This document shows, piece by piece, positions 1 to 64,000 of a stretch of DNA of 64,000 bases; within the stretch, counting starts at the first letter, position 1; every line of letters starts with the position of its first letter. Source of the DNA: an uncultured Candidatus Entotheonella sp. (GTDB lineage: Bacteria > Tectomicrobia > Entotheonellia > Entotheonellales > Entotheonellaceae); assembly GCA_951828535.1 (NCBI GenBank), contig OX639990.1:1289300-1353299 (forward strand), given 5' to 3'. The position numbers were made by a program, and so were the translations under genes. The notes below the pieces were generated by a model. That model worked only from the letters and a program-made list of their open reading frames with translations. It ran no database searches and had not been told where the DNA came from.

Positions 1-2
1 AA

Positions 3-209
3 CGCCGCCACCTGCGCGCCCGCCTCGATGCCCTCTACTTCCACCTCTACGGCCTGTCGCGGGGCGACACCGAATACATCCTCGACACCTTCCCCATCGT
101 CCGCCGCGAGGACGAAAAACAATTCGGCCGATTCCGCACGCGGGACATGATCCTGGCCTATATGAACGCCCTGGCAGCCGGTGATACGGAGACGAGGGTG
201 GCGATTTAG
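3..209 (+). CDS. C-terminal end of a restriction-modification type protein (partial)
   Basis: The reading frame is open from the window edge and ends with TAG; about 68 residues are visible. The tail carries the pattern [11 protein letters not shown], then [11 protein letters not shown], then [17 protein letters not shown] recognise this from the extreme C-termini of large Eco57I/type IIG-like methyltransferase-endonucleases and related defence proteins, where a short helical tail follows the target-recognition part. No catalytic motif lies inside the window, so the assignment rests on the tail alone. It directly precedes an AbiTii-domain gene, which fits a defence neighbourhood. A DISARM- or BREX-type component with the same tail is an alternative. 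Confidence 0.6.
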
Positions 210-293
210 ATTCGAGCCGGTAAACTTCAAGTACCAAGGCCAAGAGCAGTTATAGCGATGGCGGGCCTGTGAAACGGTATTGTAAGGGTGATT

Positions 294-331
294 CTGCTTG
301 AAATATGATCGAACATCACGGTATCAAGCAG
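294..331 (+). promoter_or_regulatory. Possible promoter with inverted-repeat operator upstream of the AbiTii gene
   Basis: A -35-like TTGAAA (298-303) and a -10-like TATCAA (322-327) are 18 bases apart. A perfect 8-base inverted repeat, CTGCTTGA (294-301) and TCAAGCAG (324-331), has one arm on each element, as expected for a repressor that would block RNA polymerase. The start codon of the AbiTii gene follows about 50 bases downstream. This is a pattern match only. Confidence 0.35.
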
Positions 332-378
332 GGCGCCTGGCAATCAATGGTTATGCATAGAGGAGCGGCCTGATCCCG

Positions 379-1272
379 ATGACACAACTACCCCTCGTCT
401 TGCAACTTCAACAATTGGCCACCGACAACAACACTGACATTATGGAATTATTGCGGAAGGCTCTGCTTGTCGCCGCCAAACTTGGGTTACGGCCGTTTCG
501 TGACTGGGCGAACAAAGAACTCCAAGGATACGGCACCAGCCACGTCCCCGAGTATCGGCATGTTCACGCGGAACTCAAGGTTGACAATCCGTACCACGGC
601 CTAATTCCGTTTCTGATCGACGATAAGGAAATGATGGAGGAAATATGTAATGTGCCGATACAGGAACCCATCGGCTCTCTGGTCGATCTGATGGCAATCC
701 GGTACGAAGACAAGGGCCATGTGCAGGTCTTAATGTCGCCACAGCAGAAATTGCTCCTTATGCGCATGCAAGGCAACTTCTTGCAGTTGGAGCCTGTTCA
801 AACCATCGGTCGGAACCAAGTTGCTGCAATTCTCGACGCTGTCCGAACGAAGATACTCAATTGGTCACTACAACTTGAAGCCGATGGCGTAATTGGGGAA
901 GGGATGACGTTTTCAGCAGAAGAAAAACAGAAGGCGCAGTCAAGCATCACGATTGAAAATTTTCAGGGCATAATCGGTAACGTGTCCAGCAGCGCAGTCA
1001 CGCAAAACCTCAATATGGTTGTCTGCCGGGGCGACTTCGCAAGTCTCCGTGCTTACTTGTCAGAAAATGGTATAGACGCCGAAGATATTGATGACCTCGA
1101 AAGAGCGATCAAAGCCGATCCAACACCCGCTTCATCCGAGTCATTCGGCGATAAGGTAAGTGCATGGGTCGGCAAAATGGTTTCCAAGGCGGCAACGGGG
1201 GCATGGCAGATAGGTGTTGGCGCGGCAGGCGGTTTGCTCGGCAAGGCTCTCGGGGCATACTACGGGCTCTGA
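379..1272 (+). CDS. AbiTii domain-containing protein (putative abortive-infection/defence protein)
   Basis: The protein has 297 residues. The N-terminal ~90 residues (PLVLQLQQLATDNNTD, RKALLVAAKLGL, DWANKELQGYG) match the AbiTii domain, named after the lactococcal Abi system and found in many standalone putative defence proteins. A middle segment (ITIENFQGIIGNV...QNLNM) is typical of the same proteins, and the C-terminus (about 265-297) is a glycine-rich, weakly hydrophobic stretch that could associate with membranes. No nuclease motif is evident. A GAGGAG sequence lies upstream of ATG 379, with loose spacing. It sits between a restriction-type gene end and toxin-antitoxin genes, which supports a defence role. 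The biochemical activity is unknown. Confidence 0.75.
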   Translation: MTQLPLVLQLQQLATDNNTDIMELLRKALLVAAKLGLRPFRDWANKELQGYGTSHVPEYRHVHAELKVDNPYHGLIPFLIDDKEMMEEICNVPIQEPIGSLVDLMAIRYEDKGHVQVLMSPQQKLLLMRMQGNFLQLEPVQTIGRNQVAAILDAVRTKILNWSLQLEADGVIGEGMTFSAEEKQKAQSSITIENFQGIIGNVSSSAVTQNLNMVVCRGDFASLRAYLSENGIDAEDIDDLERAIKADPTPASSESFGDKVSAWVGKMVSKAATGAWQIGVGAAGGLLGKALGAYYGL

Positions 1273-1415
1273 CCAATGCACATAACGGGCCGCTACCCTG
1301 GAACGCGCTCGCCTTTTTCTCAGCTCGGACACGACCTCAAGATTTTCCTCCGGTCACCCGCACCTGAGCAGCACCGTTAAGCCAATGTGGCACAGCCCAG
1401 GAGGGGGACGTAAAC

Positions 1416-1631
1416 ATGCCAAAGGCTCTGTTTTTTGGAGAAGTCGTGGAAGGTATCGAGGCTTTATCTCTGGAAGATCAGGAAATCCTCAGAGACATTC
1501 TGCGCCGTCGTATTGTCGAACGACGACGGGAAGAACTCGTCCAAGACGTTCAACAGGTGCAACAAGAATTTCAAGCGGGCCAGTGTCGACCCGCGACGCC
1601 AGAAGAACTTATGAAAGAGATCGTGCCGTGA
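1416..1631 (+). CDS. Small antitoxin-like protein of a type II toxin-antitoxin pair
   Basis: A 71-residue, charged and mostly helical protein with an arginine-rich centre (ILRRRIVERRREELVQD) and a short acidic tail. A strong Shine-Dalgarno (AGGAGGGGG) precedes ATG 1416. The stop overlaps the GTG of the following RelE/YafQ-like toxin frame (GTGA), the usual antitoxin-toxin coupling. I do not recognise a named antitoxin family with certainty; the call rests on size, charge and the neighbouring toxin. Since that toxin frame is broken, this gene may now be a solitary antitoxin. Confidence 0.65.
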   Translation: MPKALFFGEVVEGIEALSLEDQEILRDILRRRIVERRREELVQDVQQVQQEFQAGQCRPATPEELMKEIVP

Positions 1632-1910
1632 CACGACTCTTGCTGCGTTCCAGTGCCTTTGTGCGGTCGGCCCGACGCGTGGTGAGGCGGCAGCCCCACA
1701 TCGCTGAAGATTTACGAGTCGCATTGGCCGTTGCTGGCTGAAGACGCGTTCCACCCCCAACTCCGGAGCCACAAGCTGAAAGGCAAATTTGCAGGCTCCT
1801 GGGCGTGCAGTGTCGGTTATGATATGAGAATTGTTTTTCAATTCGTCCAACATGAGGATTCCGAAGCGCTCTTGCTAGTGACAGTTGGCACGCATGATGA
1901 AGTTAATTGA
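1628..1910 (+). pseudogene. RelE/YafQ-like mRNA-interferase toxin, frameshifted
   Basis: Two frames together make a complete ~93-residue RelE-superfamily toxin. The first, from GTG 1628, reads TRLLLRSSAFVRSARRVVRRQPHIAEDLRVALA and stops at 1739-1741. The second, in the +1-shifted frame from about 1731, continues LLAEDAFHPQLRSHKLKG, GSWACSVGYDMRIVFQF and ends VGTHDEVN with TGA at 1908-1910. The HxLKG, SVGYDxRIVF and GTHDEV motifs are characteristic of this toxin family. A single extra base near 1727-1731 explains the break. Either the toxin is inactivated or the sequence carries a one-base error; programmed frameshifting is possible but no slippery heptamer is obvious. Confidence 0.75.
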
Positions 1911-2029
1911 AAAGCCCTTTTCCCGGCTTACTTCTGCTGGAGCAAAGGTTGGCAATGCATGTTTTCGACGTTGCTGGGTCTCGCTTCGGTTACCGCCCGA
2001 ATGGAGCGATTCTTCCAGAAGGACATAAC

Positions 2030-2272
2030 GTGCCTGTATGCCCAGTCTGTCATGCCGATAGGAGCCGGGAAGAGCTGGTCGAGGAGGTGTTGCGAATTGA
2101 CGGGCAATACGTTCTCGTCGTTGGCATTCTGGCTGTGGTCTGCGCCCGATGCGGCGATCAAGCCTTTAGCCGGGAAACTGCAGAAAAGGTCCGCGCGATG
2201 GTTCACGGTGAAGCCAAAGCCATCAGGTCCGTTCCTATGCATGTCTTCGACTTTGCCTCTCAATTGGGATAG
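2030..2272 (+). CDS. YgiT/MqsA-type zinc-finger antitoxin-like protein
   Basis: An 80-residue protein starting with VPVCPVCHADRSREELVEEV and containing CARCGDQAFSRETAE. The paired CPVC and CARC motifs form the zinc finger of YgiT/MqsA-type antitoxins, and the tail (RAMVHGEAKAIRSVPMHVFDFA) matches short family members. The frame is open from 1907, but I prefer GTG 2030 because a GAAGGA ribosome-binding site lies just upstream and because family members begin right at the first CxxC. No DUF4258 or MqsR-like toxin is encoded before it, so it looks like an orphan antitoxin. Confidence 0.7.
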   Translation: MPVCPVCHADRSREELVEEVLRIDGQYVLVVGILAVVCARCGDQAFSRETAEKVRAMVHGEAKAIRSVPMHVFDFASQLG

Positions 2273-2380
2273 TCGACGGTAGTCTCCTTCATACATGTAA
2301 GGCGCATCGAGGCAGAATACGTCGTCTCAGTTCGGCTTGGCCGTTTAAGGGGGTGGCCAGGCGCCTGCGGGACATAGAAA

Positions 2381-2415
2381 CGGGGTTGGCGCGTAACAGA
2401 CCGCCTCCAACCCCG
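2381..2415 (-). terminator. Stem-loop, probable terminator of the amidohydrolase gene
   Basis: A perfect 9-bp inverted repeat, CGGGGTTGG (2381-2389) and CCAACCCCG (2407-2415), begins 37 bases downstream of the amidohydrolase stop. Read on the minus strand the stem is followed by GTTTC, a short and weak T-tract. The 2273-2451 interval holds nothing else I recognise. Confidence 0.45.
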
Positions 2416-2451
2416 CAACGAAAGTTTCTGGTTCAGACCCCGCCTAATCGG

Positions 2452-4131
2452 CTAGCCCACCATGTCGTAGCTCCGCAACAACTTGCCTGGCAAGGCGCTG
2501 GTGCATTCGTTCTCTTCGAACGTAACGGCGCCATTCACCAGAATCTGGCGGATGCCGGTGGGTTTCTGGACCCGGCGCCATTCGCCGCCGGGAAAATCAC
2601 TCGCATAGGTCGGCTTGTCATAGACATAGCCGAGTTGTTCGAGATCATAGATCATGATGTCGGCCCAGTCGCCCACCCGCAGCGTGCCGCGTCCTTTGAA
2701 ATCGGCTAACCAGGCCGGGTAGGCGCTCATCTTGTAGTGCGCCTGCTCGATGCTGACCAACTGCCGATCACGTACCCAGTAGCCCAGGAAATGGACCGGC
2801 CAGGTGCTGATGGTGAGGTAGCGGATATGGGCACCGCCATCGGACAGGGAGATGTGGGAATAGGGGCTCGCAATGCGGCGGGCTAGCGCCTCGTCGCCTC
2901 GGTCCGACATTATGTGGCTGAACGTCGTTTGCAGCCCTTCATCCAACGCCAGATCGAGGAGCGCATCCAGCGGGTCCTTCTGCTGCTTGGCAGCGAGGTC
3001 TTCGATGGTCAGGCCCTCATACTGCCGATTGTGCTCGTGGGTCACCTCGACCACGGTCATGTGGCGCCAATCGGTTCTGGCATGCGGCCGGTCAGCCACG
3101 TCACGCTTCATGGCAGCGCGTGTCTCCGGGTTGCTCAATTTCATGCCGCGCTCAACAGCCGTCCCTACCAGCGGCTGAATCCAGTTGGGCATGTAATCGA
3201 ACATGTTGTACTCGGCCAGGGTGAACTCCGACACGGGATCCATGGAGGGTTGCTGCACCACAACCGGCAGCCCTTCGGCACGCGCCTCGTCGGCCCACGA
3301 GTAGCCTTCCTCGTCATCCCCAACGGCCACGTGCAGCGGCCGGCCACTGCGCTGCATCATGTCCAGAAGCAGCAGATGCTGTTCGCGAGCGGTATTGGAA
3401 ATACCGATGGTCCATCCCATATGGCCAACGCCAAATTCGGATAGCACCTCCGCGAGCCCGAGAAACTCTTGCGGCGACGCCACGTGACTCGGCAGGGCGC
3501 TGCCGTCTTCCGTGCGATCCTCGAGATTCTGGTCGGCAGAAAAACCGAAGGCGCCGGCCTTCATGGCTTCGTGGAGGAGTTGTTTCATCTGGTTCAGTTC
3601 GGCCTGGGTTACCGAGGTGCGCTCACGGGCGGCGCGCATCCCTAATACATAGCCCCGCAGGGGCGAGAAAGGCACCAGCGCGCCCACGTTAACCCCCAAG
3701 CCCTGCCGGTCCAGGCTGTCCAGATATTCCGGGAAAGTCTCCCAATCCCAGCGCAGCCCGAGCTCCATCGACTTCAGGGGGATGGCCTCAATGCGGTTCA
3801 TCATGCGCATGTTGAGATCACGGTCATCTGGCCGCGTCGGCGCAAAGCCAAAGCCGCACTGGCCAATGCTGACAGAGGTGACGCCAAACCAGCCGGATAA
3901 CGTGGCGTAAGGGTCCCAGTTCAGTTGGGCATCATAATGCGTGTGCAGATCGATCGCGCCGGGCGCCACGTTGCATCCCTTGGCATCGATCTCCCGGGCG
4001 CCGCCGGCTCTGATACGACCGCTAATCATCGCGACACGACCGTCCTTAACGGCCAGATCGGCTCGAAACGGCGGAATGCCTGTTCCATCCACAATGGTGC
4101 CGCCGCGAATAACCACATCGTACTCAGCCAT
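2452..4131 (-). CDS. N-acyl-D-amino-acid deacylase-family amidohydrolase
   Basis: The 559-residue protein has the amidohydrolase/D-aminoacylase architecture: an N-terminal beta-sandwich part (DVVIRGGTIVDGTG), the metal-binding HTH motif at 63-65 in DLHTHYDAQ, a TIM-barrel core and a late SDGGAH motif with the catalytic Asp. Such enzymes hydrolyse N-acyl D-amino acids or related cyclic amides in the cytoplasm; the true substrate is not evident. The frame is open further upstream to 4398, but ATG 4131 has AAGGAG six bases before it and the family normally starts with this M-x-x-Y-D-V-V-I-R-G pattern. It is a single gene between two toxin-antitoxin remnants. Confidence 0.85.
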   Translation of the reverse strand: MAEYDVVIRGGTIVDGTGIPPFRADLAVKDGRVAMISGRIRAGGAREIDAKGCNVAPGAIDLHTHYDAQLNWDPYATLSGWFGVTSVSIGQCGFGFAPTRPDDRDLNMRMMNRIEAIPLKSMELGLRWDWETFPEYLDSLDRQGLGVNVGALVPFSPLRGYVLGMRAARERTSVTQAELNQMKQLLHEAMKAGAFGFSADQNLEDRTEDGSALPSHVASPQEFLGLAEVLSEFGVGHMGWTIGISNTAREQHLLLLDMMQRSGRPLHVAVGDDEEGYSWADEARAEGLPVVVQQPSMDPVSEFTLAEYNMFDYMPNWIQPLVGTAVERGMKLSNPETRAAMKRDVADRPHARTDWRHMTVVEVTHEHNRQYEGLTIEDLAAKQQKDPLDALLDLALDEGLQTTFSHIMSDRGDEALARRIASPYSHISLSDGGAHIRYLTISTWPVHFLGYWVRDRQLVSIEQAHYKMSAYPAWLADFKGRGTLRVGDWADIMIYDLEQLGYVYDKPTYASDFPGGEWRRVQKPTGIRQILVNGAVTFEENECTSALPGKLLRSYDMVG

Positions 4132-4282
4132 ACCATACTCCTTCGTTTTGACGGTTCTTGAACGTGAGTAGGCGTTTACCGACCGCACCGTAGCCCCCTG
4201 CCCCGGCTTTGTCAATCCCGCGAAGATCGACGGATGTGAATAGGGCAAACGCGTCGCAGTGGATGGAGGGAGGGGCAAGAAT

Positions 4283-4305
4283 GATAATCGGAAAATATGA
4301 TTATC
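4283..4305. promoter_or_regulatory. Inverted repeat upstream of phd-type antitoxin, probable autoregulatory operator
   Basis: GATAATC (4283-4289) and GATTATC (4299-4305) form a perfect 7-bp inverted repeat with a 9-base AT-rich spacer, about 40 bases before the antitoxin start. Phd/YefM antitoxins bind such palindromes to repress their own operon. The block is clearly AT-richer than its surroundings. Binding is inferred. Confidence 0.4.
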
Positions 4306-4345
4306 GATCACATGAACGGGAGACGCTCTTGCTTGGGAGAATCTG

Positions 4346-4624
4346 ATGATCCAGATGCTTTCGGTTACGGAAGCAGCGCGCTGTTTTTCAAAACACATCA
4401 GCCGTGTGGCCTACCGTGGCAAGTGCTTCATACTTGTACGCGATAACAAGCCTGTGGCGGAACTTCGTCCCCTTCCCATGGGAAAACGGCTGGCGGAACT
4501 TCCTGCGCTGTTGGCCTCGCTACCCCATCTCACCCCAGACGAAGCCAAGCAATTTGCCGACGACCTCAGAACGGCGCGGGCAGAACTGGCGCGTGTGGAG
4601 GTCCGAGACCCGTGGCCGTCTTGA
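4346..4624 (+). CDS. Phd/YefM-type antitoxin
   Basis: A 92-residue protein beginning MIQMLSVTEAARCFSKHISRV followed by CFILVRDNKPVAELRPL. This is the beta-strand/helix DNA-binding fold of Phd/YefM antitoxins, which usually read 'SVTEAARNFS...ILTRNGKPVAEL'. The C-terminal helical part (LPHLTPDEAKQFADDLRTARAEL) would wrap the toxin. GGGAG precedes ATG 4346. The last 13 bases overlap the VapC-type toxin frame, the standard arrangement. An inverted repeat 40 bases upstream probably serves autoregulation. Its toxin is interrupted by a stop codon, so it may act alone. Confidence 0.8.
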   Translation: MIQMLSVTEAARCFSKHISRVAYRGKCFILVRDNKPVAELRPLPMGKRLAELPALLASLPHLTPDEAKQFADDLRTARAELARVEVRDPWPS

Positions 4625-5010
4625 TCGATACCAGCGTCCTGATCGAGTACGAGCGGAGGCGTCTTGACCTGGAGCGTCATCTTGCCCAGCGCCGGGAGGA
4701 AGCGTTCTTCCTCTCCCTCGTCACCGCGAGCGAGCTTCTCCACGGCGTGCATCGTGCAACGCAGTCGGATGTCCGAGCGAAGTGTTCGGCAGTTGTTGAA
4801 GCGCTATTGGAACGCTTTCCTTTATTGCCAATAGACTTGGCGACCGTCTGATTACACGCGCAGGTAGGGGCAGCGTTGGCCGCAGTGGGTAACATCATCG
4901 GGCCGAATGATCTCTGGCTTGCGGCCACGTGTCTTGCTCATGGGCTGACCATCGTTACGGCCAATGTCCGCGAGTCTGCCCGCGTTCCAGGTCTTGGGGT
5001 TGAAGTTGGG
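4612..5010 (+). pseudogene. vapC: VapC-type PIN-domain toxin interrupted by an in-frame TGA
   Basis: From GTG 4612 the frame reads AVLIDTSVLIEYERR (first PIN acidic residue D6), then ASELLHGV (second acidic residue E41), and stops at TGA 4849-4851 after LPIDLATV. The same frame then continues directly with LHAQVGAALAAVGNIIGPNDLWLAAT and GLTIVTANVRE, which are the third and fourth PIN motifs. The stop therefore splits one ~130-residue VapC into two parts, and the translated part lacks half of the active site. The normal C-terminal tryptophan (GVEVW) is also off frame at about 5007. I read it as a decaying ribonuclease toxin. Confidence 0.8.
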
Positions 5011-5063
5011 GAGAGCCAGAGGACCGCGCTTGACCGTGTTGAACAGGGCGGGCAGAGAGAGCG

Positions 5064-5771
5064 TCATGCGTCTGAAATGGGCTCCGAACGTCCGTCTTTG
5101 AGCACGGTATCAACGCGGTTCCGCACCCAACCGACCACCGTATCCAGCCCTTGGCCGGCCAGGAGGTTGGTGAAGATGAACGGCCGGTCGCCGCGCATCT
5201 TGCAGGCGTCGCGGTCCATGACCTGAAGGTCGGCGCCGACGTGGGGGGCGAGGTCGATCTTGTTGATGAGCAGAAGGTCGGAGCGGGTAATGCCGGGGCC
5301 GCCTTTGCGGGGGATTTTATCGCCGGCGGCGACGTCGATGACGTAGATGGTGAAGTCGGCGAGCTCGGGGCTGAAGGTGGCCGCCAGGTTGTCGCCGCCG
5401 CTCTCGACGAAAATGAGCTGCAGGTTGGTGAAGCGCTCCGCCAAGCCGGCCATGGCTTCCAGGTTCACGGAGGCGTCCTCCCGGATTGCGCTGTGCGGGC
5501 AGCCGCCGGTTTCGACGCCGACGATGCGCTCGACGTCCAGGGCGCCGCTGCGGCAGAGAAATTCGGCGTCTTCCCGGGTATAGATGTCGTTCGTCACCAC
5601 CGCGAGGCGGTAGGTGTCGCGCAGCGCCTTGCAGAGCCTATCGACCAGCGCCGTCTTGCCGGAGCCGACCGGCCCGCCGACACCGATGGTCAGGGGCTTG
5701 GGCGCCTTGCCGGGCCAGTCAAACAACGCCGCATGGCGGGCGTGCGGCGCCTCTCGATACACGTCGTGCAT
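5064..5771 (-). CDS. ureG: Urease accessory GTPase UreG
   Basis: A SIMIBI-class GTPase of 235 residues that delivers nickel to urease with UreF and UreD and hydrolyses GTP during metallocentre assembly. The P-loop GGPVGSGKT is at 32-40. The CPH motif in [13 protein letters not shown] is the metal-binding site used in dimerisation, [15 protein letters not shown] is the switch region and NKIDLAP is the guanine-specificity motif. The N-terminus is not histidine-rich, unlike UreG proteins that store metal. It is the last gene of the urease operon, 35 bases after ureF. Confidence 0.96.
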
Positions 5772-5806
5772 CCTGTTTCTCCCTCATGCGTGAATGAATT
5801 CTGCTT

Positions 5807-6535
5807 TCACGAACGGCACAGGCGGGAATACAGCCGCTCGTGTTGCATGCTGCGAATGTCCAGCCCCGGCGCGCCGTTCCAGGCGTCCTCAGGGGTGAGG
5901 TGGGCATAGCGCTGCACCAGTTCCAGACAACAAGGCTGCAGTTCGTGCAACAAACGCTGGCCGTCAGACTGGCCGAGCGGCACCAGCCGAACGGCGGCTG
6001 CGACCAGACTGCTGGCGACCGTATAGAGGTACGCCAACACGGCAGTAGCCTCCGGCAGTCCGAGTTCGTGCGCCACCAGACCGAAGGCTACGGCGTGGTG
6101 ACCCGGCGAGGCGCCCCGCTGCACCTGCTGCCAGAACGACTGCGCGAGGTGCGACGGTGACAGCGCCATGGCGGCGCGTAAGAACGATCTGCCGACGTGC
6201 TGGCTCTCCAGGCGCAATTCGCGCGGCACCTTCGTAGCGGCCAGCAGACAGTCGAAGTCCACAAGGGACGAGAGCTTGACGTCGGCGTCATCGGGCCCGG
6301 CGGCAAGACGATGGGCGTGGGCGCAGAACACCAAGTCGGTGGGACCCATGGCATGGTTGAACAGGTCGATGAACAGCCGCTGGCAGGTGGCGCGGTCATA
6401 CACAAGGCCCGCCGCCACGTACATCTCCAGAGCATGCGAAAAGGCGAAACCGCCGGTGGGAAAGAATTGATCGCTTGTTTGCAGGAGATGCCACAGGGCC
6501 TGGCCGCTGGGGAGGGGCTGCGCGCCTGTGGACAC
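5807..6535 (-). CDS. ureF: Urease accessory protein UreF
   Basis: A 242-residue all-helical protein of the UreF family. It starts LPSGQALWHLLQTSDQFFPTGGFAFSHALE, the typical 'SD-fP-GgFahShgLE' signature. UreF bridges apo-urease/UreD and UreG and gates nickel insertion. It follows ureC by only 9 bases and precedes ureG, consistent with cotranscription. Length and motifs are normal for the family. Confidence 0.95.
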   Translation of the reverse strand: MSTGAQPLPSGQALWHLLQTSDQFFPTGGFAFSHALEMYVAAGLVYDRATCQRLFIDLFNHAMGPTDLVFCAHAHRLAAGPDDADVKLSSLVDFDCLLAATKVPRELRLESQHVGRSFLRAAMALSPSHLAQSFWQQVQRGASPGHHAVAFGLVAHELGLPEATAVLAYLYTVASSLVAAAVRLVPLGQSDGQRLLHELQPCCLELVQRYAHLTPEDAWNGAPGLDIRSMQHERLYSRLCRS

Positions 6536-6544
6536 TGCTGCCTC

Positions 6545-8260
6545 TCAGAACAGGAAGTAGCGTTGCGCCAGCGACAACTGCGCCGCCGGCTCACAGGTCA
6601 GCTCTTGGCCGTCAGCCTTCACCACATAGGTCTCCGGATCGACTTCGAGTTGCGGCAGGTACGCATTGTGCACCATCGAGGTCTTGCCGATGCCACGGCA
6701 ACCTCGCACCGACGCTACGCGCTTCTCCAGGCCCAATTGCTCCGGCACCCCGCGTGCCACCGCGGCCTGCGAGACAAACGAATAGGCGGTGGCGAACTTG
6801 GCGCGCCCGTGGGCGCCGAACATGGGCCGGTACAAAACCGGCTGCGGGGTGGGAATGGAGGCATTGGCATCGCCCATCAGGCTGTAGGCGATGAAGCCGC
6901 CCTTGATGATGAGCGACGGCTTGACGCCGAAGAAGGCCGGCTGCCAGAGCACCAAATCGGCCATCTTGCCCACCTCGATCGACCCCACGTAGTCGCCGAT
7001 GCCGTGCGACAGGGCGGGATTGATGGCGTACTTGGCGATGTAGCGTTTCACCCTGAAATTGTCGTTCTCGCCCTGCTCCTCAGGCAGGCGGCCGCGCTGG
7101 CGCTTCATCTTGTCCGCCGTCTGCCAGGTGCGCAGCACCACCTCGCCCACGCGCCCCATGGCTTGGGCATCGGAACTCATCATGCTGATGGCGCCCATGT
7201 CGTGCAGGATATCCTCCGCGGCGATGGTCTCGGGGCGGATGCGCGACTCCGCAAACGCCACGTCCTCCGGCAGGCTGGGGTCGAGATGATGACAGACCAT
7301 GAGCATGTCGAGGTGCTCGTCCAGCGTATTCACGGTGAAGGGCCGCGTCGGGTTGGTGGAGGACGGCAGCACATTGGCCTCGCCGCAAACCCGCAGGATG
7401 TCGGGCGCGTGGCCGCCGCCGGCGCCCTCGGTGTGGTAGGTGTGGATGGTGCGGCCGCGAAATGCTGCGATGGAATCTTCGACGAAGCCGGCCTCGTTGA
7501 GCGTGTCGGTATGAATGGCCACCTGCACGTCGTATTCTTCCGCCACACCGAGGCAGCAGTCGATAGCGGCCGGGGTCGAGCCCCAATCCTCGTGCAGTTT
7601 CAGGCCCAACGCTCCGGCCTCGATCTGCTCGCGCAACGGCTGCGGCAGCGAGCCGTTGCCCTTGCCCAGAAAGCCCAGGTTGATCGGGTACTCCTCGGCG
7701 GCTTGCAGCATGCGGTGGAGGTTCCACGGCCCGGGCGTGCACGTCGTGGCGTTCGTGCCGGTGGCCGGACCGGTGCCGCCGCCCAGCATCGTGGTAATGC
7801 CGGAGGCAATGGCCTCGGGTATCTGCTGCGGGCAGATGAAGTGAATGTGCGCGTCGATGCCGCCCGGCGTCACGATCATCCCTTCACCCGCAACGACCTC
7901 CGTATTTGCCCCCACCACCAGTTGCGGATGCACACCGGCCATCAGCGCCGGGTTGCCCGCCTTGCCGATCGCAGCGATGTTGCCGTCCTTGACGCCGATG
8001 TCGGCCTTGACGATGCCCCAATGATCGACGATCAGCGCATTGGTGATCAGCAAGTCCGGTGCCTCGTCCGCCCCGGCCTGCGGCGATTGTCCCATGCCGT
8101 CGCGCAGCACCTTGCCGCCGCCGAATTTCACCTCATCGCCGTAGACGGTCAGGTCGCGTTCCACCTCGATGAACAGCTCCGTGTCAGCCAGGCGCACACG
8201 GTCGCCGGTCGTGGGCCCATACATCTGGGCATACGTCCGCCGCTCGATGGGTAAGCTCAC
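6545..8260 (-). CDS. ureC: Urease subunit alpha (UreC)
   Basis: The catalytic subunit (571 residues) that hydrolyses urea to ammonia and carbamate at a dinuclear nickel site. All expected residues are visible: H138 and H140 (DAHIH), the lysine that is carbamylated, K221 (GLKLHEDWG, with H223), H250 (AIHTDTLNE), H276 (HTYHTEG), flap residues C323/H324 (MVCHHLD) and D364 (SSDAQAMGR). The frame runs upstream to 8362, but GTG 8260 is chosen because it overlaps the ureB stop (GTGA) and gives the normal [16 protein letters not shown] start. It should assemble with UreA and UreB as (ABC)3. Confidence 0.97.
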
Positions 8261-8649
8261 CCCTGCCCTCCTTGCTGCTGCGCCTCGGTGTTGCCGAACC
8301 CCTCGCTCAGAGCGCGGGCCAGCGCCTCGGCGCGCCGGTCGTCGGTCAGCGGGCCGTCGCATAGATTGTTGACGCCGACCATCTCGCGTCGCCCGGCAAA
8401 GGCGACGAGCGTCACCTGCTTGCGGTCGCCCGGCTCGAAACGCACCGCGGTGCCGGCGGGGATGTTGAGACGCATGCCGAAGGCCGCAGCGCGGGGAAAC
8501 GCCAGTGCCTTGTTGATCTCGAAGAAGTGCATGTGCGAGCCCACCTGAATCGGCCGGTCGCCGTGATTGGCGACTTCCAGATCCACCGTGTCGCGGTCCA
8601 CGTTGGCCTGCACCGGCTCGGCGCGCAGGATGTATTCGCCTGGAGTCAT
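8257..8649 (-). CDS. ureB: Urease subunit beta (UreB)
   Basis: A 130-residue protein beginning [16 protein letters not shown] with the conserved [22 protein letters not shown] and [18 protein letters not shown] segments of the urease beta chain, which packs around the alpha subunit. The C-terminal ~25 residues, ending in a glutamine/glycine run (EAQQQGGQG), look like a lineage-specific tail. Start and stop overlap ureA and ureC by four bases each, so translation is probably coupled. Confidence 0.95.
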
Positions 8650-8969
8650 TGTCCTTGTTCCTCCCCTGCCCGCAGTGGATCGTGCACCGTCACCAGCTTG
8701 GTGCCGTCCGGGAAGGTTGCCTCGATCTGAACTTCGGTGAGCATGGCCGGAACGCCCTCCATGACCTCATCGGAGCGCAGAATCTGCCCCCCATAGCGCA
8801 TCAACTCCGCCACCGAGCGCCCATCGCGCGCGCCCTCCATGATCTCCGCCGTGATCAGGGCCATCGCCTCCGGATAGTTCAGCTTCAGCCCCCGCTCGCG
8901 GCGGCGGCGCGCCACATCCGCAGCCACGACCACCAGCAGTTTATCCACTTCGCGCGGCGTCAAATGCAT
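8646..8969 (-). CDS. ureA: Urease subunit gamma (UreA)
   Basis: A 107-residue chain starting [39 protein letters not shown], the standard UreA beginning, with SVAELM and [22 protein letters not shown] later. Family members are usually about 100 residues; the last seven (RAGEEQG) are a small extension. The stop overlaps the ureB start. It lies 27 bases downstream of the ammonium transporter gene, in the same operon. Confidence 0.95.
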
Positions 8970-8996
8970 GAGACAAATCCTCCCCGCGGCCCACGC

Positions 8997-10325
8997 CTAC
9001 AACGTGTAGCCAGCCTCGTTGTGCTGACTCAGGTCGAGGCCCATTTGCTCATCTTCCTGCGAAACCCGTAGCCCGATCGTCACATCCAGGAGCTTGAGGA
9101 TGATCCAGGTCACCGCCGCGGCGTACACACAGGTGGCGACCACGCTGATAATCTGCGGCCCCATCTGCGCCACGTTGCCGAAAAACAGCCCGTTCGTGCC
9201 GCCGACCGCGGCGGCGGCAAACAGGCCGGTCGCAAGGGCGCCCCAGGCACCACCGACACCGTGCACGCCGACAACGTCCAGAGAGTCGTCGTACCCCAGG
9301 CGGACCTTCATGACCACGGCGCCAAAGCACAACAGACCAGCCACGATGCCAATGAGGAACGCCGAAAGCGGCCCGACGAAACCCGCTGCCGGGGTAATCG
9401 CTACCAAGCCCGCGACCGCGCCGGTCGCGGCGCCCAGCATGGTGGGCCTGCCGGACAGGCGCCACTCGGCAAACATCCAGGTCAGCGCCGCCGCCGCCGC
9501 CGCCGTGTTGGTGGTGACGAACGCAAACGCTGCTGTCGCATTGGCTCCCAGAGCGCTACCGGCGTTGAAGCCGAACCACCCGACCCACAGCAGAGCCGCG
9601 CCAACAACGGCGAGCGGCAAGTTGTGCGGCGGCATATGCTCGCCCGGAAAGCCGCGGCGCCTGCCCAGCACAATGGCGCATACGAGTGCGGAGACGCCGG
9701 AACTGATGTGCACCACGGTGCCGCCAGCAAAATCCAGCGCCCCCATAGCGCCGATCCAGCCGCCGCCCCACACCCAATGGGCCAGCGGGTCGTACACCAG
9801 AGTGCTCCACAGCAGGCCGAAGATCAGGAAGGCGGAGAACTTCATGCGCTCGGCAAAAGCGCCCGTGATGAGTGCCGGAGTGATGGCTGCAAACATGCCC
9901 TGAAACGCCATGAACGCCAGATGCGGAATGGTGTCGGCGTACGGGCCGGCCTCGCCCCCTACTCCCATAAGGCCGAGATAATCGAGGTTGCCAATCACGC
10001 CGCCAATGTCCGGGCCAAAGGCAAGGCTGTATCCCCACAACACCCATTGCACGCTGATCATGGCCAGCAAAATGAAGCTCTGCATCAGGGTCGCCAGCAC
10101 GTTCTTGCGGCGCACCAGACCGCCGTAGAACAGCGCCAAGCCCGGCGCCACCATCATCAAAACGAGTACTGACGAGGTCAGCACCCAGGCGGTGTCGCCC
10201 GCATTGATAGCGGCCTCTTCCTGCGCCTGCACCACGCCCGGCGTCAGACACATCAGCAGGCCAAAACACATCCCCATTGCGGTCAAAGCCTGAATCCGCA
10301 CCTTGTCAATCAGCTCTGCGAACAT
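8997..10325 (-). CDS. amt: Ammonium transporter (Amt family)
   Basis: The 442-residue product starts with a probable cleaved signal segment (about 14-34, ending VVQAQ). Eleven membrane helices follow, with Amt signatures GLALFYGGLVRRKNVL, ALDFAGGTVVHISSG (conserved Asp and the first pore-lining His) and VVGVHGVGGAWG (second His region). Amt conducts ammonium or ammonia across the inner membrane. Its position inside the urease operon, between ureD and ureA, suggests ammonium scavenging or retention coupled to urea breakdown. No glnK lies beside it, so PII control, if present, comes from elsewhere. Confidence 0.95.
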   Translation of the reverse strand: MFAELIDKVRIQALTAMGMCFGLLMCLTPGVVQAQEEAAINAGDTAWVLTSSVLVLMMVAPGLALFYGGLVRRKNVLATLMQSFILLAMISVQWVLWGYSLAFGPDIGGVIGNLDYLGLMGVGGEAGPYADTIPHLAFMAFQGMFAAITPALITGAFAERMKFSAFLIFGLLWSTLVYDPLAHWVWGGGWIGAMGALDFAGGTVVHISSGVSALVCAIVLGRRRGFPGEHMPPHNLPLAVVGAALLWVGWFGFNAGSALGANATAAFAFVTTNTAAAAAALTWMFAEWRLSGRPTMLGAATGAVAGLVAITPAAGFVGPLSAFLIGIVAGLLCFGAVVMKVRLGYDDSLDVVGVHGVGGAWGALATGLFAAAAVGGTNGLFFGNVAQMGPQIISVVATCVYAAAVTWIILKLLDVTIGLRVSQEDEQMGLDLSQHNEAGYTL

Positions 10326-10389
10326 CGTCTCCCCCTTTTTTTCTTGCCGGACGCGCCAACCTCGGCGGTCCCTCTCTTCCTGCCTGCGG

Positions 10390-11235
10390 CTACTTGCGCC
10401 ATCTCACCGCCGGATATCCCAATAGGCACTGCCGTACCCGGTCCCATACGGCATGCAAGGCACGGCTTACCGTGGCATGGTCCTCAGCCAAGAGGCGGAC
10501 AGCAACGCCACCCCACTCCAGAGCAGTGGCGCCCCCGACGCAACGCTGGCGATTCGCCACGAGGCCGTGCAGATCGTCGGCCAACTCGCCCGGTGCGCCG
10601 TAGGATTCACTCAATACGTATAGGGTACCCAGGTAGTTGAAGCCTTCCAGCAGCCCCAAGCCATTGCCGGCGTCCCAGTGCCGCGGCTGCAGGCGGGTGC
10701 GCTCGCGCAACAGCACCCGGCCGCGCGCATCCGCCACGCTTAACCCGGAACTGTAGTCGCGATACGCGAACGCCTCACCGCGCGCCAGACGCCCCGGTGC
10801 GACGATCTCCATCAGCACGGCAACGGCGCCGCTGCCGAGACGCACCGTCATGTCTTGGCGAAACGCGGATCGGGCGAAAGGAATGATCTGCTCCGGCAGG
10901 TACTCGAAGGCAGCCCCGGCTTGCAAAACGATGTCGAAACGCTGGTGTGCCATGGTGTCCGGCGAGGCATATATCTTGGTTGCCGACGCCGTGGTCATGC
11001 AGGCACGAGCACCGGTTTCCAGCGTCACCGTGATCGAGTAACGGTCGCCGCCGACCACCCCACCGCCAGGACTTAGCAGATAAATGTAAGCCGTACCGCT
11101 GTCGTCCAGATAGTAGGGCCGCATGATCTGTAACGGGGTTCGGAAGTAGGCGTCCCGTACCACGGTGCGCGTCCCGGCCCGCCGCAGGCTAAGCTCTACG
11201 ACACCCCTGTTCAGCGGTCGCCGGCTTCCAGTCAC
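10390..11235 (-). CDS. ureD: Urease accessory protein UreD
   Basis: A 281-residue member of the UreD/UreH family, the scaffold that binds apo-urease and channels nickel with UreF and UreG. Diagnostic segments are YIYLLSPGGGVVGGDRY, TTASATKIYASP and EYLPEQIIPFARSAFRQD. The start is GTG 11235, behind a GAGGG ribosome-binding site. As first gene of the minus-strand operon, its promoter should lie in 11236-11506, the region shared with the divergent nitroreductase gene. No ureE follows anywhere in the cluster. Confidence 0.93.
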   Translation of the reverse strand: MTGSRRPLNRGVVELSLRRAGTRTVVRDAYFRTPLQIMRPYYLDDSGTAYIYLLSPGGGVVGGDRYSITVTLETGARACMTTASATKIYASPDTMAHQRFDIVLQAGAAFEYLPEQIIPFARSAFRQDMTVRLGSGAVAVLMEIVAPGRLARGEAFAYRDYSSGLSVADARGRVLLRERTRLQPRHWDAGNGLGLLEGFNYLGTLYVLSESYGAPGELADDLHGLVANRQRCVGGATALEWGGVAVRLLAEDHATVSRALHAVWDRVRQCLLGYPAVRWRK

Positions 11236-11506
11236 CTGTCCCTCGTTGCCGTTCCAGCTTTTTTATACGGTTCACCAGGTTCAATGCCGTACCCTGCCGG
11301 CGGGCGGGCAGAATACCACAAAGCGTTGGGGGCATCCACAGAGCAGATCCGCCACTGGAAATAGCGGAAATGAGACGCTGCAACAATTTGCGCCTGCCTT
11401 GCCCGACACCGTATGCTACTATCGCGCAGTCGGCGGAGAGCCTGTAACGGCGCGCCGAAGTTGCCAGCGAGAAGGAGGAGCGTTGGGGGAGCAGAGGAGA
11501 AAGACC

Positions 11507-12154
11507 ATGCCCGAGGAAACCGACCTGTTTCACATCATCCATACCACCCGCGCCATGCGCCGCCTGAAACCGGACCCGGTGCCTGACGCGCTGATCCGCC
11601 GCATCCTCGACGCGGGCATCGCAGCCGCGAACGGTAGCAACCGGCAGACTTGGCGTTTCCTGGTCATCAAGGACCAGAAGATCAAGAAACAGATCCAAAT
11701 TTTCTACAAGCGAGCTTTCGAGGAAGTGGTCGGGCCGCGCTATTTCGCCAGCGAGCCGCCGCCGGGTGTGACGCGCGAACGCTACATGCGCCAGCACGCC
11801 GCGGTGGCGTATTTGACGGACCATTTCCACGAAGCGCCGGTATGGATCGTGGCCTGCCTCGACGAGGGAACGGCGCAGCCCAGCCGCATGTCCGGCGCCT
11901 CCATTTACCCGGCGGTGCAGAACATGCTGCTTGCCGCTCGCGCTCTGGGACTCGGCACCACCCTGACGACGCGCCACCTGCTGCACGAAGAGGAAGCCGA
12001 GGCGGCGCTGGGTTTACCTGCCGGGGTTCACTCGTACGCTATCCTGCCGATCGGCTACCCCATGGGCCGCTTCGGGCCCGTCAGCCGCGGCCCCTTGGAA
12101 GACATCGTCTACGAGGACGAATGGGGCAAGCCGTATTCCGGTCTGCAGTCGTAA
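11507..12154 (+). CDS. Nitroreductase-family FMN oxidoreductase
   Basis: A 215-residue protein with the nitroreductase fold: FHIIHTTRAMRRLKPDPVP at the start (typical 'i.tRRs.R.f.d.pv'), then AANGSNRQTWRFLVI (FMN contact), SGASIYPAVQNMLLAARALGLGT and the late ILPIGYPMGRFGP. These are FMN-dependent NAD(P)H reductases of nitro or other small organics; the natural substrate is unknown. The open frame extends upstream to 11165, but ATG 11507 has GAGGAGA seven bases before it. It is followed after 33 bases by an enoyl-CoA hydratase gene, probably cotranscribed. The 271 bases upstream hold only the divergent promoter region with ureD. Confidence 0.85.
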   Translation: MPEETDLFHIIHTTRAMRRLKPDPVPDALIRRILDAGIAAANGSNRQTWRFLVIKDQKIKKQIQIFYKRAFEEVVGPRYFASEPPPGVTRERYMRQHAAVAYLTDHFHEAPVWIVACLDEGTAQPSRMSGASIYPAVQNMLLAARALGLGTTLTTRHLLHEEEAEAALGLPAGVHSYAILPIGYPMGRFGPVSRGPLEDIVYEDEWGKPYSGLQS

Positions 12155-12187
12155 GCCGAACGTCGCCACCTCACAGTTGGAGCCTTC

Positions 12188-12982
12188 ATGTCGACGACCG
12201 ACCCGATTCTCCTGAACATCGACGGAGCGATTGCCACCGTCACCTTTAACCGGCCCGGGCGTCGCAACGCCATCACGTTCGCCATGTGGAACCACTTGCA
12301 GCGCTTGTTGGTCGATCTGAAAGACAACCCGGCGGTACGAGCCATCGTCTTTCGAGGCGCCGGCGGTGAAGCGTTTTCGGCCGGCGCGGACATCAGCGAA
12401 TTCGCCACGCACCGCAACAACGCCGGCAAGGCCACGCTGTACAACGCCGCCTTTGATGCCGCTATGGACATGGCGGAAGCCGTCGGCAAGCCGACCCTGT
12501 GCCTGATCGAGGGCGCCTGCGTCGGCGGCGGCTGCGAGTTCAGCACCGCCTGCGACATCCGCATCGCGTCGGACACCGCCCGCATGGGCGTGCCGATAGC
12601 GCGGCTTGGGTTGCCGATTGCCTACCGCGAAATGCGCCGCATGGTGCGCCTCATCGGCCACGCCAAGACCATGGAACTACTGCTCACCGCCGCCATCATA
12701 CCGGCCGCGGAAGCGCACGCCATCGGCCTTGTCAACCACGTCGTCGCCACGGAAGAAGTCGAGGCGTTCACCTACGACATGGCGAACAAGATCGCGGCCC
12801 TGGCGCCGGTCGTGCACCGCGTGCACAAAGAAATTCTGCATACCGTTCTGGAGCATCCGGCGCTGGAAGGGCTGACGCCGGCCCATCAAGCCCTGGCGGT
12901 GTCGCCCTACGAAACAGAGGATTTTCAGGAGGGCTGGCGCGCCTTCCTGGAGAAACGCCCGCCGCAGTTCCAGGGCCGTTAG
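12188..12982 (+). CDS. Enoyl-CoA hydratase/isomerase family protein
   Basis: The 264-residue crotonase-fold protein has IATVTFNRPGRRNAIT at the start, the first oxyanion-hole segment AFSAGADISEF and the second CVGGGCEFSTACDIRIAS. A usual hydratase catalytic Glu is not clearly placed, so isomerase or another crotonase chemistry is possible. The C-terminus EDFQEGWRAFLEKRPPQFQGR is typical of the family. It sits between a nitroreductase gene and fabF on the same strand. Two further crotonases occur at 58-60 kb. Confidence 0.88.
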   Translation: MSTTDPILLNIDGAIATVTFNRPGRRNAITFAMWNHLQRLLVDLKDNPAVRAIVFRGAGGEAFSAGADISEFATHRNNAGKATLYNAAFDAAMDMAEAVGKPTLCLIEGACVGGGCEFSTACDIRIASDTARMGVPIARLGLPIAYREMRRMVRLIGHAKTMELLLTAAIIPAAEAHAIGLVNHVVATEEVEAFTYDMANKIAALAPVVHRVHKEILHTVLEHPALEGLTPAHQALAVSPYETEDFQEGWRAFLEKRPPQFQGR

Positions 12983-13109
12983 GGCAGTCGGCGCGGGGGA
13001 AGAAAAAACAACCTTCATGCTGTATGATGGGCCGTCAGGGCTTTGGTGCAGGAAACGTTAACCGTCCGGGCTTGTCTGTGGAGGCCGGGTTGTACAAAGG
13101 GGAGATAGG

Positions 13110-14348
13110 ATGGACAGGCGCGTGGTTGTCACAGGGCTTGGCGCAATGACACCTCTCGGGACTGATGTCGATACCATTTGGCAACGGCTCTGCCGTGGCG
13201 AGTCGGGAATCGGTCCCATCACGCGATTCGACGCCGCCGCCTACCCCGCCCACATCGCCGGAGAAGTCCGCGAGTTCGACCCCGCCCAATACCTGGATAA
13301 GCACGACATCCGACGCACCGACCGATTTTGCCAACTCGCCATCGCAGCCGGCCAGGAAGCGGTGAATGACGCCGGCCTCGACATCGACGAAGGCACCGGC
13401 CACCGCATCGGCGTGTACATCGGCAGCGCCATGGGTGGGCTGGAATCCCTCGAAACCGTGCACAGCGTGCTGCTGGAAAAGGGGCCGAGACGGGTGTCCC
13501 CCATATTTCCCGCCATGCTGTTGGGTAACCTGGCCTCCGGTCACGTTTCCATGCGCCTCGGGGCCACCGGGCCCAACAACAGCAGTGTGACAGCGTGCGC
13601 CGCGGGCGCCCACTCGATTGGCGAGGCGTTCCACACCATTCTGCGCGGCGCCGCCGACGTGATGATTGCGGGCGGCACGGAAGCGACGATCACGCCTCTG
13701 GCTATCAGCGCCTTTGGCAATATGCGCGCCTTGTCACCGCAGGCGGCCGCCCCTGCCAGGGTGAGCCGGCCGTTTGATCGTGAACGAGACGGCTTTGTGA
13801 TGTCCGAGGGGTCTGCCGTTCTGGTGCTGGAGGAACTGCAGCACGCCAAACGTCGCGGTGCCCCTATCCATACCGAACTCGTCGGCTACGGCAGCGCCTC
13901 GGATGCCCATCACATCACTGCGCCGCCGCCGGACGGCGCCGGTGCCGCTGCCTGCATGGCCGCCGCCCTGCAGGACGCCGGCCTGTCGCCCGATGCCGTG
14001 GATTACGTCAACGCCCACGCCACCTCGACCCCGGTCGGCGACGTCTCCGAGACCATGGCCATCAAGTCCGTTTTCAAGGACCGCGCTTATTCGATGCCGA
14101 TCAGCGCCACCAAATCCATGACTGGCCACATGCTGGGCGCCGCTGGGGCAATCGAATCGATTTTCACGATCTTGGCCTTGCGTCAGGGCATCCTGCCGCC
14201 AACGATCAACTACGAGTACCAGGACCCGCGCTGCGATCTGGACTACGTGCCCAACGAGGCCCGGCAGGCAGCCCTGCGCGTCGCCATGTCTAACGCCTTC
14301 GGCTTCGGGGGCACCAACGCCTCGTTGGTATTTCGCGCCTTTGAGTAA
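13110..14348 (+). CDS. fabF: Beta-ketoacyl-ACP synthase II (FabF)
   Basis: A condensing enzyme of 412 residues that elongates acyl-ACP with malonyl-ACP. It starts RRVVVTGLGAMTPLG and has the nucleophile C163 in TACAAGAHSI, the first catalytic His in VNAHATSTPVGD, the second in KSMTGHMLGAAG, and ends NAFGFGGTNASLVF. The triad and length are those of FabF. An AAAGGGGAG ribosome-binding site precedes ATG 13110. It stands alone, without acpP or fabG beside it, and is followed by an unrelated MoxR/VWA pair, so it may be an accessory rather than the housekeeping copy. Confidence 0.94.
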   Translation: MDRRVVVTGLGAMTPLGTDVDTIWQRLCRGESGIGPITRFDAAAYPAHIAGEVREFDPAQYLDKHDIRRTDRFCQLAIAAGQEAVNDAGLDIDEGTGHRIGVYIGSAMGGLESLETVHSVLLEKGPRRVSPIFPAMLLGNLASGHVSMRLGATGPNNSSVTACAAGAHSIGEAFHTILRGAADVMIAGGTEATITPLAISAFGNMRALSPQAAAPARVSRPFDRERDGFVMSEGSAVLVLEELQHAKRRGAPIHTELVGYGSASDAHHITAPPPDGAGAAACMAAALQDAGLSPDAVDYVNAHATSTPVGDVSETMAIKSVFKDRAYSMPISATKSMTGHMLGAAGAIESIFTILALRQGILPPTINYEYQDPRCDLDYVPNEARQAALRVAMSNAFGFGGTNASLVFRAFE

Positions 14349-14368
14349 AGGTCTTCCAGGAGAACGTT

Positions 14369-15307
14369 TTGGCACCTGCCCGTCCCCTTTCCGTGCCCTC
14401 GGAAGCTCCGAAACCGGCTTCCGTCGAGAGCGTTATCGAACTGTTCGGCGGCGCCGATTACGTGTGTGGCAAGGACGTTGCGACCGCCGTTTACCTGATG
14501 ACGCAATTGCAGCGTCCGTTGCTCATCGAGGGGCCGCCCGGGGTCGGTAAAACGGAACTGGCGAAGGTGCTGGCGGATACCACCGGGCGCGAGCTCATTC
14601 GCCTGCAGTGCTACGAGGGGCTGGATGAGGCGAAGGCGCTGTACGAGTGGGAGTACAGCAAGCAACTGCTCTACGTGCAGATGCTCAAGGAGCGGCTGGG
14701 AAGCCTGCTGGCCAACGCCAATTCCCTCAACGAGGCGATGGCGCACCTGCAAAATCAGGAAAGCGCTTTCTTTTCGCGCCACTTCCTGTTGCCGCGGCCG
14801 CTCCTGCAAGCCATCGTGTCGCCGCGGCCAACGGTCTTGTTGATCGACGAGATTGACCGCGCGGATCAAGAGTTCGAGGCCTTTCTGCTGGAGATACTCA
14901 GCGATTTTCAGGTCAGCATTCCAGAAATCGGCACACTGTGCGCCAATCAGAGACCGCACGTCCTACTCACCAGCAACGCCACCCGCAGCCTCTCGGAGGC
15001 CCTCAAGCGGCGCTGTTTTTACCTCTACATCGACCAGCCGACCTTTGACGTCGAACTGCAGATCGTGCACCGCAAGGTGCCCGGCATCGACCATCATCTG
15101 GCCACGCACATCGTGCAGTTCATCCAGCGCGTGCGGAAACTCCAACTGCGCAAAACGCCCAGCATCAGCGAAACTCTGGATTGGGCCCTGGCCCTCGTGG
15201 TGCTCGGTGCCAACGTTTTGTCCCGCCAACTCATCGTCAATACGCTCAACATCTTGTTGAAAGACAAAGACGACATTGCCCGCGTGTTGCAAGACGTGAA
15301 GCGATGA
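14369..15307 (+). CDS. MoxR-family AAA+ ATPase (CoxD-like)
   Basis: A 312-residue AAA+ protein with Walker A GPPGVGKT (55-62), Walker B LLIDEIDRAD and a sensor segment LLTSNATRSLSEALKRRC. MoxR ATPases act with von Willebrand factor A proteins as chaperones that mature or insert cofactors into partner enzymes. The start is TTG 14369 with CCAGGAG upstream. Its stop overlaps the ATG of the VWA gene (ATGA), so the two are coupled. In CO-dehydrogenase clusters this pair is CoxD/CoxE, but no CO dehydrogenase genes are in the window, so the client is unknown. Confidence 0.9.
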   Translation: MAPARPLSVPSEAPKPASVESVIELFGGADYVCGKDVATAVYLMTQLQRPLLIEGPPGVGKTELAKVLADTTGRELIRLQCYEGLDEAKALYEWEYSKQLLYVQMLKERLGSLLANANSLNEAMAHLQNQESAFFSRHFLLPRPLLQAIVSPRPTVLLIDEIDRADQEFEAFLLEILSDFQVSIPEIGTLCANQRPHVLLTSNATRSLSEALKRRCFYLYIDQPTFDVELQIVHRKVPGIDHHLATHIVQFIQRVRKLQLRKTPSISETLDWALALVVLGANVLSRQLIVNTLNILLKDKDDIARVLQDVKR

Positions 15308-16527
15308 CGCCTCGTCTTCTCGGCTTCGTGCGCCTGCTGCGCGATCAGGGGCTGCGAGTTTCCGTAGCCGAGGGCCTCGAAGCCCTGCAAAGCATTGGGA
15401 GTATCGGACTGGACGATCGCGAGTTGCTGCGTCTCAGCCTGCGTACGGTGCTGATCAAGTCGCAACGCGATTTCGCCCTGTTCGACACCCTGTTCCAGCG
15501 ATTTTTCACCGTGCCGCGGCGACGCAAGCGACGGCGGTCGAAACACCAACACCAGAGCGGCAACGAGGCGGGAAAACGGCCAACCCCGCACGCGCGGCAC
15601 AACGGCGGTTTGCCGATCTCCCCGCCGTCACTGCGAGCCCTGCACCAACCCAAGGGGCAGCCGTCCGCTGATTCCCTCCAGCCGCAGGTTCAGGAGAAAT
15701 TGGACGCTCTCGAGAGGGCTTGGCAACAGCAACTGAAGGCACCCTTGGGTCCCGTGGTGATGCAGCCTGAAAAACCCGGCATGCAGGCGCTCCATAAGCG
15801 GATCGATCGCCCGTTTCCGCCGGACCAACTGGAAGACATGTATCACCAAGTCGAGCGCCTCGCCGTTCAACTGCTGACCCGCCGCGCCCTTCGTTACCGC
15901 CGCTCCCGCCATGGGCGGGTCGACCTGCGGGGCACCGTGCTGCGGGGGCTGCGCAGCGGCACCGAAACTCCCTTCACCCTGCTTCGCAAGCGCCGCAAGC
16001 AAACCAAGCTTCGGCTCATGGTGCTGTGCGACGTGTCCGGCTCGGTGTGGCAGGTTTCCACGTTTCTGTTGAAGCTCGTGCACACCTTGCAGGCCGAGTT
16101 CAGCCAGGTGCGCAGCTTGGTGTTCGTCAACAGCATCGTCGAGGTGACTGACCTGTTCCGCCGCATGCGCTTCCCTCAGGACCTCAAGACCTTGCGCCAT
16201 TATCCTCACCTCAACCTCTTCGGATTCAGCGACTTCGGGCGCGCCTTTTATCAGTTCTACCGCGATTACCTTGATGAATTGACGCGCGAGACGGTGGTGG
16301 TGATTCTGGGCGATGCGCGCAACAACGCCTTTGACGCGCAATTCTGGACCCTGGAGGAAGTTCGACAGCGCAGCCGCCGGATCTTGTGGCTCAATCCGGA
16401 ACCGCGCCGCGAGTGGGATACGGGGGATTCGATCATCGGGGTGTATGCGCCGTTCTGCGACGAGGTGTTGGAGTGCTGGACGCTGGAACACCTGGAGCAG
16501 GCGGCGAATCGGCTCTTGCAGGGGTAG
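15304..16527 (+). CDS. VWA domain-containing CoxE-like protein
   Basis: A protein of 407 residues. The C-terminal half carries a von Willebrand A domain with the metal-ion site DVSGS (D243), preceded by LRLMVLCDV and followed by FVNSIVEVTDLF and ILGDARNNAFD. The N-terminal half is helical and contains a very basic stretch (RRRKRRRSKHQHQ). This is the CoxE/YehP-type partner of MoxR ATPases. The frame is open from 15181, but ATG 15304 overlaps the moxR stop and is the natural start. No client operon follows; a peptidase gene comes next after 182 bases with no other recognisable feature. Confidence 0.88.
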   Translation: MTPRLLGFVRLLRDQGLRVSVAEGLEALQSIGSIGLDDRELLRLSLRTVLIKSQRDFALFDTLFQRFFTVPRRRKRRRSKHQHQSGNEAGKRPTPHARHNGGLPISPPSLRALHQPKGQPSADSLQPQVQEKLDALERAWQQQLKAPLGPVVMQPEKPGMQALHKRIDRPFPPDQLEDMYHQVERLAVQLLTRRALRYRRSRHGRVDLRGTVLRGLRSGTETPFTLLRKRRKQTKLRLMVLCDVSGSVWQVSTFLLKLVHTLQAEFSQVRSLVFVNSIVEVTDLFRRMRFPQDLKTLRHYPHLNLFGFSDFGRAFYQFYRDYLDELTRETVVVILGDARNNAFDAQFWTLEEVRQRSRRILWLNPEPRREWDTGDSIIGVYAPFCDEVLECWTLEHLEQAANRLLQG

Positions 16528-16709
16528 CTGGTCAAGATCAATGCACTCGTTCCATGGCAGGCGTTCCGCAGCCGCCTGGGCGAGGCGGGGTAATTGAGAA
16601 CCATGCTCTGACCCTTCGCATTGCCTTGACATTTTAATTTCCATCCTTTGATAATCGGCAACCGAAGAACGACACACAAAAGCCGCAATTTCATCAAAAA
16701 GGAGCGTCT

Positions 16710-17885
16710 ATGGACACGCAAGAACGCGCGCTGGCAACCTTGGACGAGGACATGCTGGTGCAACTGACCCAGGACCTGGTGCGCATCCGAACGATCAATC
16801 CGCCGGGCGATGAAGCCAAGGCGGCGACGTTCGTGGCCGACTGGATGAAGCAGAATGACATGCCTGCCGAGCTGGTGTCGCACGCGGAAGACGGCAGAGC
16901 CAGCGTGGTCGGCGGCCTGGACGGCCAGGGCGAGCGGCGGGCGGTGCTGTTCAGCGGCCATCTGGATACAGTGCCGGCGGGCGACAACTGGGTGCACGAG
17001 GTGCTGGCGGCCGACATCGACGACGGAAAGATCTGGGGTTTGGGCACCACCGATATGAAGGCGGGTGTCGCCGCTATGCTCATGGCCATGCGGGCGGTGA
17101 AACAGAGCGGCGCGATTCTCAAAGGCAACCTGCTTTTTGCCGGTACGGCGGGCGAGGAAATCGAGTCCATGGGGGCTCAGGAGCTGGTGCGGGAGCAGAA
17201 GCTGGACGACGTCGGGTTCATGGTCATCGGCGAGCCGACTGGCAATCGCGTCATCACCGCTGAGAAAGGCGTGCTGTGGCTTGAGCTGCGGGCCAAGGGA
17301 CAGACGTCACACGGCTCCCTGCCGCATCTCGGCGTCAACGCCATCGCCCACATGAGCCGGCTGCTGGAGGCGCTGCAGGCCGAGGAAATCCCGTACGAAA
17401 CGCACCCGCTGCTGGGCGACTTTACGATGAACATCGCCACCATCGAGGGCGGCGTGAAGACCAACGTCGTGCCCGACGCCTGCCGCGTCACCATCGACAC
17501 CCGCACGGTTATCGGCCAGGACCATCAGCAAATACTGGATACGGTTCGCCAACTGATCGACCGCCTGTGCGCCGAAGACCCTACGCTGCACATTGAGGTG
17601 CGCTCCATCAACGAGCGCATTCCGCTGGACATCCCCTTCGACGACCCGTACGTGCAGACCTTTGTGCGGCAGCGCGACCTCGTGACCGGCGATACCTCGG
17701 TGCCGACGGCCGCCACCTTCGCCACCGACGGCTCGGTGTTCGTGCCGGCGTACGACGCGCCCATGGTCATCTGCGGTCCCGGGCTGCCGGAAAAGGCGCA
17801 TCAGCCGAACGAGTACGTCGAGATTTCCCGGCTGGTCGAATCCGCCCGCATTTACACGCTGGCAGCGCTGGACCTGCTGACGTAA
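16710..17885 (+). CDS. M20-family metallopeptidase (ArgE/DapE/carboxypeptidase G2 type)
   Basis: The 391-residue dinuclear zinc hydrolase has metal ligands and catalytic residues in the expected order: FSGHLDTVP (His and catalytic Asp), GTTDMKAG (bridging Asp), TAGEEIES (catalytic Glu and ligand), VIGEPTG and a late CGPGLPEKAHQPNE (ligand His). The dimerisation domain includes TSHGSLPHLGVNAI. Substrates in this family are N-acyl amino acids, succinyl-diaminopimelate or dipeptides; none can be chosen from sequence. AAAAAGGAG precedes ATG 16710. It converges with the cyclase-family gene on the opposite strand, 15 bases apart. Confidence 0.9.
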   Translation: MDTQERALATLDEDMLVQLTQDLVRIRTINPPGDEAKAATFVADWMKQNDMPAELVSHAEDGRASVVGGLDGQGERRAVLFSGHLDTVPAGDNWVHEVLAADIDDGKIWGLGTTDMKAGVAAMLMAMRAVKQSGAILKGNLLFAGTAGEEIESMGAQELVREQKLDDVGFMVIGEPTGNRVITAEKGVLWLELRAKGQTSHGSLPHLGVNAIAHMSRLLEALQAEEIPYETHPLLGDFTMNIATIEGGVKTNVVPDACRVTIDTRTVIGQDHQQILDTVRQLIDRLCAEDPTLHIEVRSINERIPLDIPFDDPYVQTFVRQRDLVTGDTSVPTAATFATDGSVFVPAYDAPMVICGPGLPEKAHQPNEYVEISRLVESARIYTLAALDLLT

Positions 17886-17900
17886 GAACGCCCCGCCCGC

Positions 17901-18761
17901 TTAACCGTACAGGTGCTCTGGGGTGACAATTTCCAGAAGTCGCTCCAGGCGCTGCCGGTTGTCGCCCGCCGCATAAAAACTCAGAAAAACGCGCACGTGG
18001 GCGGCCTCCGCGCCGGCGGCGTTTGTCCGCCGGGCAATGACCTCCAGGACGCCCTCAGTCGGCAGGAAGCCAGCCTGAGAGGCGATGCGGTCCCCCGCCA
18101 CGCCCTCCAGAATGAACACCGGCGGCTCGTGGCCCAACAGGACCGGATGCACGTCGCCCGTCATGCGCAGCGGGTTGCCCGCTGTCTGGCGCTCCACGGT
18201 CGTACAATCAATTGCCAGCATGGTGATACCGGCGTCCGCCACACGCTGCGCCACCTCCACGTCGATGTACGGAAGATGGTAAAAGCCCGCCGCGTCCGGC
18301 TGAAAGCTTTCCGAACCCTGCCGCATCACGGCGCCAAAGCCAGTGAGGACGACCAAGGCGTCGTACTGCCGCAGTTCGTCCAACGATGGCAGCATCTCGG
18401 CGACGACCCGTTGGCAATAGCGCACCCCGTCGCGTTCGTGAAAAACCTGCGGGTCGGGCCACGTGGAAGCATCGAGGACACGGGCGAGCATGGGGTAATT
18501 GATCCGATAGCTCGAATTGTTCAGCACCTGGTCCAGATCAGCGGTGTCGGCAATGAAATGCAACGGCATATCGACGTGCGTGGTGTTGTGGGCGACCATC
18601 GGCCGCAGATTGCCGTCCTCCTTGATGCCTACCTCGCCGCGCATCAGAATCGGCTGCCCCTCGCGGCGCGGTAAGACGGTTTTGCTGACGACGGTGGCCG
18701 CGTTGCCGTAGACAAAATAGTTCTCCAACGTCAGATCACACTTGATCAATCCGTTCCCCAT
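17901..18761 (-). CDS. Cyclase-family protein (kynurenine formamidase/isatin hydrolase-like)
   Basis: A 286-residue cytoplasmic protein of the cyclase family, metal-dependent hydrolases of amides and lactams such as N-formylkynurenine or isatin. The metal motif reads NTTHVDMPLHF, close to the family HxGTHxDxPxHF but with Asn-Thr in place of the usual Gly. Later parts (VVLTGFGAVMRQG, ITMLAIDCTTVE, PVFILEGVA) also fit. ATG 18761 is chosen over the longer frame because GGAGGGAG lies just before it. A second, secreted member is at 51.9 kb. Confidence 0.82.
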   Translation of the reverse strand: MGNGLIKCDLTLENYFVYGNAATVVSKTVLPRREGQPILMRGEVGIKEDGNLRPMVAHNTTHVDMPLHFIADTADLDQVLNNSSYRINYPMLARVLDASTWPDPQVFHERDGVRYCQRVVAEMLPSLDELRQYDALVVLTGFGAVMRQGSESFQPDAAGFYHLPYIDVEVAQRVADAGITMLAIDCTTVERQTAGNPLRMTGDVHPVLLGHEPPVFILEGVAGDRIASQAGFLPTEGVLEVIARRTNAAGAEAAHVRVFLSFYAAGDNRQRLERLLEIVTPEHLYG

Positions 18762-18973
18762 CGCTCCCTCCTCAAGTCGCCGTTGCCTACGCGCCGGATG
18801 CCTCCCACCCATGGCCTGGGGCAACGCTAACAAAAGGCCGGATCATTGACAAGCCGCGCCCCCGTGTGTTACCAATTGCCTACTTTATCAAAGCACGTTC
18901 ACGTTTTGCATGCCTGCAGGGATGCAGGTGTGTGCGCTTCCCAAAGGCCTCTTCAGTACATCGAGTAGCTTGC

Positions 18974-20188
18974 ATGACCTTGATCAGTTCGGCATGCCGT
19001 CCCGCCATCGCAGAGACTCTGAGTCGTGCCGAAGCCGGGGAGCCGCTGTCGGCCCAGGAGATGGTCGCTTTCGAGCACCTGACGAGCAGCGAACTGCTGG
19101 CCCTCCTGCAAGTCGCTGACAGCCTGCGGGCGCGGCACCACGGCGCCACTATCACATACTCCCCCAAAGTCTTCCTGCCGCTGACGAATCTCTGCCGTGA
19201 TTACTGCGGCTACTGCACGTTTCGTAAGGACCCGGGCGAACCCGGCGCCAAGACCATGACCCCGGACGAGGTGCTGCAGGTAGCTCAGGACGGGGCGAGG
19301 CTGGGCTGCAGGGAGGCTCTGTTCAGCCTGGGCGATAAGCCCGAAGCGTTGTTCCCGGAGATGCGCCAGACCCTGCAGCAGTACGGCCATCGGCGCACTG
19401 TGGATTACCTGGTGGAGATGTGCCACCTCGTTCTCGACCACACGCCGCTGCTGCCGCACGCCAACCCGGGCATCATGGGTCCCAAGGATCTCGAGCGCCT
19501 GCGCGACGTGAGTCCAAGCATGGGTCTCATGCTGGAAACCACCAGCCGTCGCCTGATGGGTCCGGGCATGGCCCACGACGGGGCGCCGGACAAAGACCCC
19601 ACGGTACGACTAAAGACAATTGAAAACGCCGGCAAGCTGGGCATCCCCTTCACAACCGGCATGCTGATCGGCATTGGTGAGACGTTCGCCGAACGGGTGG
19701 AGACTCTCGAAGCGATTCAAGACCTACATGACCGGTACGGTCATATCCAGGAAGTGATTATTCAAAATTTCCGGGCCAAGCCAGACATCCCGATGCATGC
19801 GCAGCCGGAGCCGACCTTACTGGACTTCATGCGCACAACCGCCGTGGCCCGGCTCATGCTGAGCGGCGACATCAACCTGCAGGTGCCGCCGAACCTGACC
19901 CCGGAACAATACCAATTGCTGATCCCCGCCGGTATCAACGACTGGGGCGGCATTTCCCCGCTGACAATCGACTTCATCAATCCGGAGGCGCCTTGGCCAC
20001 AGATTCAAACGCTGGAACGTGTGTCCGCCGAGCTGGGGCTGACGTTGCGCCCCCGACTGACGGTCTACCCTGAATTTATCGTCCGCAAGCAAGGCTTCAT
20101 GGCGGCGGCCCTGGAACCCCGCCTGCGAGCGATGGTGGACGAGGATGGATATCCCATCGAAGAACGGAAAGGAGTACCGATTCCATGA
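18974..20188 (+). CDS. cofG: FO synthase subunit 1 (7,8-didemethyl-8-hydroxy-5-deazariboflavin synthase, CofG)
   Basis: A radical SAM enzyme of 404 residues that with CofH condenses tyrosine and 5-amino-6-ribitylaminouracil into FO, the deazaflavin core of F420. The [4Fe-4S] motif C74-x3-C78-x2-C81 lies in CRDYCGYCTFRK, the CofG pattern. Other markers are SLGDKPEALFPE, HANPGIM and GINDWGGISPLTIDF. The frame is open upstream to 18866; ATG 18974 gives normal length, but no good ribosome-binding site marks it. The stop overlaps the cofH start (ATGA). CofC, CofD and CofE genes are not in the window. Confidence 0.93.
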   Translation: MTLISSACRPAIAETLSRAEAGEPLSAQEMVAFEHLTSSELLALLQVADSLRARHHGATITYSPKVFLPLTNLCRDYCGYCTFRKDPGEPGAKTMTPDEVLQVAQDGARLGCREALFSLGDKPEALFPEMRQTLQQYGHRRTVDYLVEMCHLVLDHTPLLPHANPGIMGPKDLERLRDVSPSMGLMLETTSRRLMGPGMAHDGAPDKDPTVRLKTIENAGKLGIPFTTGMLIGIGETFAERVETLEAIQDLHDRYGHIQEVIIQNFRAKPDIPMHAQPEPTLLDFMRTTAVARLMLSGDINLQVPPNLTPEQYQLLIPAGINDWGGISPLTIDFINPEAPWPQIQTLERVSAELGLTLRPRLTVYPEFIVRKQGFMAAALEPRLRAMVDEDGYPIEERKGVPIP

Positions 20189-21372
20189 AAATCGCCGCGA
20201 ATGTGCAGGAATCCCAGGAGCGCGTGGCGCATCTGCTGCCGCAGACCACCCCCGAGGTGGCGCGCGTGCTGGAAAGGGCCATGGCCGGGCACGAGTTGTC
20301 CCGCGACGAGGGGCTCGTTCTGGCCACCCTGCCCAGCGAGGACGTCGAGGCGCTGGCCGCGGTGGCGGATCACCTACGCCGGGAGATCGTGGGCGACGTC
20401 ATCACCTACGTCGTCAACCGCAATATCAACTTCACCAACGTCTGCTTCATCGGCTGCGCCTTTTGCTCCTTCAGCACCTCGGCGCGGGCCTCCGACGCCT
20501 ATAACCTGCCATTCGAGGAGATCGCGCAGCGGACCATCGAAGCGCGTGAAATGGGCGCCACCGAGGTCTGCGTGCAAGGCGGGCTGCCGCGCGGCCTGGA
20601 CCCGTTTTATTACCGTGACATCCTGCGTACCATCAAGAAGGCGGTGCCGGATATGCACGCCCATGCCTTCTCGCCGATGGAGATGACCTACGGCACCGAG
20701 CTCACCGGCATGACGCTGCATGACTACCTGCAGATGCTGAAGGACAACGGCCTCGACACCCTGCCGGGCACCGCGGCGGAGGTTCTGGACGACGACGTGC
20801 GGCACATGCTGTCACGTAAGAAGGTGACGGTGAAACAGTGGACCAACGTCGTCCGCACCGCTCACCAGCTGGACATCCCGACGACCTCTACCATGATGTA
20901 CGGCCACCTGGAAACCCCCGAGCACTGGATTAACCAATTCATCCTGCTGCGCGACATCCAGAAGGAAACCGGCGGATTTACGGAGTTTGTGCCCCTGGGC
21001 TTCGTGCACGCCAATACGGGCTTGTTCCAGGTCGGCATGGCCCGCCCCGGCCCCACCGAGGAGGAGAGCATCAAGGTGCACGCCCTGGCGCGCATCATGC
21101 TGCGGGGCTGGATCGACAGCGTGCAGGTATCGTGGGTCAAGTTGGGCCGCCAGCTCTCGCAGCGCTGCCTGCAGGCCGGCGCCAATGACTATGGCGGTAC
21201 GCTGATCAACGAGAACATCTCGCGGCTGGCCGGCGCCACGGCTGGCCAGTACATGCCCGTGGACGAGTTTCAGGAGTTGATTCGCCAGATTGGCCGGGTG
21301 CCGGCGGAACGCACCACGACATACAGCATCCGGCAGGTCTTCGACATGGCGGCGGACACCGCGCCGGTTTAG
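20185..21372 (+). CDS. cofH: FO synthase subunit 2 (CofH)
   Basis: A 395-residue radical SAM partner of CofG that generates the tyrosine-derived radical adduct. The cluster motif is C87-x3-C91-x2-C94 in CFIGCAFCSFS, which is diagnostic of CofH (CofG has C-R-x-x-C-x-Y-C). Further typical stretches are VCVQGGLPRGLDPFYY, TLPGTAAEVLDDDVR and GANDYGGTLINENIS. A related family, MqnC, is less likely because CofG is immediately upstream. Four-base overlap with cofG and 60 bases to a dapA-like gene suggest a four-gene operon. Confidence 0.93.
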   Translation: MKIAANVQESQERVAHLLPQTTPEVARVLERAMAGHELSRDEGLVLATLPSEDVEALAAVADHLRREIVGDVITYVVNRNINFTNVCFIGCAFCSFSTSARASDAYNLPFEEIAQRTIEAREMGATEVCVQGGLPRGLDPFYYRDILRTIKKAVPDMHAHAFSPMEMTYGTELTGMTLHDYLQMLKDNGLDTLPGTAAEVLDDDVRHMLSRKKVTVKQWTNVVRTAHQLDIPTTSTMMYGHLETPEHWINQFILLRDIQKETGGFTEFVPLGFVHANTGLFQVGMARPGPTEEESIKVHALARIMLRGWIDSVQVSWVKLGRQLSQRCLQAGANDYGGTLINENISRLAGATAGQYMPVDEFQELIRQIGRVPAERTTTYSIRQVFDMAADTAPV

Positions 21373-21432
21373 CGGCGCGGCGTATGAACGGGTCGCTCAC
21401 TGCCGAGAGGCCCGAACCGGAAGGAGGCAACC

Positions 21433-22332
21433 ATGGCTCAGTACGATTGGACCGGCATTCACATCCCCATCATCACCCCCTTTAAGGACGACTTCAGCGT
21501 TGACGAACCCGGCCTGCGCCGCCTGGTGGATTACCTCATCGAAGAGCAAAAGGCCGACAGCCTGGTACCCTGCGGCACAACGGGCGAGTCGCCCACCCTG
21601 TCGCACGGCGAGCACCAACGGGTAACCGAAATTGTTATTGACGCGACCGCGGACCGTGTGCCCGTCATCGCCGGCACGGGTTCCAATTCGACGCACGAAG
21701 CCATCGAAATGACGAAGCACGCCGAACAGGCCGGCGCCGCGGCGTCGCTGCAGGTATGCCCGTACTACAACAAACCGGAACAGCACGGCTTGATGGCGCA
21801 CTTCGAGGCCATTGCCAAGAACACCAGCCTGCCGCTGATCCTTTACAACATCCCCGGACGCACGGGCCGGTTGATCGACGTCAAAACCCTCGTGGCGCTG
21901 GCGCAGATCGACAACATCGTTGGCGTCAAGGACGCGGCGGCCAACGTCAACCAGACCATGGCGCTGCTGGCCACCACGCGCAAGATGAGCAAGAAGTTTT
22001 ACGTGTTGAGCGGCGAAGACGCGCTGACCTTCGGCTCCATGTGCCTGGGCGGCGACGGCGCCATCGCCGCGGTCGCCCACGTGGTCGGCAGGGAGTTGCA
22101 CGAGATGATGCAGGCGTTTGCGCGCGGCGATTACAAAGCGGCGCAGGACATCCATTTCCGCACCCTGGACGTCGTCAACGCCCTGTTCATCGAGAGCAAC
22201 CCGGTGCCGGTGAAGACCGCTCTGGCCATGATGGGCCAGCCGGCCGGCGCGCTGCGCCTGCCCCTGGTTCCCCTGCGGCCCGAGAGCCGCGCCGAATTGC
22301 AGCGCTGCTTGCAGGAATTGGGGAAAATTTAG
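21433..22332 (+). CDS. dapA: 4-hydroxy-tetrahydrodipicolinate synthase (DapA-like class I aldolase)
   Basis: This 299-residue TIM-barrel lyase carries the DapA/NanA family marks: GTTGESPTLSH, the tyrosine region CPYYNKPEQ, NIPGRTG with the arginine that binds the substrate carboxylate in DapA, and the Schiff-base lysine in VGVKDAA. DapA condenses pyruvate with aspartate semialdehyde on the lysine pathway. No other dap gene is near, so a related pyruvate aldolase acting on another aldehyde is possible. A strong GGAAGGAGG site precedes ATG 21433. It is four bases from the next gene, an ArgH-like lyase, and 60 bases after cofH. Confidence 0.85.
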   Translation: MAQYDWTGIHIPIITPFKDDFSVDEPGLRRLVDYLIEEQKADSLVPCGTTGESPTLSHGEHQRVTEIVIDATADRVPVIAGTGSNSTHEAIEMTKHAEQAGAAASLQVCPYYNKPEQHGLMAHFEAIAKNTSLPLILYNIPGRTGRLIDVKTLVALAQIDNIVGVKDAAANVNQTMALLATTRKMSKKFYVLSGEDALTFGSMCLGGDGAIAAVAHVVGRELHEMMQAFARGDYKAAQDIHFRTLDVVNALFIESNPVPVKTALAMMGQPAGALRLPLVPLRPESRAELQRCLQELGKI

Positions 22333-22336
22333 ACCC

Positions 22337-24040
22337 GTGGGGGCGATCGACGCGAACCCCGCATGGCGTTGTCAGGCGTGCGGGGCCGAGCGGCCGGCCG
22401 GAGGGCAGCAAGAACCCTCGACGGCAGATCGCTACTGCGCTGTCTGTGGCACCCCCGAATACGATGACGATGCCCTGGACCGCCTCCAGGGCCAACAACA
22501 TCAGGACACCAAGCGCCTTTACGGCAACCGCCTCGTCAGCCCCACGCCGGAAGTCGTGGCCTTCATGGCCGGTTGGGATGTTGCCGGCAAAGGCGCCGCC
22601 GATCAGAACCTGGTGCCGTTCGACCTGTGGGTCAACCGCGCCCACGCCCACATGCTGGTCCGGTGCTCCATTCTCACCACCGAGCAGGGACGGGCCATTC
22701 TGGACGGCCTTGCCGAGATCGAACGTCAATACCACCTCGGCCGTTTCGTCGTACAGCCTGCCCTTGAAGACGTTCACACCAACATCGAAACCTACCTGAG
22801 CGGCAATCTCGGCATCAACGCCGCACTATCCCTGCATACGGCGCGCAGCCGCAACGACCAGGTGGTCACCGACATGCGCCTGTGGATGCGGGAGCGGGTC
22901 CTCAACCTGGCGCGGCTCTGCCTCGGTTGCATGGACGCTTTAACGACAGTAGCGCGCCAGCACCTGAACAGCGTCATGGCGGGCTATACCCACCATCAAC
23001 ACGCCACCCTGTCGACCTTCGGCCATCATCTGGGGGCGTATGCCGAGGCGCTGCGGCGCGTCGTGCAGCGCCTGAATTTCTGGTACGAGACCTTCAACTA
23101 CAGCCCCTTGGGCTGCGTCACCGGCTTCAGCACAACCTTTCCCATCGACCGCCAGCTCAGCGCCGAATTGCTGGGGTGTTACGGCCCCGAGCCCAACTCG
23201 CTGGACCCGATCGCCAGCCGCTGGGAACCGGAAGCCGAGCTGGCGCAGATTCTCGCCGTTCTCCTCGCCCACCTCTCCAGCATGGCGCAGACACTGATCC
23301 TCCTGAGCACGCCGGAGTTCGGGGTGCTCAAACCGCACCCGCGCTTCTGCTCCGGCAGCAGCATCATGCCCCAAAAGGTCAACCCCGACGCGCTGGAAGT
23401 CATCAAGGCCAAAGCCGCCGAGGTCACCAGCCGGCTGGGTGCCCTGCTGAGCCTGGGGCAAGCGAATCTCACGGGCTACAACCGCGACCACCAATGGAGC
23501 AAGTATCTCATCATGGAAGCCTGTCTGGAGGCGCTGCCGGCGGTGTCCATCATGACCCGTATCGTCCGCCATTCCTGCCGTCCCCTCGCCATCAACCCCT
23601 GGCTGGACCGTCCGGTGGGCATCGACACGGCGCGCCTGCACGCCATGGCCCGCAGCGGGTTTACCGGCGTCACCGAGTTCATGGAACAATTGGTCGCGCG
23701 CACCGGCGTGGAGTTCCGTCGCCTCAAACGGGTGATGGAGCACGCCGTCGCCTTGTCGCTGCAGCAGGGGGAGTCGGACTATGTAACACATGCCGCCATG
23801 AACCAAGCCCTGCGAGAGGACGGTCTGGACGTTACCATAGAGGCCGAAACCGTGCGCCGCTTGCAGGAACCCGCCGCCATTCTCGAGGCCAAGCAGGTGA
23901 TGGGGGGCCCTGGTCCCGAGGCGATGGAGACGCAACTGGCGCAACTCGATGACTTCGTGGTGTCTCAACGTCAAATGTGGCAAGAACGTGGTGAGAAACT
24001 GCAAGCATGCTATGACCGCTGCCGTCAAATCGGGTTGTAG
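22337..24040 (+). CDS. Argininosuccinate lyase-like protein with N-terminal zinc ribbon
   Basis: A 567-residue protein. Residues about 65-567 form an aspartase/fumarase-superfamily lyase closest to ArgH: HTARSRNDQV, GYTHHQHA (catalytic His region) and the signature GSSIMPQKVNPD with the catalytic serine loop; the usual QKKNPD is QKVNPD here. Residues 1-60 are an extra domain with two knuckles, C12-x2-C15 and C34-x2-C37, suggesting a zinc ribbon. No ATG, GTG or TTG codon lies between the knuckles and the lyase start in this frame, so the extension must be translated. The start is GTG 22337, four bases after the dapA-like gene. The normal ArgH reaction is possible, but the fusion and the context with cofGH/dapA argue for a different or carrier-bound substrate. 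Confidence 0.8.
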   Translation: MGAIDANPAWRCQACGAERPAGGQQEPSTADRYCAVCGTPEYDDDALDRLQGQQHQDTKRLYGNRLVSPTPEVVAFMAGWDVAGKGAADQNLVPFDLWVNRAHAHMLVRCSILTTEQGRAILDGLAEIERQYHLGRFVVQPALEDVHTNIETYLSGNLGINAALSLHTARSRNDQVVTDMRLWMRERVLNLARLCLGCMDALTTVARQHLNSVMAGYTHHQHATLSTFGHHLGAYAEALRRVVQRLNFWYETFNYSPLGCVTGFSTTFPIDRQLSAELLGCYGPEPNSLDPIASRWEPEAELAQILAVLLAHLSSMAQTLILLSTPEFGVLKPHPRFCSGSSIMPQKVNPDALEVIKAKAAEVTSRLGALLSLGQANLTGYNRDHQWSKYLIMEACLEALPAVSIMTRIVRHSCRPLAINPWLDRPVGIDTARLHAMARSGFTGVTEFMEQLVARTGVEFRRLKRVMEHAVALSLQQGESDYVTHAAMNQALREDGLDVTIEAETVRRLQEPAAILEAKQVMGGPGPEAMETQLAQLDDFVVSQRQMWQERGEKLQACYDRCRQIGL

Positions 24041-24153
24041 TAGGGTGATTGCCCGGGTGCACTCTTCGAAAATACGGTCGACCCGGTGCCTTCCAGAGCC
24101 TCTCTGTGATAAAGTTTCTTCCTGGACTTTCTGGCCGCCCGAGGAGTTATCCA

Positions 24154-24645
24154 ATGCCCGTCGTTGACACACTCAGACTGAAAACCAGGCTGTCGGATAG
24201 TGGCATGCCTGAGACCCAGGCACAGGTTCTTGTCGAAGAACTCGATGAGGCGCTGAGTACGGCAATCGCCGCCCAGGTCGCAACCAAGGCGGACGTCGTT
24301 GAACTGCGTGCTGCCATCAACGCCATCTATGAACGCTTCGAGCAGGTTGATAGGCGCTTCGAGCAGATGGATAAACGCTTCGAGCAGATGGATAAGCGTT
24401 TCGATGACATGAACCAAAGTGTCAATCAGCGCTTCGATGACATGAATCAAAGCGTCAACCAGCGCTTCGATGACATGAATCAAAGCGTCAACCAGCGTTT
24501 CGATGGCATGAATCAAAGCGTCAACCAGCGCTTCAACGATCTGAACCAGAGCGTGGCGCAAATGCGCTCCTGGCTGGTGGGACTCTATATCTTCATTGCC
24601 TTTGGCTTCCTCGGGATGATTGTGAAAGACATGATCCTCAAGTAG
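24154..24645 (+). CDS. Coiled-coil membrane-anchored protein built of 7- and 11-residue repeats (DUF1640-like)
   Basis: The 163-residue protein has an N-terminal helical region (1-58), then repeats: R-F-E-Q-V/M-D-K/R heptads (61-81) changing at residue 82 to five 11-residue units RFDDMNQSVNQ (82-136). A C-terminal transmembrane segment follows (about 140-158, WLVGLYIFIAFGFLGMIV). Hendecad repeats predict a nearly straight coiled-coil stalk. The layout recalls DUF1640/CCDC90-type small coiled-coil membrane proteins, whose function in bacteria is unknown. GAGGAG precedes ATG 24154. It is a solitary gene between the lyase and a GNAT gene on the other strand. Confidence 0.7.
   Translation: MPVVDTLRLKTRLSDSGMPETQAQVLVEELDEALSTAIAAQVATKADVVELRAAINAIYERFEQVDRRFEQMDKRFEQMDKRFDDMNQSVNQRFDDMNQSVNQRFDDMNQSVNQRFDGMNQSVNQRFNDLNQSVAQMRSWLVGLYIFIAFGFLGMIVKDMILK
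24397..24561 (+). repeat. 33-bp tandem repeat, five units, inside the coiled-coil gene
   Basis: Five consecutive 33-base units encode RFDDMNQSVNQ with small changes (DDM, DDM, DDM, DGM, NDL). The units are nearly identical at the DNA level, so copy number could change by slippage without breaking the frame. Confidence 0.85.
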
Positions 24646-24801
24646 ATCCTACGCCTCATCCCAGATCCCTATTCCTCCTCCCGGTTCCCACAGCCGCAGG
24701 TATGTACCGCACGCTGCCTGCTCCACAATCGACTCAGAGAGCCTCTTTTCGGCTTGACCCCGACCCACGGATGCCCGTTGACTGCGACAAAGACCGTCCT
24801 C

Positions 24802-25284
24802 TCACGACGTCTCGGTCTTGTAAACCCGCATTCCGCGCGCCTGGTAATTGGGCAAAGCGTGCGGGTGATCCGACGAATCGGTGTGCAACCACACCCGCTG
24901 TGTCCCCTCTTCCCAGGCCCGCCGTATAGCCGCCGTCAGCAAGGCGCCCCCCACACCACACCCGACAAAAGGCGGCAGCAGGCCGAACATCGCTACTTCC
25001 ACCTGGGCCGCATCCTGCCGCGCCAATTCAAAGTATCCGGCCGGGGTTGCTTGCACATAGCCAATCCAGGTCTCCAATCCCGGCCGCTCGGCATAGGCTT
25101 GCCAGTCTCCATCCGTCCAGGGCAAACGGTCCGTCCATCGCCAGGCCGCCCCGACCGTTTGGTAGAAGAACCGATTCAAGGCGCCGTATGGTATCCGCGA
25201 CCGTTTCATCTCAAAAGCCTCCACCGTCCGAGGTGACGGTCGCATCTGCGCCGGGTCGGTCATCTCCAAGTAATAGATCGTCAG
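24802..25284 (-). CDS. GNAT-family N-acetyltransferase
   Basis: About 160 residues with a GNAT core: TWIGYVQATPAGYFELAR, then VEVAMFGLLPPFVGCGVGGALLTAAI (acetyl-CoA-binding loop, here GCGVGG where R/QxxGxG/A is usual) and a C-terminal VWLHTDSSDHPHALPNYQARGMRVYK. Substrate unknown. The start is unclear. The frame reaches a TTG at 25356 without a ribosome-binding site, but a GGAGG sits six bases before a CTG codon at 25284, just ahead of the conserved LTIYYLEMTDPAQ. I chose the CTG. Between this gene and 25528 lies only a palindromic repeat. Confidence 0.78.
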   Translation of the reverse strand: MTIYYLEMTDPAQMRPSPRTVEAFEMKRSRIPYGALNRFFYQTVGAAWRWTDRLPWTDGDWQAYAERPGLETWIGYVQATPAGYFELARQDAAQVEVAMFGLLPPFVGCGVGGALLTAAIRRAWEEGTQRVWLHTDSSDHPHALPNYQARGMRVYKTETS

Positions 25285-25471
25285 ATGAAGCCTCCATGCA
25301 CCCGAAACGGTCCTGGTTTGTGGACAATTCGAGGGGTTCGATTGGATGACAGCCAAAGAGACGCAGTGAAATCCCGCAGCATTCTGTCAAGCCATGATTC
25401 TTCCAGCGTAGACGAAGGGGCGTAACGGCGAGGATTGTTTAAGAGATTCCAGAGAGGGGGATGAACACGGC

Positions 25472-25500
25472 GCCGGGTGCATTCTCGGAACGCACCCGGC
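25472..25500. repeat. REP-like palindrome
   Basis: GCCGGGTGC (25472-25480) and GCACCCGGC (25492-25500) form a perfect 9-bp stem with an 11-base loop, 29 bases downstream of the GMC oxidoreductase stop. There is no T-tract, so it is a REP-type hairpin or mRNA 3'-end stabiliser rather than a classical terminator. A similar but degenerate motif follows the lyase gene near 24053-24090. Confidence 0.5.
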
Positions 25501-25528
25501 ATCCGCGCACCGCGTCATGCGGTCTGAT

Positions 25529-27292
25529 CTAGGATACCAACGGGCCAGGATTCTTGAGGTACTGGTTGATAATCGCATCTGCCGACATGTAAGACAGCGC
25601 GCCCACCGTACCCGTTGGGTTGTAAGCCGTAATCTGCGGGAAGGCGCTGGCGCCTACCACGAACAGATTGGGCACGTCCCAATTCTGCATGTATTTGTTC
25701 ACGACGCTGTTTTCGGGCGTCGAGCCCGTCATGGCGCCGCCGACCTGATGGATCACGAAGTAGTTGGCACCGGCATCGAAGCGCTTCGGCAAGCCGTAGA
25801 CACCGTAACTGCTCGGTTTCATCGCCTTCGCAACCTCGTGCCCCACGCCTTCCATATAGTCCGACATGCGGAGCTCGTTGGGCCCGATATCGTAGGTCAG
25901 GCGCAGCAACGGATTGCCGTAGATGTCGGTGTAGTTTGGATCGAGATCCATGTAATTGCCGCGATACGACAGGTGGTCGTGAAACGCCACCAGTTGGAGC
26001 GAGCGGTTGTAGTAATGCGCCACGGCCTGTTTCCACTCCGAGCCCCAGCCCGGCGTGCCCGGCGGCGTCGGCTGGTACATCATCGGACCGGCGCCAAGCT
26101 GGAAGTAGGCCATGAAGGTGCCGCCGATGAAGCCGAGGTCGGTATGGTCGAAGTTATCGCCTTCCAGGTCGGAAAAACACATGCCGAGCGCACCGGCGCC
26201 CACGAAGGGGTTAAAGACGTGCCCGTCATCGTAGTGCAGCGGGATGTAGGGCATGGCGCCATGCCAGGAGAAGTTCTTGCCCACGTTGCCGGTTCCCGTT
26301 GCCGGATCGTAGGGCTGGCCGATCCCGGACACCAGCAGCAGTTGGGTGTTGCTCCAGGTAAACCCCGTCAGCAGCACGATATCCGCCGGCTGTTCGATCT
26401 CCCGCCCACGCCCGTCAATGTACGTCACACCCGAGGCGCGATTGCCGGAGGTGTTGATACGCGTCACCGCCGCGTGGGTGCGAATCTCGACATTGCCCGT
26501 CTGCAGGGCAACGGGCAGAACCGTCGTCTGCGGCGTCGCCTTGGCGGCGACCTCGCAGCCGGTGTTCATGCAGTAGCCGCAATAAATACACGACCCCATC
26601 CCCACCCCGTCAGGATTGGTGTAGGGACGGCTGGTCTGCGCCGCCGGCAACGGGAACGGATGATAGCCCAGCGACCGTGTTGCCTCCTCGAACATGGCCA
26701 TGCCGTAGCTCTTCCGCAAGGGCGGATTCGGATACTCCCGTGAGCGAGGCCCCTCGAAAGGGTTGCCGCCCGTCTGAATCTCCCCATTCAGATTGCCGGC
26801 CTTGCCCGAAAGTCCGATGGCGTACTCGAACTTGTCGTAGTATGCCTCCAGCTCGTCGTAGGTCACCGGCCAGTCCTGGATGGTTGCGTCCGTCGGGATG
26901 GCGCCTTCGCCGTAGCGCTCAATGGTGTTGGTGCGCATCTTGAACGACCACGGACTGTGGCGCCACGTCCAGCCGGCCCAATGGAAGCCGGCGCCGCCCA
27001 GTCCCTCGCCCCACGGAAACGGTCCGTGCCGCCGCATGGGCCGGGCGACTTCCCCGGTGCTGTTGCGACAGGTGATCGTCGTGCGGGAGAGGTCCTCGAA
27101 TAACTCCAACCGGCGATTGTACTTGAGCTCGTCATGGATGCCCGGCAGGGCGAATTCTTCCTGGCCGCGGTAGCGGCCGCGTTCCAGCCCGACCACCTTG
27201 AGACCGGCCTTGGCCAACTCGGTGGCCATAATGCTGCCGGCCCAACCCACGCCAATAACCACTGCATCTACGGGTTTCAGTCTGGTAGCCAT
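25529..27292 (-). CDS. GMC-type FAD oxidoreductase (gluconate 2-dehydrogenase large-subunit-like)
   Basis: The 587-residue flavoprotein has the N-terminal dinucleotide motif GVGWAGS (14-20), the GMC active-site histidine region FVIHQVGG and a C-terminal NPTGTVGALSYMSAD FAD motif. A cysteine cluster, GSCIYCGYCMNTGC, fits an iron-sulfur or structural site reported in some membrane-bound sugar/gluconate dehydrogenases. It would oxidise a sugar acid or alcohol. The small subunit is encoded directly upstream, 29 bases away on the same strand, but no cytochrome c subunit follows, so the electron acceptor is unclear. It has no signal peptide and may be exported with the Tat-type partner. Confidence 0.87.
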   Translation of the reverse strand: MATRLKPVDAVVIGVGWAGSIMATELAKAGLKVVGLERGRYRGQEEFALPGIHDELKYNRRLELFEDLSRTTITCRNSTGEVARPMRRHGPFPWGEGLGGAGFHWAGWTWRHSPWSFKMRTNTIERYGEGAIPTDATIQDWPVTYDELEAYYDKFEYAIGLSGKAGNLNGEIQTGGNPFEGPRSREYPNPPLRKSYGMAMFEEATRSLGYHPFPLPAAQTSRPYTNPDGVGMGSCIYCGYCMNTGCEVAAKATPQTTVLPVALQTGNVEIRTHAAVTRINTSGNRASGVTYIDGRGREIEQPADIVLLTGFTWSNTQLLLVSGIGQPYDPATGTGNVGKNFSWHGAMPYIPLHYDDGHVFNPFVGAGALGMCFSDLEGDNFDHTDLGFIGGTFMAYFQLGAGPMMYQPTPPGTPGWGSEWKQAVAHYYNRSLQLVAFHDHLSYRGNYMDLDPNYTDIYGNPLLRLTYDIGPNELRMSDYMEGVGHEVAKAMKPSSYGVYGLPKRFDAGANYFVIHQVGGAMTGSTPENSVVNKYMQNWDVPNLFVVGASAFPQITAYNPTGTVGALSYMSADAIINQYLKNPGPLVS

Positions 27293-27321
27293 GATGTCCT
27301 CCTCTCTTAGACAGGCGGGCC

Positions 27322-28143
27322 TTAGACGGAAAACCTGGGTCCTGACTTCCAGTCGTAGGGCTCATCCGGGTCCACCGGACGCGGTGCAGGCGCCGTCGTG
27401 CGCCTGGGAACCGCGGCAGGGCGATGGACGGCATGCAGGTGATCATGTTGCAGGCCGGCATGCTGCATGCCGCCCAAATCAACGGGCTCGACATCGTAGG
27501 ATTCGTTGTGACGTTCGATGAGCTCGGTATATTCCGCCGGCACACCGGGAAAACCGACCAGTTTCCAGCCCACCATGTCCTTGTTGCCGCCGTAGGCCGG
27601 GTCGGCGAAAAACCCGTCCTTGGTGTCCGTGAGGAGGTGGCCGAAAAAGGTCGCTCCGGGCACTTCCTCAAGGGCGACATCGCCGGCGACGCCCTGAAGC
27701 CCCTGCAGAACCTCATCCTGCTGTGCCGGCTCCAGTTGGGCGAAGTCTTTGCCATAGGTTTCCCGGCAATAGCGACCGGTCGCGGCAATGCCAGCGCGGT
27801 ACAGATCGCGGGGTGAGAGGGGCAATTGATACCCTTGATACGGCGTTGTAGCGCCAAAAGGCCCTTGGTTGTAAAAGCGGGCCCCGGCCCCATAATCGCC
27901 GGTGAGTTGCTGGTCGATGAAGTACGACGCATCAGCCTCAAGAGCCCCCGGCCCCAGGTCGTCCGCCGGGATGATGCGGGCCACCGCTGCCTCGACAAAG
28001 GCGCTTTCGGCCTGCGTGAAAAACGTGTAGGCCTTTTTCATCGTGCCAAGGGCGGCAACCTTGTGGACGGCAAGGACGTTCGCACTGCCTAAGGCAGCCA
28101 CAGTGCTACTCAGAATGGTCAGGAATCTGCGACGATCCATCAT
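27322..28143 (-). CDS. Gluconate 2-dehydrogenase subunit 3-family protein
   Basis: A protein of 273 residues. The N-terminus MMDRRRFLTILSSTVAALGSANVLA is a twin-arginine-like signal (RRRFLT) followed by a hydrophobic core. The body contains the family pattern VARIIPADDLGPGALEADASYFIDQQL and YGKDFAQLEPAQQDEVLQGL. Subunit 3 is the small partner that escorts the flavin subunit through the Tat system and supports electron transfer. A GGAGG six bases before the first ATG (28143) sets the start; the open frame continues upstream to 28179. The tail is proline/histidine-rich. It forms a two-gene operon with the GMC gene. Confidence 0.87.
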   Translation of the reverse strand: MMDRRRFLTILSSTVAALGSANVLAVHKVAALGTMKKAYTFFTQAESAFVEAAVARIIPADDLGPGALEADASYFIDQQLTGDYGAGARFYNQGPFGATTPYQGYQLPLSPRDLYRAGIAATGRYCRETYGKDFAQLEPAQQDEVLQGLQGVAGDVALEEVPGATFFGHLLTDTKDGFFADPAYGGNKDMVGWKLVGFPGVPAEYTELIERHNESYDVEPVDLGGMQHAGLQHDHLHAVHRPAAVPRRTTAPAPRPVDPDEPYDWKSGPRFSV

Positions 28144-28262
28144 CTGAAACCTCCTTTCTCCGCTTTCCATATAGGTCAAAACACCAACTCATAGGTTCCG
28201 CGGATAGAGGATTCTCGACGGAAAGTCAAGCCAAAATTGGGGAGGGATACAGCTTGGTGTCG

Positions 28263-28403
28263 TTACACGGCACGCTCAGGCGTGAGGGTGTGAGCGGGAA
28301 CCGGAGATGCAGAGCGGCGAGCGCGGCGTTCCTCAACGAGACTGTACAGGGTAGGCACGAGAAACAAGGATGAACAGCGCGGCGACGGATAAACCTGCAT
28401 CGG
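28263..28403 (-). pseudogene. Remnant of the 3' end of an RND efflux transporter gene
   Basis: On the minus strand the sequence encodes GLSVAALFIL, then, after a one-base frameshift, FLVPTLYSLVEERRARR and a diverged tail ending PERAV with a stop at 28263-28265. The same segment ends the intact RND gene at 30.5 kb (GLSVAALFTLFLVPTLYSLVEERRDRR). Upstream of about 28403 the similarity stops. It is an orphan fragment, either of a lost second RND gene or left when the AAA-PIN cassette inserted. The rest of the 28144-28622 interval holds nothing I recognise. Confidence 0.75.
28322..28389 (-). repeat. Direct repeat copy A flanking the AAA-PIN cassette
   Basis: This stretch matches 30535-30601 in the same orientation with about four mismatches and one extra base. 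The extra base causes the frameshift in the RND remnant. The two copies enclose the PIN and AAA genes. Confidence 0.8.
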
Positions 28404-28622
28404 TGGGTCAGCAGGATGCCGTGTCGGGCTGTCCTTGAGGCCGAATTGGCAGGCGCGGCTCACGACCAGACCGGCAGCAAGCCGTTGCGTTCCGCGGGCT
28501 GTAATCAAAATGGCGGCACGGCCTGCGAGTCAGGTTCTTGTCTGGAGATAATCCCGTGAAGCAGACTGAATCAATACGGCAGGACTGGTGGAGATGAACG
28601 GGGATATGAGGAAACAGATCCG

Positions 28623-29105
28623 TCATGCCTTGTCGGCATATTCGGGGCAAAGCTGAACAACCGTTACGCCCAGACTGTCCAACAGATCGACATGTTCGTT
28701 CCAATCACTGTCCGTAGCATTCAGAATTGGTGCCTTCGCCACAACCGCAACTGCGAGGAATTTCCTGTCAGCGGGATCAAGAAAATTGGGCGGCAATTCC
28801 GCGAAGCCTCGATCCGCGCCAGACGGCGTAATTTTCACCCGGGACACCCGCTTGCGGTTGTAGTTGTATTGGTAATCGGACAAGTGCTTGAAGAACATGT
28901 GACCGATTCCAGGCTGCCCTGAAAAATTCAGGCGCCCCTGATACTCCTTGAAGATCAGTCCCCCTTCGTCAAGCACGACACGGTGCCGCTTGACCACTCG
29001 TTCCAGCTTCGAAATACAGGCAAGTTGGCAGTCCCGGTTCGCATGGGTGTCTCTACCATTGGCAACGACAGCGACGTTACAGTCCACGACGACATCCCTA
29101 CGCAC
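28623..29105 (-). CDS. PIN-like nuclease partner of the AAA ATPase
   Basis: A 160-residue protein starting RRDVVVDCNVAVVANGRD, a PIN-type first strand with acidic D8 (DxN), then candidate acidic residues E54 (IFKEYQG), D110/D113 (FLDPADRKF) and D132/D134 (LNATDSDW). The order and spacing fit the four-acid metal site of PIN ribonucleases, and the 55-100 region between motifs is longer than in VapC. No VapB-like antitoxin is adjacent. The start overlaps the stop of the AAA gene by eight bases, so the two are translationally coupled. I infer a nuclease effector gated by the ATPase; target (RNA or DNA) unknown. Confidence 0.72.
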   Translation of the reverse strand: MRRDVVVDCNVAVVANGRDTHANRDCQLACISKLERVVKRHRVVLDEGGLIFKEYQGRLNFSGQPGIGHMFFKHLSDYQYNYNRKRVSRVKITPSGADRGFAELPPNFLDPADRKFLAVAVVAKAPILNATDSDWNEHVDLLDSLGVTVVQLCPEYADKA

Positions 29106-30471
29106 CCTGTTGACACTCCCCTCTTCTTTTCAAACCGGCTTTCTGAATCGCCGCGATTTCCCCGAACTCATCCCCGAAGAAACCCTCTGGCCAGTTTTGA
29201 ATCTCGCCGAACATGTTCAACTCGAGATCTTCCAAAGACGCGGATAAACTGCTGCTACGGCAGAAATAGAGCTTCACGAGACCGTCCTTGCAGCCCCCCT
29301 CGGCCACTCGTCGCTGCAAGCGTCGTAGCAGGTGTTCGCTGTGGCTCTCCACAAGCACTTGCAGGTTTCGAGTTTTGGCCGCGGTGAGAATTACGTCGGC
29401 CAACCCGCTTTGTACCGAGGGGTGCAAATGGATTTCCGGCTGTTCCATCAAAATGGTGGATCCTTTCGGCACGAAATAAAGCAGTACCAGAGCCGGCAGC
29501 ACCTGTGAGATGCCGAATCCCACGTCTGTCAACAGAACCTTTGGACTTCCTGAACCTTGTTGGACCAGGGCTTGGTACAAGTTTGAGCCAGTCACAATTT
29601 CCTCGATAGCGAAGGAGTGAATCAGCCCCAACTTTCGCAGCCAATGGGCAATGATTCCTTGGAATGATTTGTAATGGGTTTTACCGCCGAGGTTCCGTTT
29701 TTCATTCAGCTGGGTGGCGGAGAGAATCGCGTCGATGGTCCTTTCACCCCGCAATCCAACATCCACAGGTTTGGTGCCAGCCCAACGGTACTCTCGCTGC
29801 GGGTACTCGCGAAGCGGACCAAGGTAGAAAAGTCGGTCCATCAGCGTTTCATACGCATGTTCAAACTCACTCAGAAAGTCGGCGTTCTTGTAGTAGGTCT
29901 TGGCCTGATCTGGAAACAGGTAGTTCTTTACCGGTCCTGGCAAATCCCAGTTGCGGCCTTGGGTTCGCACAAAACGGAAAATGCCTTCAGAATCTCGATC
30001 TGGTTTCAGTTGGTAACTCGTTCCGCTTGGTGCTTTGGGTTTCAGCGAAAAGTTCCCGTCGGCAAATCGGTACGCAAGTTCGGTCCTGAGCTGCTTGCCA
30101 TGCTCGTAGATGACGCTGTCCATCTCCATTTCGTCACCGGAAAACAACACATCCGTACGACTTCCCTCAGGGTTGGAAATCTTCAATGTCTTAGGCAATG
30201 TCCATTTCAACACCGACCGCACGGGCAGGGTGTCATCGTGGCGGTGAATCACGTCTCGATACGTCCCCAGATTGACGTATTGGCCCGGACCGCCGAAATC
30301 AAGCACCAAGCCCCGGTCGGTAGCCGCTTTGGTCTGCTTCAACAATAACAGCCATTGCAGCAACGAGCTTTTGCCCGTGCTGTTGGGGCCGAATATGCCC
30401 GTCACCTGACCGAATTCAATCTCGAGCCGTTTCCAAATTTTGAAGTTTTCGAGCGTAAGATGGTTGAGCAT
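29098..30471 (-). CDS. AAA/ABC-type ATPase with DUF3696 C-terminus (OLD-like, no TOPRIM)
   Basis: The 457-residue SMC/OLD-class ATPase has Walker A GPNSTGKSS (28-36), an ABC-signature-like region TDVGFGISQVLPAL, Walker B STILMEQPEIHLHP and a switch histidine in LVESHSEHLLRRL. The C-terminus LELNMFGEIQNWPEGFFGDEFGEI matches DUF3696. There is no TOPRIM nuclease domain as in OLD or AriB partners; nuclease activity would come from the overlapping PIN gene. ATG 30471 was chosen over the longer open frame because it gives the standard LTLENFKIWKRLEIEF start and follows the RND stop by 10 bases. Comparable ATPase-nuclease pairs are phage-defence systems; that role is inference here. Confidence 0.85.
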   Translation of the reverse strand: MLNHLTLENFKIWKRLEIEFGQVTGIFGPNSTGKSSLLQWLLLLKQTKAATDRGLVLDFGGPGQYVNLGTYRDVIHRHDDTLPVRSVLKWTLPKTLKISNPEGSRTDVLFSGDEMEMDSVIYEHGKQLRTELAYRFADGNFSLKPKAPSGTSYQLKPDRDSEGIFRFVRTQGRNWDLPGPVKNYLFPDQAKTYYKNADFLSEFEHAYETLMDRLFYLGPLREYPQREYRWAGTKPVDVGLRGERTIDAILSATQLNEKRNLGGKTHYKSFQGIIAHWLRKLGLIHSFAIEEIVTGSNLYQALVQQGSGSPKVLLTDVGFGISQVLPALVLLYFVPKGSTILMEQPEIHLHPSVQSGLADVILTAAKTRNLQVLVESHSEHLLRRLQRRVAEGGCKDGLVKLYFCRSSSLSASLEDLELNMFGEIQNWPEGFFGDEFGEIAAIQKAGLKRRGECQQGA

Positions 30472-30481
30472 GATGTCTATC

Positions 30482-33400
30482 CTATCCGGCGTCCTGTAAC
30501 GCGGCGACAGGAGCCGGCGATACGAGACGACGGTCGCGTCGTTCCTCAACGAGACTGTACAAGGTAGGCACGAGAAACAGGGTGAACAGGGCGGCGACGG
30601 ACAGCCCACCGACCACGACACGGCCCAGGGGCGCCCATATTTCGCCGCCCTCGCCGAAGCCGATGGCCAGGGGCAGCAGGGCCAGGGCGGTGGTGAGCGT
30701 GGTGATCAGCACCGGCCGCAACCGCGTGACGGCGCCCCGCCAAGTGGCTTCCATGACGTCGAAGCCGCGCTGGCGAAGCTGGTTGGTATAATCGACCATA
30801 ATGATGCCGTTGTTCACCGACACACCCACCAGCATGATACCGCCGATCCATACCGGCATGCTGACGTTGGTGCCGGTCAGCCACAGCGCCAGGACGCCGC
30901 CCACCGCGGCGAACGGAACGGCCAGTAGAATGACGAACGGGTGCAGGAGCGATTCAAACAACGCCGCCATGATCATGTAGACCAGCAGCACCGCCAATAC
31001 CACGATGAGGTATACATTGCGGTTGGCTTCCTGCTGCTCCGCCCGCTCGCCGCCCATCTTCACGTAAAATCCTTCCGGAACGGCCGTGGCCGCGAGGAGT
31101 TGTTCGATCTCGGTGGCCAGGCTGCCGAAGTCGCGCGTGCCCGTCATGCCCGCCTGGATCGTCACCGCCCGCTCCTGGTTGCGCCGCTCAATCACGACCG
31201 GCCCCTTGTCCGCCCGCGCTGTGGTCAGGTTGCGCAGCGGCACCTGCTGGCCGCCGGGTGTGGCGACGAAAATGCGCTCCAGGTCAGCCAGTTCCCGGCG
31301 ATCCTCGGGGCGCAGGCGCACCCGGATGTCGTACTCGTGGCGGCCCTCGCGGTATTTGGACGCGATCGTGCCGGCAATGCCGGTTTCGATGGCCTGCAAA
31401 ATGGCATGCGTGCTGATCTGCAGCGCCGCCGCCTTGTGGCGGTCGATGCTGATCTGCATCTCAGGACGGCTGTCGTCGATGTTCAGGCGCACATAGGAAA
31501 CGCCCTCGACGGCCTCGATCCTGTCGGCCAACCGTTGCGCCAGGGCACGGCCGCGCCCCAGATCAAAGCCGTACACGTCCACCTCCAACCGCTCCGAGCG
31601 GCCTGAACCGAGAAGACGGGCGACATCGGAGGGGCGCTCCATGATCCGCACCTTACCGTCCGGATAATTCGACAACTGCTCCTTCAGCACGGCGAGGACC
31701 TCCTTGAGGGATTGCTGGCGCTGCGAGCGATCGACCAGGCGGGCCCATAAGAAGCCGCTGTGGGTGCCGCCGCCGCCCCGAAATCCCAAGCCGGAGCGCA
31801 CGAACATCGCCTGCACGTCGGGCGCCTCGTCGTATACCTTGGTCTCGATGTCAGTCATGATGCCGTCAGTAATCTCCAGCCTGGTGCCCACCGGCATTTC
31901 CAGGCGGATGTACATCATGCCTTCATCCACCGACGGCAGCAGCTCCGAGCCCAGGCTGGCGTAAAGTGTCCAGCTGCCGCCCAGAATGCAGGCGCACATG
32001 ACGACCACGGTCAAGCGATGACGCAGCGCAACGTTCAACGCCGAGCCGTACCCGCGTTCAATGGCCACGAGTACCGATCTCCACACCGCTTCCAGCCGAT
32101 AGGTCGGGCCCCCCGGCGGACTTTCCCGCAGTGAGCCCGATAGCCATTTAGCACACAGCATCGGCACCAGCGTCAGCGCCACGAGCAGCGACGTCACCAG
32201 GGCGAAGGCCACCGTTAGGGCGAGTTCCTGAAACACGATGCCCATCATGCCTTGCATGAAAATGAGCGGGAAGAAAACGCATAACGTCGTCAGCGTCGAC
32301 GCGATGATCGCCATGCCGACCTCGCGGCTTCCGACCACCGCGGCTTCCCGGCGGTCCGTGCCCTGTTGACGGTGGCGAAAGATGTTTTCCAGCACCACGA
32401 CGGAATTATCCACCAACATGCCGATGCCGAGGGCCAGGCCGCCCAGCGACATCCAGTTGAGGCTGATGTCGACTTGGTAGAGCAAGATGAAGGTGGCCAC
32501 CACCGCCAGCGGAATGGCAAAGGCAATGATGATCGTGGGACGCAGGCTGCGCAGGAACACCAACAGGATGACAACAGCGATGCAGCCGCCGATGATCGCG
32601 GTCCTCTCCACCTGGGCGATGGAGCGCCGGATGAAGGCCGCGCGGTCGAACAGCAGGTGCAATTGCATGGTCGGCGGCAACTGCTGACGCAGGGCGGGCA
32701 ACCGGGCCTGGATGAGGTCCGACACCTCCACTGTGTTGGTGCCCGACTGCTTGCGGATCGCCATGACGAGCCCGGCGATGCGGTTGACCCGGGTGCGCGT
32801 GAGACGCTCCTTCATCCCGTCGTGCACCTCGGCGACATCCTTGAGATACACCGGCGAGGCGCCGTCGTGGCGCAGGATGACGTCCCGGATATCGTCTACC
32901 CGCTCGAATTCGCCCAGGGGCCGCACCACGAAATCGGTGCGCCCGCTTTCCAGGTGCCCGCCGACCTTGGTGACGTTTTCGGCGCCCAATACCTCGACGA
33001 CGCGCTGCAGGGAAATACCCGTCGCGGCCAGCCGGGTACGGTCGATCAGTACCTGAATCTCGCGTTCGTCGCCGCCCCAGATATTGACGGCAGCCACGCC
33101 GGCGATTTGCTGAAGTTGGTACCGCAGCGTCGTTTCCGCGTAATGCCGGAGCGCGATCGAGTCCAAGGCACCGCCGGACGTGAGATTGAGGTAGATGATG
33201 TGCCAGCTTGAGGGATCGAATTTGCTGATACGCGGCGGGTCGATCTCTTCGGGCAGGGAGCGCAGGGTGTCGTTAACCTTTTCGCGCACCTCCAGGGCCG
33301 CCAAGTCAACGTCGGTGCTCCAGTTGAAGTCGAGGGAGATTCTCGAGCTGTCCTCGCTGGATGAGGACCGCACGGACTTGACGTTGTTGATGGTCGCCAG

Positions 33401-33610
33401 CACTTTTTCCAGCGGGTTGGTGACTTGGCGTTCCACGATGTCGGGGGCGGCGCCCTCATAGGTTGTGGTTACCGTCACCGAGGGCCGCGTGACATCGGGG
33501 AGTTGATCCACCGCCAGACGCGAGAACGAGATGAGGCCGAGCACCAGCACGGCCAGGAAAAACATCCCGGTAGTTACCGGTCGCGCCACGGCAAGTGCGG
33601 ACAATTTCAT
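30482..33610 (-). CDS. RND multidrug efflux transporter (AcrB/HAE1 family)
   Basis: A 1042-residue inner-membrane proton-driven pump with twelve transmembrane helices and two large periplasmic loops. It begins LSALAVARPVTTGMFFLAVLVLGLISF and has the duplicated halves expected, with GGLALGIGMLVDNSVVVLENI in helix 4 (proton-relay Asp region) and a related NNGIIMVDYTNQLR late. It should pair with the adaptor encoded 30 bases upstream; no TolC gene is in this operon, though one lies at 50 kb. The 3' end is partly duplicated at 28.3 kb. The AAA-PIN genes follow after 10 bases and may be read through from this operon. Confidence 0.95.
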   Translation of the reverse strand: MKLSALAVARPVTTGMFFLAVLVLGLISFSRLAVDQLPDVTRPSVTVTTTYEGAAPDIVERQVTNPLEKVLATINNVKSVRSSSSEDSSRISLDFNWSTDVDLAALEVREKVNDTLRSLPEEIDPPRISKFDPSSWHIIYLNLTSGGALDSIALRHYAETTLRYQLQQIAGVAAVNIWGGDEREIQVLIDRTRLAATGISLQRVVEVLGAENVTKVGGHLESGRTDFVVRPLGEFERVDDIRDVILRHDGASPVYLKDVAEVHDGMKERLTRTRVNRIAGLVMAIRKQSGTNTVEVSDLIQARLPALRQQLPPTMQLHLLFDRAAFIRRSIAQVERTAIIGGCIAVVILLVFLRSLRPTIIIAFAIPLAVVATFILLYQVDISLNWMSLGGLALGIGMLVDNSVVVLENIFRHRQQGTDRREAAVVGSREVGMAIIASTLTTLCVFFPLIFMQGMMGIVFQELALTVAFALVTSLLVALTLVPMLCAKWLSGSLRESPPGGPTYRLEAVWRSVLVAIERGYGSALNVALRHRLTVVVMCACILGGSWTLYASLGSELLPSVDEGMMYIRLEMPVGTRLEITDGIMTDIETKVYDEAPDVQAMFVRSGLGFRGGGGTHSGFLWARLVDRSQRQQSLKEVLAVLKEQLSNYPDGKVRIMERPSDVARLLGSGRSERLEVDVYGFDLGRGRALAQRLADRIEAVEGVSYVRLNIDDSRPEMQISIDRHKAAALQISTHAILQAIETGIAGTIASKYREGRHEYDIRVRLRPEDRRELADLERIFVATPGGQQVPLRNLTTARADKGPVVIERRNQERAVTIQAGMTGTRDFGSLATEIEQLLAATAVPEGFYVKMGGERAEQQEANRNVYLIVVLAVLLVYMIMAALFESLLHPFVILLAVPFAAVGGVLALWLTGTNVSMPVWIGGIMLVGVSVNNGIIMVDYTNQLRQRGFDVMEATWRGAVTRLRPVLITTLTTALALLPLAIGFGEGGEIWAPLGRVVVGGLSVAALFTLFLVPTLYSLVEERRDRRLVSPAPVAALQDAG
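30535..30601 (-). repeat. Direct repeat copy B at the 3' end of the RND gene
   Basis: Same-orientation partner of 28322-28389. It encodes the SVAALFTLFLVPTLYSLVEERRDR end of the intact transporter. About 2.15 kb separate the copies, holding exactly the AAA-PIN pair and a 220-base unassigned stretch. Confidence 0.8.
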
Positions 33611-33640
33611 GCTTCACTCCCTCCCCTGCTCAGCAGTTCG

Positions 33641-34930
33641 TCAGCCCCGACCTTGCGATTGCACGACGTTGACCGGCGCCTGATCCTGCAGGCTGTTTTG
33701 CCCAGAAAGCACCACCTCGTCACCCGCCGTCAGGCCCTCGCGAATCTCCACCAGCGTATCGTTCATCAGGCCCGTGCTGACCGGCTGCCGATGCGCCAAC
33801 CCATCCCGGACGACGAACACGAACACCGTGGGCTCGGTGCCGGCCGGCCGCAAGGCGTCACGCGGGACGATCACGACATCCTCGCGCTCCGCCAGGATCA
33901 ACGTCACCTTCGCAAACATTCCCGGCTTGAGCCGGTAGTCCGGGTTCGCCAAACCGATCTCCACCTCGCCGCTGCGGCTGCCCGGATCAACGGTCGGACC
34001 GAGGCGCCGCACCGTGCCCGGGAACGGCTCGTCGGCATACGCATCCACCTGAATCAGCGCCTTATGACCCGGACGAACGGCCACAATATCCCGCTCGCTG
34101 ATGGGCACCTCGATCTTCACGGTCTGCATCGCCTCGATAGTCACGACGGGCGTTTGCGACGTCGCCACATAGGCGCCGGGGTCGACGTAGCGGTGGCTGA
34201 CGATGCCATCCATGGGAGAGGTGATGACGGTGTGCTGTAATTCGATGGTTGCCAGCTCGCGTGCGGCCTGTGCGGCCCGCAGGCGGGCTTGCAGGGCTTG
34301 GCGGGCCTCGCTTCGCGCCCCGGTGCGGAGCAGTTGCAGACGTTGGCTGGCGCTGTTGTGCATGGCGCGCGCCTGATGCAGGCGGCGGGTGGCGTCCTCA
34401 AGCTCCTGGGTGGGCTGCAGACCGCGCTCGACCATACCGCGCGCGCGTTCGGCGAACCCCTCGGCGTTAGCCAATTCAGCGCGGCTGTGCTCGACCGCAT
34501 CGACCGCCTGGGCGATTTCCTCCGGCAGCGCGCCGGACTGCATCTGCGCCCACTCCGCCTGCAGCGCGTCAACCTCTGCGGCGGCCCTAGCCACCCGCGC
34601 CTGAAACTCGGCATCGGCAACGCGGGCGATCATCTGGCCGGCGCGAACCGGATCCCCCTCCATGACGCTCAATTCCTCAAGGTGCCCGGCGGTTTTTGGA
34701 AACACCTCGACGCGCGCCTCCGCCAGGATGTCGCCCGTGGCCGCGAGGGACTGGGTAAGCGTGCCGCGTCGGGCGATGATGGTCTGGACGGGAAACGGCT
34801 TGACGGTCGGTGGCTGCTGGGCGGCGGCGGGACTGTCGGCCGTAGGAACGGGCGACAGATAGGTGTAGGTGAGAACGACGGCTCCAACAACAAGCACGAT
34901 CGCCAAGGCGGTAGCCATCCTACGGCGCAT
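33641..34930 (-). CDS. RND efflux periplasmic adaptor subunit (membrane fusion protein)
   Basis: The 429-residue adaptor is anchored by an N-terminal membrane segment (ALAIVLVVGAVVLTYTYL). Its lipoyl domain is split in two halves (AEARVEVFPKTAGHLEELSVMEGDPVRAGQ and ITSPMDGIVSHRYVDPGAYV) around a helical hairpin of about 120 residues. Beta-barrel and membrane-proximal domains follow (RRLGPTVDPGSRSGEVEIGL, VVIVPRDALRP). It links the RND pump to an outer-membrane channel. It is the first gene of the operon, 30 bases before the pump gene. Confidence 0.93.
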   Translation of the reverse strand: MRRRMATALAIVLVVGAVVLTYTYLSPVPTADSPAAAQQPPTVKPFPVQTIIARRGTLTQSLAATGDILAEARVEVFPKTAGHLEELSVMEGDPVRAGQMIARVADAEFQARVARAAAEVDALQAEWAQMQSGALPEEIAQAVDAVEHSRAELANAEGFAERARGMVERGLQPTQELEDATRRLHQARAMHNSASQRLQLLRTGARSEARQALQARLRAAQAARELATIELQHTVITSPMDGIVSHRYVDPGAYVATSQTPVVTIEAMQTVKIEVPISERDIVAVRPGHKALIQVDAYADEPFPGTVRRLGPTVDPGSRSGEVEIGLANPDYRLKPGMFAKVTLILAEREDVVIVPRDALRPAGTEPTVFVFVVRDGLAHRQPVSTGLMNDTLVEIREGLTAGDEVVLSGQNSLQDQAPVNVVQSQGRG

Positions 34931-35019
34931 TACAGTGTACCAGTGGGGCAGGACAGCCCGGAAAATTTTCCTTGAGCATACGATTTGCGTGCCATGGCGA
35001 GCATTCTAGCACCAGCGCC

Positions 35020-35808
35020 CTAGACCATGCCAGCCGAAGAACCGCCGTCCACCATATACACGCCGCCCGTGCAGAAGCCGCTTTCGTCGCTGGCCAAGAA
35101 CAACATCAGCCGCGCGACTTCCTCGGGGTCGCCGTAGCGCCGCAGCGGGATGCGCGCGGCATGCGACGCCTTGACGCTCTCCACGGTTGCCTCGGTGCCG
35201 AGCCATGAGGTGCGCATTTCTTCGAGGGAACGCATCATGCGGGTTTCGATGGGCGCCGGGTTGACGGTGTTTACCCGAATACCGTCGGCAGCGCATTCCA
35301 GCGCCGCGGTGCGCATGAGGCCAATGACGGCGTGCTTGCTGGTCGTGTAGGCCGACATGCCCACGGAGCCGCGAATACCGGCAACCGATGAGGTGATCAC
35401 GATGCTGCCGCCGCCCCGCTGGCGCATCAGGGGGATGGCCGCTCTGACCCCCAGCCAAACGCCACGAACGTTGACCGCCATGACGTGATCAAACACCTCG
35501 ACCGGGTAATCCGGGATGGCGTGAAGCTCGCCCTCCACACCGGCGTTGGCCAGGAAGACATCTACGCCACCGTAGCGCTCAACGGCCGTCTGGAAGAATT
35601 GGCGCACCGAATCGGGCTGCGTCGCATCGGCCACCGCATAGCTGACGGCGTCCCCCGAGATGTCACCCACGGCCTGCTGCAACGCCCCTTCGTTGACGTC
35701 CACCAACAACACCCGGGCGCCTTCCGCAGCGAAAAGTCCGCCCGCGGCTCGGCCGATGCCGCCCGCCCCGCCCGTTATCACCGCCACTTTATCGGCCAAT
35801 CTCGCCAC
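35020..35808 (-). CDS. Short-chain dehydrogenase/reductase
   Basis: A 262-residue classical SDR with cofactor motif TGGAGGIGRA (13-22), an acidic residue after the second strand (LLVDVNEG) favouring NAD, the NAG motif (LANAGVEG), the catalytic Ser in SSVAGIRG and YxxxK in YTTSKHA. The C-terminus FCTGGVYMVDGGSSAGM is typical. Substrate unknown. The start is GTG 35808 behind GGGGAGG. It is divergent from an MFS transporter gene, with about 150 bases between them. Confidence 0.9.
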   Translation of the reverse strand: MARLADKVAVITGGAGGIGRAAGGLFAAEGARVLLVDVNEGALQQAVGDISGDAVSYAVADATQPDSVRQFFQTAVERYGGVDVFLANAGVEGELHAIPDYPVEVFDHVMAVNVRGVWLGVRAAIPLMRQRGGGSIVITSSVAGIRGSVGMSAYTTSKHAVIGLMRTAALECAADGIRVNTVNPAPIETRMMRSLEEMRTSWLGTEATVESVKASHAARIPLRRYGDPEEVARLMLFLASDESGFCTGGVYMVDGGSSAGMV

Positions 35809-35958
35809 GTGCCCTCCCCTTCCCTGATCGTCATCGGTTCGCGGCTATTCCCTGCCCCGTATGGACCTGCACACGCTCTGGAGTGCGCCGCCAGCATAGC
35901 ACGTGCGCAAAGGGTCCGTTGCCGGTTCACTGCCGCCAATTGTGATAGGCTGGTGCGC

Positions 35959-37110
35959 ATGACTCCCCTTTCCCAGCAGAACCGCGGCATCGCAGCGGTT
36001 CTGCTCAACAACGTGCTGCTCGGGTTTGCCGTCGGCATGTTCCTGCCGCTCGTCCCGCTGCGGCTGCACGAACTCGGCATTACCGCAGGACTGATTGGGC
36101 TGAACGCGGCCGCCTCCTCCGTGGCGGTTCTGGGTATCGCATCCGTCACCACCCGCATTCTCAGGCGCATCGGATACCCGGTGGCCATCGGCCTGGGCGC
36201 TGTCCTGTTTGCCCTTGCCCTGCTCGGCATGATGTGGCGGGAAGGGTTCGGCGCCTGGACGGCCTGCCGGTTCGTCGCCGGACTCGGGCTCGCCCTGCAC
36301 TGGATATCGAGTGAAAGCTGGGTTAATCAAGCCGCGTCCGATGCCCGCCGCGGACGCATCCTGTCCCTCTACGTAGCCTGCTTCATCGGCGGCACCGCGG
36401 CCGGCTCCGCTTCGCTCGATTTTTTGGACATGAGCGGCAACCGCCCCTTCCTCATCATGATCATTCTGTCGGTAGCGGCAACGGCCCTGATTCCCCTCGG
36501 GCGCAAGGGCGCGCCGCCGACGGGCGGAATGCCGACAGCTGGCCTGTTCGTGCGGGTACGACAGGCGCCAAGGCTAATGGCCGCGGCACTCACGATGGGC
36601 ATCGCGCAGGGGTCGGCCCTGAGTCTTTTGGCGCTTTACGGGGTAAGCGCCGGGCTGACGCAGGGAGCGGCGGTGTGGCTGAACGCCGCCTATCTGATAG
36701 GTGGGGTTCTCTTGCAGGCACCCATCGGGTGGGCCGTGGACCGCTTCGACCGCCACCGACTGCTCGTTTACATGGCCTTGGCAGCAGCCGGGTCCAGCGT
36801 GCTGATGCACGGTTTCATCGGCACGACGGTTCCCCTGTACGCCCTGGCATTTTGCGGCGGCGGCATCAGCCTGGGCCTCTACACGGCGGGATTGGCGCTC
36901 TTGGGCAGCCGTTTCCAGAGCGGCGGCATGGCCGCGGCAAACGCGGCCTTCATTCTGACCTGGGAGTTGGGCATGCTGTCCGGCGGGCCGTTGGCGGGCG
37001 GCGCTATCGCCTTGATGGGCGCGGTAGGATTTCCGCTGGTCACCACGAGCGCCATGATGGCCGTGGCGCTCATCACCCTGCGGCGCCGCGGAGACGGGTC
37101 AGCGCCGTAA
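35959..37110 (+). CDS. Major facilitator superfamily transporter
   Basis: A 383-residue membrane protein with about twelve helices. It resembles the YcaD/UMF-type MFS group: MFLPLVPLRLHELGITAGLIGLNAA at the start and the cytoplasmic loop GWAVDRFDRHRLLV between the helices of the second half. Substrate not predictable. The frame is open from 35485 antisense to the SDR gene, but that part is a shadow. ATG 35959 lies just before the first helix, though with a weak ribosome-binding site. It converges with the CoA-transferase gene, two bases apart. Confidence 0.88.
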   Translation: MTPLSQQNRGIAAVLLNNVLLGFAVGMFLPLVPLRLHELGITAGLIGLNAAASSVAVLGIASVTTRILRRIGYPVAIGLGAVLFALALLGMMWREGFGAWTACRFVAGLGLALHWISSESWVNQAASDARRGRILSLYVACFIGGTAAGSASLDFLDMSGNRPFLIMIILSVAATALIPLGRKGAPPTGGMPTAGLFVRVRQAPRLMAAALTMGIAQGSALSLLALYGVSAGLTQGAAVWLNAAYLIGGVLLQAPIGWAVDRFDRHRLLVYMALAAAGSSVLMHGFIGTTVPLYALAFCGGGISLGLYTAGLALLGSRFQSGGMAAANAAFILTWELGMLSGGPLAGGAIALMGAVGFPLVTTSAMMAVALITLRRRGDGSAP

Positions 37111-37112
37111 AC

Positions 37113-38327
37113 TCAGATGATGTCCTGCGATTTCAGATCTTCCAGATCGTCAGGCGTCAGGTCCAGCCACTCGGCATAGACCTCGGTGTTGTGCTCGCCG
37201 AGCAGCGGGGAGCGATCGACGTCGACGTGGGAATCGGACATCTTGACCGGCCATCCCGGCAGGGTGAACTTGCCACGCTCGGGATGATCCACCGTGACAA
37301 TCATTTCTCGGTCCTGCAACGCTTGGTCCTCGGTCAGTTCCAGCGTGTCGTACACCGCCCCGGCGGGAACCCCGGCGTCGCCCAACGTCTGCATGACTTC
37401 CCGCTTGGTGCGGCTCCGGGTGAACTCGGTCAGCAGGCGGTCCACTTCGTCGTGATTGGCCCAGCGCTTCTGCGGCGAATTGAACCGCTCGTCGCCGATC
37501 AGGTCCTCGCGGCCGATAGCTTTCAGCAGCCGGTCCCAGTGCCGGTTGCCGGCGCGGCTGGTGTAGATGAAACAGTAGTCATTCAGCCCGTCGCCCTTGC
37601 AGGGATAGAGCCCGCTGGGCGCCGTGGTGCCGAGTGCGCTGCGATTGCCCGACCTGACGGCGGCCTCGCCGCTCAGCGCTTGGCGGGCGAAGGCGATGCG
37701 ACTGAAGTTGATTACGGCGTCCTGCATGGCCACCTGGATACGTTGCCCCTTGCCGGTCTGCTGTCGCTGATGCAGCGCCGCCAGAACGCCGATGGCACAG
37801 TGCAGCCCGGTGCCGGTGTCACCGATGGTCGGACCGGGTTTCAGCGGCTCCGTCTCCGGCGTGCCGGTCAGGCTCAGCGAGCCGCCCGCAGACTGCGCGA
37901 TCATGTCGAAACTGACGTAATTCTCGTACGGCCCCGGCCCAAAGCCCTTGATCTGCGCGTAGATGACACGCGGGTTGATCTCATGCACCGCGTCAAAGCC
38001 AAAGCCCAGCCGCTCGATCGTGCCGGGGGCAAAATTCTCGATCATGATGTCGGCTTTTTTCAGCATCTCCGTGAACAGCTCCCGGCCGCGGGATGTGCGC
38101 AGATTCAGGGTGATGCTGCGCTTGTTGGCATTGAGCAGCATGAAGTAAGGCGAATCAACGCCGGATTGGTCGGTGGACGCACTACGACCCTGGTCGCCGC
38201 CGTCGGGATTCTCGACTTTGATAATGTCGGCACCCAGCCAGGCGAGTGCCTCGGTGCACGATGTCCCGGCCTCGAATTGTGTCAGATCAAGAACTTTGAT
38301 ACCCGCTAATGCGGTGCTTTGCGCCAT
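37113..38327 (-). CDS. CaiB/BaiF family CoA-transferase
   Basis: A class III CoA-transferase of 404 residues. It begins LAGIKVLDLTQFEAGTSCTEALAWLGADIIKVENPDGGDQGR, with the family's DLT motif, the ADIIKVE strand and catalytic-Asp region (FDMIAQSAGG), and later RPHAR-like GDTGTGLHCAIGVLAAL. Such enzymes move CoA between carboxylic acids such as oxalate, carnitine or (R)-benzylsuccinate; the pair here is unknown. The longer frame to 38525 is ignored because AAGGAG lies eight bases before ATG 38327. A Uma2 gene lies 34 bases upstream. Confidence 0.9.
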   Translation of the reverse strand: MAQSTALAGIKVLDLTQFEAGTSCTEALAWLGADIIKVENPDGGDQGRSASTDQSGVDSPYFMLLNANKRSITLNLRTSRGRELFTEMLKKADIMIENFAPGTIERLGFGFDAVHEINPRVIYAQIKGFGPGPYENYVSFDMIAQSAGGSLSLTGTPETEPLKPGPTIGDTGTGLHCAIGVLAALHQRQQTGKGQRIQVAMQDAVINFSRIAFARQALSGEAAVRSGNRSALGTTAPSGLYPCKGDGLNDYCFIYTSRAGNRHWDRLLKAIGREDLIGDERFNSPQKRWANHDEVDRLLTEFTRSRTKREVMQTLGDAGVPAGAVYDTLELTEDQALQDREMIVTVDHPERGKFTLPGWPVKMSDSHVDVDRSPLLGEHNTEVYAEWLDLTPDDLEDLKSQDII

Positions 38328-38361
38328 GGCGTGAACTCCTTTTTGCATATCAGGATGCAGG

Positions 38362-38913
38362 TTAACGAAACAGGTCGCGCACCTCGGCGCTGAATCCATC
38401 GAATACGGGGCTGCCGTCCACGGTTTCCTCTTCCCTGAGCACCCGGACGTCTTCCCTGGATCGATAAACAGTGACCGACCGCGTGGCGGGATACACGACC
38501 CACACCAGCCGGCACCCGCCGTCAAGCCAAGTAAAGACCTTGCTTTGCAGGTCGGATGCGGTATCCGTTGGGGACACGACTTCGACCACGAGGTCAGGTA
38601 TCAGTCGCATATAACCGGCGGGAAGATCGCCCGTCGGCAACCGGTCAGCGGCAACGAAGGCGGCATCGGGGGCGCGGACCGTATCGGGGTCGGTCGACAG
38701 AACGAATCCCGTTTCGGCGGCAAAAACCTTCCCCAGTCCTAGCTGATGTACGAATTGGTAGAGGATAATCCCCGCCTTCATCGCGACGAGGCCGTGCGGT
38801 TTTCCTGCTGGCGATATCTCGTTCAAAACCCCTTCTGTCAACTCGTAACGCTTGCCGTCACTGGGCAGCTTGAGGAGTTCGTCGGCGGTCATCAGCTTCG
38901 TTGAAACTGTCAT
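38362..38913 (-). CDS. Uma2-family putative endonuclease (DUF820)
   Basis: A protein of 183 residues in the Uma2/DUF820 family, restriction-endonuclease-like folds found in many environmental bacteria. It has MTADELLKLPSDGKRYELTEGVL at the start, then VRAPDAAFVAADR, PDLVVEVVSPTDTASDLQSKVFTWLDGGCRLVWVV. The residues D...E-V-x-S and the K after DLQSK correspond to the PD-(D/E)xK site. Cellular role unknown; such genes are usually scattered singletons. The neighbour downstream is a CoA-transferase, apparently unrelated. Confidence 0.88.
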   Translation of the reverse strand: MTVSTKLMTADELLKLPSDGKRYELTEGVLNEISPAGKPHGLVAMKAGIILYQFVHQLGLGKVFAAETGFVLSTDPDTVRAPDAAFVAADRLPTGDLPAGYMRLIPDLVVEVVSPTDTASDLQSKVFTWLDGGCRLVWVVYPATRSVTVYRSREDVRVLREEETVDGSPVFDGFSAEVRDLFR

Positions 38914-38997
38914 GGGTGCGTTCTCTACGGGAAGTATGGGCGTCTCTGAAGGACCTGAAAGGGCGATGGTAGCCCATCAACCTGGATATTTCCAGGA

Positions 38998-40773
38998 CTA
39001 TGCCGCGCCGATGAAAACAGCCAGCGCGAGACCGGCGAGGAACACCACGATCCACATCACCGTGGCGCCGATCGGCAGGCGATAGCGGTTCTCGTCGTAT
39101 ACCAACCGGTCGCCCTTGGGCGACGCCTCTTCGGCAAGCGGCGGAAGGTGCAGGGGGGCGCCGGTAAGCCTGTCGTGCACAAGATACGGATTACGGGCAT
39201 AGGGCAGCAGCGCCTGCAAAACGCGCGCGCGGAGGGCTTCCGAGACAGTCCCGGCCTGTCGCGCAAGGGCGATTAGATGGGCGAAGACGGCTTGCAGCGG
39301 CCGGCGGTAGAACCAGTCCGTGTCCAGGGTCACCGTCGTCTCGCGGTGGAACCGGTCCAGCAGCCACCAGAAGGCGAGCCCCGTGCCGATCAGCAGTTGC
39401 AGCGACGACACGACGTGATCGACGGTAAACGGATGGTACTCGGCGGCAAACGGCAGCCGCGCGTATAGCGGCTGCGGGAAGAGCCCCAGCCAGACGCAGA
39501 AGAAGGCACCCACGGCCATCGCCAGGAGCATGTTGACTGGCAGGCGCTGCGCCGACAGACCCCGGTCACCGCCCATGAAGGTGAAATACGGCAGCTTCAG
39601 CCCGACGCTCAGAAAGGTGCCCACGCCGGCCAACGTCAGCAGAAGTTCCGGCAGCGGCAAATGCGCTTCGGCGGCAGCCGAGACGATCATCGACTTGCTG
39701 GTGAAGCCGTTGAACAGCGGCACGCCGGAAATCGACAGCGCGGCCACCATGTACAGGCCGAAAACGAGGGGCATGGTGCCGCTCAGGCCGCCAAGATCGC
39801 TCAGTTTACGTTTGCCGGTCGCCTGGATCACCGCCCCGGCGCCCATGAACAGCAGTGCCTTGTATAGAATGTGGCAGAAGGCGTGAGCGCCGCTGCCGTT
39901 CAGGGCCAGCGCCGTGCCCATGCCCACTGCTGCCACCATGTAGCCGACCTGACTGACGATGTGGTAGGCCAGCAGGCGGCGGATATCATTTTCGAGGATG
40001 GCGTAGACCACGCCGTACAAGGTCATGACCGCCCCGGCCCACAGCAGAACCTCGGCGCCCGGAAAGAGGCGGATGAGCACGTAAACGGCTGTCTTGGTGG
40101 TGAAGGCGCTCAGGAACACGCTGCCGGTGACCGAGGCTTCCGGATAGGCATCCGTCAGCCAGGCGTGCAGCGGCGGCACCGCGGCGTTGATCACCACGCC
40201 CAGAAGAATGAGCCAGAAGGCAGCGTCCGGCGTTTCGCTCTGCGTCAGAGCCGCCAGGTTGACGTCGCCGCCATGGAGCAGGTGGAGCAAAATCCCGGAG
40301 AACAACAGCGAGCCACCGAAAATGTGCACCAGCAGATATCGGTATCCGGCCGCCTGCGACTGCGCCGTGCCGCCGAACCACACCACGAACAGCGACGCCA
40401 CCGCCATCAGCTCCCAAAAGACGAACAGCGTGATCCAATCGCCGGCGAACACAACCCCGAGGCCGCCACCGGCGTAGACCAGGGTGGCGGCGTGCTCGAC
40501 GCCGCGCCGCACGTGCAAGGCATACAGAACGCCGATGCAGGCAATCAGGCTGAAGATAAGGCCGAACACATGGCTCAGGGCGTCCACATGCAACACGTGC
40601 AGCGTGTAGTTGGGCAGCGCCCACGACAAGCTCGCGGCAGTGTCGAGCTCCCATGTCGCCCAAAGCGTTGCCAGCGTCCCGGCCAGCAGAACGATCTGCC
40701 GCAGGACACCGCGCGCAGCCATCGCCGCGCAGGCGGTCACGAACAGCACGAATGCGGGGTGCAGGGCGCTCAT
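38998..40773 (-). CDS. Mrp-type antiporter NuoL/MrpA-like (third antiporter-like) subunit
   Basis: A 591-residue polytopic protein of the NuoL/M/N-MrpA/D superfamily: FVFWELMAVASLFVVWF (TM5 glutamate), PPLHAWLTDAYPEASVTGSVFLSAFTTKTAVY (TM7-8 with the key lysine) and ENDIRRLLAYHIVSQVGYM. The C-terminus holds a lateral helix and a final membrane anchor (VMWIVVFLAGLALAVFIGAA). It is the last gene of the operon. GTG/ATG alternatives upstream exist, but ATG 40773 overlaps the stop of the small upstream gene. It likely substitutes for the N-terminal part of MrpA, which is missing as one gene here. Confidence 0.85.
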   Translation of the reverse strand: MSALHPAFVLFVTACAAMAARGVLRQIVLLAGTLATLWATWELDTAASLSWALPNYTLHVLHVDALSHVFGLIFSLIACIGVLYALHVRRGVEHAATLVYAGGGLGVVFAGDWITLFVFWELMAVASLFVVWFGGTAQSQAAGYRYLLVHIFGGSLLFSGILLHLLHGGDVNLAALTQSETPDAAFWLILLGVVINAAVPPLHAWLTDAYPEASVTGSVFLSAFTTKTAVYVLIRLFPGAEVLLWAGAVMTLYGVVYAILENDIRRLLAYHIVSQVGYMVAAVGMGTALALNGSGAHAFCHILYKALLFMGAGAVIQATGKRKLSDLGGLSGTMPLVFGLYMVAALSISGVPLFNGFTSKSMIVSAAAEAHLPLPELLLTLAGVGTFLSVGLKLPYFTFMGGDRGLSAQRLPVNMLLAMAVGAFFCVWLGLFPQPLYARLPFAAEYHPFTVDHVVSSLQLLIGTGLAFWWLLDRFHRETTVTLDTDWFYRRPLQAVFAHLIALARQAGTVSEALRARVLQALLPYARNPYLVHDRLTGAPLHLPPLAEEASPKGDRLVYDENRYRLPIGATVMWIVVFLAGLALAVFIGAA

Positions 40774-41000
40774 GCCGGCTCGTCCTCGTCGGTGTACAGG
40801 TGGTCTCGTTGCAGCCAGGCGTGGCCCAGCCACTTGGCGCCGAGCACCAAGGCTAGGCATCCGGCAGTCCCGTAGACCAAATCGAACACCGGCGTGGCCT
40901 GCCACCAGAACACCGGGTGGCCGTGATGGCGATACACGATTTCCAGCACTACACTCACGCAGATGACCCCAGTAACCAGAACAGCCCCTGCTCGTTTCAA
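40770..41000 (-). CDS. Small membrane protein inside the Mrp operon
   Basis: A 76-residue protein starting with TTG at 41000, which overlaps the stop of the upstream mrpD-like gene (TTGA), with AGGAGG seven bases before it. Two predicted membrane segments are visible (AGAVLVTGVICVSVVLEIVY and VYGTAGCLALVLGAKWLGHAW) with a polar linker GHPVFWWQATPVFD and an acidic tail DEDEPA. Its stop overlaps the next antiporter gene. I do not recognise the family. Tight coupling on both sides argues for a real accessory subunit of the antiporter complex. Confidence 0.7.
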   Translation of the reverse strand: MKRAGAVLVTGVICVSVVLEIVYRHHGHPVFWWQATPVFDLVYGTAGCLALVLGAKWLGHAWLQRDHLYTDEDEPA

Positions 41001-42499
41001 GGCGTCCCTCCTCCTGCCAGCGCCTGCCCTGCCCCGGCCATGACGCTTTCGGCGGCGCTCCACGCCAGGTGGTAAAACTGCAGTCCGGCGTTCGGGTAGA
41101 TTCCCAGGATGAGCGAAACGACCGCCGTCGCCGCTAATGGCGCCCACAGGGCGGCGCCAACCTCGTCGAAGCGCATAGCCTGTCCGGGACGGCCAAAGAA
41201 AGCGGTGTACACGATGGGGAAAAAGTAGGCGAAATTGAGAATGCCGCTGGCGACAAACACCGCCAGAAACACCGCCTGGCCGGATTGCAGCGCCCCCATG
41301 CCCAGATTCCACTTGCTGATGAAACCGACAAACAGCGGCGTGCCGGCCAATCCCAGGGCGCCGAGAGTAAAGGCACCGAAGGTAATGGGCATCTGCCGCC
41401 CCAGGCCCGCCAGGTCGGGAATTTCCAGCTTGTGCGTCTTGACGTAGATGGCCCCGGCGCAGAAGAACAGGGTGATTTTCATAAAGCCGTGCGCCACGAT
41501 GTGGAACATAGCGCCGGCCACCGCGGCCGTAGAACCGAGCGCGGCGCCCAGAACAATGTAGGAGAGCTGGCTTACCGTGGAATAGGCCAGCCGGCGTTTG
41601 AGATTCTGCTCGCCCAGGGCGCGCACCGATGCCAGCAGGATGGTCAGCGCCGCGGCCACCGCCAGAACCGTGTCCGCCCCCATGGCCCGCAGCAGATCGA
41701 CGCCGAACACGTAATGCACCAGCCGCAGACAGCCGAAGGTTCCGGCCTTGACTACCGCCACGGCATGCAGCAACGCGCTTACCGGAGTCGGCGCCACCAT
41801 GGCGGCCGGCAGCCAGCTGTGCAGCGGCATGATGGCCGCCTTGGCCCCGACGCCGATCAGCCCGAGAACGAACACCAGCCCCAGCACGCCCAGCGGCGCT
41901 TTGCCCATGAGGAAACCGCCGGGCTGGAACGCCGCGCCCGGCGCCAGGACCGCGATGGCGACGATGGCCAGCAGCAGCAACTGCCCGGCGCCGAGGGTGT
42001 ACGCCAAGTACTTTCTGCCCGCGGCGACCGCCTCTTCGGTGCGGTCATGCACCACCAGGGGATAGGTGGCCAGCGTCAACATCTCATAGAACAGGAAAAA
42101 GGTGATCAGATTGCCGGCGAAGGCAATGCCCATGGTGGCGGACAGGCACACCGCGAAGCTGGCAAAATAGCCGGTCTGGTGGGTGTAATGCCCGGCGCGC
42201 ATGTAGCCGACCGAATAGATGGAGGTGAGAATCCACAGGCCAGCGGCCAGGAGGGCAAAGATGAGGCCGAACAGGTCGGCGCGCAGGTGCAGGGACCAGC
42301 CGGGCAGCAGCTCGGCGTAGGTGGCTTCGATGACGCCGCCGGCCAGGACCGTCGGTAGCATTGAGACCACCAGCAGAAACTTGACGGCGGCGGCAACGAA
42401 CGTCCAGGCTTCGCGCACATTCGGGCGACGGTCGGAGAGCAGAATCGCCCCGGCGGCAAGCAGCGAAACCAGCACGGCCAGGAGCGGATAGTGGGACAT
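40997..42499 (-). CDS. Mrp-type Na+/H+ antiporter subunit D-like (second copy)
   Basis: A 500-residue antiporter-like subunit with about fourteen helices: FFLFYEMLTLATYPLVV (TM5 glutamate), MPLHSWLPAAMVAPTPVSALLHAVAVVKAG (TM7-8 with conserved histidines and lysine) and QNLKRRLAYSTVSQLSYI. The motifs are canonical for proton-translocating MrpA/D and NuoL/M proteins. It follows another mrpD-like gene by about 20 bases. Presence of two full-length D-like subunits plus a third at the operon end suggests three ion channels rather than the two of standard Mrp. Confidence 0.87.
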   Translation of the reverse strand: MSHYPLLAVLVSLLAAGAILLSDRRPNVREAWTFVAAAVKFLLVVSMLPTVLAGGVIEATYAELLPGWSLHLRADLFGLIFALLAAGLWILTSIYSVGYMRAGHYTHQTGYFASFAVCLSATMGIAFAGNLITFFLFYEMLTLATYPLVVHDRTEEAVAAGRKYLAYTLGAGQLLLLAIVAIAVLAPGAAFQPGGFLMGKAPLGVLGLVFVLGLIGVGAKAAIMPLHSWLPAAMVAPTPVSALLHAVAVVKAGTFGCLRLVHYVFGVDLLRAMGADTVLAVAAALTILLASVRALGEQNLKRRLAYSTVSQLSYIVLGAALGSTAAVAGAMFHIVAHGFMKITLFFCAGAIYVKTHKLEIPDLAGLGRQMPITFGAFTLGALGLAGTPLFVGFISKWNLGMGALQSGQAVFLAVFVASGILNFAYFFPIVYTAFFGRPGQAMRFDEVGAALWAPLAATAVVSLILGIYPNAGLQFYHLAWSAAESVMAGAGQALAGGGTP

Positions 42500-42520
42500 G
42501 AATGGAGCCCTTCCGTTTGG

Positions 42521-43996
42521 CTAAGGCGCCAGGGCGCCCGGCAATGCGTGGCGGATGATGCCGCCCACAACCTGCTGGTTCAACAGGCCGAAGACCAGCA
42601 CGGCGGCTGTGAGAACGAGAATCGGCGCTAGCATGTGCAGGGGGAGTTCCTGTCTTGGCGGCGTCGGCTGCCCCGCTTCCGGCGCCTTCAGGTAGGCAAA
42701 TTCAAACACGCGGAAGAAATACACGATGCCCAGCAGGCTGCTCAGCACCAGCGCTATCACGAACAGCCAGGCGCCAGCCTCGACGGCGCCGCTGAGCAAA
42801 TACCACTTGCTGAAGAAACCCAAGGTCGGCGGTAACCCGATCATTGCTAACGCCGCGACAACAAACGCGGCCATGGTCAGCGGCATGCGACGGCCCATGC
42901 CGGCGTAGTCGCTAATCCTGTATATTCCCGTTCGCCACCGGATACCGCCGACGGCCAGAAACAGGCAGCCCTTCATGACGGCGTGGCCGAACAGGTGCAA
43001 CAGCGAGCCAATCAGCGCAGCCGGGGTTCCCAACGCGAAGCCGAGAACAATGTAGCCCATTTGCCCGACGCTGGAGTAGGCCAGCATGCGGCGGATATCC
43101 TGCTGCGCCATGGCCAGGATGGAACCCGCCAGCACGGCAATGACCGATACCCAGCCCAGCAGCATCAGGGCCTGCGCCGAAGCCCCTTCGGCGGGCGTCA
43201 CGAAGTAGAGCACCCGAAACAGCGCGTACGCACTGACCTTCGCCATCACCGCGGCGATGAACCCGGTTACCGGCGCCGGGGCATACGTGTAAGCATCTGG
43301 CAACCAGCCATGCAGCGGGAACAGCGCCGCCTTGATCGCCAAGCCGATGACGATCAGCACCACCGCGACGCCGTATGCCCGCGTATCCATGACCGCCGTC
43401 AGGCGCACCGCCATGTCGGCCATGTTGAGCGTACCGGTAAGGGCGTACAGGTAGCCGGTTCCCAGCAGGTAAAACGTCGCGGCGATCGTGCCGACGATGA
43501 GATAACGGAAGGTTGCCACCGTGCCGCGAATGCCGCCCGAGGCCAGCAATGCGTAGGCGGCCAGCGACGAGATTTCCAGGAACACGTACAGGTTGAACAT
43601 GTCCCCCGTCAGCACGATGCCCAGCAGGCCGGTGACGAGTAGTAGAAACAGGCCGTGGAACATGCCGCCGCGCGCCGACGAGCCGCCGTTGACCTGCGGA
43701 CCGGCGTACACCACGACACACACGGCGATGAGCGCGATCAGGGCCGCCACGCCCCCGGACAGCGGATCGACAACGTACTCGATGCCCCACGGCGGCGCCC
43801 AACCGCCCAGCTCGTACCGCAATGCCCCGTGTGCCAGCACATGCGACAACGCCTTACAACTGGCTACCGCAGCGGCCGCGAGTGTCAGGCACGCGACGGC
43901 GAACGCGGCCTTCGCGGAGGCCAGCGAAATAAGAGGGACGATTACGGCAGCCGCAAGCGGCAGAACAACGATCAGAACCGGCAGATGCGCCGTCAT
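42521..43996 (-). CDS. mrpD: Monovalent cation/H+ antiporter subunit D (MrpD)
   Basis: The 491-residue MrpD-type subunit has NLYVFLEISSLAAYALLA (TM5 glutamate), ALFPLHGWLPDAYTYAPAPVTGFIAAVMAKVSAY (TM7-8 lysine) and AQQDIRRMLAYSSVGQMGYI. It directly follows mrpC with overlapping stop and start, the canonical C-D order. It exchanges cytoplasmic Na+ or K+ for protons as part of the membrane complex. Confidence 0.9.
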   Translation of the reverse strand: MTAHLPVLIVVLPLAAAVIVPLISLASAKAAFAVACLTLAAAAVASCKALSHVLAHGALRYELGGWAPPWGIEYVVDPLSGGVAALIALIAVCVVVYAGPQVNGGSSARGGMFHGLFLLLVTGLLGIVLTGDMFNLYVFLEISSLAAYALLASGGIRGTVATFRYLIVGTIAATFYLLGTGYLYALTGTLNMADMAVRLTAVMDTRAYGVAVVLIVIGLAIKAALFPLHGWLPDAYTYAPAPVTGFIAAVMAKVSAYALFRVLYFVTPAEGASAQALMLLGWVSVIAVLAGSILAMAQQDIRRMLAYSSVGQMGYIVLGFALGTPAALIGSLLHLFGHAVMKGCLFLAVGGIRWRTGIYRISDYAGMGRRMPLTMAAFVVAALAMIGLPPTLGFFSKWYLLSGAVEAGAWLFVIALVLSSLLGIVYFFRVFEFAYLKAPEAGQPTPPRQELPLHMLAPILVLTAAVLVFGLLNQQVVGGIIRHALPGALAP

Positions 43997-44358
43997 AGGC
44001 GCATCCTTTCGAGAATCTCAGGTTCCTCCAGGGTGCCGAAATGCCGGTGGATGCGGATGAGCAAAGCCAGCGCGACGCCCGTCGTGCTGACTCCCACGAC
44101 GATGGCGGTGAGCATCAGGGCGTGCGGCAACGGATTGACGTAAGCGCTCACGTCATGCAGGCCCTTGACCTCAATCGGGGCCGTCGCACCCGTCTTTTCC
44201 GCCAAGGCAATGAAGAACAGAATCGCCGCCACCTGCAGGATGTTCATGGCCATGAGCTTCTTGACCAGATTGGGTCGGCCCAGCATACCGTACAGCCCGA
44301 TGAGCAAGAGCACGGCGGCAAGCCAATAATTCAGGTAGCCCGACAAGTTCTCCCACAC
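43993..44358 (-). CDS. mrpC: Na+/H+ antiporter subunit C (MrpC, NuoK-like)
   Basis: A 121-residue NuoK-like protein with three membrane helices: LAAVLLLIGLYGMLGRPNLVKKLMAMNILQVAAILFF, followed by DPLPHALMLTAIVVG-type motif (here VNPLPHALMLTAIVVGVSTTGVALAL). The conserved N-P-L-P-x-A-L-x-L-T-A-I-V-V-G signature identifies MrpC. It lies four bases after mrpB and overlaps mrpD. Confidence 0.92.
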   Translation of the reverse strand: MWENLSGYLNYWLAAVLLLIGLYGMLGRPNLVKKLMAMNILQVAAILFFIALAEKTGATAPIEVKGLHDVSAYVNPLPHALMLTAIVVGVSTTGVALALLIRIHRHFGTLEEPEILERMRL

Positions 44359-44362
44359 GGCG

Positions 44363-44797
44363 TCAGTCCTCCTCGCCCCAGGCGGTCAGGGCATCGAAAA
44401 TCAGCACCAGTACGCCGGTAACGGCCATCGCCACGCCGATCTCGATGCCCAAGGTGCCCATGACCCGGACCTTGACCGTCTCCAACGGCAGCGGCAGCAC
44501 GCCGTAGTCCAGGTAGTTGCCGGCGAACAGCAGGCTCAGAAAGCCGATGCCGGCGAACACGGCCACGCCGCCACAGGCCAGCCGCAGGGCGCCGACACGG
44601 GTCAGCCCCCAAATGGCATCCTGCCCGTGAACCAGCCGAATGAGGATGACCGCGGCAGCCAGGATGGTGCCGCCCTGAAAGCCACCGCCCGGGCTGTCGT
44701 GACCGTGCGCAATGACGTACACGGCGAAGATCAGGACGAAGGGCACCAGCAACCGACAAGCAGCATCCAGCACCGCGCTGCCGAAAGGCGTTCTCAT
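44363..44797 (-). CDS. mrpB: Na+/H+ antiporter subunit B (MrpB)
   Basis: A 144-residue membrane protein with [37 protein letters not shown], the signature of MrpB (H-G-H-x-x-P-G-G-G-F-x-G-G), and a late [18 protein letters not shown] helix. The open frame runs further upstream in the wrong frame of other genes; ATG 44797 overlaps the stop of the MbhE-like gene (ATGA) and gives the family start. Confidence 0.92.
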
Positions 44798-45084
44798 TTG
44801 TCGTCGCCCCCAGCACCCAGGCGCACGCCGAGAATCAGCAGGCACGCCAGACCGGCCGTGAAAATGACCGTCGTTTCCCCCAGCGTGTCGTAGCCCCGGT
44901 AGTCCGCCAGAACGCCGGTAACGAAGTTCGGCGCACCGGTTTCGTCGTGGCTCTTGGCGATATATCGCGGCGACACATGTACCGACGCCGGCGACTCGAT
45001 ATCGCCGACGCGCGGCAAATCGCTGGCGGCGTAAAACAGCACCCCTGCGGCCAACGCAAAGACCACCCACGTGACAGCTTTCAC
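44794..45084 (-). CDS. MbhE-like subunit (MrpA C-terminal/MrpB-N domain as separate gene)
   Basis: A 96-residue protein: an N-terminal helix ([21 protein letters not shown]), an extracytoplasmic segment with [38 protein letters not shown], and a second helix ([12 protein letters not shown]). The N-V-V/T-x-V-L-x-D-Y-R-G-x-D-T-L-G-E-x-x-V motif is that of MbhE and the C-terminal part of MrpA. In standard Mrp this piece is fused to MrpA. The GTG start overlaps the MbhD-like stop (GTGA). Confidence 0.85.
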
Positions 45085-45323
45085 CGCTTGGTCCTCCGCG
45101 CCGTTCGGAAAATGGCCGTGACGAAAAACACCGTGGTAATCACCGCACCGACCGCCGCCTCGGTAAAGGCCACGTCGAGCGCCCCCAGGATGGCGAAATA
45201 GATGGCCGAGAAAAAGCTGAAGGCTCCGAAAATCGCCACCGCCGCCAGCAGATCGTGTGTGAACACCGCGGCCACCGCGCAAACCACGATCAGCACCTGA
45301 AAGAAGATGGACAACGACACCAT
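45081..45323 (-). CDS. MbhD-like subunit (DUF4040; MrpA internal domain as separate gene)
   Basis: An 80-residue protein with three hydrophobic segments: [65 protein letters not shown]. The segment A[11 protein letters not shown] is the MbhD/MrpA signature with the conserved glutamate of the proton path. It sits between mrpG and the MbhE-like gene with one to four base overlaps, so it is a split-off MrpA domain. Confidence 0.85.
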
Positions 45324-45628
45324 TACGAGCGCTCCTCGTCACCGCGCCAGGGCATCAACCCGGACCTGTAGGCTGCCCGGCCCAGCGCATGCGTGGCTGT
45401 CGGGTTCGCCAAACCAATGCAAACCGAGATCAACACGATCTTCAGGCTGTAGAGCGAAACGCCCTCGTGAATGGCCAGCGCGATCAGCACCAGGGCCACG
45501 CCCAGGGTGTCGCATTTGCCCATGGCGTGCAGGCGGGTGTAAAAATCGGGCAGGCGCAGAATGCCCAACACGCCCAGCATGATGAACATCAGACCGATAA
45601 CCAGCAGGACGTTGGCGGCGAGGATCAT
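45323..45628 (-). CDS. mrpG: Na+/H+ antiporter subunit G (MrpG)
   Basis: A protein of 101 residues with three helices and the MrpG signature [33 protein letters not shown]. Its stop touches the MbhD-like start; its start overlaps the mrpF stop. An accessory membrane subunit needed for complex assembly. Confidence 0.92.
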
Positions 45629-45897
45629 GGCTCGTCGGCTCCCTTTTGTTCAAAGTACTTCGCCAGCACCACACTGCCGATGAAGCTGATCAGACCGTAG
45701 GCCAGCGTGATGTCAACGAAGATTTCCACCCGGTCGGTCAGGAAGCCCAGCAGCACCAGCAGCACGATCGTCTTGGTGCCGATGAGGCCCAGGCCCGTCA
45801 GGCGGTCAAACGTCGTCGGACCGCGAAGCACGCGGTAAAGCGACAGCGTCATGGCGACCGCGAGGGCAAGCGCGGCACCGAGAAAATAGGTATTCAT
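45625..45897 (-). CDS. mrpF: Na+/H+ antiporter subunit F (MrpF)
   Basis: This 90-residue, three-helix protein has YRVLRGPTTFDRLTGLGLIGTKTIVLLVLLGFLTDRVEIFVDITLAYGLISFIG, where R-G-P-x-x-x-D-R and D-I-x-L-x-Y-x-L are the MrpF signature. It overlaps mrpE and mrpG by four bases each. Confidence 0.92.
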   Translation of the reverse strand: MNTYFLGAALALAVAMTLSLYRVLRGPTTFDRLTGLGLIGTKTIVLLVLLGFLTDRVEIFVDITLAYGLISFIGSVVLAKYFEQKGADEP

Positions 45898-46442
45898 CGT
45901 GTTGATCTTGTGCCTTGGCCGGTGTGGGATGGCTGGAACAGCGCCGCCACGCGCCGATGCATGGGGCCGCCCTGCGGTTCCAGCCCCTGAGCGCTGGTGT
46001 CCGTGAGGGCATGCACGAGGAATTCGTCATTATCAACGTCGAGGGTGACGGTGCCTGGTGTCAGGGTGATCGAAGTGGCGAGGGTCAATTGTGCCAGGAC
46101 GTGCGGGAACGAGGTGTCAAAGCGCAGCAGGCGCGGCTGAATGGGCATCTTGGGGTGCAGGACGACATAGGCGACGTGCAGGCTCGACACGATAATCTGC
46201 CAGATGAGCCACGGGATGTAGCCCAGGAAACGCAAAGGCAGCACATTTGTGGGATGCGTGCCCGGCCGCCCGATATCGGGGGGCAAAAGCAGCAAGCGGC
46301 GCGTCCCCAGCGCGACGCATAGGGCGCTCACGGCGCCAATGGACACGTGGAAGGCGTCGAATTTCCCGGAGAGAATCAGCCAGAGGACGAACAGGGTCAG
46401 GGCTAACGGCAGAACCTGACGAAGATGGGACATCGTTGGCAT
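45894..46442 (-). CDS. mrpE: Na+/H+ antiporter subunit E (MrpE)
   Basis: A protein of 182 residues, first gene of the operon. It has two N-terminal helices (LPLALTLFVLWLILSGKFDAFHVSIGAVSALCVAL), the central RFLGYIPWLIWQIIVSSLHVAYVVLHP and the cytoplasmic domain ATSITLTPGTVTLDVDNDEFLVHALTD, the MrpE signature. A C-terminal tail of about 25 residues (EPQGGPMHRRVAALF...) exceeds the usual end. The promoter presumably lies in 46443-46522, between it and truA, or further upstream. Confidence 0.9.
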   Translation of the reverse strand: MPTMSHLRQVLPLALTLFVLWLILSGKFDAFHVSIGAVSALCVALGTRRLLLLPPDIGRPGTHPTNVLPLRFLGYIPWLIWQIIVSSLHVAYVVLHPKMPIQPRLLRFDTSFPHVLAQLTLATSITLTPGTVTLDVDNDEFLVHALTDTSAQGLEPQGGPMHRRVAALFQPSHTGQGTRSTR

Positions 46443-46522
46443 GGGCGTGGTCTGTGTTATTTGATGTAGTCGTAAAGGCGTGAACGCGGCCTTACATGCT
46501 CCGGCAGCCGCAGCGGTGTGGA

Positions 46523-47300
46523 TTATCGACTACCGGCGCGGAACATGCAAGCCTTGCCCCTCCGATAGGACACGTGTACCAGGAACAAACCATGCGCCGG
46601 TGCGGTGGGCCCGGCCTGTTGTCGCTGCCTGGCACGCAGCATGTCGCCGACCGCTTCGGCCGGCATGGCGCCGCGCCCGACCGCAACCAGGGTACCGACA
46701 ATACTGCGCGCCATGCGATACAAAAAACCGTCGGCCCTCAGAACGAAGACGAGGCGCGGCGGCTGATGCCGCAAAACCAATCGGTACAGGCAGCGCACCG
46801 GCTGGCGCGCATCGGCCCGCAACGCAACCCGAAAGGCGGAAAAGTCGTGCCGGCCCACTAACAACTGTGCGGCCGCCTTCATGGCAGGCACGTCGAGACG
46901 CTGCGGCACGTGCCAGGCATACTGGGCGCGCAGCAGCGACGGAACGGAATGATTGTGCAGTTGATACACGTACGTCTTGCGTACTGCGTCATAGCGGGCG
47001 TGAAAATCTGCCGGCGCCTCGACGGCTCGCCGCACCACGATGTCATCCGGCAGCATGCTGTTGAGCCCCCGCACCAGCGGCGACATGGCAATGTCGGAAG
47101 TCGTATCGAAATGTGCTACCTGCCCCAGGGCATGTACCCCGGCATCGGTGCGACCGGCGGCGTGCAGGCGTACCGAACCGTTCGTCATGCGTGACAAGCA
47201 GGACTCCAGGGTGCCCTGCACCGTGACCGCTCGCGGCTGCAACTGCCAGCCGTGATAGCGCGTGCCGTTGTAGGCAACCAGCAATTTGATGCGGCGGCGG

Positions 47301-47314
<14 letters not shown>
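46523..47314 (-). CDS. truA: tRNA pseudouridine(38-40) synthase TruA
   Basis: The 263-residue enzyme converts uridines 38-40 of the tRNA anticodon stem to pseudouridine. The catalytic aspartate is in [12 protein letters not shown]; other markers are [13 protein letters not shown] at the start, [15 protein letters not shown] and [23 protein letters not shown]. The start codon lies inside the end of uvrA (14-base overlap), so it is translated behind uvrA. Confidence 0.95.
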
Positions 47315-50123
<2,809 letters not shown>

Positions 50124-50172
50124 AGTTGCACGTCAGAGGAAGGCGTGATGAAGGAGATGAAATTTCGCCAGA

Positions 50173-51807
50173 CTACTGCACGTCGTGATACTGCATCATG
50201 CCGGTCAATTGGTCGAGCTGCGCCAACGCGACGTTGTAATCGCTCAACGCTCGGGTCTCATTACTCAGCGCGCTGGTCAGGTCTTCCTGAAATTCCAGTA
50301 CGTTGAAACTGGTCGACAAGCCGAGACGGAATTTTTCCTGCTCCGCTTCAAGCTGGGTGCGCGCCAGCATGGTAGCCGAACGCGTGACTTCCACCCGTTG
50401 GATGTTGGTTTGGATACTGCGCACCGCTTGGCGAATCTGCTGCACAATGGCAAGCACCAGTTGGCGCTGGCCGATGCGAGCCTGACGCAACTCCAAATTG
50501 CGCTTGTCAATCAGAACGTGCTTGGCGCGGCTGCCCAGGGTAATCTCCATTTGCAGACCGACGGCCCATTGGTAGCCATCGCCATCCGGGATATTGGAAA
50601 AGGCGTCGCCGATATTCTCATCGTGAGCATTCAGTCTACCGGTGCCGATAACGTCCAGGCGCGGCAGACTCTGGTTGCGCGCCTCGTCCCGCAAACTCTC
50701 CCGCACTTGGATATCCAACTGCGAGCTGAGGTAGTCGGGCCGCTGCTGCAGGGCAATGTCGACCTGCTCCTCGACGGCGACCATTGACACCGGCGCAATA
50801 GACGGACTATCGGTCGGTTGCAGGCGCACACCCCAGGAGCCCATGCTCTCCGGTATATTCAGAACGGCCTTGAGCTGATCATCCGCATCGCGCAGCGCGG
50901 CCTCCGCCAAGATGACGTCTCCCTGCCGCGTTTTCACCTGCGTCTCGGCCTGCACCAGCTCGATCGGCGCCAGCGTGCCCAATTCCACCCGCACGGTGTT
51001 TTCGGCCAGGAAGTCTTCCGCGAGCTGCTGGGATTCGCGCTTGGCGGCCAGGTCCTGGATGCGAAATACCAGGTCCCAGTAGCCCCTGTGCACGGCAAAC
51101 ACTGTATCCAGAATCGCCTGAACAACGTTCTGCTCGGCGATTTGCTCTCTGATCTCCGCCTGTCGAATCGGCGCCTTGTTGACCGAAATACCAAAATTCT
51201 TCAGCAACGGGTGCGTGAAGGTGAGCTGGATACTGTTCTCAAACAGTGGATTGTGGATGCGCGTGACGAAGCCAGTATCGACCGGAGACTGGTCGCCGCG
51301 GTCCGTGTTAAAGCGAAGCTCGTAATTGCCGCCGGTGATGATGCGCTGGCTCAAGTAGGCGGAAAGGGTGCTGCGACGGTCGAAGGTGGGTTGAATAACT
51401 TGGAGGCCAGATTCGCCCCTAAATTGGTTGACGGGCAAATTCTGCGTCGCCGACACGTTCACTTCCGCGCCAACCTTCGGGTCGAACTCGACCTTGGCCC
51501 GATCGATATCGGTCAGCGCAATGAGCGGCCCGAAACGTTCCCGTTCGATTGCCAGGCTGTTCTGCAGGGCCAGTTGGATGGCATCCTCGAGCGTCAACTC
51601 GAGCACGCGCTCGCCTGTGACCGGCGGTGCATCGACCGCGGATGGCAACTCGGCCTCCTGCCCTACCGCGTCCTGTTGCATCTCCCCCTGCCCATACAGC
51701 ATGCCGGCGGGCAAAAAAGCCCCGATCAGCAACAGGACGATGCCAAGACGACAGGCACGCCGTCCGTAATGGTCCAATTCCAGGTAGGTGCCTGGCCGGC
51801 AACCCAT
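50173..51807 (-). CDS. TolC-family outer-membrane efflux protein
   Basis: This 544-residue protein has an N-terminal hydrophobic export signal (about 19-36, RLGIVLLLIGAFLPAGMLY) and two OEP repeats of long helices, starting LTLEDAIQLALQNSLAIERERF, with the second at QVDIALQQRPDYLSSQLDIQV. LGTLAPIELVQAETQVKTRQGDVILAEAAL is the typical first-repeat coiled-coil. The frame reaches 51834, but AAGGAGG precedes ATG 51807. It could serve the RND pump at 30-35 kb, which lacks its own channel gene. It lies 49 bases from uvrA. Confidence 0.88.
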   Translation of the reverse strand: MGCRPGTYLELDHYGRRACRLGIVLLLIGAFLPAGMLYGQGEMQQDAVGQEAELPSAVDAPPVTGERVLELTLEDAIQLALQNSLAIERERFGPLIALTDIDRAKVEFDPKVGAEVNVSATQNLPVNQFRGESGLQVIQPTFDRRSTLSAYLSQRIITGGNYELRFNTDRGDQSPVDTGFVTRIHNPLFENSIQLTFTHPLLKNFGISVNKAPIRQAEIREQIAEQNVVQAILDTVFAVHRGYWDLVFRIQDLAAKRESQQLAEDFLAENTVRVELGTLAPIELVQAETQVKTRQGDVILAEAALRDADDQLKAVLNIPESMGSWGVRLQPTDSPSIAPVSMVAVEEQVDIALQQRPDYLSSQLDIQVRESLRDEARNQSLPRLDVIGTGRLNAHDENIGDAFSNIPDGDGYQWAVGLQMEITLGSRAKHVLIDKRNLELRQARIGQRQLVLAIVQQIRQAVRSIQTNIQRVEVTRSATMLARTQLEAEQEKFRLGLSTSFNVLEFQEDLTSALSNETRALSDYNVALAQLDQLTGMMQYHDVQ

Positions 51808-51880
51808 GCGTCTCTCCTCCTTCGTCAGCGGCAATTCTGATCAAATGCAGTCAAATAAAGCCCATCTTCGGGCAAACCAA

Positions 51881-51910
51881 AGCGGAGCCGGCCCGGAGAC
51901 CGACTCCGCT
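51881..51910 (-). terminator. Stem-loop downstream of the secreted cyclase-family gene
   Basis: AGCGGAGCCGG (51881-51891) pairs with the CCGACTCCGCT ending at 51910, giving an eleven-base stem with one non-Watson-Crick position. On the minus strand it is followed by TTTGGTTTG, consistent with intrinsic termination 19 bases after the stop codon. Confidence 0.55.
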
Positions 51911-51928
51911 CGACACACAACGCCTAAC

Positions 51929-52990
51929 TTACCAGGCGGCGACAGGATTTCCCGGCGATCCGGTGGCACCGACGAGTTTCAGCGGCGACCACGCAAAGGC
52001 GAACTCATAAGCCTTCTCGCGGGACAGCTTGTCCAGGTCGAGGTTCTCAAAGTTGGTGATGCCGCGACGGGCGACCAGGTTCATGTGGCAATAGGCGAAG
52101 TAGCTCTCAGGCATCCCCATGGCGAAATCGTATGGCTCCAGGCCCCAAGTGTCGGAACCGATCATGGAGATCTTCTTGGCTGCCAGGTGGTCGCAGACTT
52201 CCGGGCTGACGCCGGGCTCACCGGAGCCGACTTCCGCAATCGTCATCGGATTTATGGATGAGTAATCCTTCCACAGGCTATTCCAGCCGGTGCGGAACAG
52301 GACCACGTCACCCTGGCTGGCATCGTCAATGCCCTGCGCCGCCAAAGCGGCTTCGTAGTCGGCCATGGTGATGGCATAGCCCTTGTCCAACCGGTCCACA
52401 CCCTTAAGGGTGGCGATGTCGATCAGGATGCCGCGCGTGAAGAAGCCGATCTCGGCCAGGTGTTCGTTACCCACAGCATTCAAACCGCGGGGACTGCCCA
52501 CGTCTTCAAGACGAAATCCGTTATAGAAATAATTGCCGTCTTCCCAGCCGGGGACACCGGCGACCTTGATCATCGGGTGACCCAGGCCGTCCCACTGCGT
52601 GCCCACCTGTCCGATCTCGGCGGTCAGCAATTCGTCCATGAAGGTCATCTGGTAACTGTCGCCTTCCCAGCTCAGCGGGCCGTGGGTCGGCGTTCCGCCA
52701 CCGGGAATGCTCAGGGCAAACGTGCGGCCCGGCACCAGCGGCATGCCATTGTAATAGGGCATACCCAACGTAGCCGTCATGCCCTTCTTCACCAACTGGG
52801 CTGCCGCCACGACTTTCTCCGGGGTGATGTATTTCACCGCGCCGGCTTGATCATCGGCACCGAATTCGCTCGGCCACCAGTTTTCATCCGCCGGATTGTT
52901 CCCCGCCATGGCTGTCCCAACCAGCAAGGCAAGCATACAAGCCCCAACCGCAAAGCCGAGCCTCAAGGCGTTTCGGCGATACTTCATCAT
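51929..52990 (-). CDS. Secreted cyclase-family protein (putative metal-dependent amidase/lactonase)
   Basis: The 353-residue protein has a signal peptide (RLGFAVGACMLALLVGTAMAGN, cleavage about residue 30) and a cyclase-family domain. The metal motif reads GTQWDGLGHP (family HxGTHxDxPxH variant with Gln for the first His), followed by GILIDIATLKGVD, GDVVLFRTGWNSLW and ISMIGSDTWGLEP. Similar periplasmic enzymes cleave small amides or lactones. It is transcribed away from the PQQ dehydrogenase, sharing a 431-base regulatory region with two good sigma-70-like promoters, one in each direction. Confidence 0.85.
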   Translation of the reverse strand: MMKYRRNALRLGFAVGACMLALLVGTAMAGNNPADENWWPSEFGADDQAGAVKYITPEKVVAAAQLVKKGMTATLGMPYYNGMPLVPGRTFALSIPGGGTPTHGPLSWEGDSYQMTFMDELLTAEIGQVGTQWDGLGHPMIKVAGVPGWEDGNYFYNGFRLEDVGSPRGLNAVGNEHLAEIGFFTRGILIDIATLKGVDRLDKGYAITMADYEAALAAQGIDDASQGDVVLFRTGWNSLWKDYSSINPMTIAEVGSGEPGVSPEVCDHLAAKKISMIGSDTWGLEPYDFAMGMPESYFAYCHMNLVARRGITNFENLDLDKLSREKAYEFAFAWSPLKLVGATGSPGNPVAAW

Positions 52991-53101
52991 CCTCTCTCCT
53001 TCCCTAGAATCTCAACAAGTTTAAGGGGCCACGCCCTGCACAGGTCGTGCCCCTTCTGGAAGACAGACGTCCGGGCAACACCCGGCCGACGTGAGTGCGC
53101 A

Positions 53102-53129
53102 TTAGTACAAATTCGCTTGGCACTGTCAA
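53102..53129 (-). promoter_or_regulatory. Sigma-70-like promoter for the secreted cyclase gene
   Basis: Read on the minus strand: a perfect TTGACA (53129-53124), a 16-base spacer and TACTAA (53107-53102), about 110 bases upstream of the start codon. Confidence 0.5.
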
Positions 53130-53225
53130 GACCTGAGGTTTGCTGCCTCGCCATCGGCCTTTAAGTGTCGCATCGCATGGCCGCGCGATACTCGGAGCGT
53201 CTCCAGGCGGCCCAAATTTTTCTTG

Positions 53226-53255
53226 TTGACAGACTGAAATGAACACGGCTAAATA
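53226..53255 (+). promoter_or_regulatory. Sigma-70-like promoter for the PQQ dehydrogenase gene
   Basis: A perfect TTGACA (53226-53231), an 18-base spacer and TAAATA (53250-53255). It lies about 165 bases before ATG 53422, leaving a long 5' leader (53260-53421) in which I see no recognisable riboswitch. Confidence 0.5.
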
Positions 53256-53421
53256 TGCGCCGCAAGTTGGCAGTTCCTCGCAAACCGGACCCGCGGCGGC
53301 GTTCAAGGCATCGCTGGCCCCTAAGGTCCAGTGCTCGAACGGGATACCACGACCCAGACGGGGTTTTAGGAAGAACTGTTGCAAGGCAGACTCAGTTTCC
53401 ACTGTAAAGGAGGATAGAGGT

Positions 53422-55200
53422 ATGTCTAACAAGTATTTCAGGTCGCTGATTGCCCTGATGGCGATGGGCTTGCTTATCGTCTGGGGCGGAACCGCCATGG
53501 CGGCTTCCCACGAAGAGGGAGAGGACGCATCGCAATTCACGTCTGAGAATATCGAAGGCGAAGAAGAGGGGCCGCGCCTCGAAGTCCTCGAAGGGTTCGT
53601 TTCTCCCGGCATTATCACCGATTCCATGCTCCTTAACGCGGGCAAGGATCCCAACAACTGGATCCTGTACGGCAAGGATTACGCCCACACCCGCTACAGC
53701 CAGCTCGACGAGATCAACACCGAGACGATCAAGGACTTGGTGCCGAAGTGGGTCTTGTCGTTTGGCACTCTGGACAGCCAGGGCAGCCAGACGATGGCCT
53801 TCAACGGCAACCTGTTCGTCAGCGCGGCTCACAATCACTTCTTCCGCGTGGATGGGCGGACGGGCCAGACGGTGTGGCGCTACGACCACCCGCTGCCGGG
53901 CGACGTGTTCCCGCATCTGTGCTGTGACGTAATCAACCGCGGCCCGGCCCTCTATGGCACGAACCTCTACGTTGCCACCTTGGACGGCCACTTGGTCGCC
54001 CTCGATTCCGCCAGCGGTCAGGTCATTTGGGACCACACCGTGGCCGATTACAAAGCCTCCTACAGCTTCACCGTATTGCCCTTAGCCGTTGACGGCAAGA
54101 TCATCATCGGCACCTCGGGCGCCGAGTTCGGCATTCGCGGTTTCATCACGGCCCGCGACTCCGAGACGGGTGAAGAAGTGTGGAAGACGCACACCATTCC
54201 TGCGCCGGGCGAGCCGGGCGGCGACACCTGGCCGGGCGACACCTACAAGTACGGCGGCGGTTCGGCGTGGGTGACGGGAGCCTATGACCCCGAGTTGAAC
54301 AACATCTACTGGGGCGTTGGACAGCCTGGCCCATGGGATCGTCATGCCCATCCTGGCGATAACCTGTACACCAACTCCACCATCGTTATGGACCCGGATT
54401 CCGGAGCCATCAAGTTCCACTTCCAGTACACCCCGAACGATCCGTATGACTACGACGGCGTGAACGAAACCATCCTGGCCGACATCGATGGTCAGAAGGT
54501 CTGGCTGCACGCGGACCGTAACGGGCATTTCTACTCCATCGACCGCACCAACGGCAGCTTCAACTATGCCGTGCCTCTGGGCAAGGTCAACTGGAACCGG
54601 GGCTTCGATCCCGAGACCGGCCGGCCGATCTTCGCCTATCCGGAGATGGACGTTGGCCATGACAAGGTGACCGAGGGTATCTACCCTGCCCTGTTCGGCG
54701 GCAAGGAGTGGAACCCCATGGCTTACAACCCGCACACCCAGATCGCGTACGTGCCCGCCTTCGGCGACCACAGCATGGACCTGCAGGCCAAAAAGGAGAA
54801 GTATGCGCGTGGCGAGCTCTACCTGGGCATCAAGGTTATGAAGTGGTACGGCGGTGGTGGTGAATTGCGCGCCATCGACGCCCGGAATGGCGAGCTCGTT
54901 TGGGTGCACAACAACCCGATGCCGTTCCGCAGCAGTGTCACCGCAACCGCTGGCAACCTCGTATTTGCCGGCGACACGGACGGCTACATCAAGGCATTCA
55001 ACGCCACCACCGGAGCGCAGGTATGGAGCTTCTACTGCGGTTCCTCCGTCATGGGCGGCGTGAATACCTACACGGTCGACGGCGAGCAGATGCTGGCGGT
55101 CGTGGTCGGACAGGCCCAGACGGGCATCGAAATGTTCGACGAGAACTGGAAGAAGACGCACCAGAAGGGCGGCCACCTGATCGTTTTCGGCCTGCACTAA
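53422..55200 (+). CDS. PQQ-dependent alcohol/methanol dehydrogenase with lanthanide-type DYD motif
   Basis: A 592-residue periplasmic quinoprotein with an N-terminal signal (IALMAMGLLIVWGGTAMAA). It has eight-bladed propeller W-motifs (e.g. SASGQVIWDHT, RDSETGEEVWKTH), a vicinal Cys pair C167-C168 (HLCCDV) that stacks on PQQ, and PNDPYDYDGVNE with catalytic D343 and the extra acidic D345 two residues later. That second Asp is the mark of lanthanide-using enzymes (XoxF, ExaF/PedH), while calcium-dependent MxaF has Ala there. The substrate is presumably an alcohol. AAGGAGG precedes ATG 53422. A binding protein of XoxJ type follows after a terminator. Confidence 0.9.
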   Translation: MSNKYFRSLIALMAMGLLIVWGGTAMAASHEEGEDASQFTSENIEGEEEGPRLEVLEGFVSPGIITDSMLLNAGKDPNNWILYGKDYAHTRYSQLDEINTETIKDLVPKWVLSFGTLDSQGSQTMAFNGNLFVSAAHNHFFRVDGRTGQTVWRYDHPLPGDVFPHLCCDVINRGPALYGTNLYVATLDGHLVALDSASGQVIWDHTVADYKASYSFTVLPLAVDGKIIIGTSGAEFGIRGFITARDSETGEEVWKTHTIPAPGEPGGDTWPGDTYKYGGGSAWVTGAYDPELNNIYWGVGQPGPWDRHAHPGDNLYTNSTIVMDPDSGAIKFHFQYTPNDPYDYDGVNETILADIDGQKVWLHADRNGHFYSIDRTNGSFNYAVPLGKVNWNRGFDPETGRPIFAYPEMDVGHDKVTEGIYPALFGGKEWNPMAYNPHTQIAYVPAFGDHSMDLQAKKEKYARGELYLGIKVMKWYGGGGELRAIDARNGELVWVHNNPMPFRSSVTATAGNLVFAGDTDGYIKAFNATTGAQVWSFYCGSSVMGGVNTYTVDGEQMLAVVVGQAQTGIEMFDENWKKTHQKGGHLIVFGLH

Positions 55201-55220
55201 TCTGAGCGTCTGATCGTCCT

Positions 55221-55263
55221 GTGCTGCCATGGGTTTCAATCGACCATGGCAGCACGTTTTTTT
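55221..55263 (+). terminator. Strong intrinsic terminator between the PQQ dehydrogenase and binding-protein genes
   Basis: A perfect 12-bp stem, GTGCTGCCATGG (55221-55232) and CCATGGCAGCAC (55244-55255), with an 11-base loop and seven Ts (55257-55263). It would reduce readthrough into the next gene, so the dehydrogenase is probably expressed above its partner. Confidence 0.85.
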
Positions 55264-55275
55264 GAGGAAGCATTC

Positions 55276-56106
55276 ATGCGGATACGGCAAAACACCTGCA
55301 GTTTCGTTTGGGTCTTGATCGTCCTTTTTGCCTGCGCTGCCTTGGCGTCGGCCGCACCGACCGCCCTGGAACGAGCCAAAGAACGCGGCACCATTGTCGC
55401 CTGTGCCGACCCCTACAATCTGCCCTTCTCCAGCCCCGACCCCAGCATGCCCGGCTTTGACGTCGAAATCGCCAAGGAAATTGCCGAAGGCATGGGATTG
55501 CAGATCGCCTATCACTGGGCCGATACCGGCACCCGCGGCGGCCTCAGCCGCGCCGTGCGCCTGTCGATCAACGACAACAAATGCGCATTCTTCATGGGCG
55601 TGCCCGACGAACAGGACATGATTGACGAATATATCGAAAAAAAGCTCGAAATTACCCAGCCTTACCTCGGCATGGGATACATTCTTGTAGGCAAGGCGGG
55701 CGGGCCCAGTCCTCAGTCGCTGGCGGACGCCAAGGACGCGAAGATCGGCGTGATCATGTTTACCGTTGGTGACATGTTCCTCAGCCGCGACGGCTTCCGG
55801 ACGGACCCATATCGTATCAACGAGGAAAATCTCGCAGCCCTTCAGCAAGGGGAGGTGGACTTCAGCCTCATCTTGTCCTCCAAGGCCGGATGGTGGCTTC
55901 ATCAGAACCCGGAAAGCGGCTTGGAAATTATCGAAGGTTTTACACCGGACTCCAGGATGAAATACGGCTTGGTGATTGTCGTGCGACGTACTGAACAGGA
56001 CCTGAAAGCGGCTATCAATGAGCAAATCGAGAAGCTGGTGGCCAGCGGTCGCATCGCGGAGATCGTCGCCAAGTACGGCATTCCCTTCCTCTCGCCATCA
56101 AATTGA
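55276..56106 (+). CDS. Periplasmic substrate-binding protein (XoxJ/MoxJ-like)
   Basis: A 276-residue protein with a signal peptide (FVWVLIVLFACAALASAAP) and a type II periplasmic binding fold: LERAKERGTIVACADPYNLPFSSP, GFDVEIAKEIAEGMGLQI, a hinge LADAKDAKIGVIM and IVAKYGIPF at the end. XoxJ/MoxJ proteins of this type accompany XoxF/MxaF dehydrogenases and are thought to help activate them. GAGGA lies eight bases before ATG 55276. No XoxG-like cytochrome c gene follows, which is unusual; the electron acceptor must be encoded elsewhere. Confidence 0.83.
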   Translation: MRIRQNTCSFVWVLIVLFACAALASAAPTALERAKERGTIVACADPYNLPFSSPDPSMPGFDVEIAKEIAEGMGLQIAYHWADTGTRGGLSRAVRLSINDNKCAFFMGVPDEQDMIDEYIEKKLEITQPYLGMGYILVGKAGGPSPQSLADAKDAKIGVIMFTVGDMFLSRDGFRTDPYRINEENLAALQQGEVDFSLILSSKAGWWLHQNPESGLEIIEGFTPDSRMKYGLVIVVRRTEQDLKAAINEQIEKLVASGRIAEIVAKYGIPFLSPSN

Positions 56107-56113
56107 ATTCCCC

Positions 56114-56143
56114 GTAGCCCCTCGTCCGGGATTGGGGGGCTAC
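56114..56143 (+). terminator. Stem-loop after the binding-protein gene
   Basis: GTAGCCCC (56114-56121) pairs with GGGGCTAC (56136-56143), eight base pairs starting eight bases after the stop codon. No T-tract follows, so termination strength is doubtful. Confidence 0.35.
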
Positions 56144-56217
56144 CACCCATCGCCCGGCAATGCCCTTCCCTTTCGGCGCTAAACTGCATCGATCACGAAC
56201 AGGATAAGGATGAACTC

Positions 56218-57150
56218 ATGCGTATTGGCATATTTGCCGGTGCACGACGTGAAGTAGACAACCTGGAAAGGTTAATCGACCAGGTTAAACAGGCCGAGGC
56301 GGACGGCTTCAGCCACTTCTGGGTGCCGCACCTGATGATGTTCGGCTATGATGCGCTGACGGCTCTCGCAGTCGTCGGCCAGCAGACAAGCCGGATCGAA
56401 CTCGGCACGGCTGTCGTTCCGACCTACCCGTTTCATCCGCTGGGCATGGCACAGCATGCCCTTACCGCTCAACGGGCCAGCAATGGCCGGTTGGCTCTGG
56501 GCATCGGCCTCTCCCACCGCCCGCTGATTGAGGGCATCATGGGCCTGTCTTATGACGGTGCCGCCCAGCACATGGAGGAGTATCTGTCGGTGCTGAGGCC
56601 TCTGGTCAGCGAGGGACGAGTGGACTTCGGCGGCGATGTCTACAACGTTAAAGCAGAGTTGCAGGTGCCGGACACCGATGCGTTTCCCATTCTGGTGGCG
56701 GCCCTGGCACCGCGCATGCTGCGCCTCACCGGCGAACTGGCAGACGGGACGATTACCTGGATGGCGGGAAGGAAGACGATCGAATCGCACATCGTGCCGC
56801 GTATCAGTACCGCGGCGCAATCCGCGGGGCGCGGACGGCCGCGCGTGTGCGTCGGCCTGCCGATTGCGGTAACCGACAGCCCAGAGGGCGGGCACGAGGT
56901 TGCCGATGGTATTTTCAACCGCTACGGACAGTTGCTCAATTACCGTCGTCTGCTGGACATTGAAGGCGTGGAAGGGCCGGCTGACGTCGCGGTGGTTGGA
57001 AACGAGGCTCAGGTGGAGCAGCAGTTGCGAGCGTTTGCGTCTGCGGGCGCGACGGATTTCCTCGCGTCCATTTTTCCGATAGGCGAAGATGCCGATGCGT
57101 CTATTGCGCGCACCTGGGCGTTGCTCAAGAGCCTGAACGGCAAGCTGTAA
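56218..57150 (+). CDS. LLM-class oxidoreductase, probably F420-dependent
   Basis: The 310-residue luciferase-like TIM barrel begins MRIGIFAGARREVDNLERLIDQVKQAEADGFSHFWVPHL. It has GTAVVPTYPFHPLGMAQHALTAQRASNGRLALGIGLSH and ILVAALAPRMLRLTGELADGTITWMAG, the pattern of the subfamily annotated as F420-dependent (TIGR03564 type). Presence of cofG/cofH in the same window supports F420 use, although FMN is possible. It is followed after 11 bases by a haloalkane dehalogenase, probably as a two-gene operon. Substrate unknown. Confidence 0.82.
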   Translation: MRIGIFAGARREVDNLERLIDQVKQAEADGFSHFWVPHLMMFGYDALTALAVVGQQTSRIELGTAVVPTYPFHPLGMAQHALTAQRASNGRLALGIGLSHRPLIEGIMGLSYDGAAQHMEEYLSVLRPLVSEGRVDFGGDVYNVKAELQVPDTDAFPILVAALAPRMLRLTGELADGTITWMAGRKTIESHIVPRISTAAQSAGRGRPRVCVGLPIAVTDSPEGGHEVADGIFNRYGQLLNYRRLLDIEGVEGPADVAVVGNEAQVEQQLRAFASAGATDFLASIFPIGEDADASIARTWALLKSLNGKL

Positions 57151-57161
57151 GAGGGAGAAGG

Positions 57162-58037
57162 ATGGCCGCCATATCACCGATTGCCAAGAAACGCGCCCAG
57201 GTGCTGGACCACAACATGGCTTACGTCGAAGCCGGCGAGGGCCACCCTATTGTCCTGTTGCATGGCAACCCGACCTCGTCCTATCTGTGGCGCAGCATCA
57301 TCCCGCACCTCACCGGACTTGGCCGTTGTATCGCACCGGATCTGATCGGCATGGGGGATTCGGACAAACTGGAGGACAGCGGACCGAGTCGCTACCGCTT
57401 GGTGGAGCACCGGCGGTACCTCGATGCTTTTCTGGAAGCGGTCGGCGTCAATGACAAGGTGACATTCGTGGTGCACGACTGGGGCTCGGCCCTCGGCTTC
57501 GATTGGGCCAACCGGAACCGGCATGCGGTCAAGGGGCTGGCCTATATGGAGGCCATTGTACAGCCGCTGACCTGGACGCAGTGGCCGGAAGCTGCGCTGC
57601 AGATCTTCCAGGGGTTCCGCTCCGTAAACGGCGAGTCCATGATCCTCACGCACAACCTCTTCATCGAGCGTGTACTGCCGGGATCCATCAAGCGGAAGCT
57701 CACGGATGAGGAAATGGCGGAATATCGCCGGCCCTTTCTTGAACCTGGGGAAGGCCGGCGGCCCACCTTGACGTGGCCACGGGAAATCCCCATTGAGGGC
57801 AAGCCGGAGGACGTGACCGAGATCGTCGGCAACTATGCCGTATGGCTGCGCCAATCTCCTATTCCCAAACTGTTTGTCAATGCCAACCCCGGCGCCATCC
57901 TGGTCGGCGAACAGCGCGAGTTTTGCCGCACCTGGCCTAATCAAACAGAGGTGACGGTGCCGGGAATTCACTTTGTCCAGGAAGACGCCCCGGACGAGAT
58001 CGGCCAAGCTATCGCCGACTGGCTGCGCATGCTGTAG
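57162..58037 (+). CDS. Haloalkane dehalogenase (HLD-II type)
   Basis: An alpha/beta hydrolase of 291 residues that cleaves carbon-halogen bonds in the cytoplasm. The complete HLD-II set is present: nucleophile D106 in VVHDWGSALG, halide-stabilising W107 and N36 (LLHGNPTSSYLWR), catalytic acid E130 (AYMEAI) and base H270 (PGIHFVQED). Downstream FVNANPGAILVG matches the family. GGGAGAAGG precedes ATG 57162. The upstream LLM enzyme may act on the alcohol or on a halogenated or sulfonated precursor; that link is inference. Confidence 0.92.
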   Translation: MAAISPIAKKRAQVLDHNMAYVEAGEGHPIVLLHGNPTSSYLWRSIIPHLTGLGRCIAPDLIGMGDSDKLEDSGPSRYRLVEHRRYLDAFLEAVGVNDKVTFVVHDWGSALGFDWANRNRHAVKGLAYMEAIVQPLTWTQWPEAALQIFQGFRSVNGESMILTHNLFIERVLPGSIKRKLTDEEMAEYRRPFLEPGEGRRPTLTWPREIPIEGKPEDVTEIVGNYAVWLRQSPIPKLFVNANPGAILVGEQREFCRTWPNQTEVTVPGIHFVQEDAPDEIGQAIADWLRML

Positions 58038-58085
58038 GTCGGATTGGCGAAGCGTCATTCGACATTTCCACCTGGAGGGCCCCCG

Positions 58086-58874
58086 TTAACGCCCCTTGAA
58101 CGTCGGCCTGCGCTTCTCCAGAAACGCGCTCAGCCCCTCCTTGGCGTCATCGCTGCGCGACAATTCCGCAATAGCCTGCGTCTCGTGCTCCATCTGCGTT
58201 TCCAGGGTGCCCGTCCAACCGCCGTGCAGCAATCGCTTCGCCATGCCCAACGCCCTCGTGGCACCGCTGGCCAGTTGTCCGGCCAAGGCGGCGGCTTCTT
58301 CCTGAAGCTGGGCATCCGGGACGACGCGGGTCACCAACCCCCACGCACACGCTTCCTGCGCCGACAGCATGCGGTTGGTCAGGGTCAACTCCAAAGCTCG
58401 TTTCAGGCCAACGATGCGCGGCAGGTAATACGTAGACGAGCCGTCCGGCGTCAGTCCGGCGCGGGTGTAGGCCATCGTAAAACGGGCAGACTCGGCCGCC
58501 AATACAATGTCGGCACCGCACGCCAAGCTCATGCCGGCGCCAGCGGCCATGCCGTTAACAGCCGCCACCACGGGCGGGTCCATGCGCATGAAGCGCGACA
58601 CCGCGGCGTGGAAATAGGTCGTCACCTCCTTAAGGTGATACGGCAGGTTGTCCCCTTGCGCCCCGAACCCCTTCAAGTCACCACCGGCGGAAAACATCGG
58701 GCCGTTCCCCGTGACAATGACGGCACGAATCCCAGCGTCCTCGCTGCACTGCATGGCCGCATACATGAGGTCCCTGGCCAGCTCGGTGTTGACGGCGTTG
58801 GCGGCGTCAGGCCGGTTCAGCATAATGCGCGCCACCCCATCACGAACGTCAAACAAAAGCGTTGAATATGGCAT
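58086..58874 (-). CDS. Enoyl-CoA hydratase/isomerase family protein
   Basis: The 262-residue crotonase-fold protein has VARIMLNRPDAANAVN, first oxyanion segment MFSAGGDLKGF, second GMAAGAGMSLACGADIVLAAESARF and TPDGSSTYYLPRIVG. The pattern GLTPDGSST is typical of PaaG-like isomerases/hydratases. The ATG at 58874 is preferred over the open frame to 58913 because of AGAGGT before it and the family start. It lies just downstream of another crotonase gene (23 bases). Confidence 0.88.
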   Translation of the reverse strand: MPYSTLLFDVRDGVARIMLNRPDAANAVNTELARDLMYAAMQCSEDAGIRAVIVTGNGPMFSAGGDLKGFGAQGDNLPYHLKEVTTYFHAAVSRFMRMDPPVVAAVNGMAAGAGMSLACGADIVLAAESARFTMAYTRAGLTPDGSSTYYLPRIVGLKRALELTLTNRMLSAQEACAWGLVTRVVPDAQLQEEAAALAGQLASGATRALGMAKRLLHGGWTGTLETQMEHETQAIAELSRSDDAKEGLSAFLEKRRPTFKGR

Positions 58875-58897
58875 ATCTACCTCTGCGTTTTCCCCCG

Positions 58898-59674
58898 CTA
58901 CCTGCCCTGCCACTGCGGCGCCCGCTTCTCGGCGAAAGCCTGCGGCCCCTCCTTGGCGTCCTCACTCACCAGCAACTGATCGTATAGGGCGCGGGTCAGC
59001 GCCGCAATTTCCCGCTCTCCCATTTCCTGACCGCGGTAGGCCAACTCCTTGAACATGCGCAGCGACAACGGGGCATTGCGAACCATACGCCGCGCCAGAT
59101 CCAGGGCCTCGTCCATCAGCCGGTCTTTCGGCACCACCTTGTTCACGAAGCCAATCTCGCAAGCGCGCTGGGCGGTTATCGGCTCCGCCGTGAAAACCAA
59201 CTCCAGCACGTTGGCCATTGGAATAAGCCGGGCGAGATGGGCCGCGAACGGCGGAAGCAGGCTCCAACGCGATTCCGTAATGCCCAGCTTGGCATCGTCG
59301 GCAGCCAGACGCAGATCGCACATCTGGGCGATGGCCCAACCTCCGGCCATGGCATACCCATTGACGGCGGCGATAACCGGCTTCCAGATACGCGGAAACA
59401 TCGACAGGCTCTCACTGCCCAAACTATCGCTGGCCCGCGCCTGAACCCCGGCGGCGTTGTCGGACGTGCGCTCCTTCAGGTCCCGGCCGGCGCAGAAGGC
59501 CCGCCCGGAACCGGTAACGATGGCCACGCGGGCGTCATCGTCCTGATCGAACTGCAGCACCGCGTCAATGAATTCCTGCTTTAGCTGCCGGTTGATGGCG
59601 TTCAGCGCCTCGGGGCGATTCAGGGTAATCGTAACGATCTGCTCGTTCTTGTCGTACAGGATGGTCTCAGCCAT
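58898..59674 (-). CDS. Enoyl-CoA hydratase/isomerase family protein
   Basis: A crotonase of 258 residues: IVTITLNRPEALNAIN, AFCAGRDLKERT (first oxyanion hole), GYAMAGGWAIAQMCDLRLAADDAKLGITESRWSLLP and IPMANVLELVFTAEPITAQRA. GITESRW resembles the short-chain enoyl-CoA hydratase Glu region. The start ATG 59674 lies 17 bases after the MOSC gene. The product ends with the usual SEDAKEGPQAFAEKRAPQWQGR. Confidence 0.88.
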   Translation of the reverse strand: MAETILYDKNEQIVTITLNRPEALNAINRQLKQEFIDAVLQFDQDDDARVAIVTGSGRAFCAGRDLKERTSDNAAGVQARASDSLGSESLSMFPRIWKPVIAAVNGYAMAGGWAIAQMCDLRLAADDAKLGITESRWSLLPPFAAHLARLIPMANVLELVFTAEPITAQRACEIGFVNKVVPKDRLMDEALDLARRMVRNAPLSLRMFKELAYRGQEMGEREIAALTRALYDQLLVSEDAKEGPQAFAEKRAPQWQGR

Positions 59675-59691
59675 GAAGAACCTCGCCCCAC

Positions 59692-60135
59692 CTATTCTTC
59701 GATCTCGACGGATTGACCGACCCGTATGTGGCCGCTCTCTATTACCTTGCCCCACACCCCGCCGCGCATCTCCGGAGTAAGCCCCGCGCGCAAGCCGGTC
59801 TGCAATTCGTTCATGCGTTCACAGGGCTCCGTTTCCCCGTGAATTTCAAACAGGCAGTCGCCGATGCGCAGACGGCTGCCGACTGTGCCCGGCAGGTCGA
59901 GGCCGCCGACCAGTAAATTGGCGCGGCGCGTGTGCCACGGCAAGTCCACGCCCAACTCCCCTACCACCTGCCGCCACTGCCCGGCGTCAATAAAGGTGAC
60001 CTGCCGAAGGCCGGTGCCGCGGTAATCCTCCACAATGCCGTCCGTCACCGTCACACTGGCTTCCTGCACTTCTCGCATGGGAGCACGACTTGCGCCGCGC
60101 ACCGCGATGCCCTGCAATGTCGCTTGATCGCTCAT
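59692..60135 (-). CDS. MOSC domain-containing protein
   Basis: The 147-residue protein consists of one MOSC (molybdenum cofactor sulfurase C-terminal) domain: GASRAPMREVQEASVTVTDGIVEDYRG, QVTFIDAGQWRQV, RRANLLVGGLDL and EIHGETEPCERM with the family's conserved cysteine. MOSC proteins handle molybdenum cofactor or reduce N-hydroxylated compounds. The pairing with crotonases and a dehydrogenase gives no clear pathway. It is the second gene of a minus-strand set 60998-58086. Confidence 0.85.
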   Translation of the reverse strand: MSDQATLQGIAVRGASRAPMREVQEASVTVTDGIVEDYRGTGLRQVTFIDAGQWRQVVGELGVDLPWHTRRANLLVGGLDLPGTVGSRLRIGDCLFEIHGETEPCERMNELQTGLRAGLTPEMRGGVWGKVIESGHIRVGQSVEIEE

Positions 60136-60164
60136 CCTGTTTGTTCCTTTCCTCGATGTTCCAG

Positions 60165-60998
60165 TTATTCCCGCTTCAGCAAAGCTGCCAATACCGTTTC
60201 GATATCCGGCGCCGAGCCATAGTCCTTGAAGCCGGCAAGCCGCCGGAAAACTTCGGCCGCCGCCTGATGAAATCCGCCCGGCAAGCCGGCGGCGTGGAAC
60301 GTCGCCGCAATCTCGTACATCTCACCCTCGAAGCGCCACGCCTTGCCGGTGTTGTCACAAACGCGCCGCACGGTCTGGGCCGTGAAGGCGTCACCCCATT
60401 GGCGCGATAGGTCAATCCGCACCCCTTCTTTCTCAACCATGCCGAGGATGGCGGTCAACAAAGCCGTGCTGCCCTTGGTGAAGGCGGCGTAACCCATTTT
60501 GAGTGCTGAGGCGGCGCCGATACGCTCGGAAATGACCGGGGCAGACAGAGGGCTGTCGACGAAACACGCCGACACCTCCTCGGCCCGGGGACCGGACAGA
60601 TACATTTGGGTCTCGGCTTCGCGGGTCCAGGCCGGCCCGCCGATGATGCCGCCGTCGATATACTCCGCACCGCCATTCTCGACGATCCGCTGGATGCCGC
60701 GCGTACGTTCTGGTGCCACGGCGTTGCAGTCGACGTACAAGCCCGCAAAGCCGCATTCGGCCGCCTCGGCAGCCACGTCCTCGGCGGCGTGCGGCGGGCA
60801 AATGGACAACAGTATCTCGCTCGACGCCAGCACCTCCGGCACCGTGGCAACGTCTCGCAAGGCGCCACGCCTCGCTCGCTCCTGCGTGGCCGCGGACCGG
60901 CCTTGAGACGCCCACAGCACGGTGTGCCCGTTGCCGCTTGCCGCAGCCCCCACGGATGCGCCCATCGCTCCAGGATGGAGGAGTCCGATACGCGTCAT
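60165..60998 (-). CDS. 6-phosphogluconate-dehydrogenase-like NAD(P)-dependent oxidoreductase
   Basis: A protein of 277 residues. The Rossmann start is IGLLHPGAMGASVGAAASGNGHTVLWASQGRS (GxGxxG-like HPGAMGASVG); the later DGGIIGGPAWT and ISERIGAASALKMGYAAFTKGSTALLTAI match the C-terminal helical domain of short beta-hydroxyacid dehydrogenase-like proteins. The active-site lysine would be in ALKMGYAAF. Substrate unknown. ATG 60998 is the first start after AAGGACGGG. Divergent from the DHA2 exporter, with about 240 bases between the start codons. Confidence 0.8.
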   Translation of the reverse strand: MTRIGLLHPGAMGASVGAAASGNGHTVLWASQGRSAATQERARRGALRDVATVPEVLASSEILLSICPPHAAEDVAAEAAECGFAGLYVDCNAVAPERTRGIQRIVENGGAEYIDGGIIGGPAWTREAETQMYLSGPRAEEVSACFVDSPLSAPVISERIGAASALKMGYAAFTKGSTALLTAILGMVEKEGVRIDLSRQWGDAFTAQTVRRVCDNTGKAWRFEGEMYEIAATFHAAGLPGGFHQAAAEVFRRLAGFKDYGSAPDIETVLAALLKRE

Positions 60999-61125
60999 GT
61001 CCCGTCCTTCGTCAATTGCATTCGTATTTGCGAGTCCCCAGCCAGAGGAGCCCCACACGGCACCGCATGGTTATACGCCAACCCGCCGCTGTCAACGGTT
61101 TTTTCACCCTTCTGAGCAATTCTAC

Positions 61126-61165
61126 CAAACGCTTGTTTGTCCTTTTCGAGCGCAGTAACTATACT
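61126..61165 (+). promoter_or_regulatory. Promoter with overlapping palindromic operator for the DHA2 exporter
   Basis: A -35 TTGTCC (61137-61142) and -10 TATACT (61160-61165) are 17 bases apart. The perfect palindrome CAAACGCTTGTTTG (61126-61139) overlaps the -35 box, as expected for a TetR-type repressor. No regulator gene lies next to it. About 69 bases of leader remain before ATG 61235. Confidence 0.5.
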
Positions 61166-61234
61166 TGAACCATCACGTCTGTTTCCTACCTTTCTTTTCC
61201 TCGATCATGCCGTTTTCTCGAAGGATCAATATTC

Positions 61235-62848
61235 ATGGCCGCTGGCACCATTCGCCAACCGCCTCCGGCACCGCTGCAGGCAAGCATCGAAGCCAGCCCG
61301 CAGCAACGCGGTGCCGGGCCGCGTATCTCGCCCGACAGCCCGTCCTACAAGTGGTGGGTGGCCGTCACAGTCATGCTGAATGCCTTCATCGTCATCATGA
61401 ACAATGCTACGGTCAACCTCGCCCTGCCGCCGATCATGACCACCTTCAGCATGAATCTCGACCAGGTTCAGTGGATCATCAATGCATACATGATTGCCGG
61501 CGCCGTCATGGTGCCCACGGTGGGTTGGCTGGGCAACGTCATGGGCAACCGCAACCTGCTGTTCATCAGTCTGTCGATGTTCGTCGTCAGTTCCGCCCTT
61601 TGCGGCCTCGCCTGGAGCGGCAACGCCCTGATCTTTTTCCGCATCCTGCAAGGGATCGGCGGCGGCCCCGTGATGCCGATGGCCATGGTGTTCCTCACGC
61701 AGACCTTCCCACCCCACCAGCGCGGCCTCGCCATGGGCCTGTACGGCCTCGGCATGTCGTGCGGCCCGGTCGTCGGCCCGGTGCTCGGCGGTTACGTCAC
61801 CGAATACATGCACTGGCGCATGATTTTCTATCTCAACACCCTACCGGGCATTATCGGCATCGCGCTGGTGTTTCTGGTGATTCCAAACACCCGCGAAGCG
61901 ATCAAGCGCCATTTGGACCTGCCCGGCCTGGCCACCCTCACCGTGTTTCTGGTCAGCCTGCTGATCGCCCTGAGCCAAGGCCAGCGCTACGGCTGGGATG
62001 CCCCGCTGACACAACGTTTGTTGGTCACTGCCTGCCTGTCATTTGTCGCTTTCCTTGTCATCGAGTTCTATCGCAAGGATCCGCTGGTCGATTTGCGCCT
62101 GTTCAACAATCTGGGTTTCGCGGCCGTGTCGATAGCGTTATTCGTCACCGCAATGGCCTTTTGGGGCACCAACTTTCTACAGACCTTCCTGCTGCAGCGA
62201 CTGTTCGACTACACTCCGGCGCAGGCGGGCTACATTGTGCTGCCGGGCGCCCTGGGCATGGCCCTCACGACGGTCTACGCTGGGCGTCTCGTGGACATGA
62301 TCGACCGTCGGTTGGTGGTTTACTGCGGCTTGGGCATGTTTATGGCGGCCACGTATGCGTTTTCCTTCCTCAGCCTCGACCGCCCCACCAGCTGGATGAT
62401 CGGCATGATCGCAGCACGTTATGTCACCATGGGGTTCATCTTCATCCCGATGGCAGCGGCGTCGTTGATGGTGCTGCGGCCCGATCAGGTGCGCATGGGC
62501 TCCGGGCTGATCAATCTCATTCAACATGGCCTCGGCGGCACCATGGGTCTGGCCCTGATGACCACCGTTCTGCAGCGCCGCACCACCTACCACAGCGGCA
62601 TGCTTGCCCAGGAGCAGGTGGCCTCGCCCCTGCCCTGGCCCGACGTGGTGGCGCCCGTCCACAACCTCCTGCTGCACGCCGGTGAGATCGGCGGCATGAT
62701 GGAAGCCAAGACCCTGGCCATGGTGCAGCGGCACCTGGTGCAGCAGGCATCCGTGGCCGCCTACCAGGATTGCTTCATTCTGGTGGTCATCCTGTGTCTT
62801 GCGGTAACCCCCCTCATCCTATTCATGCGCCAGCGCCGCGCCGCCTGA
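61235..62848 (+). CDS. DHA2-family MFS multidrug exporter (EmrB/QacA type)
   Basis: The 537-residue protein has fourteen predicted helices. It carries MFS motifs: NATVNLALPPIMTTFSMNLDQVQWIINAYMIAGAVMVPTVGWLGNVMGNR (TM1-2), RILQGIGGGPVMPMA (motif C region) and GLYGLGMSCGPVVGPVLGGYV (antiporter motif C). This is the DHA2/EmrB pattern of drug:proton antiporters. AAGGA precedes ATG 61235. No EmrA gene accompanies it. Confidence 0.93.
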   Translation: MAAGTIRQPPPAPLQASIEASPQQRGAGPRISPDSPSYKWWVAVTVMLNAFIVIMNNATVNLALPPIMTTFSMNLDQVQWIINAYMIAGAVMVPTVGWLGNVMGNRNLLFISLSMFVVSSALCGLAWSGNALIFFRILQGIGGGPVMPMAMVFLTQTFPPHQRGLAMGLYGLGMSCGPVVGPVLGGYVTEYMHWRMIFYLNTLPGIIGIALVFLVIPNTREAIKRHLDLPGLATLTVFLVSLLIALSQGQRYGWDAPLTQRLLVTACLSFVAFLVIEFYRKDPLVDLRLFNNLGFAAVSIALFVTAMAFWGTNFLQTFLLQRLFDYTPAQAGYIVLPGALGMALTTVYAGRLVDMIDRRLVVYCGLGMFMAATYAFSFLSLDRPTSWMIGMIAARYVTMGFIFIPMAAASLMVLRPDQVRMGSGLINLIQHGLGGTMGLALMTTVLQRRTTYHSGMLAQEQVASPLPWPDVVAPVHNLLLHAGEIGGMMEAKTLAMVQRHLVQQASVAAYQDCFILVVILCLAVTPLILFMRQRRAA

Positions 62849-62913
62849 CGCTGTGCTATACTGCGGCCGCAATTCGCCTTTCGTGGCGCACGATACCCTC
62901 GCAAAGGAAGCCA

Positions 62914-63756
62914 ATGATGAGTGTTACGGAAGTGGTCTTTGTCGTTGCAGCGCCGTTGATCCTGCTGATCCTGGCTCGTCTGGTCCTGCAGTGGGTGCTC
63001 GGTTTCAGCCTGCGGGTGGCGCTGACCGATCATGACAATCCGGCCATGGGCCTGGCCGTGGCAGGGTATCTGTTCGGGGTGATCTGGACCATTACGGTGC
63101 TGCTCGGCACGCCGGGCCGCGGCTTGTGGCAGGATGTGTTGGACGTGGCCCTCTACGGTGGGTTGGGTATCGTGCTGCTGACCCTGGTGACGTTGGTCAG
63201 CTGCCGCTTCTTCCTGGGCCTGCACGTGCGCGAACAGTTGGAGGCGCGCAACACCGCGGCCGCCATCGTGGTCGCCGGGGCTTACGTCGCCACCAGCTTG
63301 ACCTATAGCGGGGCGTTGGACGGCGAGGGCGGCGGGTTCTGGATCCTGCTGCTCTTTTTCGTCCTCGGTCAGTTGGCCTTGCTGGCCATGACCTACGTCT
63401 TCCGCTGGCTTACCGGCTACGACGACGTGCAGGAAATCGGTTCCGGCAACCTGGCGGCAGGCATTGCCCAGGCGGGATTGCTGATCGCCATGGGCGTGGT
63501 AGTCGGGCAGGCCGCCTCGGGCGAATTCACGACCCTGACGGATTCGCTACTGGGCTTCGTGATCGCCCTGCTGGTTGCCGTGGTGTTCTATCCGGTGCGG
63601 CAGTTGGTGGTGCAGTGCCTGATTCTCGGTGGGCCAATTCGCTTCCGCAGCACCTTGCTGGACAACGAAGTCGCCGACGACAAAAACATCGCTGCCGGAT
63701 TGCTGGAGGCCAGCGCCTACCTCTCCACCGCTCTGTTTATCACCTCGATTGTTTGA
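62914..63756 (+). CDS. DUF350 domain-containing membrane protein
   Basis: A protein of 280 residues with eight predicted helices in two related halves, each resembling a DUF350 unit: LRVALTDHDNPAMGLAVAGYLFGVIWTI and later QEIGSGNLAAGIAQAGLLIAMGVVVG. A third motif, DDKNIAAGLLEASAYLSTALF, follows. The D-N-x-A-x-G-x-x-x-x-G(A) element recurs three times. Function unknown; family members often neighbour PspA/YjfK-type stress genes, absent here. AAGGAAG precedes ATG 62914. The frame is open from 62770 upstream but overlaps the exporter gene there. Confidence 0.8.
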   Translation: MMSVTEVVFVVAAPLILLILARLVLQWVLGFSLRVALTDHDNPAMGLAVAGYLFGVIWTITVLLGTPGRGLWQDVLDVALYGGLGIVLLTLVTLVSCRFFLGLHVREQLEARNTAAAIVVAGAYVATSLTYSGALDGEGGGFWILLLFFVLGQLALLAMTYVFRWLTGYDDVQEIGSGNLAAGIAQAGLLIAMGVVVGQAASGEFTTLTDSLLGFVIALLVAVVFYPVRQLVVQCLILGGPIRFRSTLLDNEVADDKNIAAGLLEASAYLSTALFITSIV

Positions 63757-63792
63757 TCCACTGGATGATAGCTGCAGAGAGGAAAATGCTGG

Positions 63793-63831
63793 CCCCCTCT
63801 CCCCTGGTGGGAGAGGGTTGGGGTGAGGGGG
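63793..63831. repeat. REP-like dispersed intergenic repeat
   Basis: CCCTCTCCC (63795-63803) pairs with GGGAGAGGG (63809-63817) around a five-base loop, followed by TTGGGGTGAGGGG. This is the common bacterial intergenic element whose translation reads PHPNPLPxGERG in spurious ORFs. It lies between the DUF350 gene and the truncated gene at the end. Confidence 0.75.
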
Positions 63832-63846
63832 AAATTCAACACGCAC

Positions 63847-64000
63847 CTATAGGCGACTCAGATAGAGGATCGTCTGCTTCTTCTGCTTCAGTACGCCTTC
63901 CCGCTTGGAAACCGCCACCAGAATCCCCGGCGTGCGGCCCTTCAACACCGCCACGCCGCTCACCACGCCATCGAATCCCGGACTGACCGGTGACAGCCTG
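63847..64000 (-). CDS. C-terminal fragment of an unidentified protein (window edge)
   Basis: A frame open from the right edge of the window and ending with TAG at 63847-63849. About 50 residues are visible: SPGFDGVVSGVAVLKGRTPGILVAVSK, then KQKKQTILYLSRL. The hydrophobic/Gly pattern could be the last blade of an FG-GAP/VCBS-type beta-propeller, but nothing is decisive. Codon use agrees with the neighbours. Confidence 0.5.
   Translation of the reverse strand, partial: RLSPVSPGFDGVVSGVAVLKGRTPGILVAVSKREGVLKQKKQTILYLSRL

Follow-up and report, generated by a model that had tools for sequence, protein, structure and literature searches.

The overlapping ATPase and PIN-domain genes that lie behind an RND efflux permease gene in this Candidatus Entotheonella genome are an already catalogued candidate anti-phage system, HEC-03, and not a new one. 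Our preferred reading, to which we give a probability of roughly 0.6, is that the pair is a HEC-03 defence cassette, a PIN ribonuclease gated by an ATPase, that was inserted behind the RND stop codon with duplication of the end of the target gene. The insertion left the pump gene intact, with a decaying duplicate of its 3′ end on the far side. The features discussed below lie in a stretch of 64,000 nucleotides, here called the window, from a genome that is a single contig of 3.6 Mb.

30482-33610, minus strand: intact RND efflux permease gene, the target (ACR_tran, E=3e-274; 93% identical ortholog in the second Entotheonella genome, G001)
30479-30602, minus strand: repeat copy 1, the 3′ end of the intact RND gene (local alignment)
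29098-30471, minus strand: HEC-03B ATPase gene, 457 aa (ORF calls)
28623-29105, minus strand: HEC-03A PIN gene, 160 aa, GTG start (ORF calls)
28390-28622, minus strand: 233-bp spacer between the PIN stop and repeat copy 2
28263-28389, minus strand: repeat copy 2, a duplicate RND 3′ end that is displaced and frameshifted (local alignment)

The cassette and the duplicated end of the RND gene

The first-pass annotation placed the two genes directly behind the RND stop with an overlap of eight bases, and we reproduced the ORFs, their stops and the overlap (29098-29105); the ATPase gene starts 10 bp past the RND stop (30482). The cassette is flanked in the window by pump and GMC oxidoreductase genes with no defence genes, which is a point against the defence reading. 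A scan for promoters and terminators gave no signal above chance, and the spacer at 28390-28622 holds neither a trace of RND sequence nor a remnant of an RNA ligase gene. Elsewhere in the window, at 24049-24645 on the plus strand, we noted a 198-aa protein made of head-to-tail repeats of about 11 residues (NQRFDDMNQSV) with a C-terminal hydrophobic helix.

By local alignment, the two copies of the RND end extend over approximately 28263-28389 and 30479-30602 and are 87% identical over the aligned bases. They share a core of 73 bp at 82% identity (28297-28369 and 30510-30582), and the similarity extends past a 1-bp indel at 91% (28367-28389 and 30579-30601). The copy of about 68 bp and 93% identity that had been described earlier is real, and its inner ~68 bp come near the quoted figure. 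Within the genome, copy 2 is matched with E=2e-22 while the next best match is 26 bp, and we found no comparable further copies of the repeat in the genome of the window, so copy 2 is not a chance match. Its homology is limited to the last ~40 RND codons (RND residues 1002-1038), and it is frameshifted in the genome of the window.

The only same-genus relative in our collection, uncultured Candidatus Entotheonella OY282375.1 (L026 and L091), has the entire locus with unchanged gene order and 89% identity at the nucleotide level, the second RND tail included. In L026 the repeat copies are at 7315-7445 and 9515-9650, the latter being the ortholog of copy 2 (orthologous at 9518-9603). The architecture of the window is present in two independent chromosomes; most of the loci that we compared come from metagenome assemblies, in which chimeric joins are possible for single contigs. 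Within the repeat core, six sites are common to both copies of each genome and differ between the genomes, while one site shows the orthologous pattern and two are crossed. The six species-specific shared sites, which may be one tract, indicate that recombination or conversion between the two repeats has probably taken place one or more times after the species diverged. The RND repeat copies in each Entotheonella genome thus carry species-specific variants, a case of concerted evolution. We found no empty site for the window, since the sole same-genus genome has the insert and the gene order behind RND differs in G002, and no syntenic flank was present in G002, G003 or G004. There was also no intact second RND gene at this place, a comparison that covered one close relative.

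Two linked proteins and a frequent third gene

With the PADLOC models (DB v2.0.0), the ATPase is identified as HEC-03B (E=2.1e-209, residues 1-450 of 457) and the PIN protein as HEC-03A (E=1.6e-62, full-length), in both cases far ahead of other models. HEC-03 is called from an HEC-03B match with an adjacent HEC-03A match, and both are found here. Because both proteins are full-length, top-scoring matches to these models, the term 'undescribed system' used in the first-pass annotation is wrong for the pair; 'uncharacterised' seems the right word for HEC-03. According to PMC12988326, HEC stands for 'Hma-embedded candidate' and originates in the preprint of Payne et al. 2024 (10.1101/2024.01.29.577857), several HECs were active in assays, with HEC-06 named, and most PDCs are unvalidated. 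The literature covered here, in which the founding preprint is not included, gave no phage-protection or RNA-cleavage data for HEC-03 beyond a listing.

The product of 29098-30471 is predicted, from its motifs and its structural model, to be an ABC/OLD-type ATPase with intact motifs. Pfam AAA_15, AAA_21 and DUF3696 are above cut-off, with DUF3696 at the C-terminus, and the protein contains a Walker A motif (GPNSTGKSS), a signature-like motif (GFGISQ), a Walker B motif (ILMEQPEIHLHP) and an H-loop (ESHSEH). The columns of all four motifs, including the Glu of Walker B, are invariant among 58 ATPase sequences. The AlphaFold model (pLDDT 88.7) has GajA, PtuA, OLD and SMC/Rad50 heads as its best structural matches, with Foldseek E-values of about 1e-11 for GajA, PtuA and OLD. 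Outside the genus, the closest relative of the ATPase belongs to a different phylum (66%; quick tree). Two genomes, G205 (L060) and G268 (L067), carry HEC-03B-like ATPases with no recognisable PIN gene.

The PIN protein belongs to a divergent family that does not reach the Pfam cut-off (14.4 bits against a gathering score of 23.6), so that the assignment rests on fold and motif; no sequence match to solved structures was found at E<1. Its AlphaFold model (pLDDT 96) aligns by VIA-align to VapC21 with a Z of 10.3 and an rmsd of 2.8 over 119 residues, and the top rows are VapC, FitB and PIN proteins with Z of 8-10. The acids D8, D46, E54, D110, D113 and D132 are 96-100% conserved among 90 sequences. 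No loss of the active site is seen in the window copy, which has a predicted PIN fold and the putative catalytic acids intact. The Entotheonella proteins have two oddities, a C in place of T in the 'DTN' motif and an H in place of D at residue 69, positions that are otherwise more than 90% conserved in the PIN alignment, and these changes are a further point against the defence reading. PIN domains may also cut DNA or be structural, which is another point against that reading. Three cysteines (C26, C30 and C153), about 97% conserved, could form a metal site and are atypical of VapC.

The ATPase and PIN genes form a strictly linked operon. We scanned 84,980 genomes with peptides of the window protein as seeds and fetched the best 80 ATPase loci. 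The earlier annotation would have given up its cassette idea if the two genes were never conserved together; the opposite was found, since each of these best 80 loci has a PIN-family stretch that follows the ATPase directly. In 79 of the 80 this stretch is an unbroken ORF in the orientation of the ATPase gene, while the PIN ORF of L076 is split into two pieces, and 76 of the 79 continuous ORFs lie within 20 nt of the ATPase gene or overlap it, 46 of them by exactly 4 nt. In a sample of 386 genomes both genes were adjacent in 11, with the PIN gene alone in 1 and the ATPase gene alone in 2.

Such a pair could also be a selfish module resembling a toxin-antitoxin system, in which the ATPase would be the antitoxin that neutralises the PIN toxin, addiction would maintain the genes, and phage defence would be secondary. 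AAA/OLD-type ATPases are known as hub 'antitoxins' of ribonuclease toxins, and AAA domains of this type neutralise RNase-like toxins, as in the case of AarT (PMC10440598). The PIN fold is nearest to VapC toxins, and the one PIN-only genome among the 386 has an in-frame stop in its PIN gene. The first-pass annotation described the ATPase and the nuclease as separate ORFs with no antitoxin, and we likewise see no classical small antitoxin gene; the pair is accompanied by no other antitoxin gene. However, the genes neighbouring HEC-03 include PglX, BrxH, PglZ, BrxC, type I and III restriction genes and PDC candidates (in L114 the cassette lies between PglX and BrxH), and these frequent BREX and restriction neighbours together with the HEC-03 assignment suggest defence. 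Toxin-antitoxin and defence roles can coexist, and we consider a primarily selfish module unlikely.

A third gene of about 230 aa follows the PIN gene in 58 of the 84 loci with enough downstream sequence, commonly with a 4-bp overlap. These 84 loci comprise the best 80 of the scan and a small number from sampled genomes and from viral contigs, and because the scan was seeded with the window protein the fraction is valid for that set. Examples are at L126:3541-4230, L115:9934-10620 and L073:9822-10523, with 55 more. The gene encodes a PF09414 RNA ligase (E=1e-31 and 2e-20) in which conservation of the KxDG lysine and of further motif residues is 95% or higher (57 sequences); no PADLOC model matches it. 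The order ATPase-hypothetical-ligase also occurs on plasmids, an Aeromonas conjugative plasmid and a Tistrella megaplasmid, where the NCBI annotation of the third gene is 'RNA ligase family protein'. On an ATPase tree built by a quick method, ligase presence requires 6 changes, compared with a shuffled mean of 22.6, and at least 3 of them are forced by well supported branches. The window ATPase sits in a clade of 16 rows, including Neomarinimicrobiota, Methylococcales and Thiobacillus, in which no ligase was detected (14 tested, 2 short of sequence). No PF09414 ligase was found anywhere in either Entotheonella genome (G000 and G001), and the window holds a ligase-free form of HEC-03.

Arrival of the cassette at the RND gene

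The proposal that a mobile pair of genes was inserted where the pump gene ends is supported by foreign GC content, a patchy tree, recurrent repeats and a parallel case at thiC. The GC content of the cassette is 52.8/54.2% against 62.2% for the window, and HEC-03 occurs in many phyla, with a patchy tree that crosses them. Brackets of direct repeats, 45 bp or longer and within 1.5 kb, are present at 9 of 78 HEC-03 loci and at 5 of 296 control positions (Fisher p=4e-4). As controls, as many as four random positions were taken on each of these contigs, with the span matched. When the window is left out together with one member of a close pair of Chlorobi loci, p=0.004.

The parallel case comes from a Thiobacillus MAG (L075:3776-8057), in which the cassette lies directly after the stop of a gene that we take, from its protein sequence, to be thiC. 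Beyond the cassette is a second, internally deleted thiC end, which runs into a terminator-like stretch similar to the native one of relatives, and in five Thiobacillus genomes thiC occurs without the cassette, i.e. as an empty site. The distal copy is the native end, which means that the end now on the intact thiC gene was acquired. At 5-8%, the divergence of the two copies is on par with that between species, which suggests that the incoming DNA may have brought its own thiC end rather than copying the end in place. About 5 kb of further DNA follows the cassette locus in L075 and is absent beside thiC in relatives. In two BREX loci the cassette is preceded by a degraded brxH 5′ end (L115:7715-7884 and L140:7566-7655), a second copy besides the brxH gene downstream, in mirror image of the thiC case.

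Insertion with long target duplication has been described for restriction-modification genes (Nobusato et al. 2000, as cited in PMC3031569 and PMC1643837). Long direct repeats of the target surround the insert in the window as well, and by analogy the second RND tail fits the same pattern.

An intact gene with a replaced 3′ end and a displaced native end is the geometry of integration into the 3′ ends of genes. The cassette could accordingly have been placed at the RND 3′ end by a site-specific integrase that has since been lost, with the repeats as att sites, and the thiC locus, where the second copy carries the native end and terminator, has the features expected of this. However, there is no recombinase gene between the repeats of the window, and the repeats are unrelated among loci and can be 5′ gene ends, as in L115 and L140, unlike one fixed att site. 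We regard a lost integrase as rather improbable. Least probable is the alternative offered by the first-pass annotation, in which a tandem RND paralogue was replaced by the cassette except for its tail: RND permeases are often found in tandem and the two copies differ by ~13%, like the divergence between species, but just the last ~40 codons are present with no RND sequence upstream, identity to the remaining RND genes of the genome is ~30%, the thiC locus is built alike although its relatives have no tandem thiC, the bracketing repeats of the 9 loci derive from unrelated genes, and the ATPase-PIN linkage is conserved.

Proposed action and comparison with known systems

If the pair is a HEC-03 defence cassette, a dimer of the ATPase would keep the PIN nuclease silent and serve as the sensor. 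In Septu, PARIS, retrons and PrrC/RloC, ABC-type ATPases from the same superfamily control effectors that are either separate proteins or fused to them. A signal derived from the phage or from DNA ends would alter the ATP state of the ATPase, and the released PIN protein would cut cellular or phage RNA, most likely tRNA or rRNA, which would halt growth before the phage completes. Metal-dependent PIN cleavage yields 3′-OH and 5′-P ends. Since an ATP-dependent ligase could join such ends without end-healing, the ligase-bearing form could be reversible, and in loci with the third gene the ligase would reseal the cuts directly as a brake or reset. The cassette itself would have moved by recombination with long target duplication, with no recombinase of its own. 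We propose tentatively, as something that may well prove otherwise, that complete HEC-03 is a reversible system of ATPase gate, PIN ribonuclease and RNA ligase carried by a recombinase-free, end-duplicating cassette, of which the Entotheonella copy would be a ligase-free, irreversible version.

HEC-03 itself is the closest known system, as both window proteins match it over their full length and their genes are adjacent. The differences are that the ligase of 58 of the 84 loci is outside the PADLOC models and that the window copy is ligase-free and outside any defence island. Two points go beyond the PADLOC HEC-03 models. The first is the conserved RNA-ligase partner, whose chemistry would suit the ends expected from PIN cleavage and from which RNA cleavage and reversibility are predicted; the second is the mode of insertion, which can be demonstrated by a displaced gene end and by empty sites in relatives. 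A link between HARP and an RNA ligase has been described (PMC12153264); its ligase family (PF18330) and its PIN are both different, and we regard it as an analogy only.

PrrC and RloC likewise place a ribonuclease under the control of an ABC-type ATPase, and the damage caused by PrrC is reversed by the phage's own RNA ligase (PMC2610378). In those systems a HEPN-like nuclease is fused to the ATPase and the phage supplies the ligase, whereas HEC-03 has a separate PIN protein and, in most relatives, carries the ligase in the cassette, where it would belong to the host. Gabija GajA, Septu PtuAB, PARIS AriAB and OLD share the ATPase superfamily and fold, and Septu and PARIS also combine the ATPase with a separate effector; in contrast to the PIN of the window, the effectors of Gabija, Septu and PARIS are Toprim (Toprim-UvrD), HNH and DUF4435, respectively. 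VapC toxins share the PIN fold and the acidic centre, yet the small DNA-binding antitoxin of the VapB type is missing here and the partner of the PIN protein is a 457-aa ATPase. The long-target-duplication inserts of restriction-modification genes resemble our loci in that a long, variable target repeat brackets a defence cassette with no transposase. In HEC-03 the cassette is an ATPase-PIN pair, the repeat is the end of a gene, and the copies have diverged by 5-15%. This mode of insertion would account for the spread of transposase-free defence cassettes, as proposed for restriction-modification genes.
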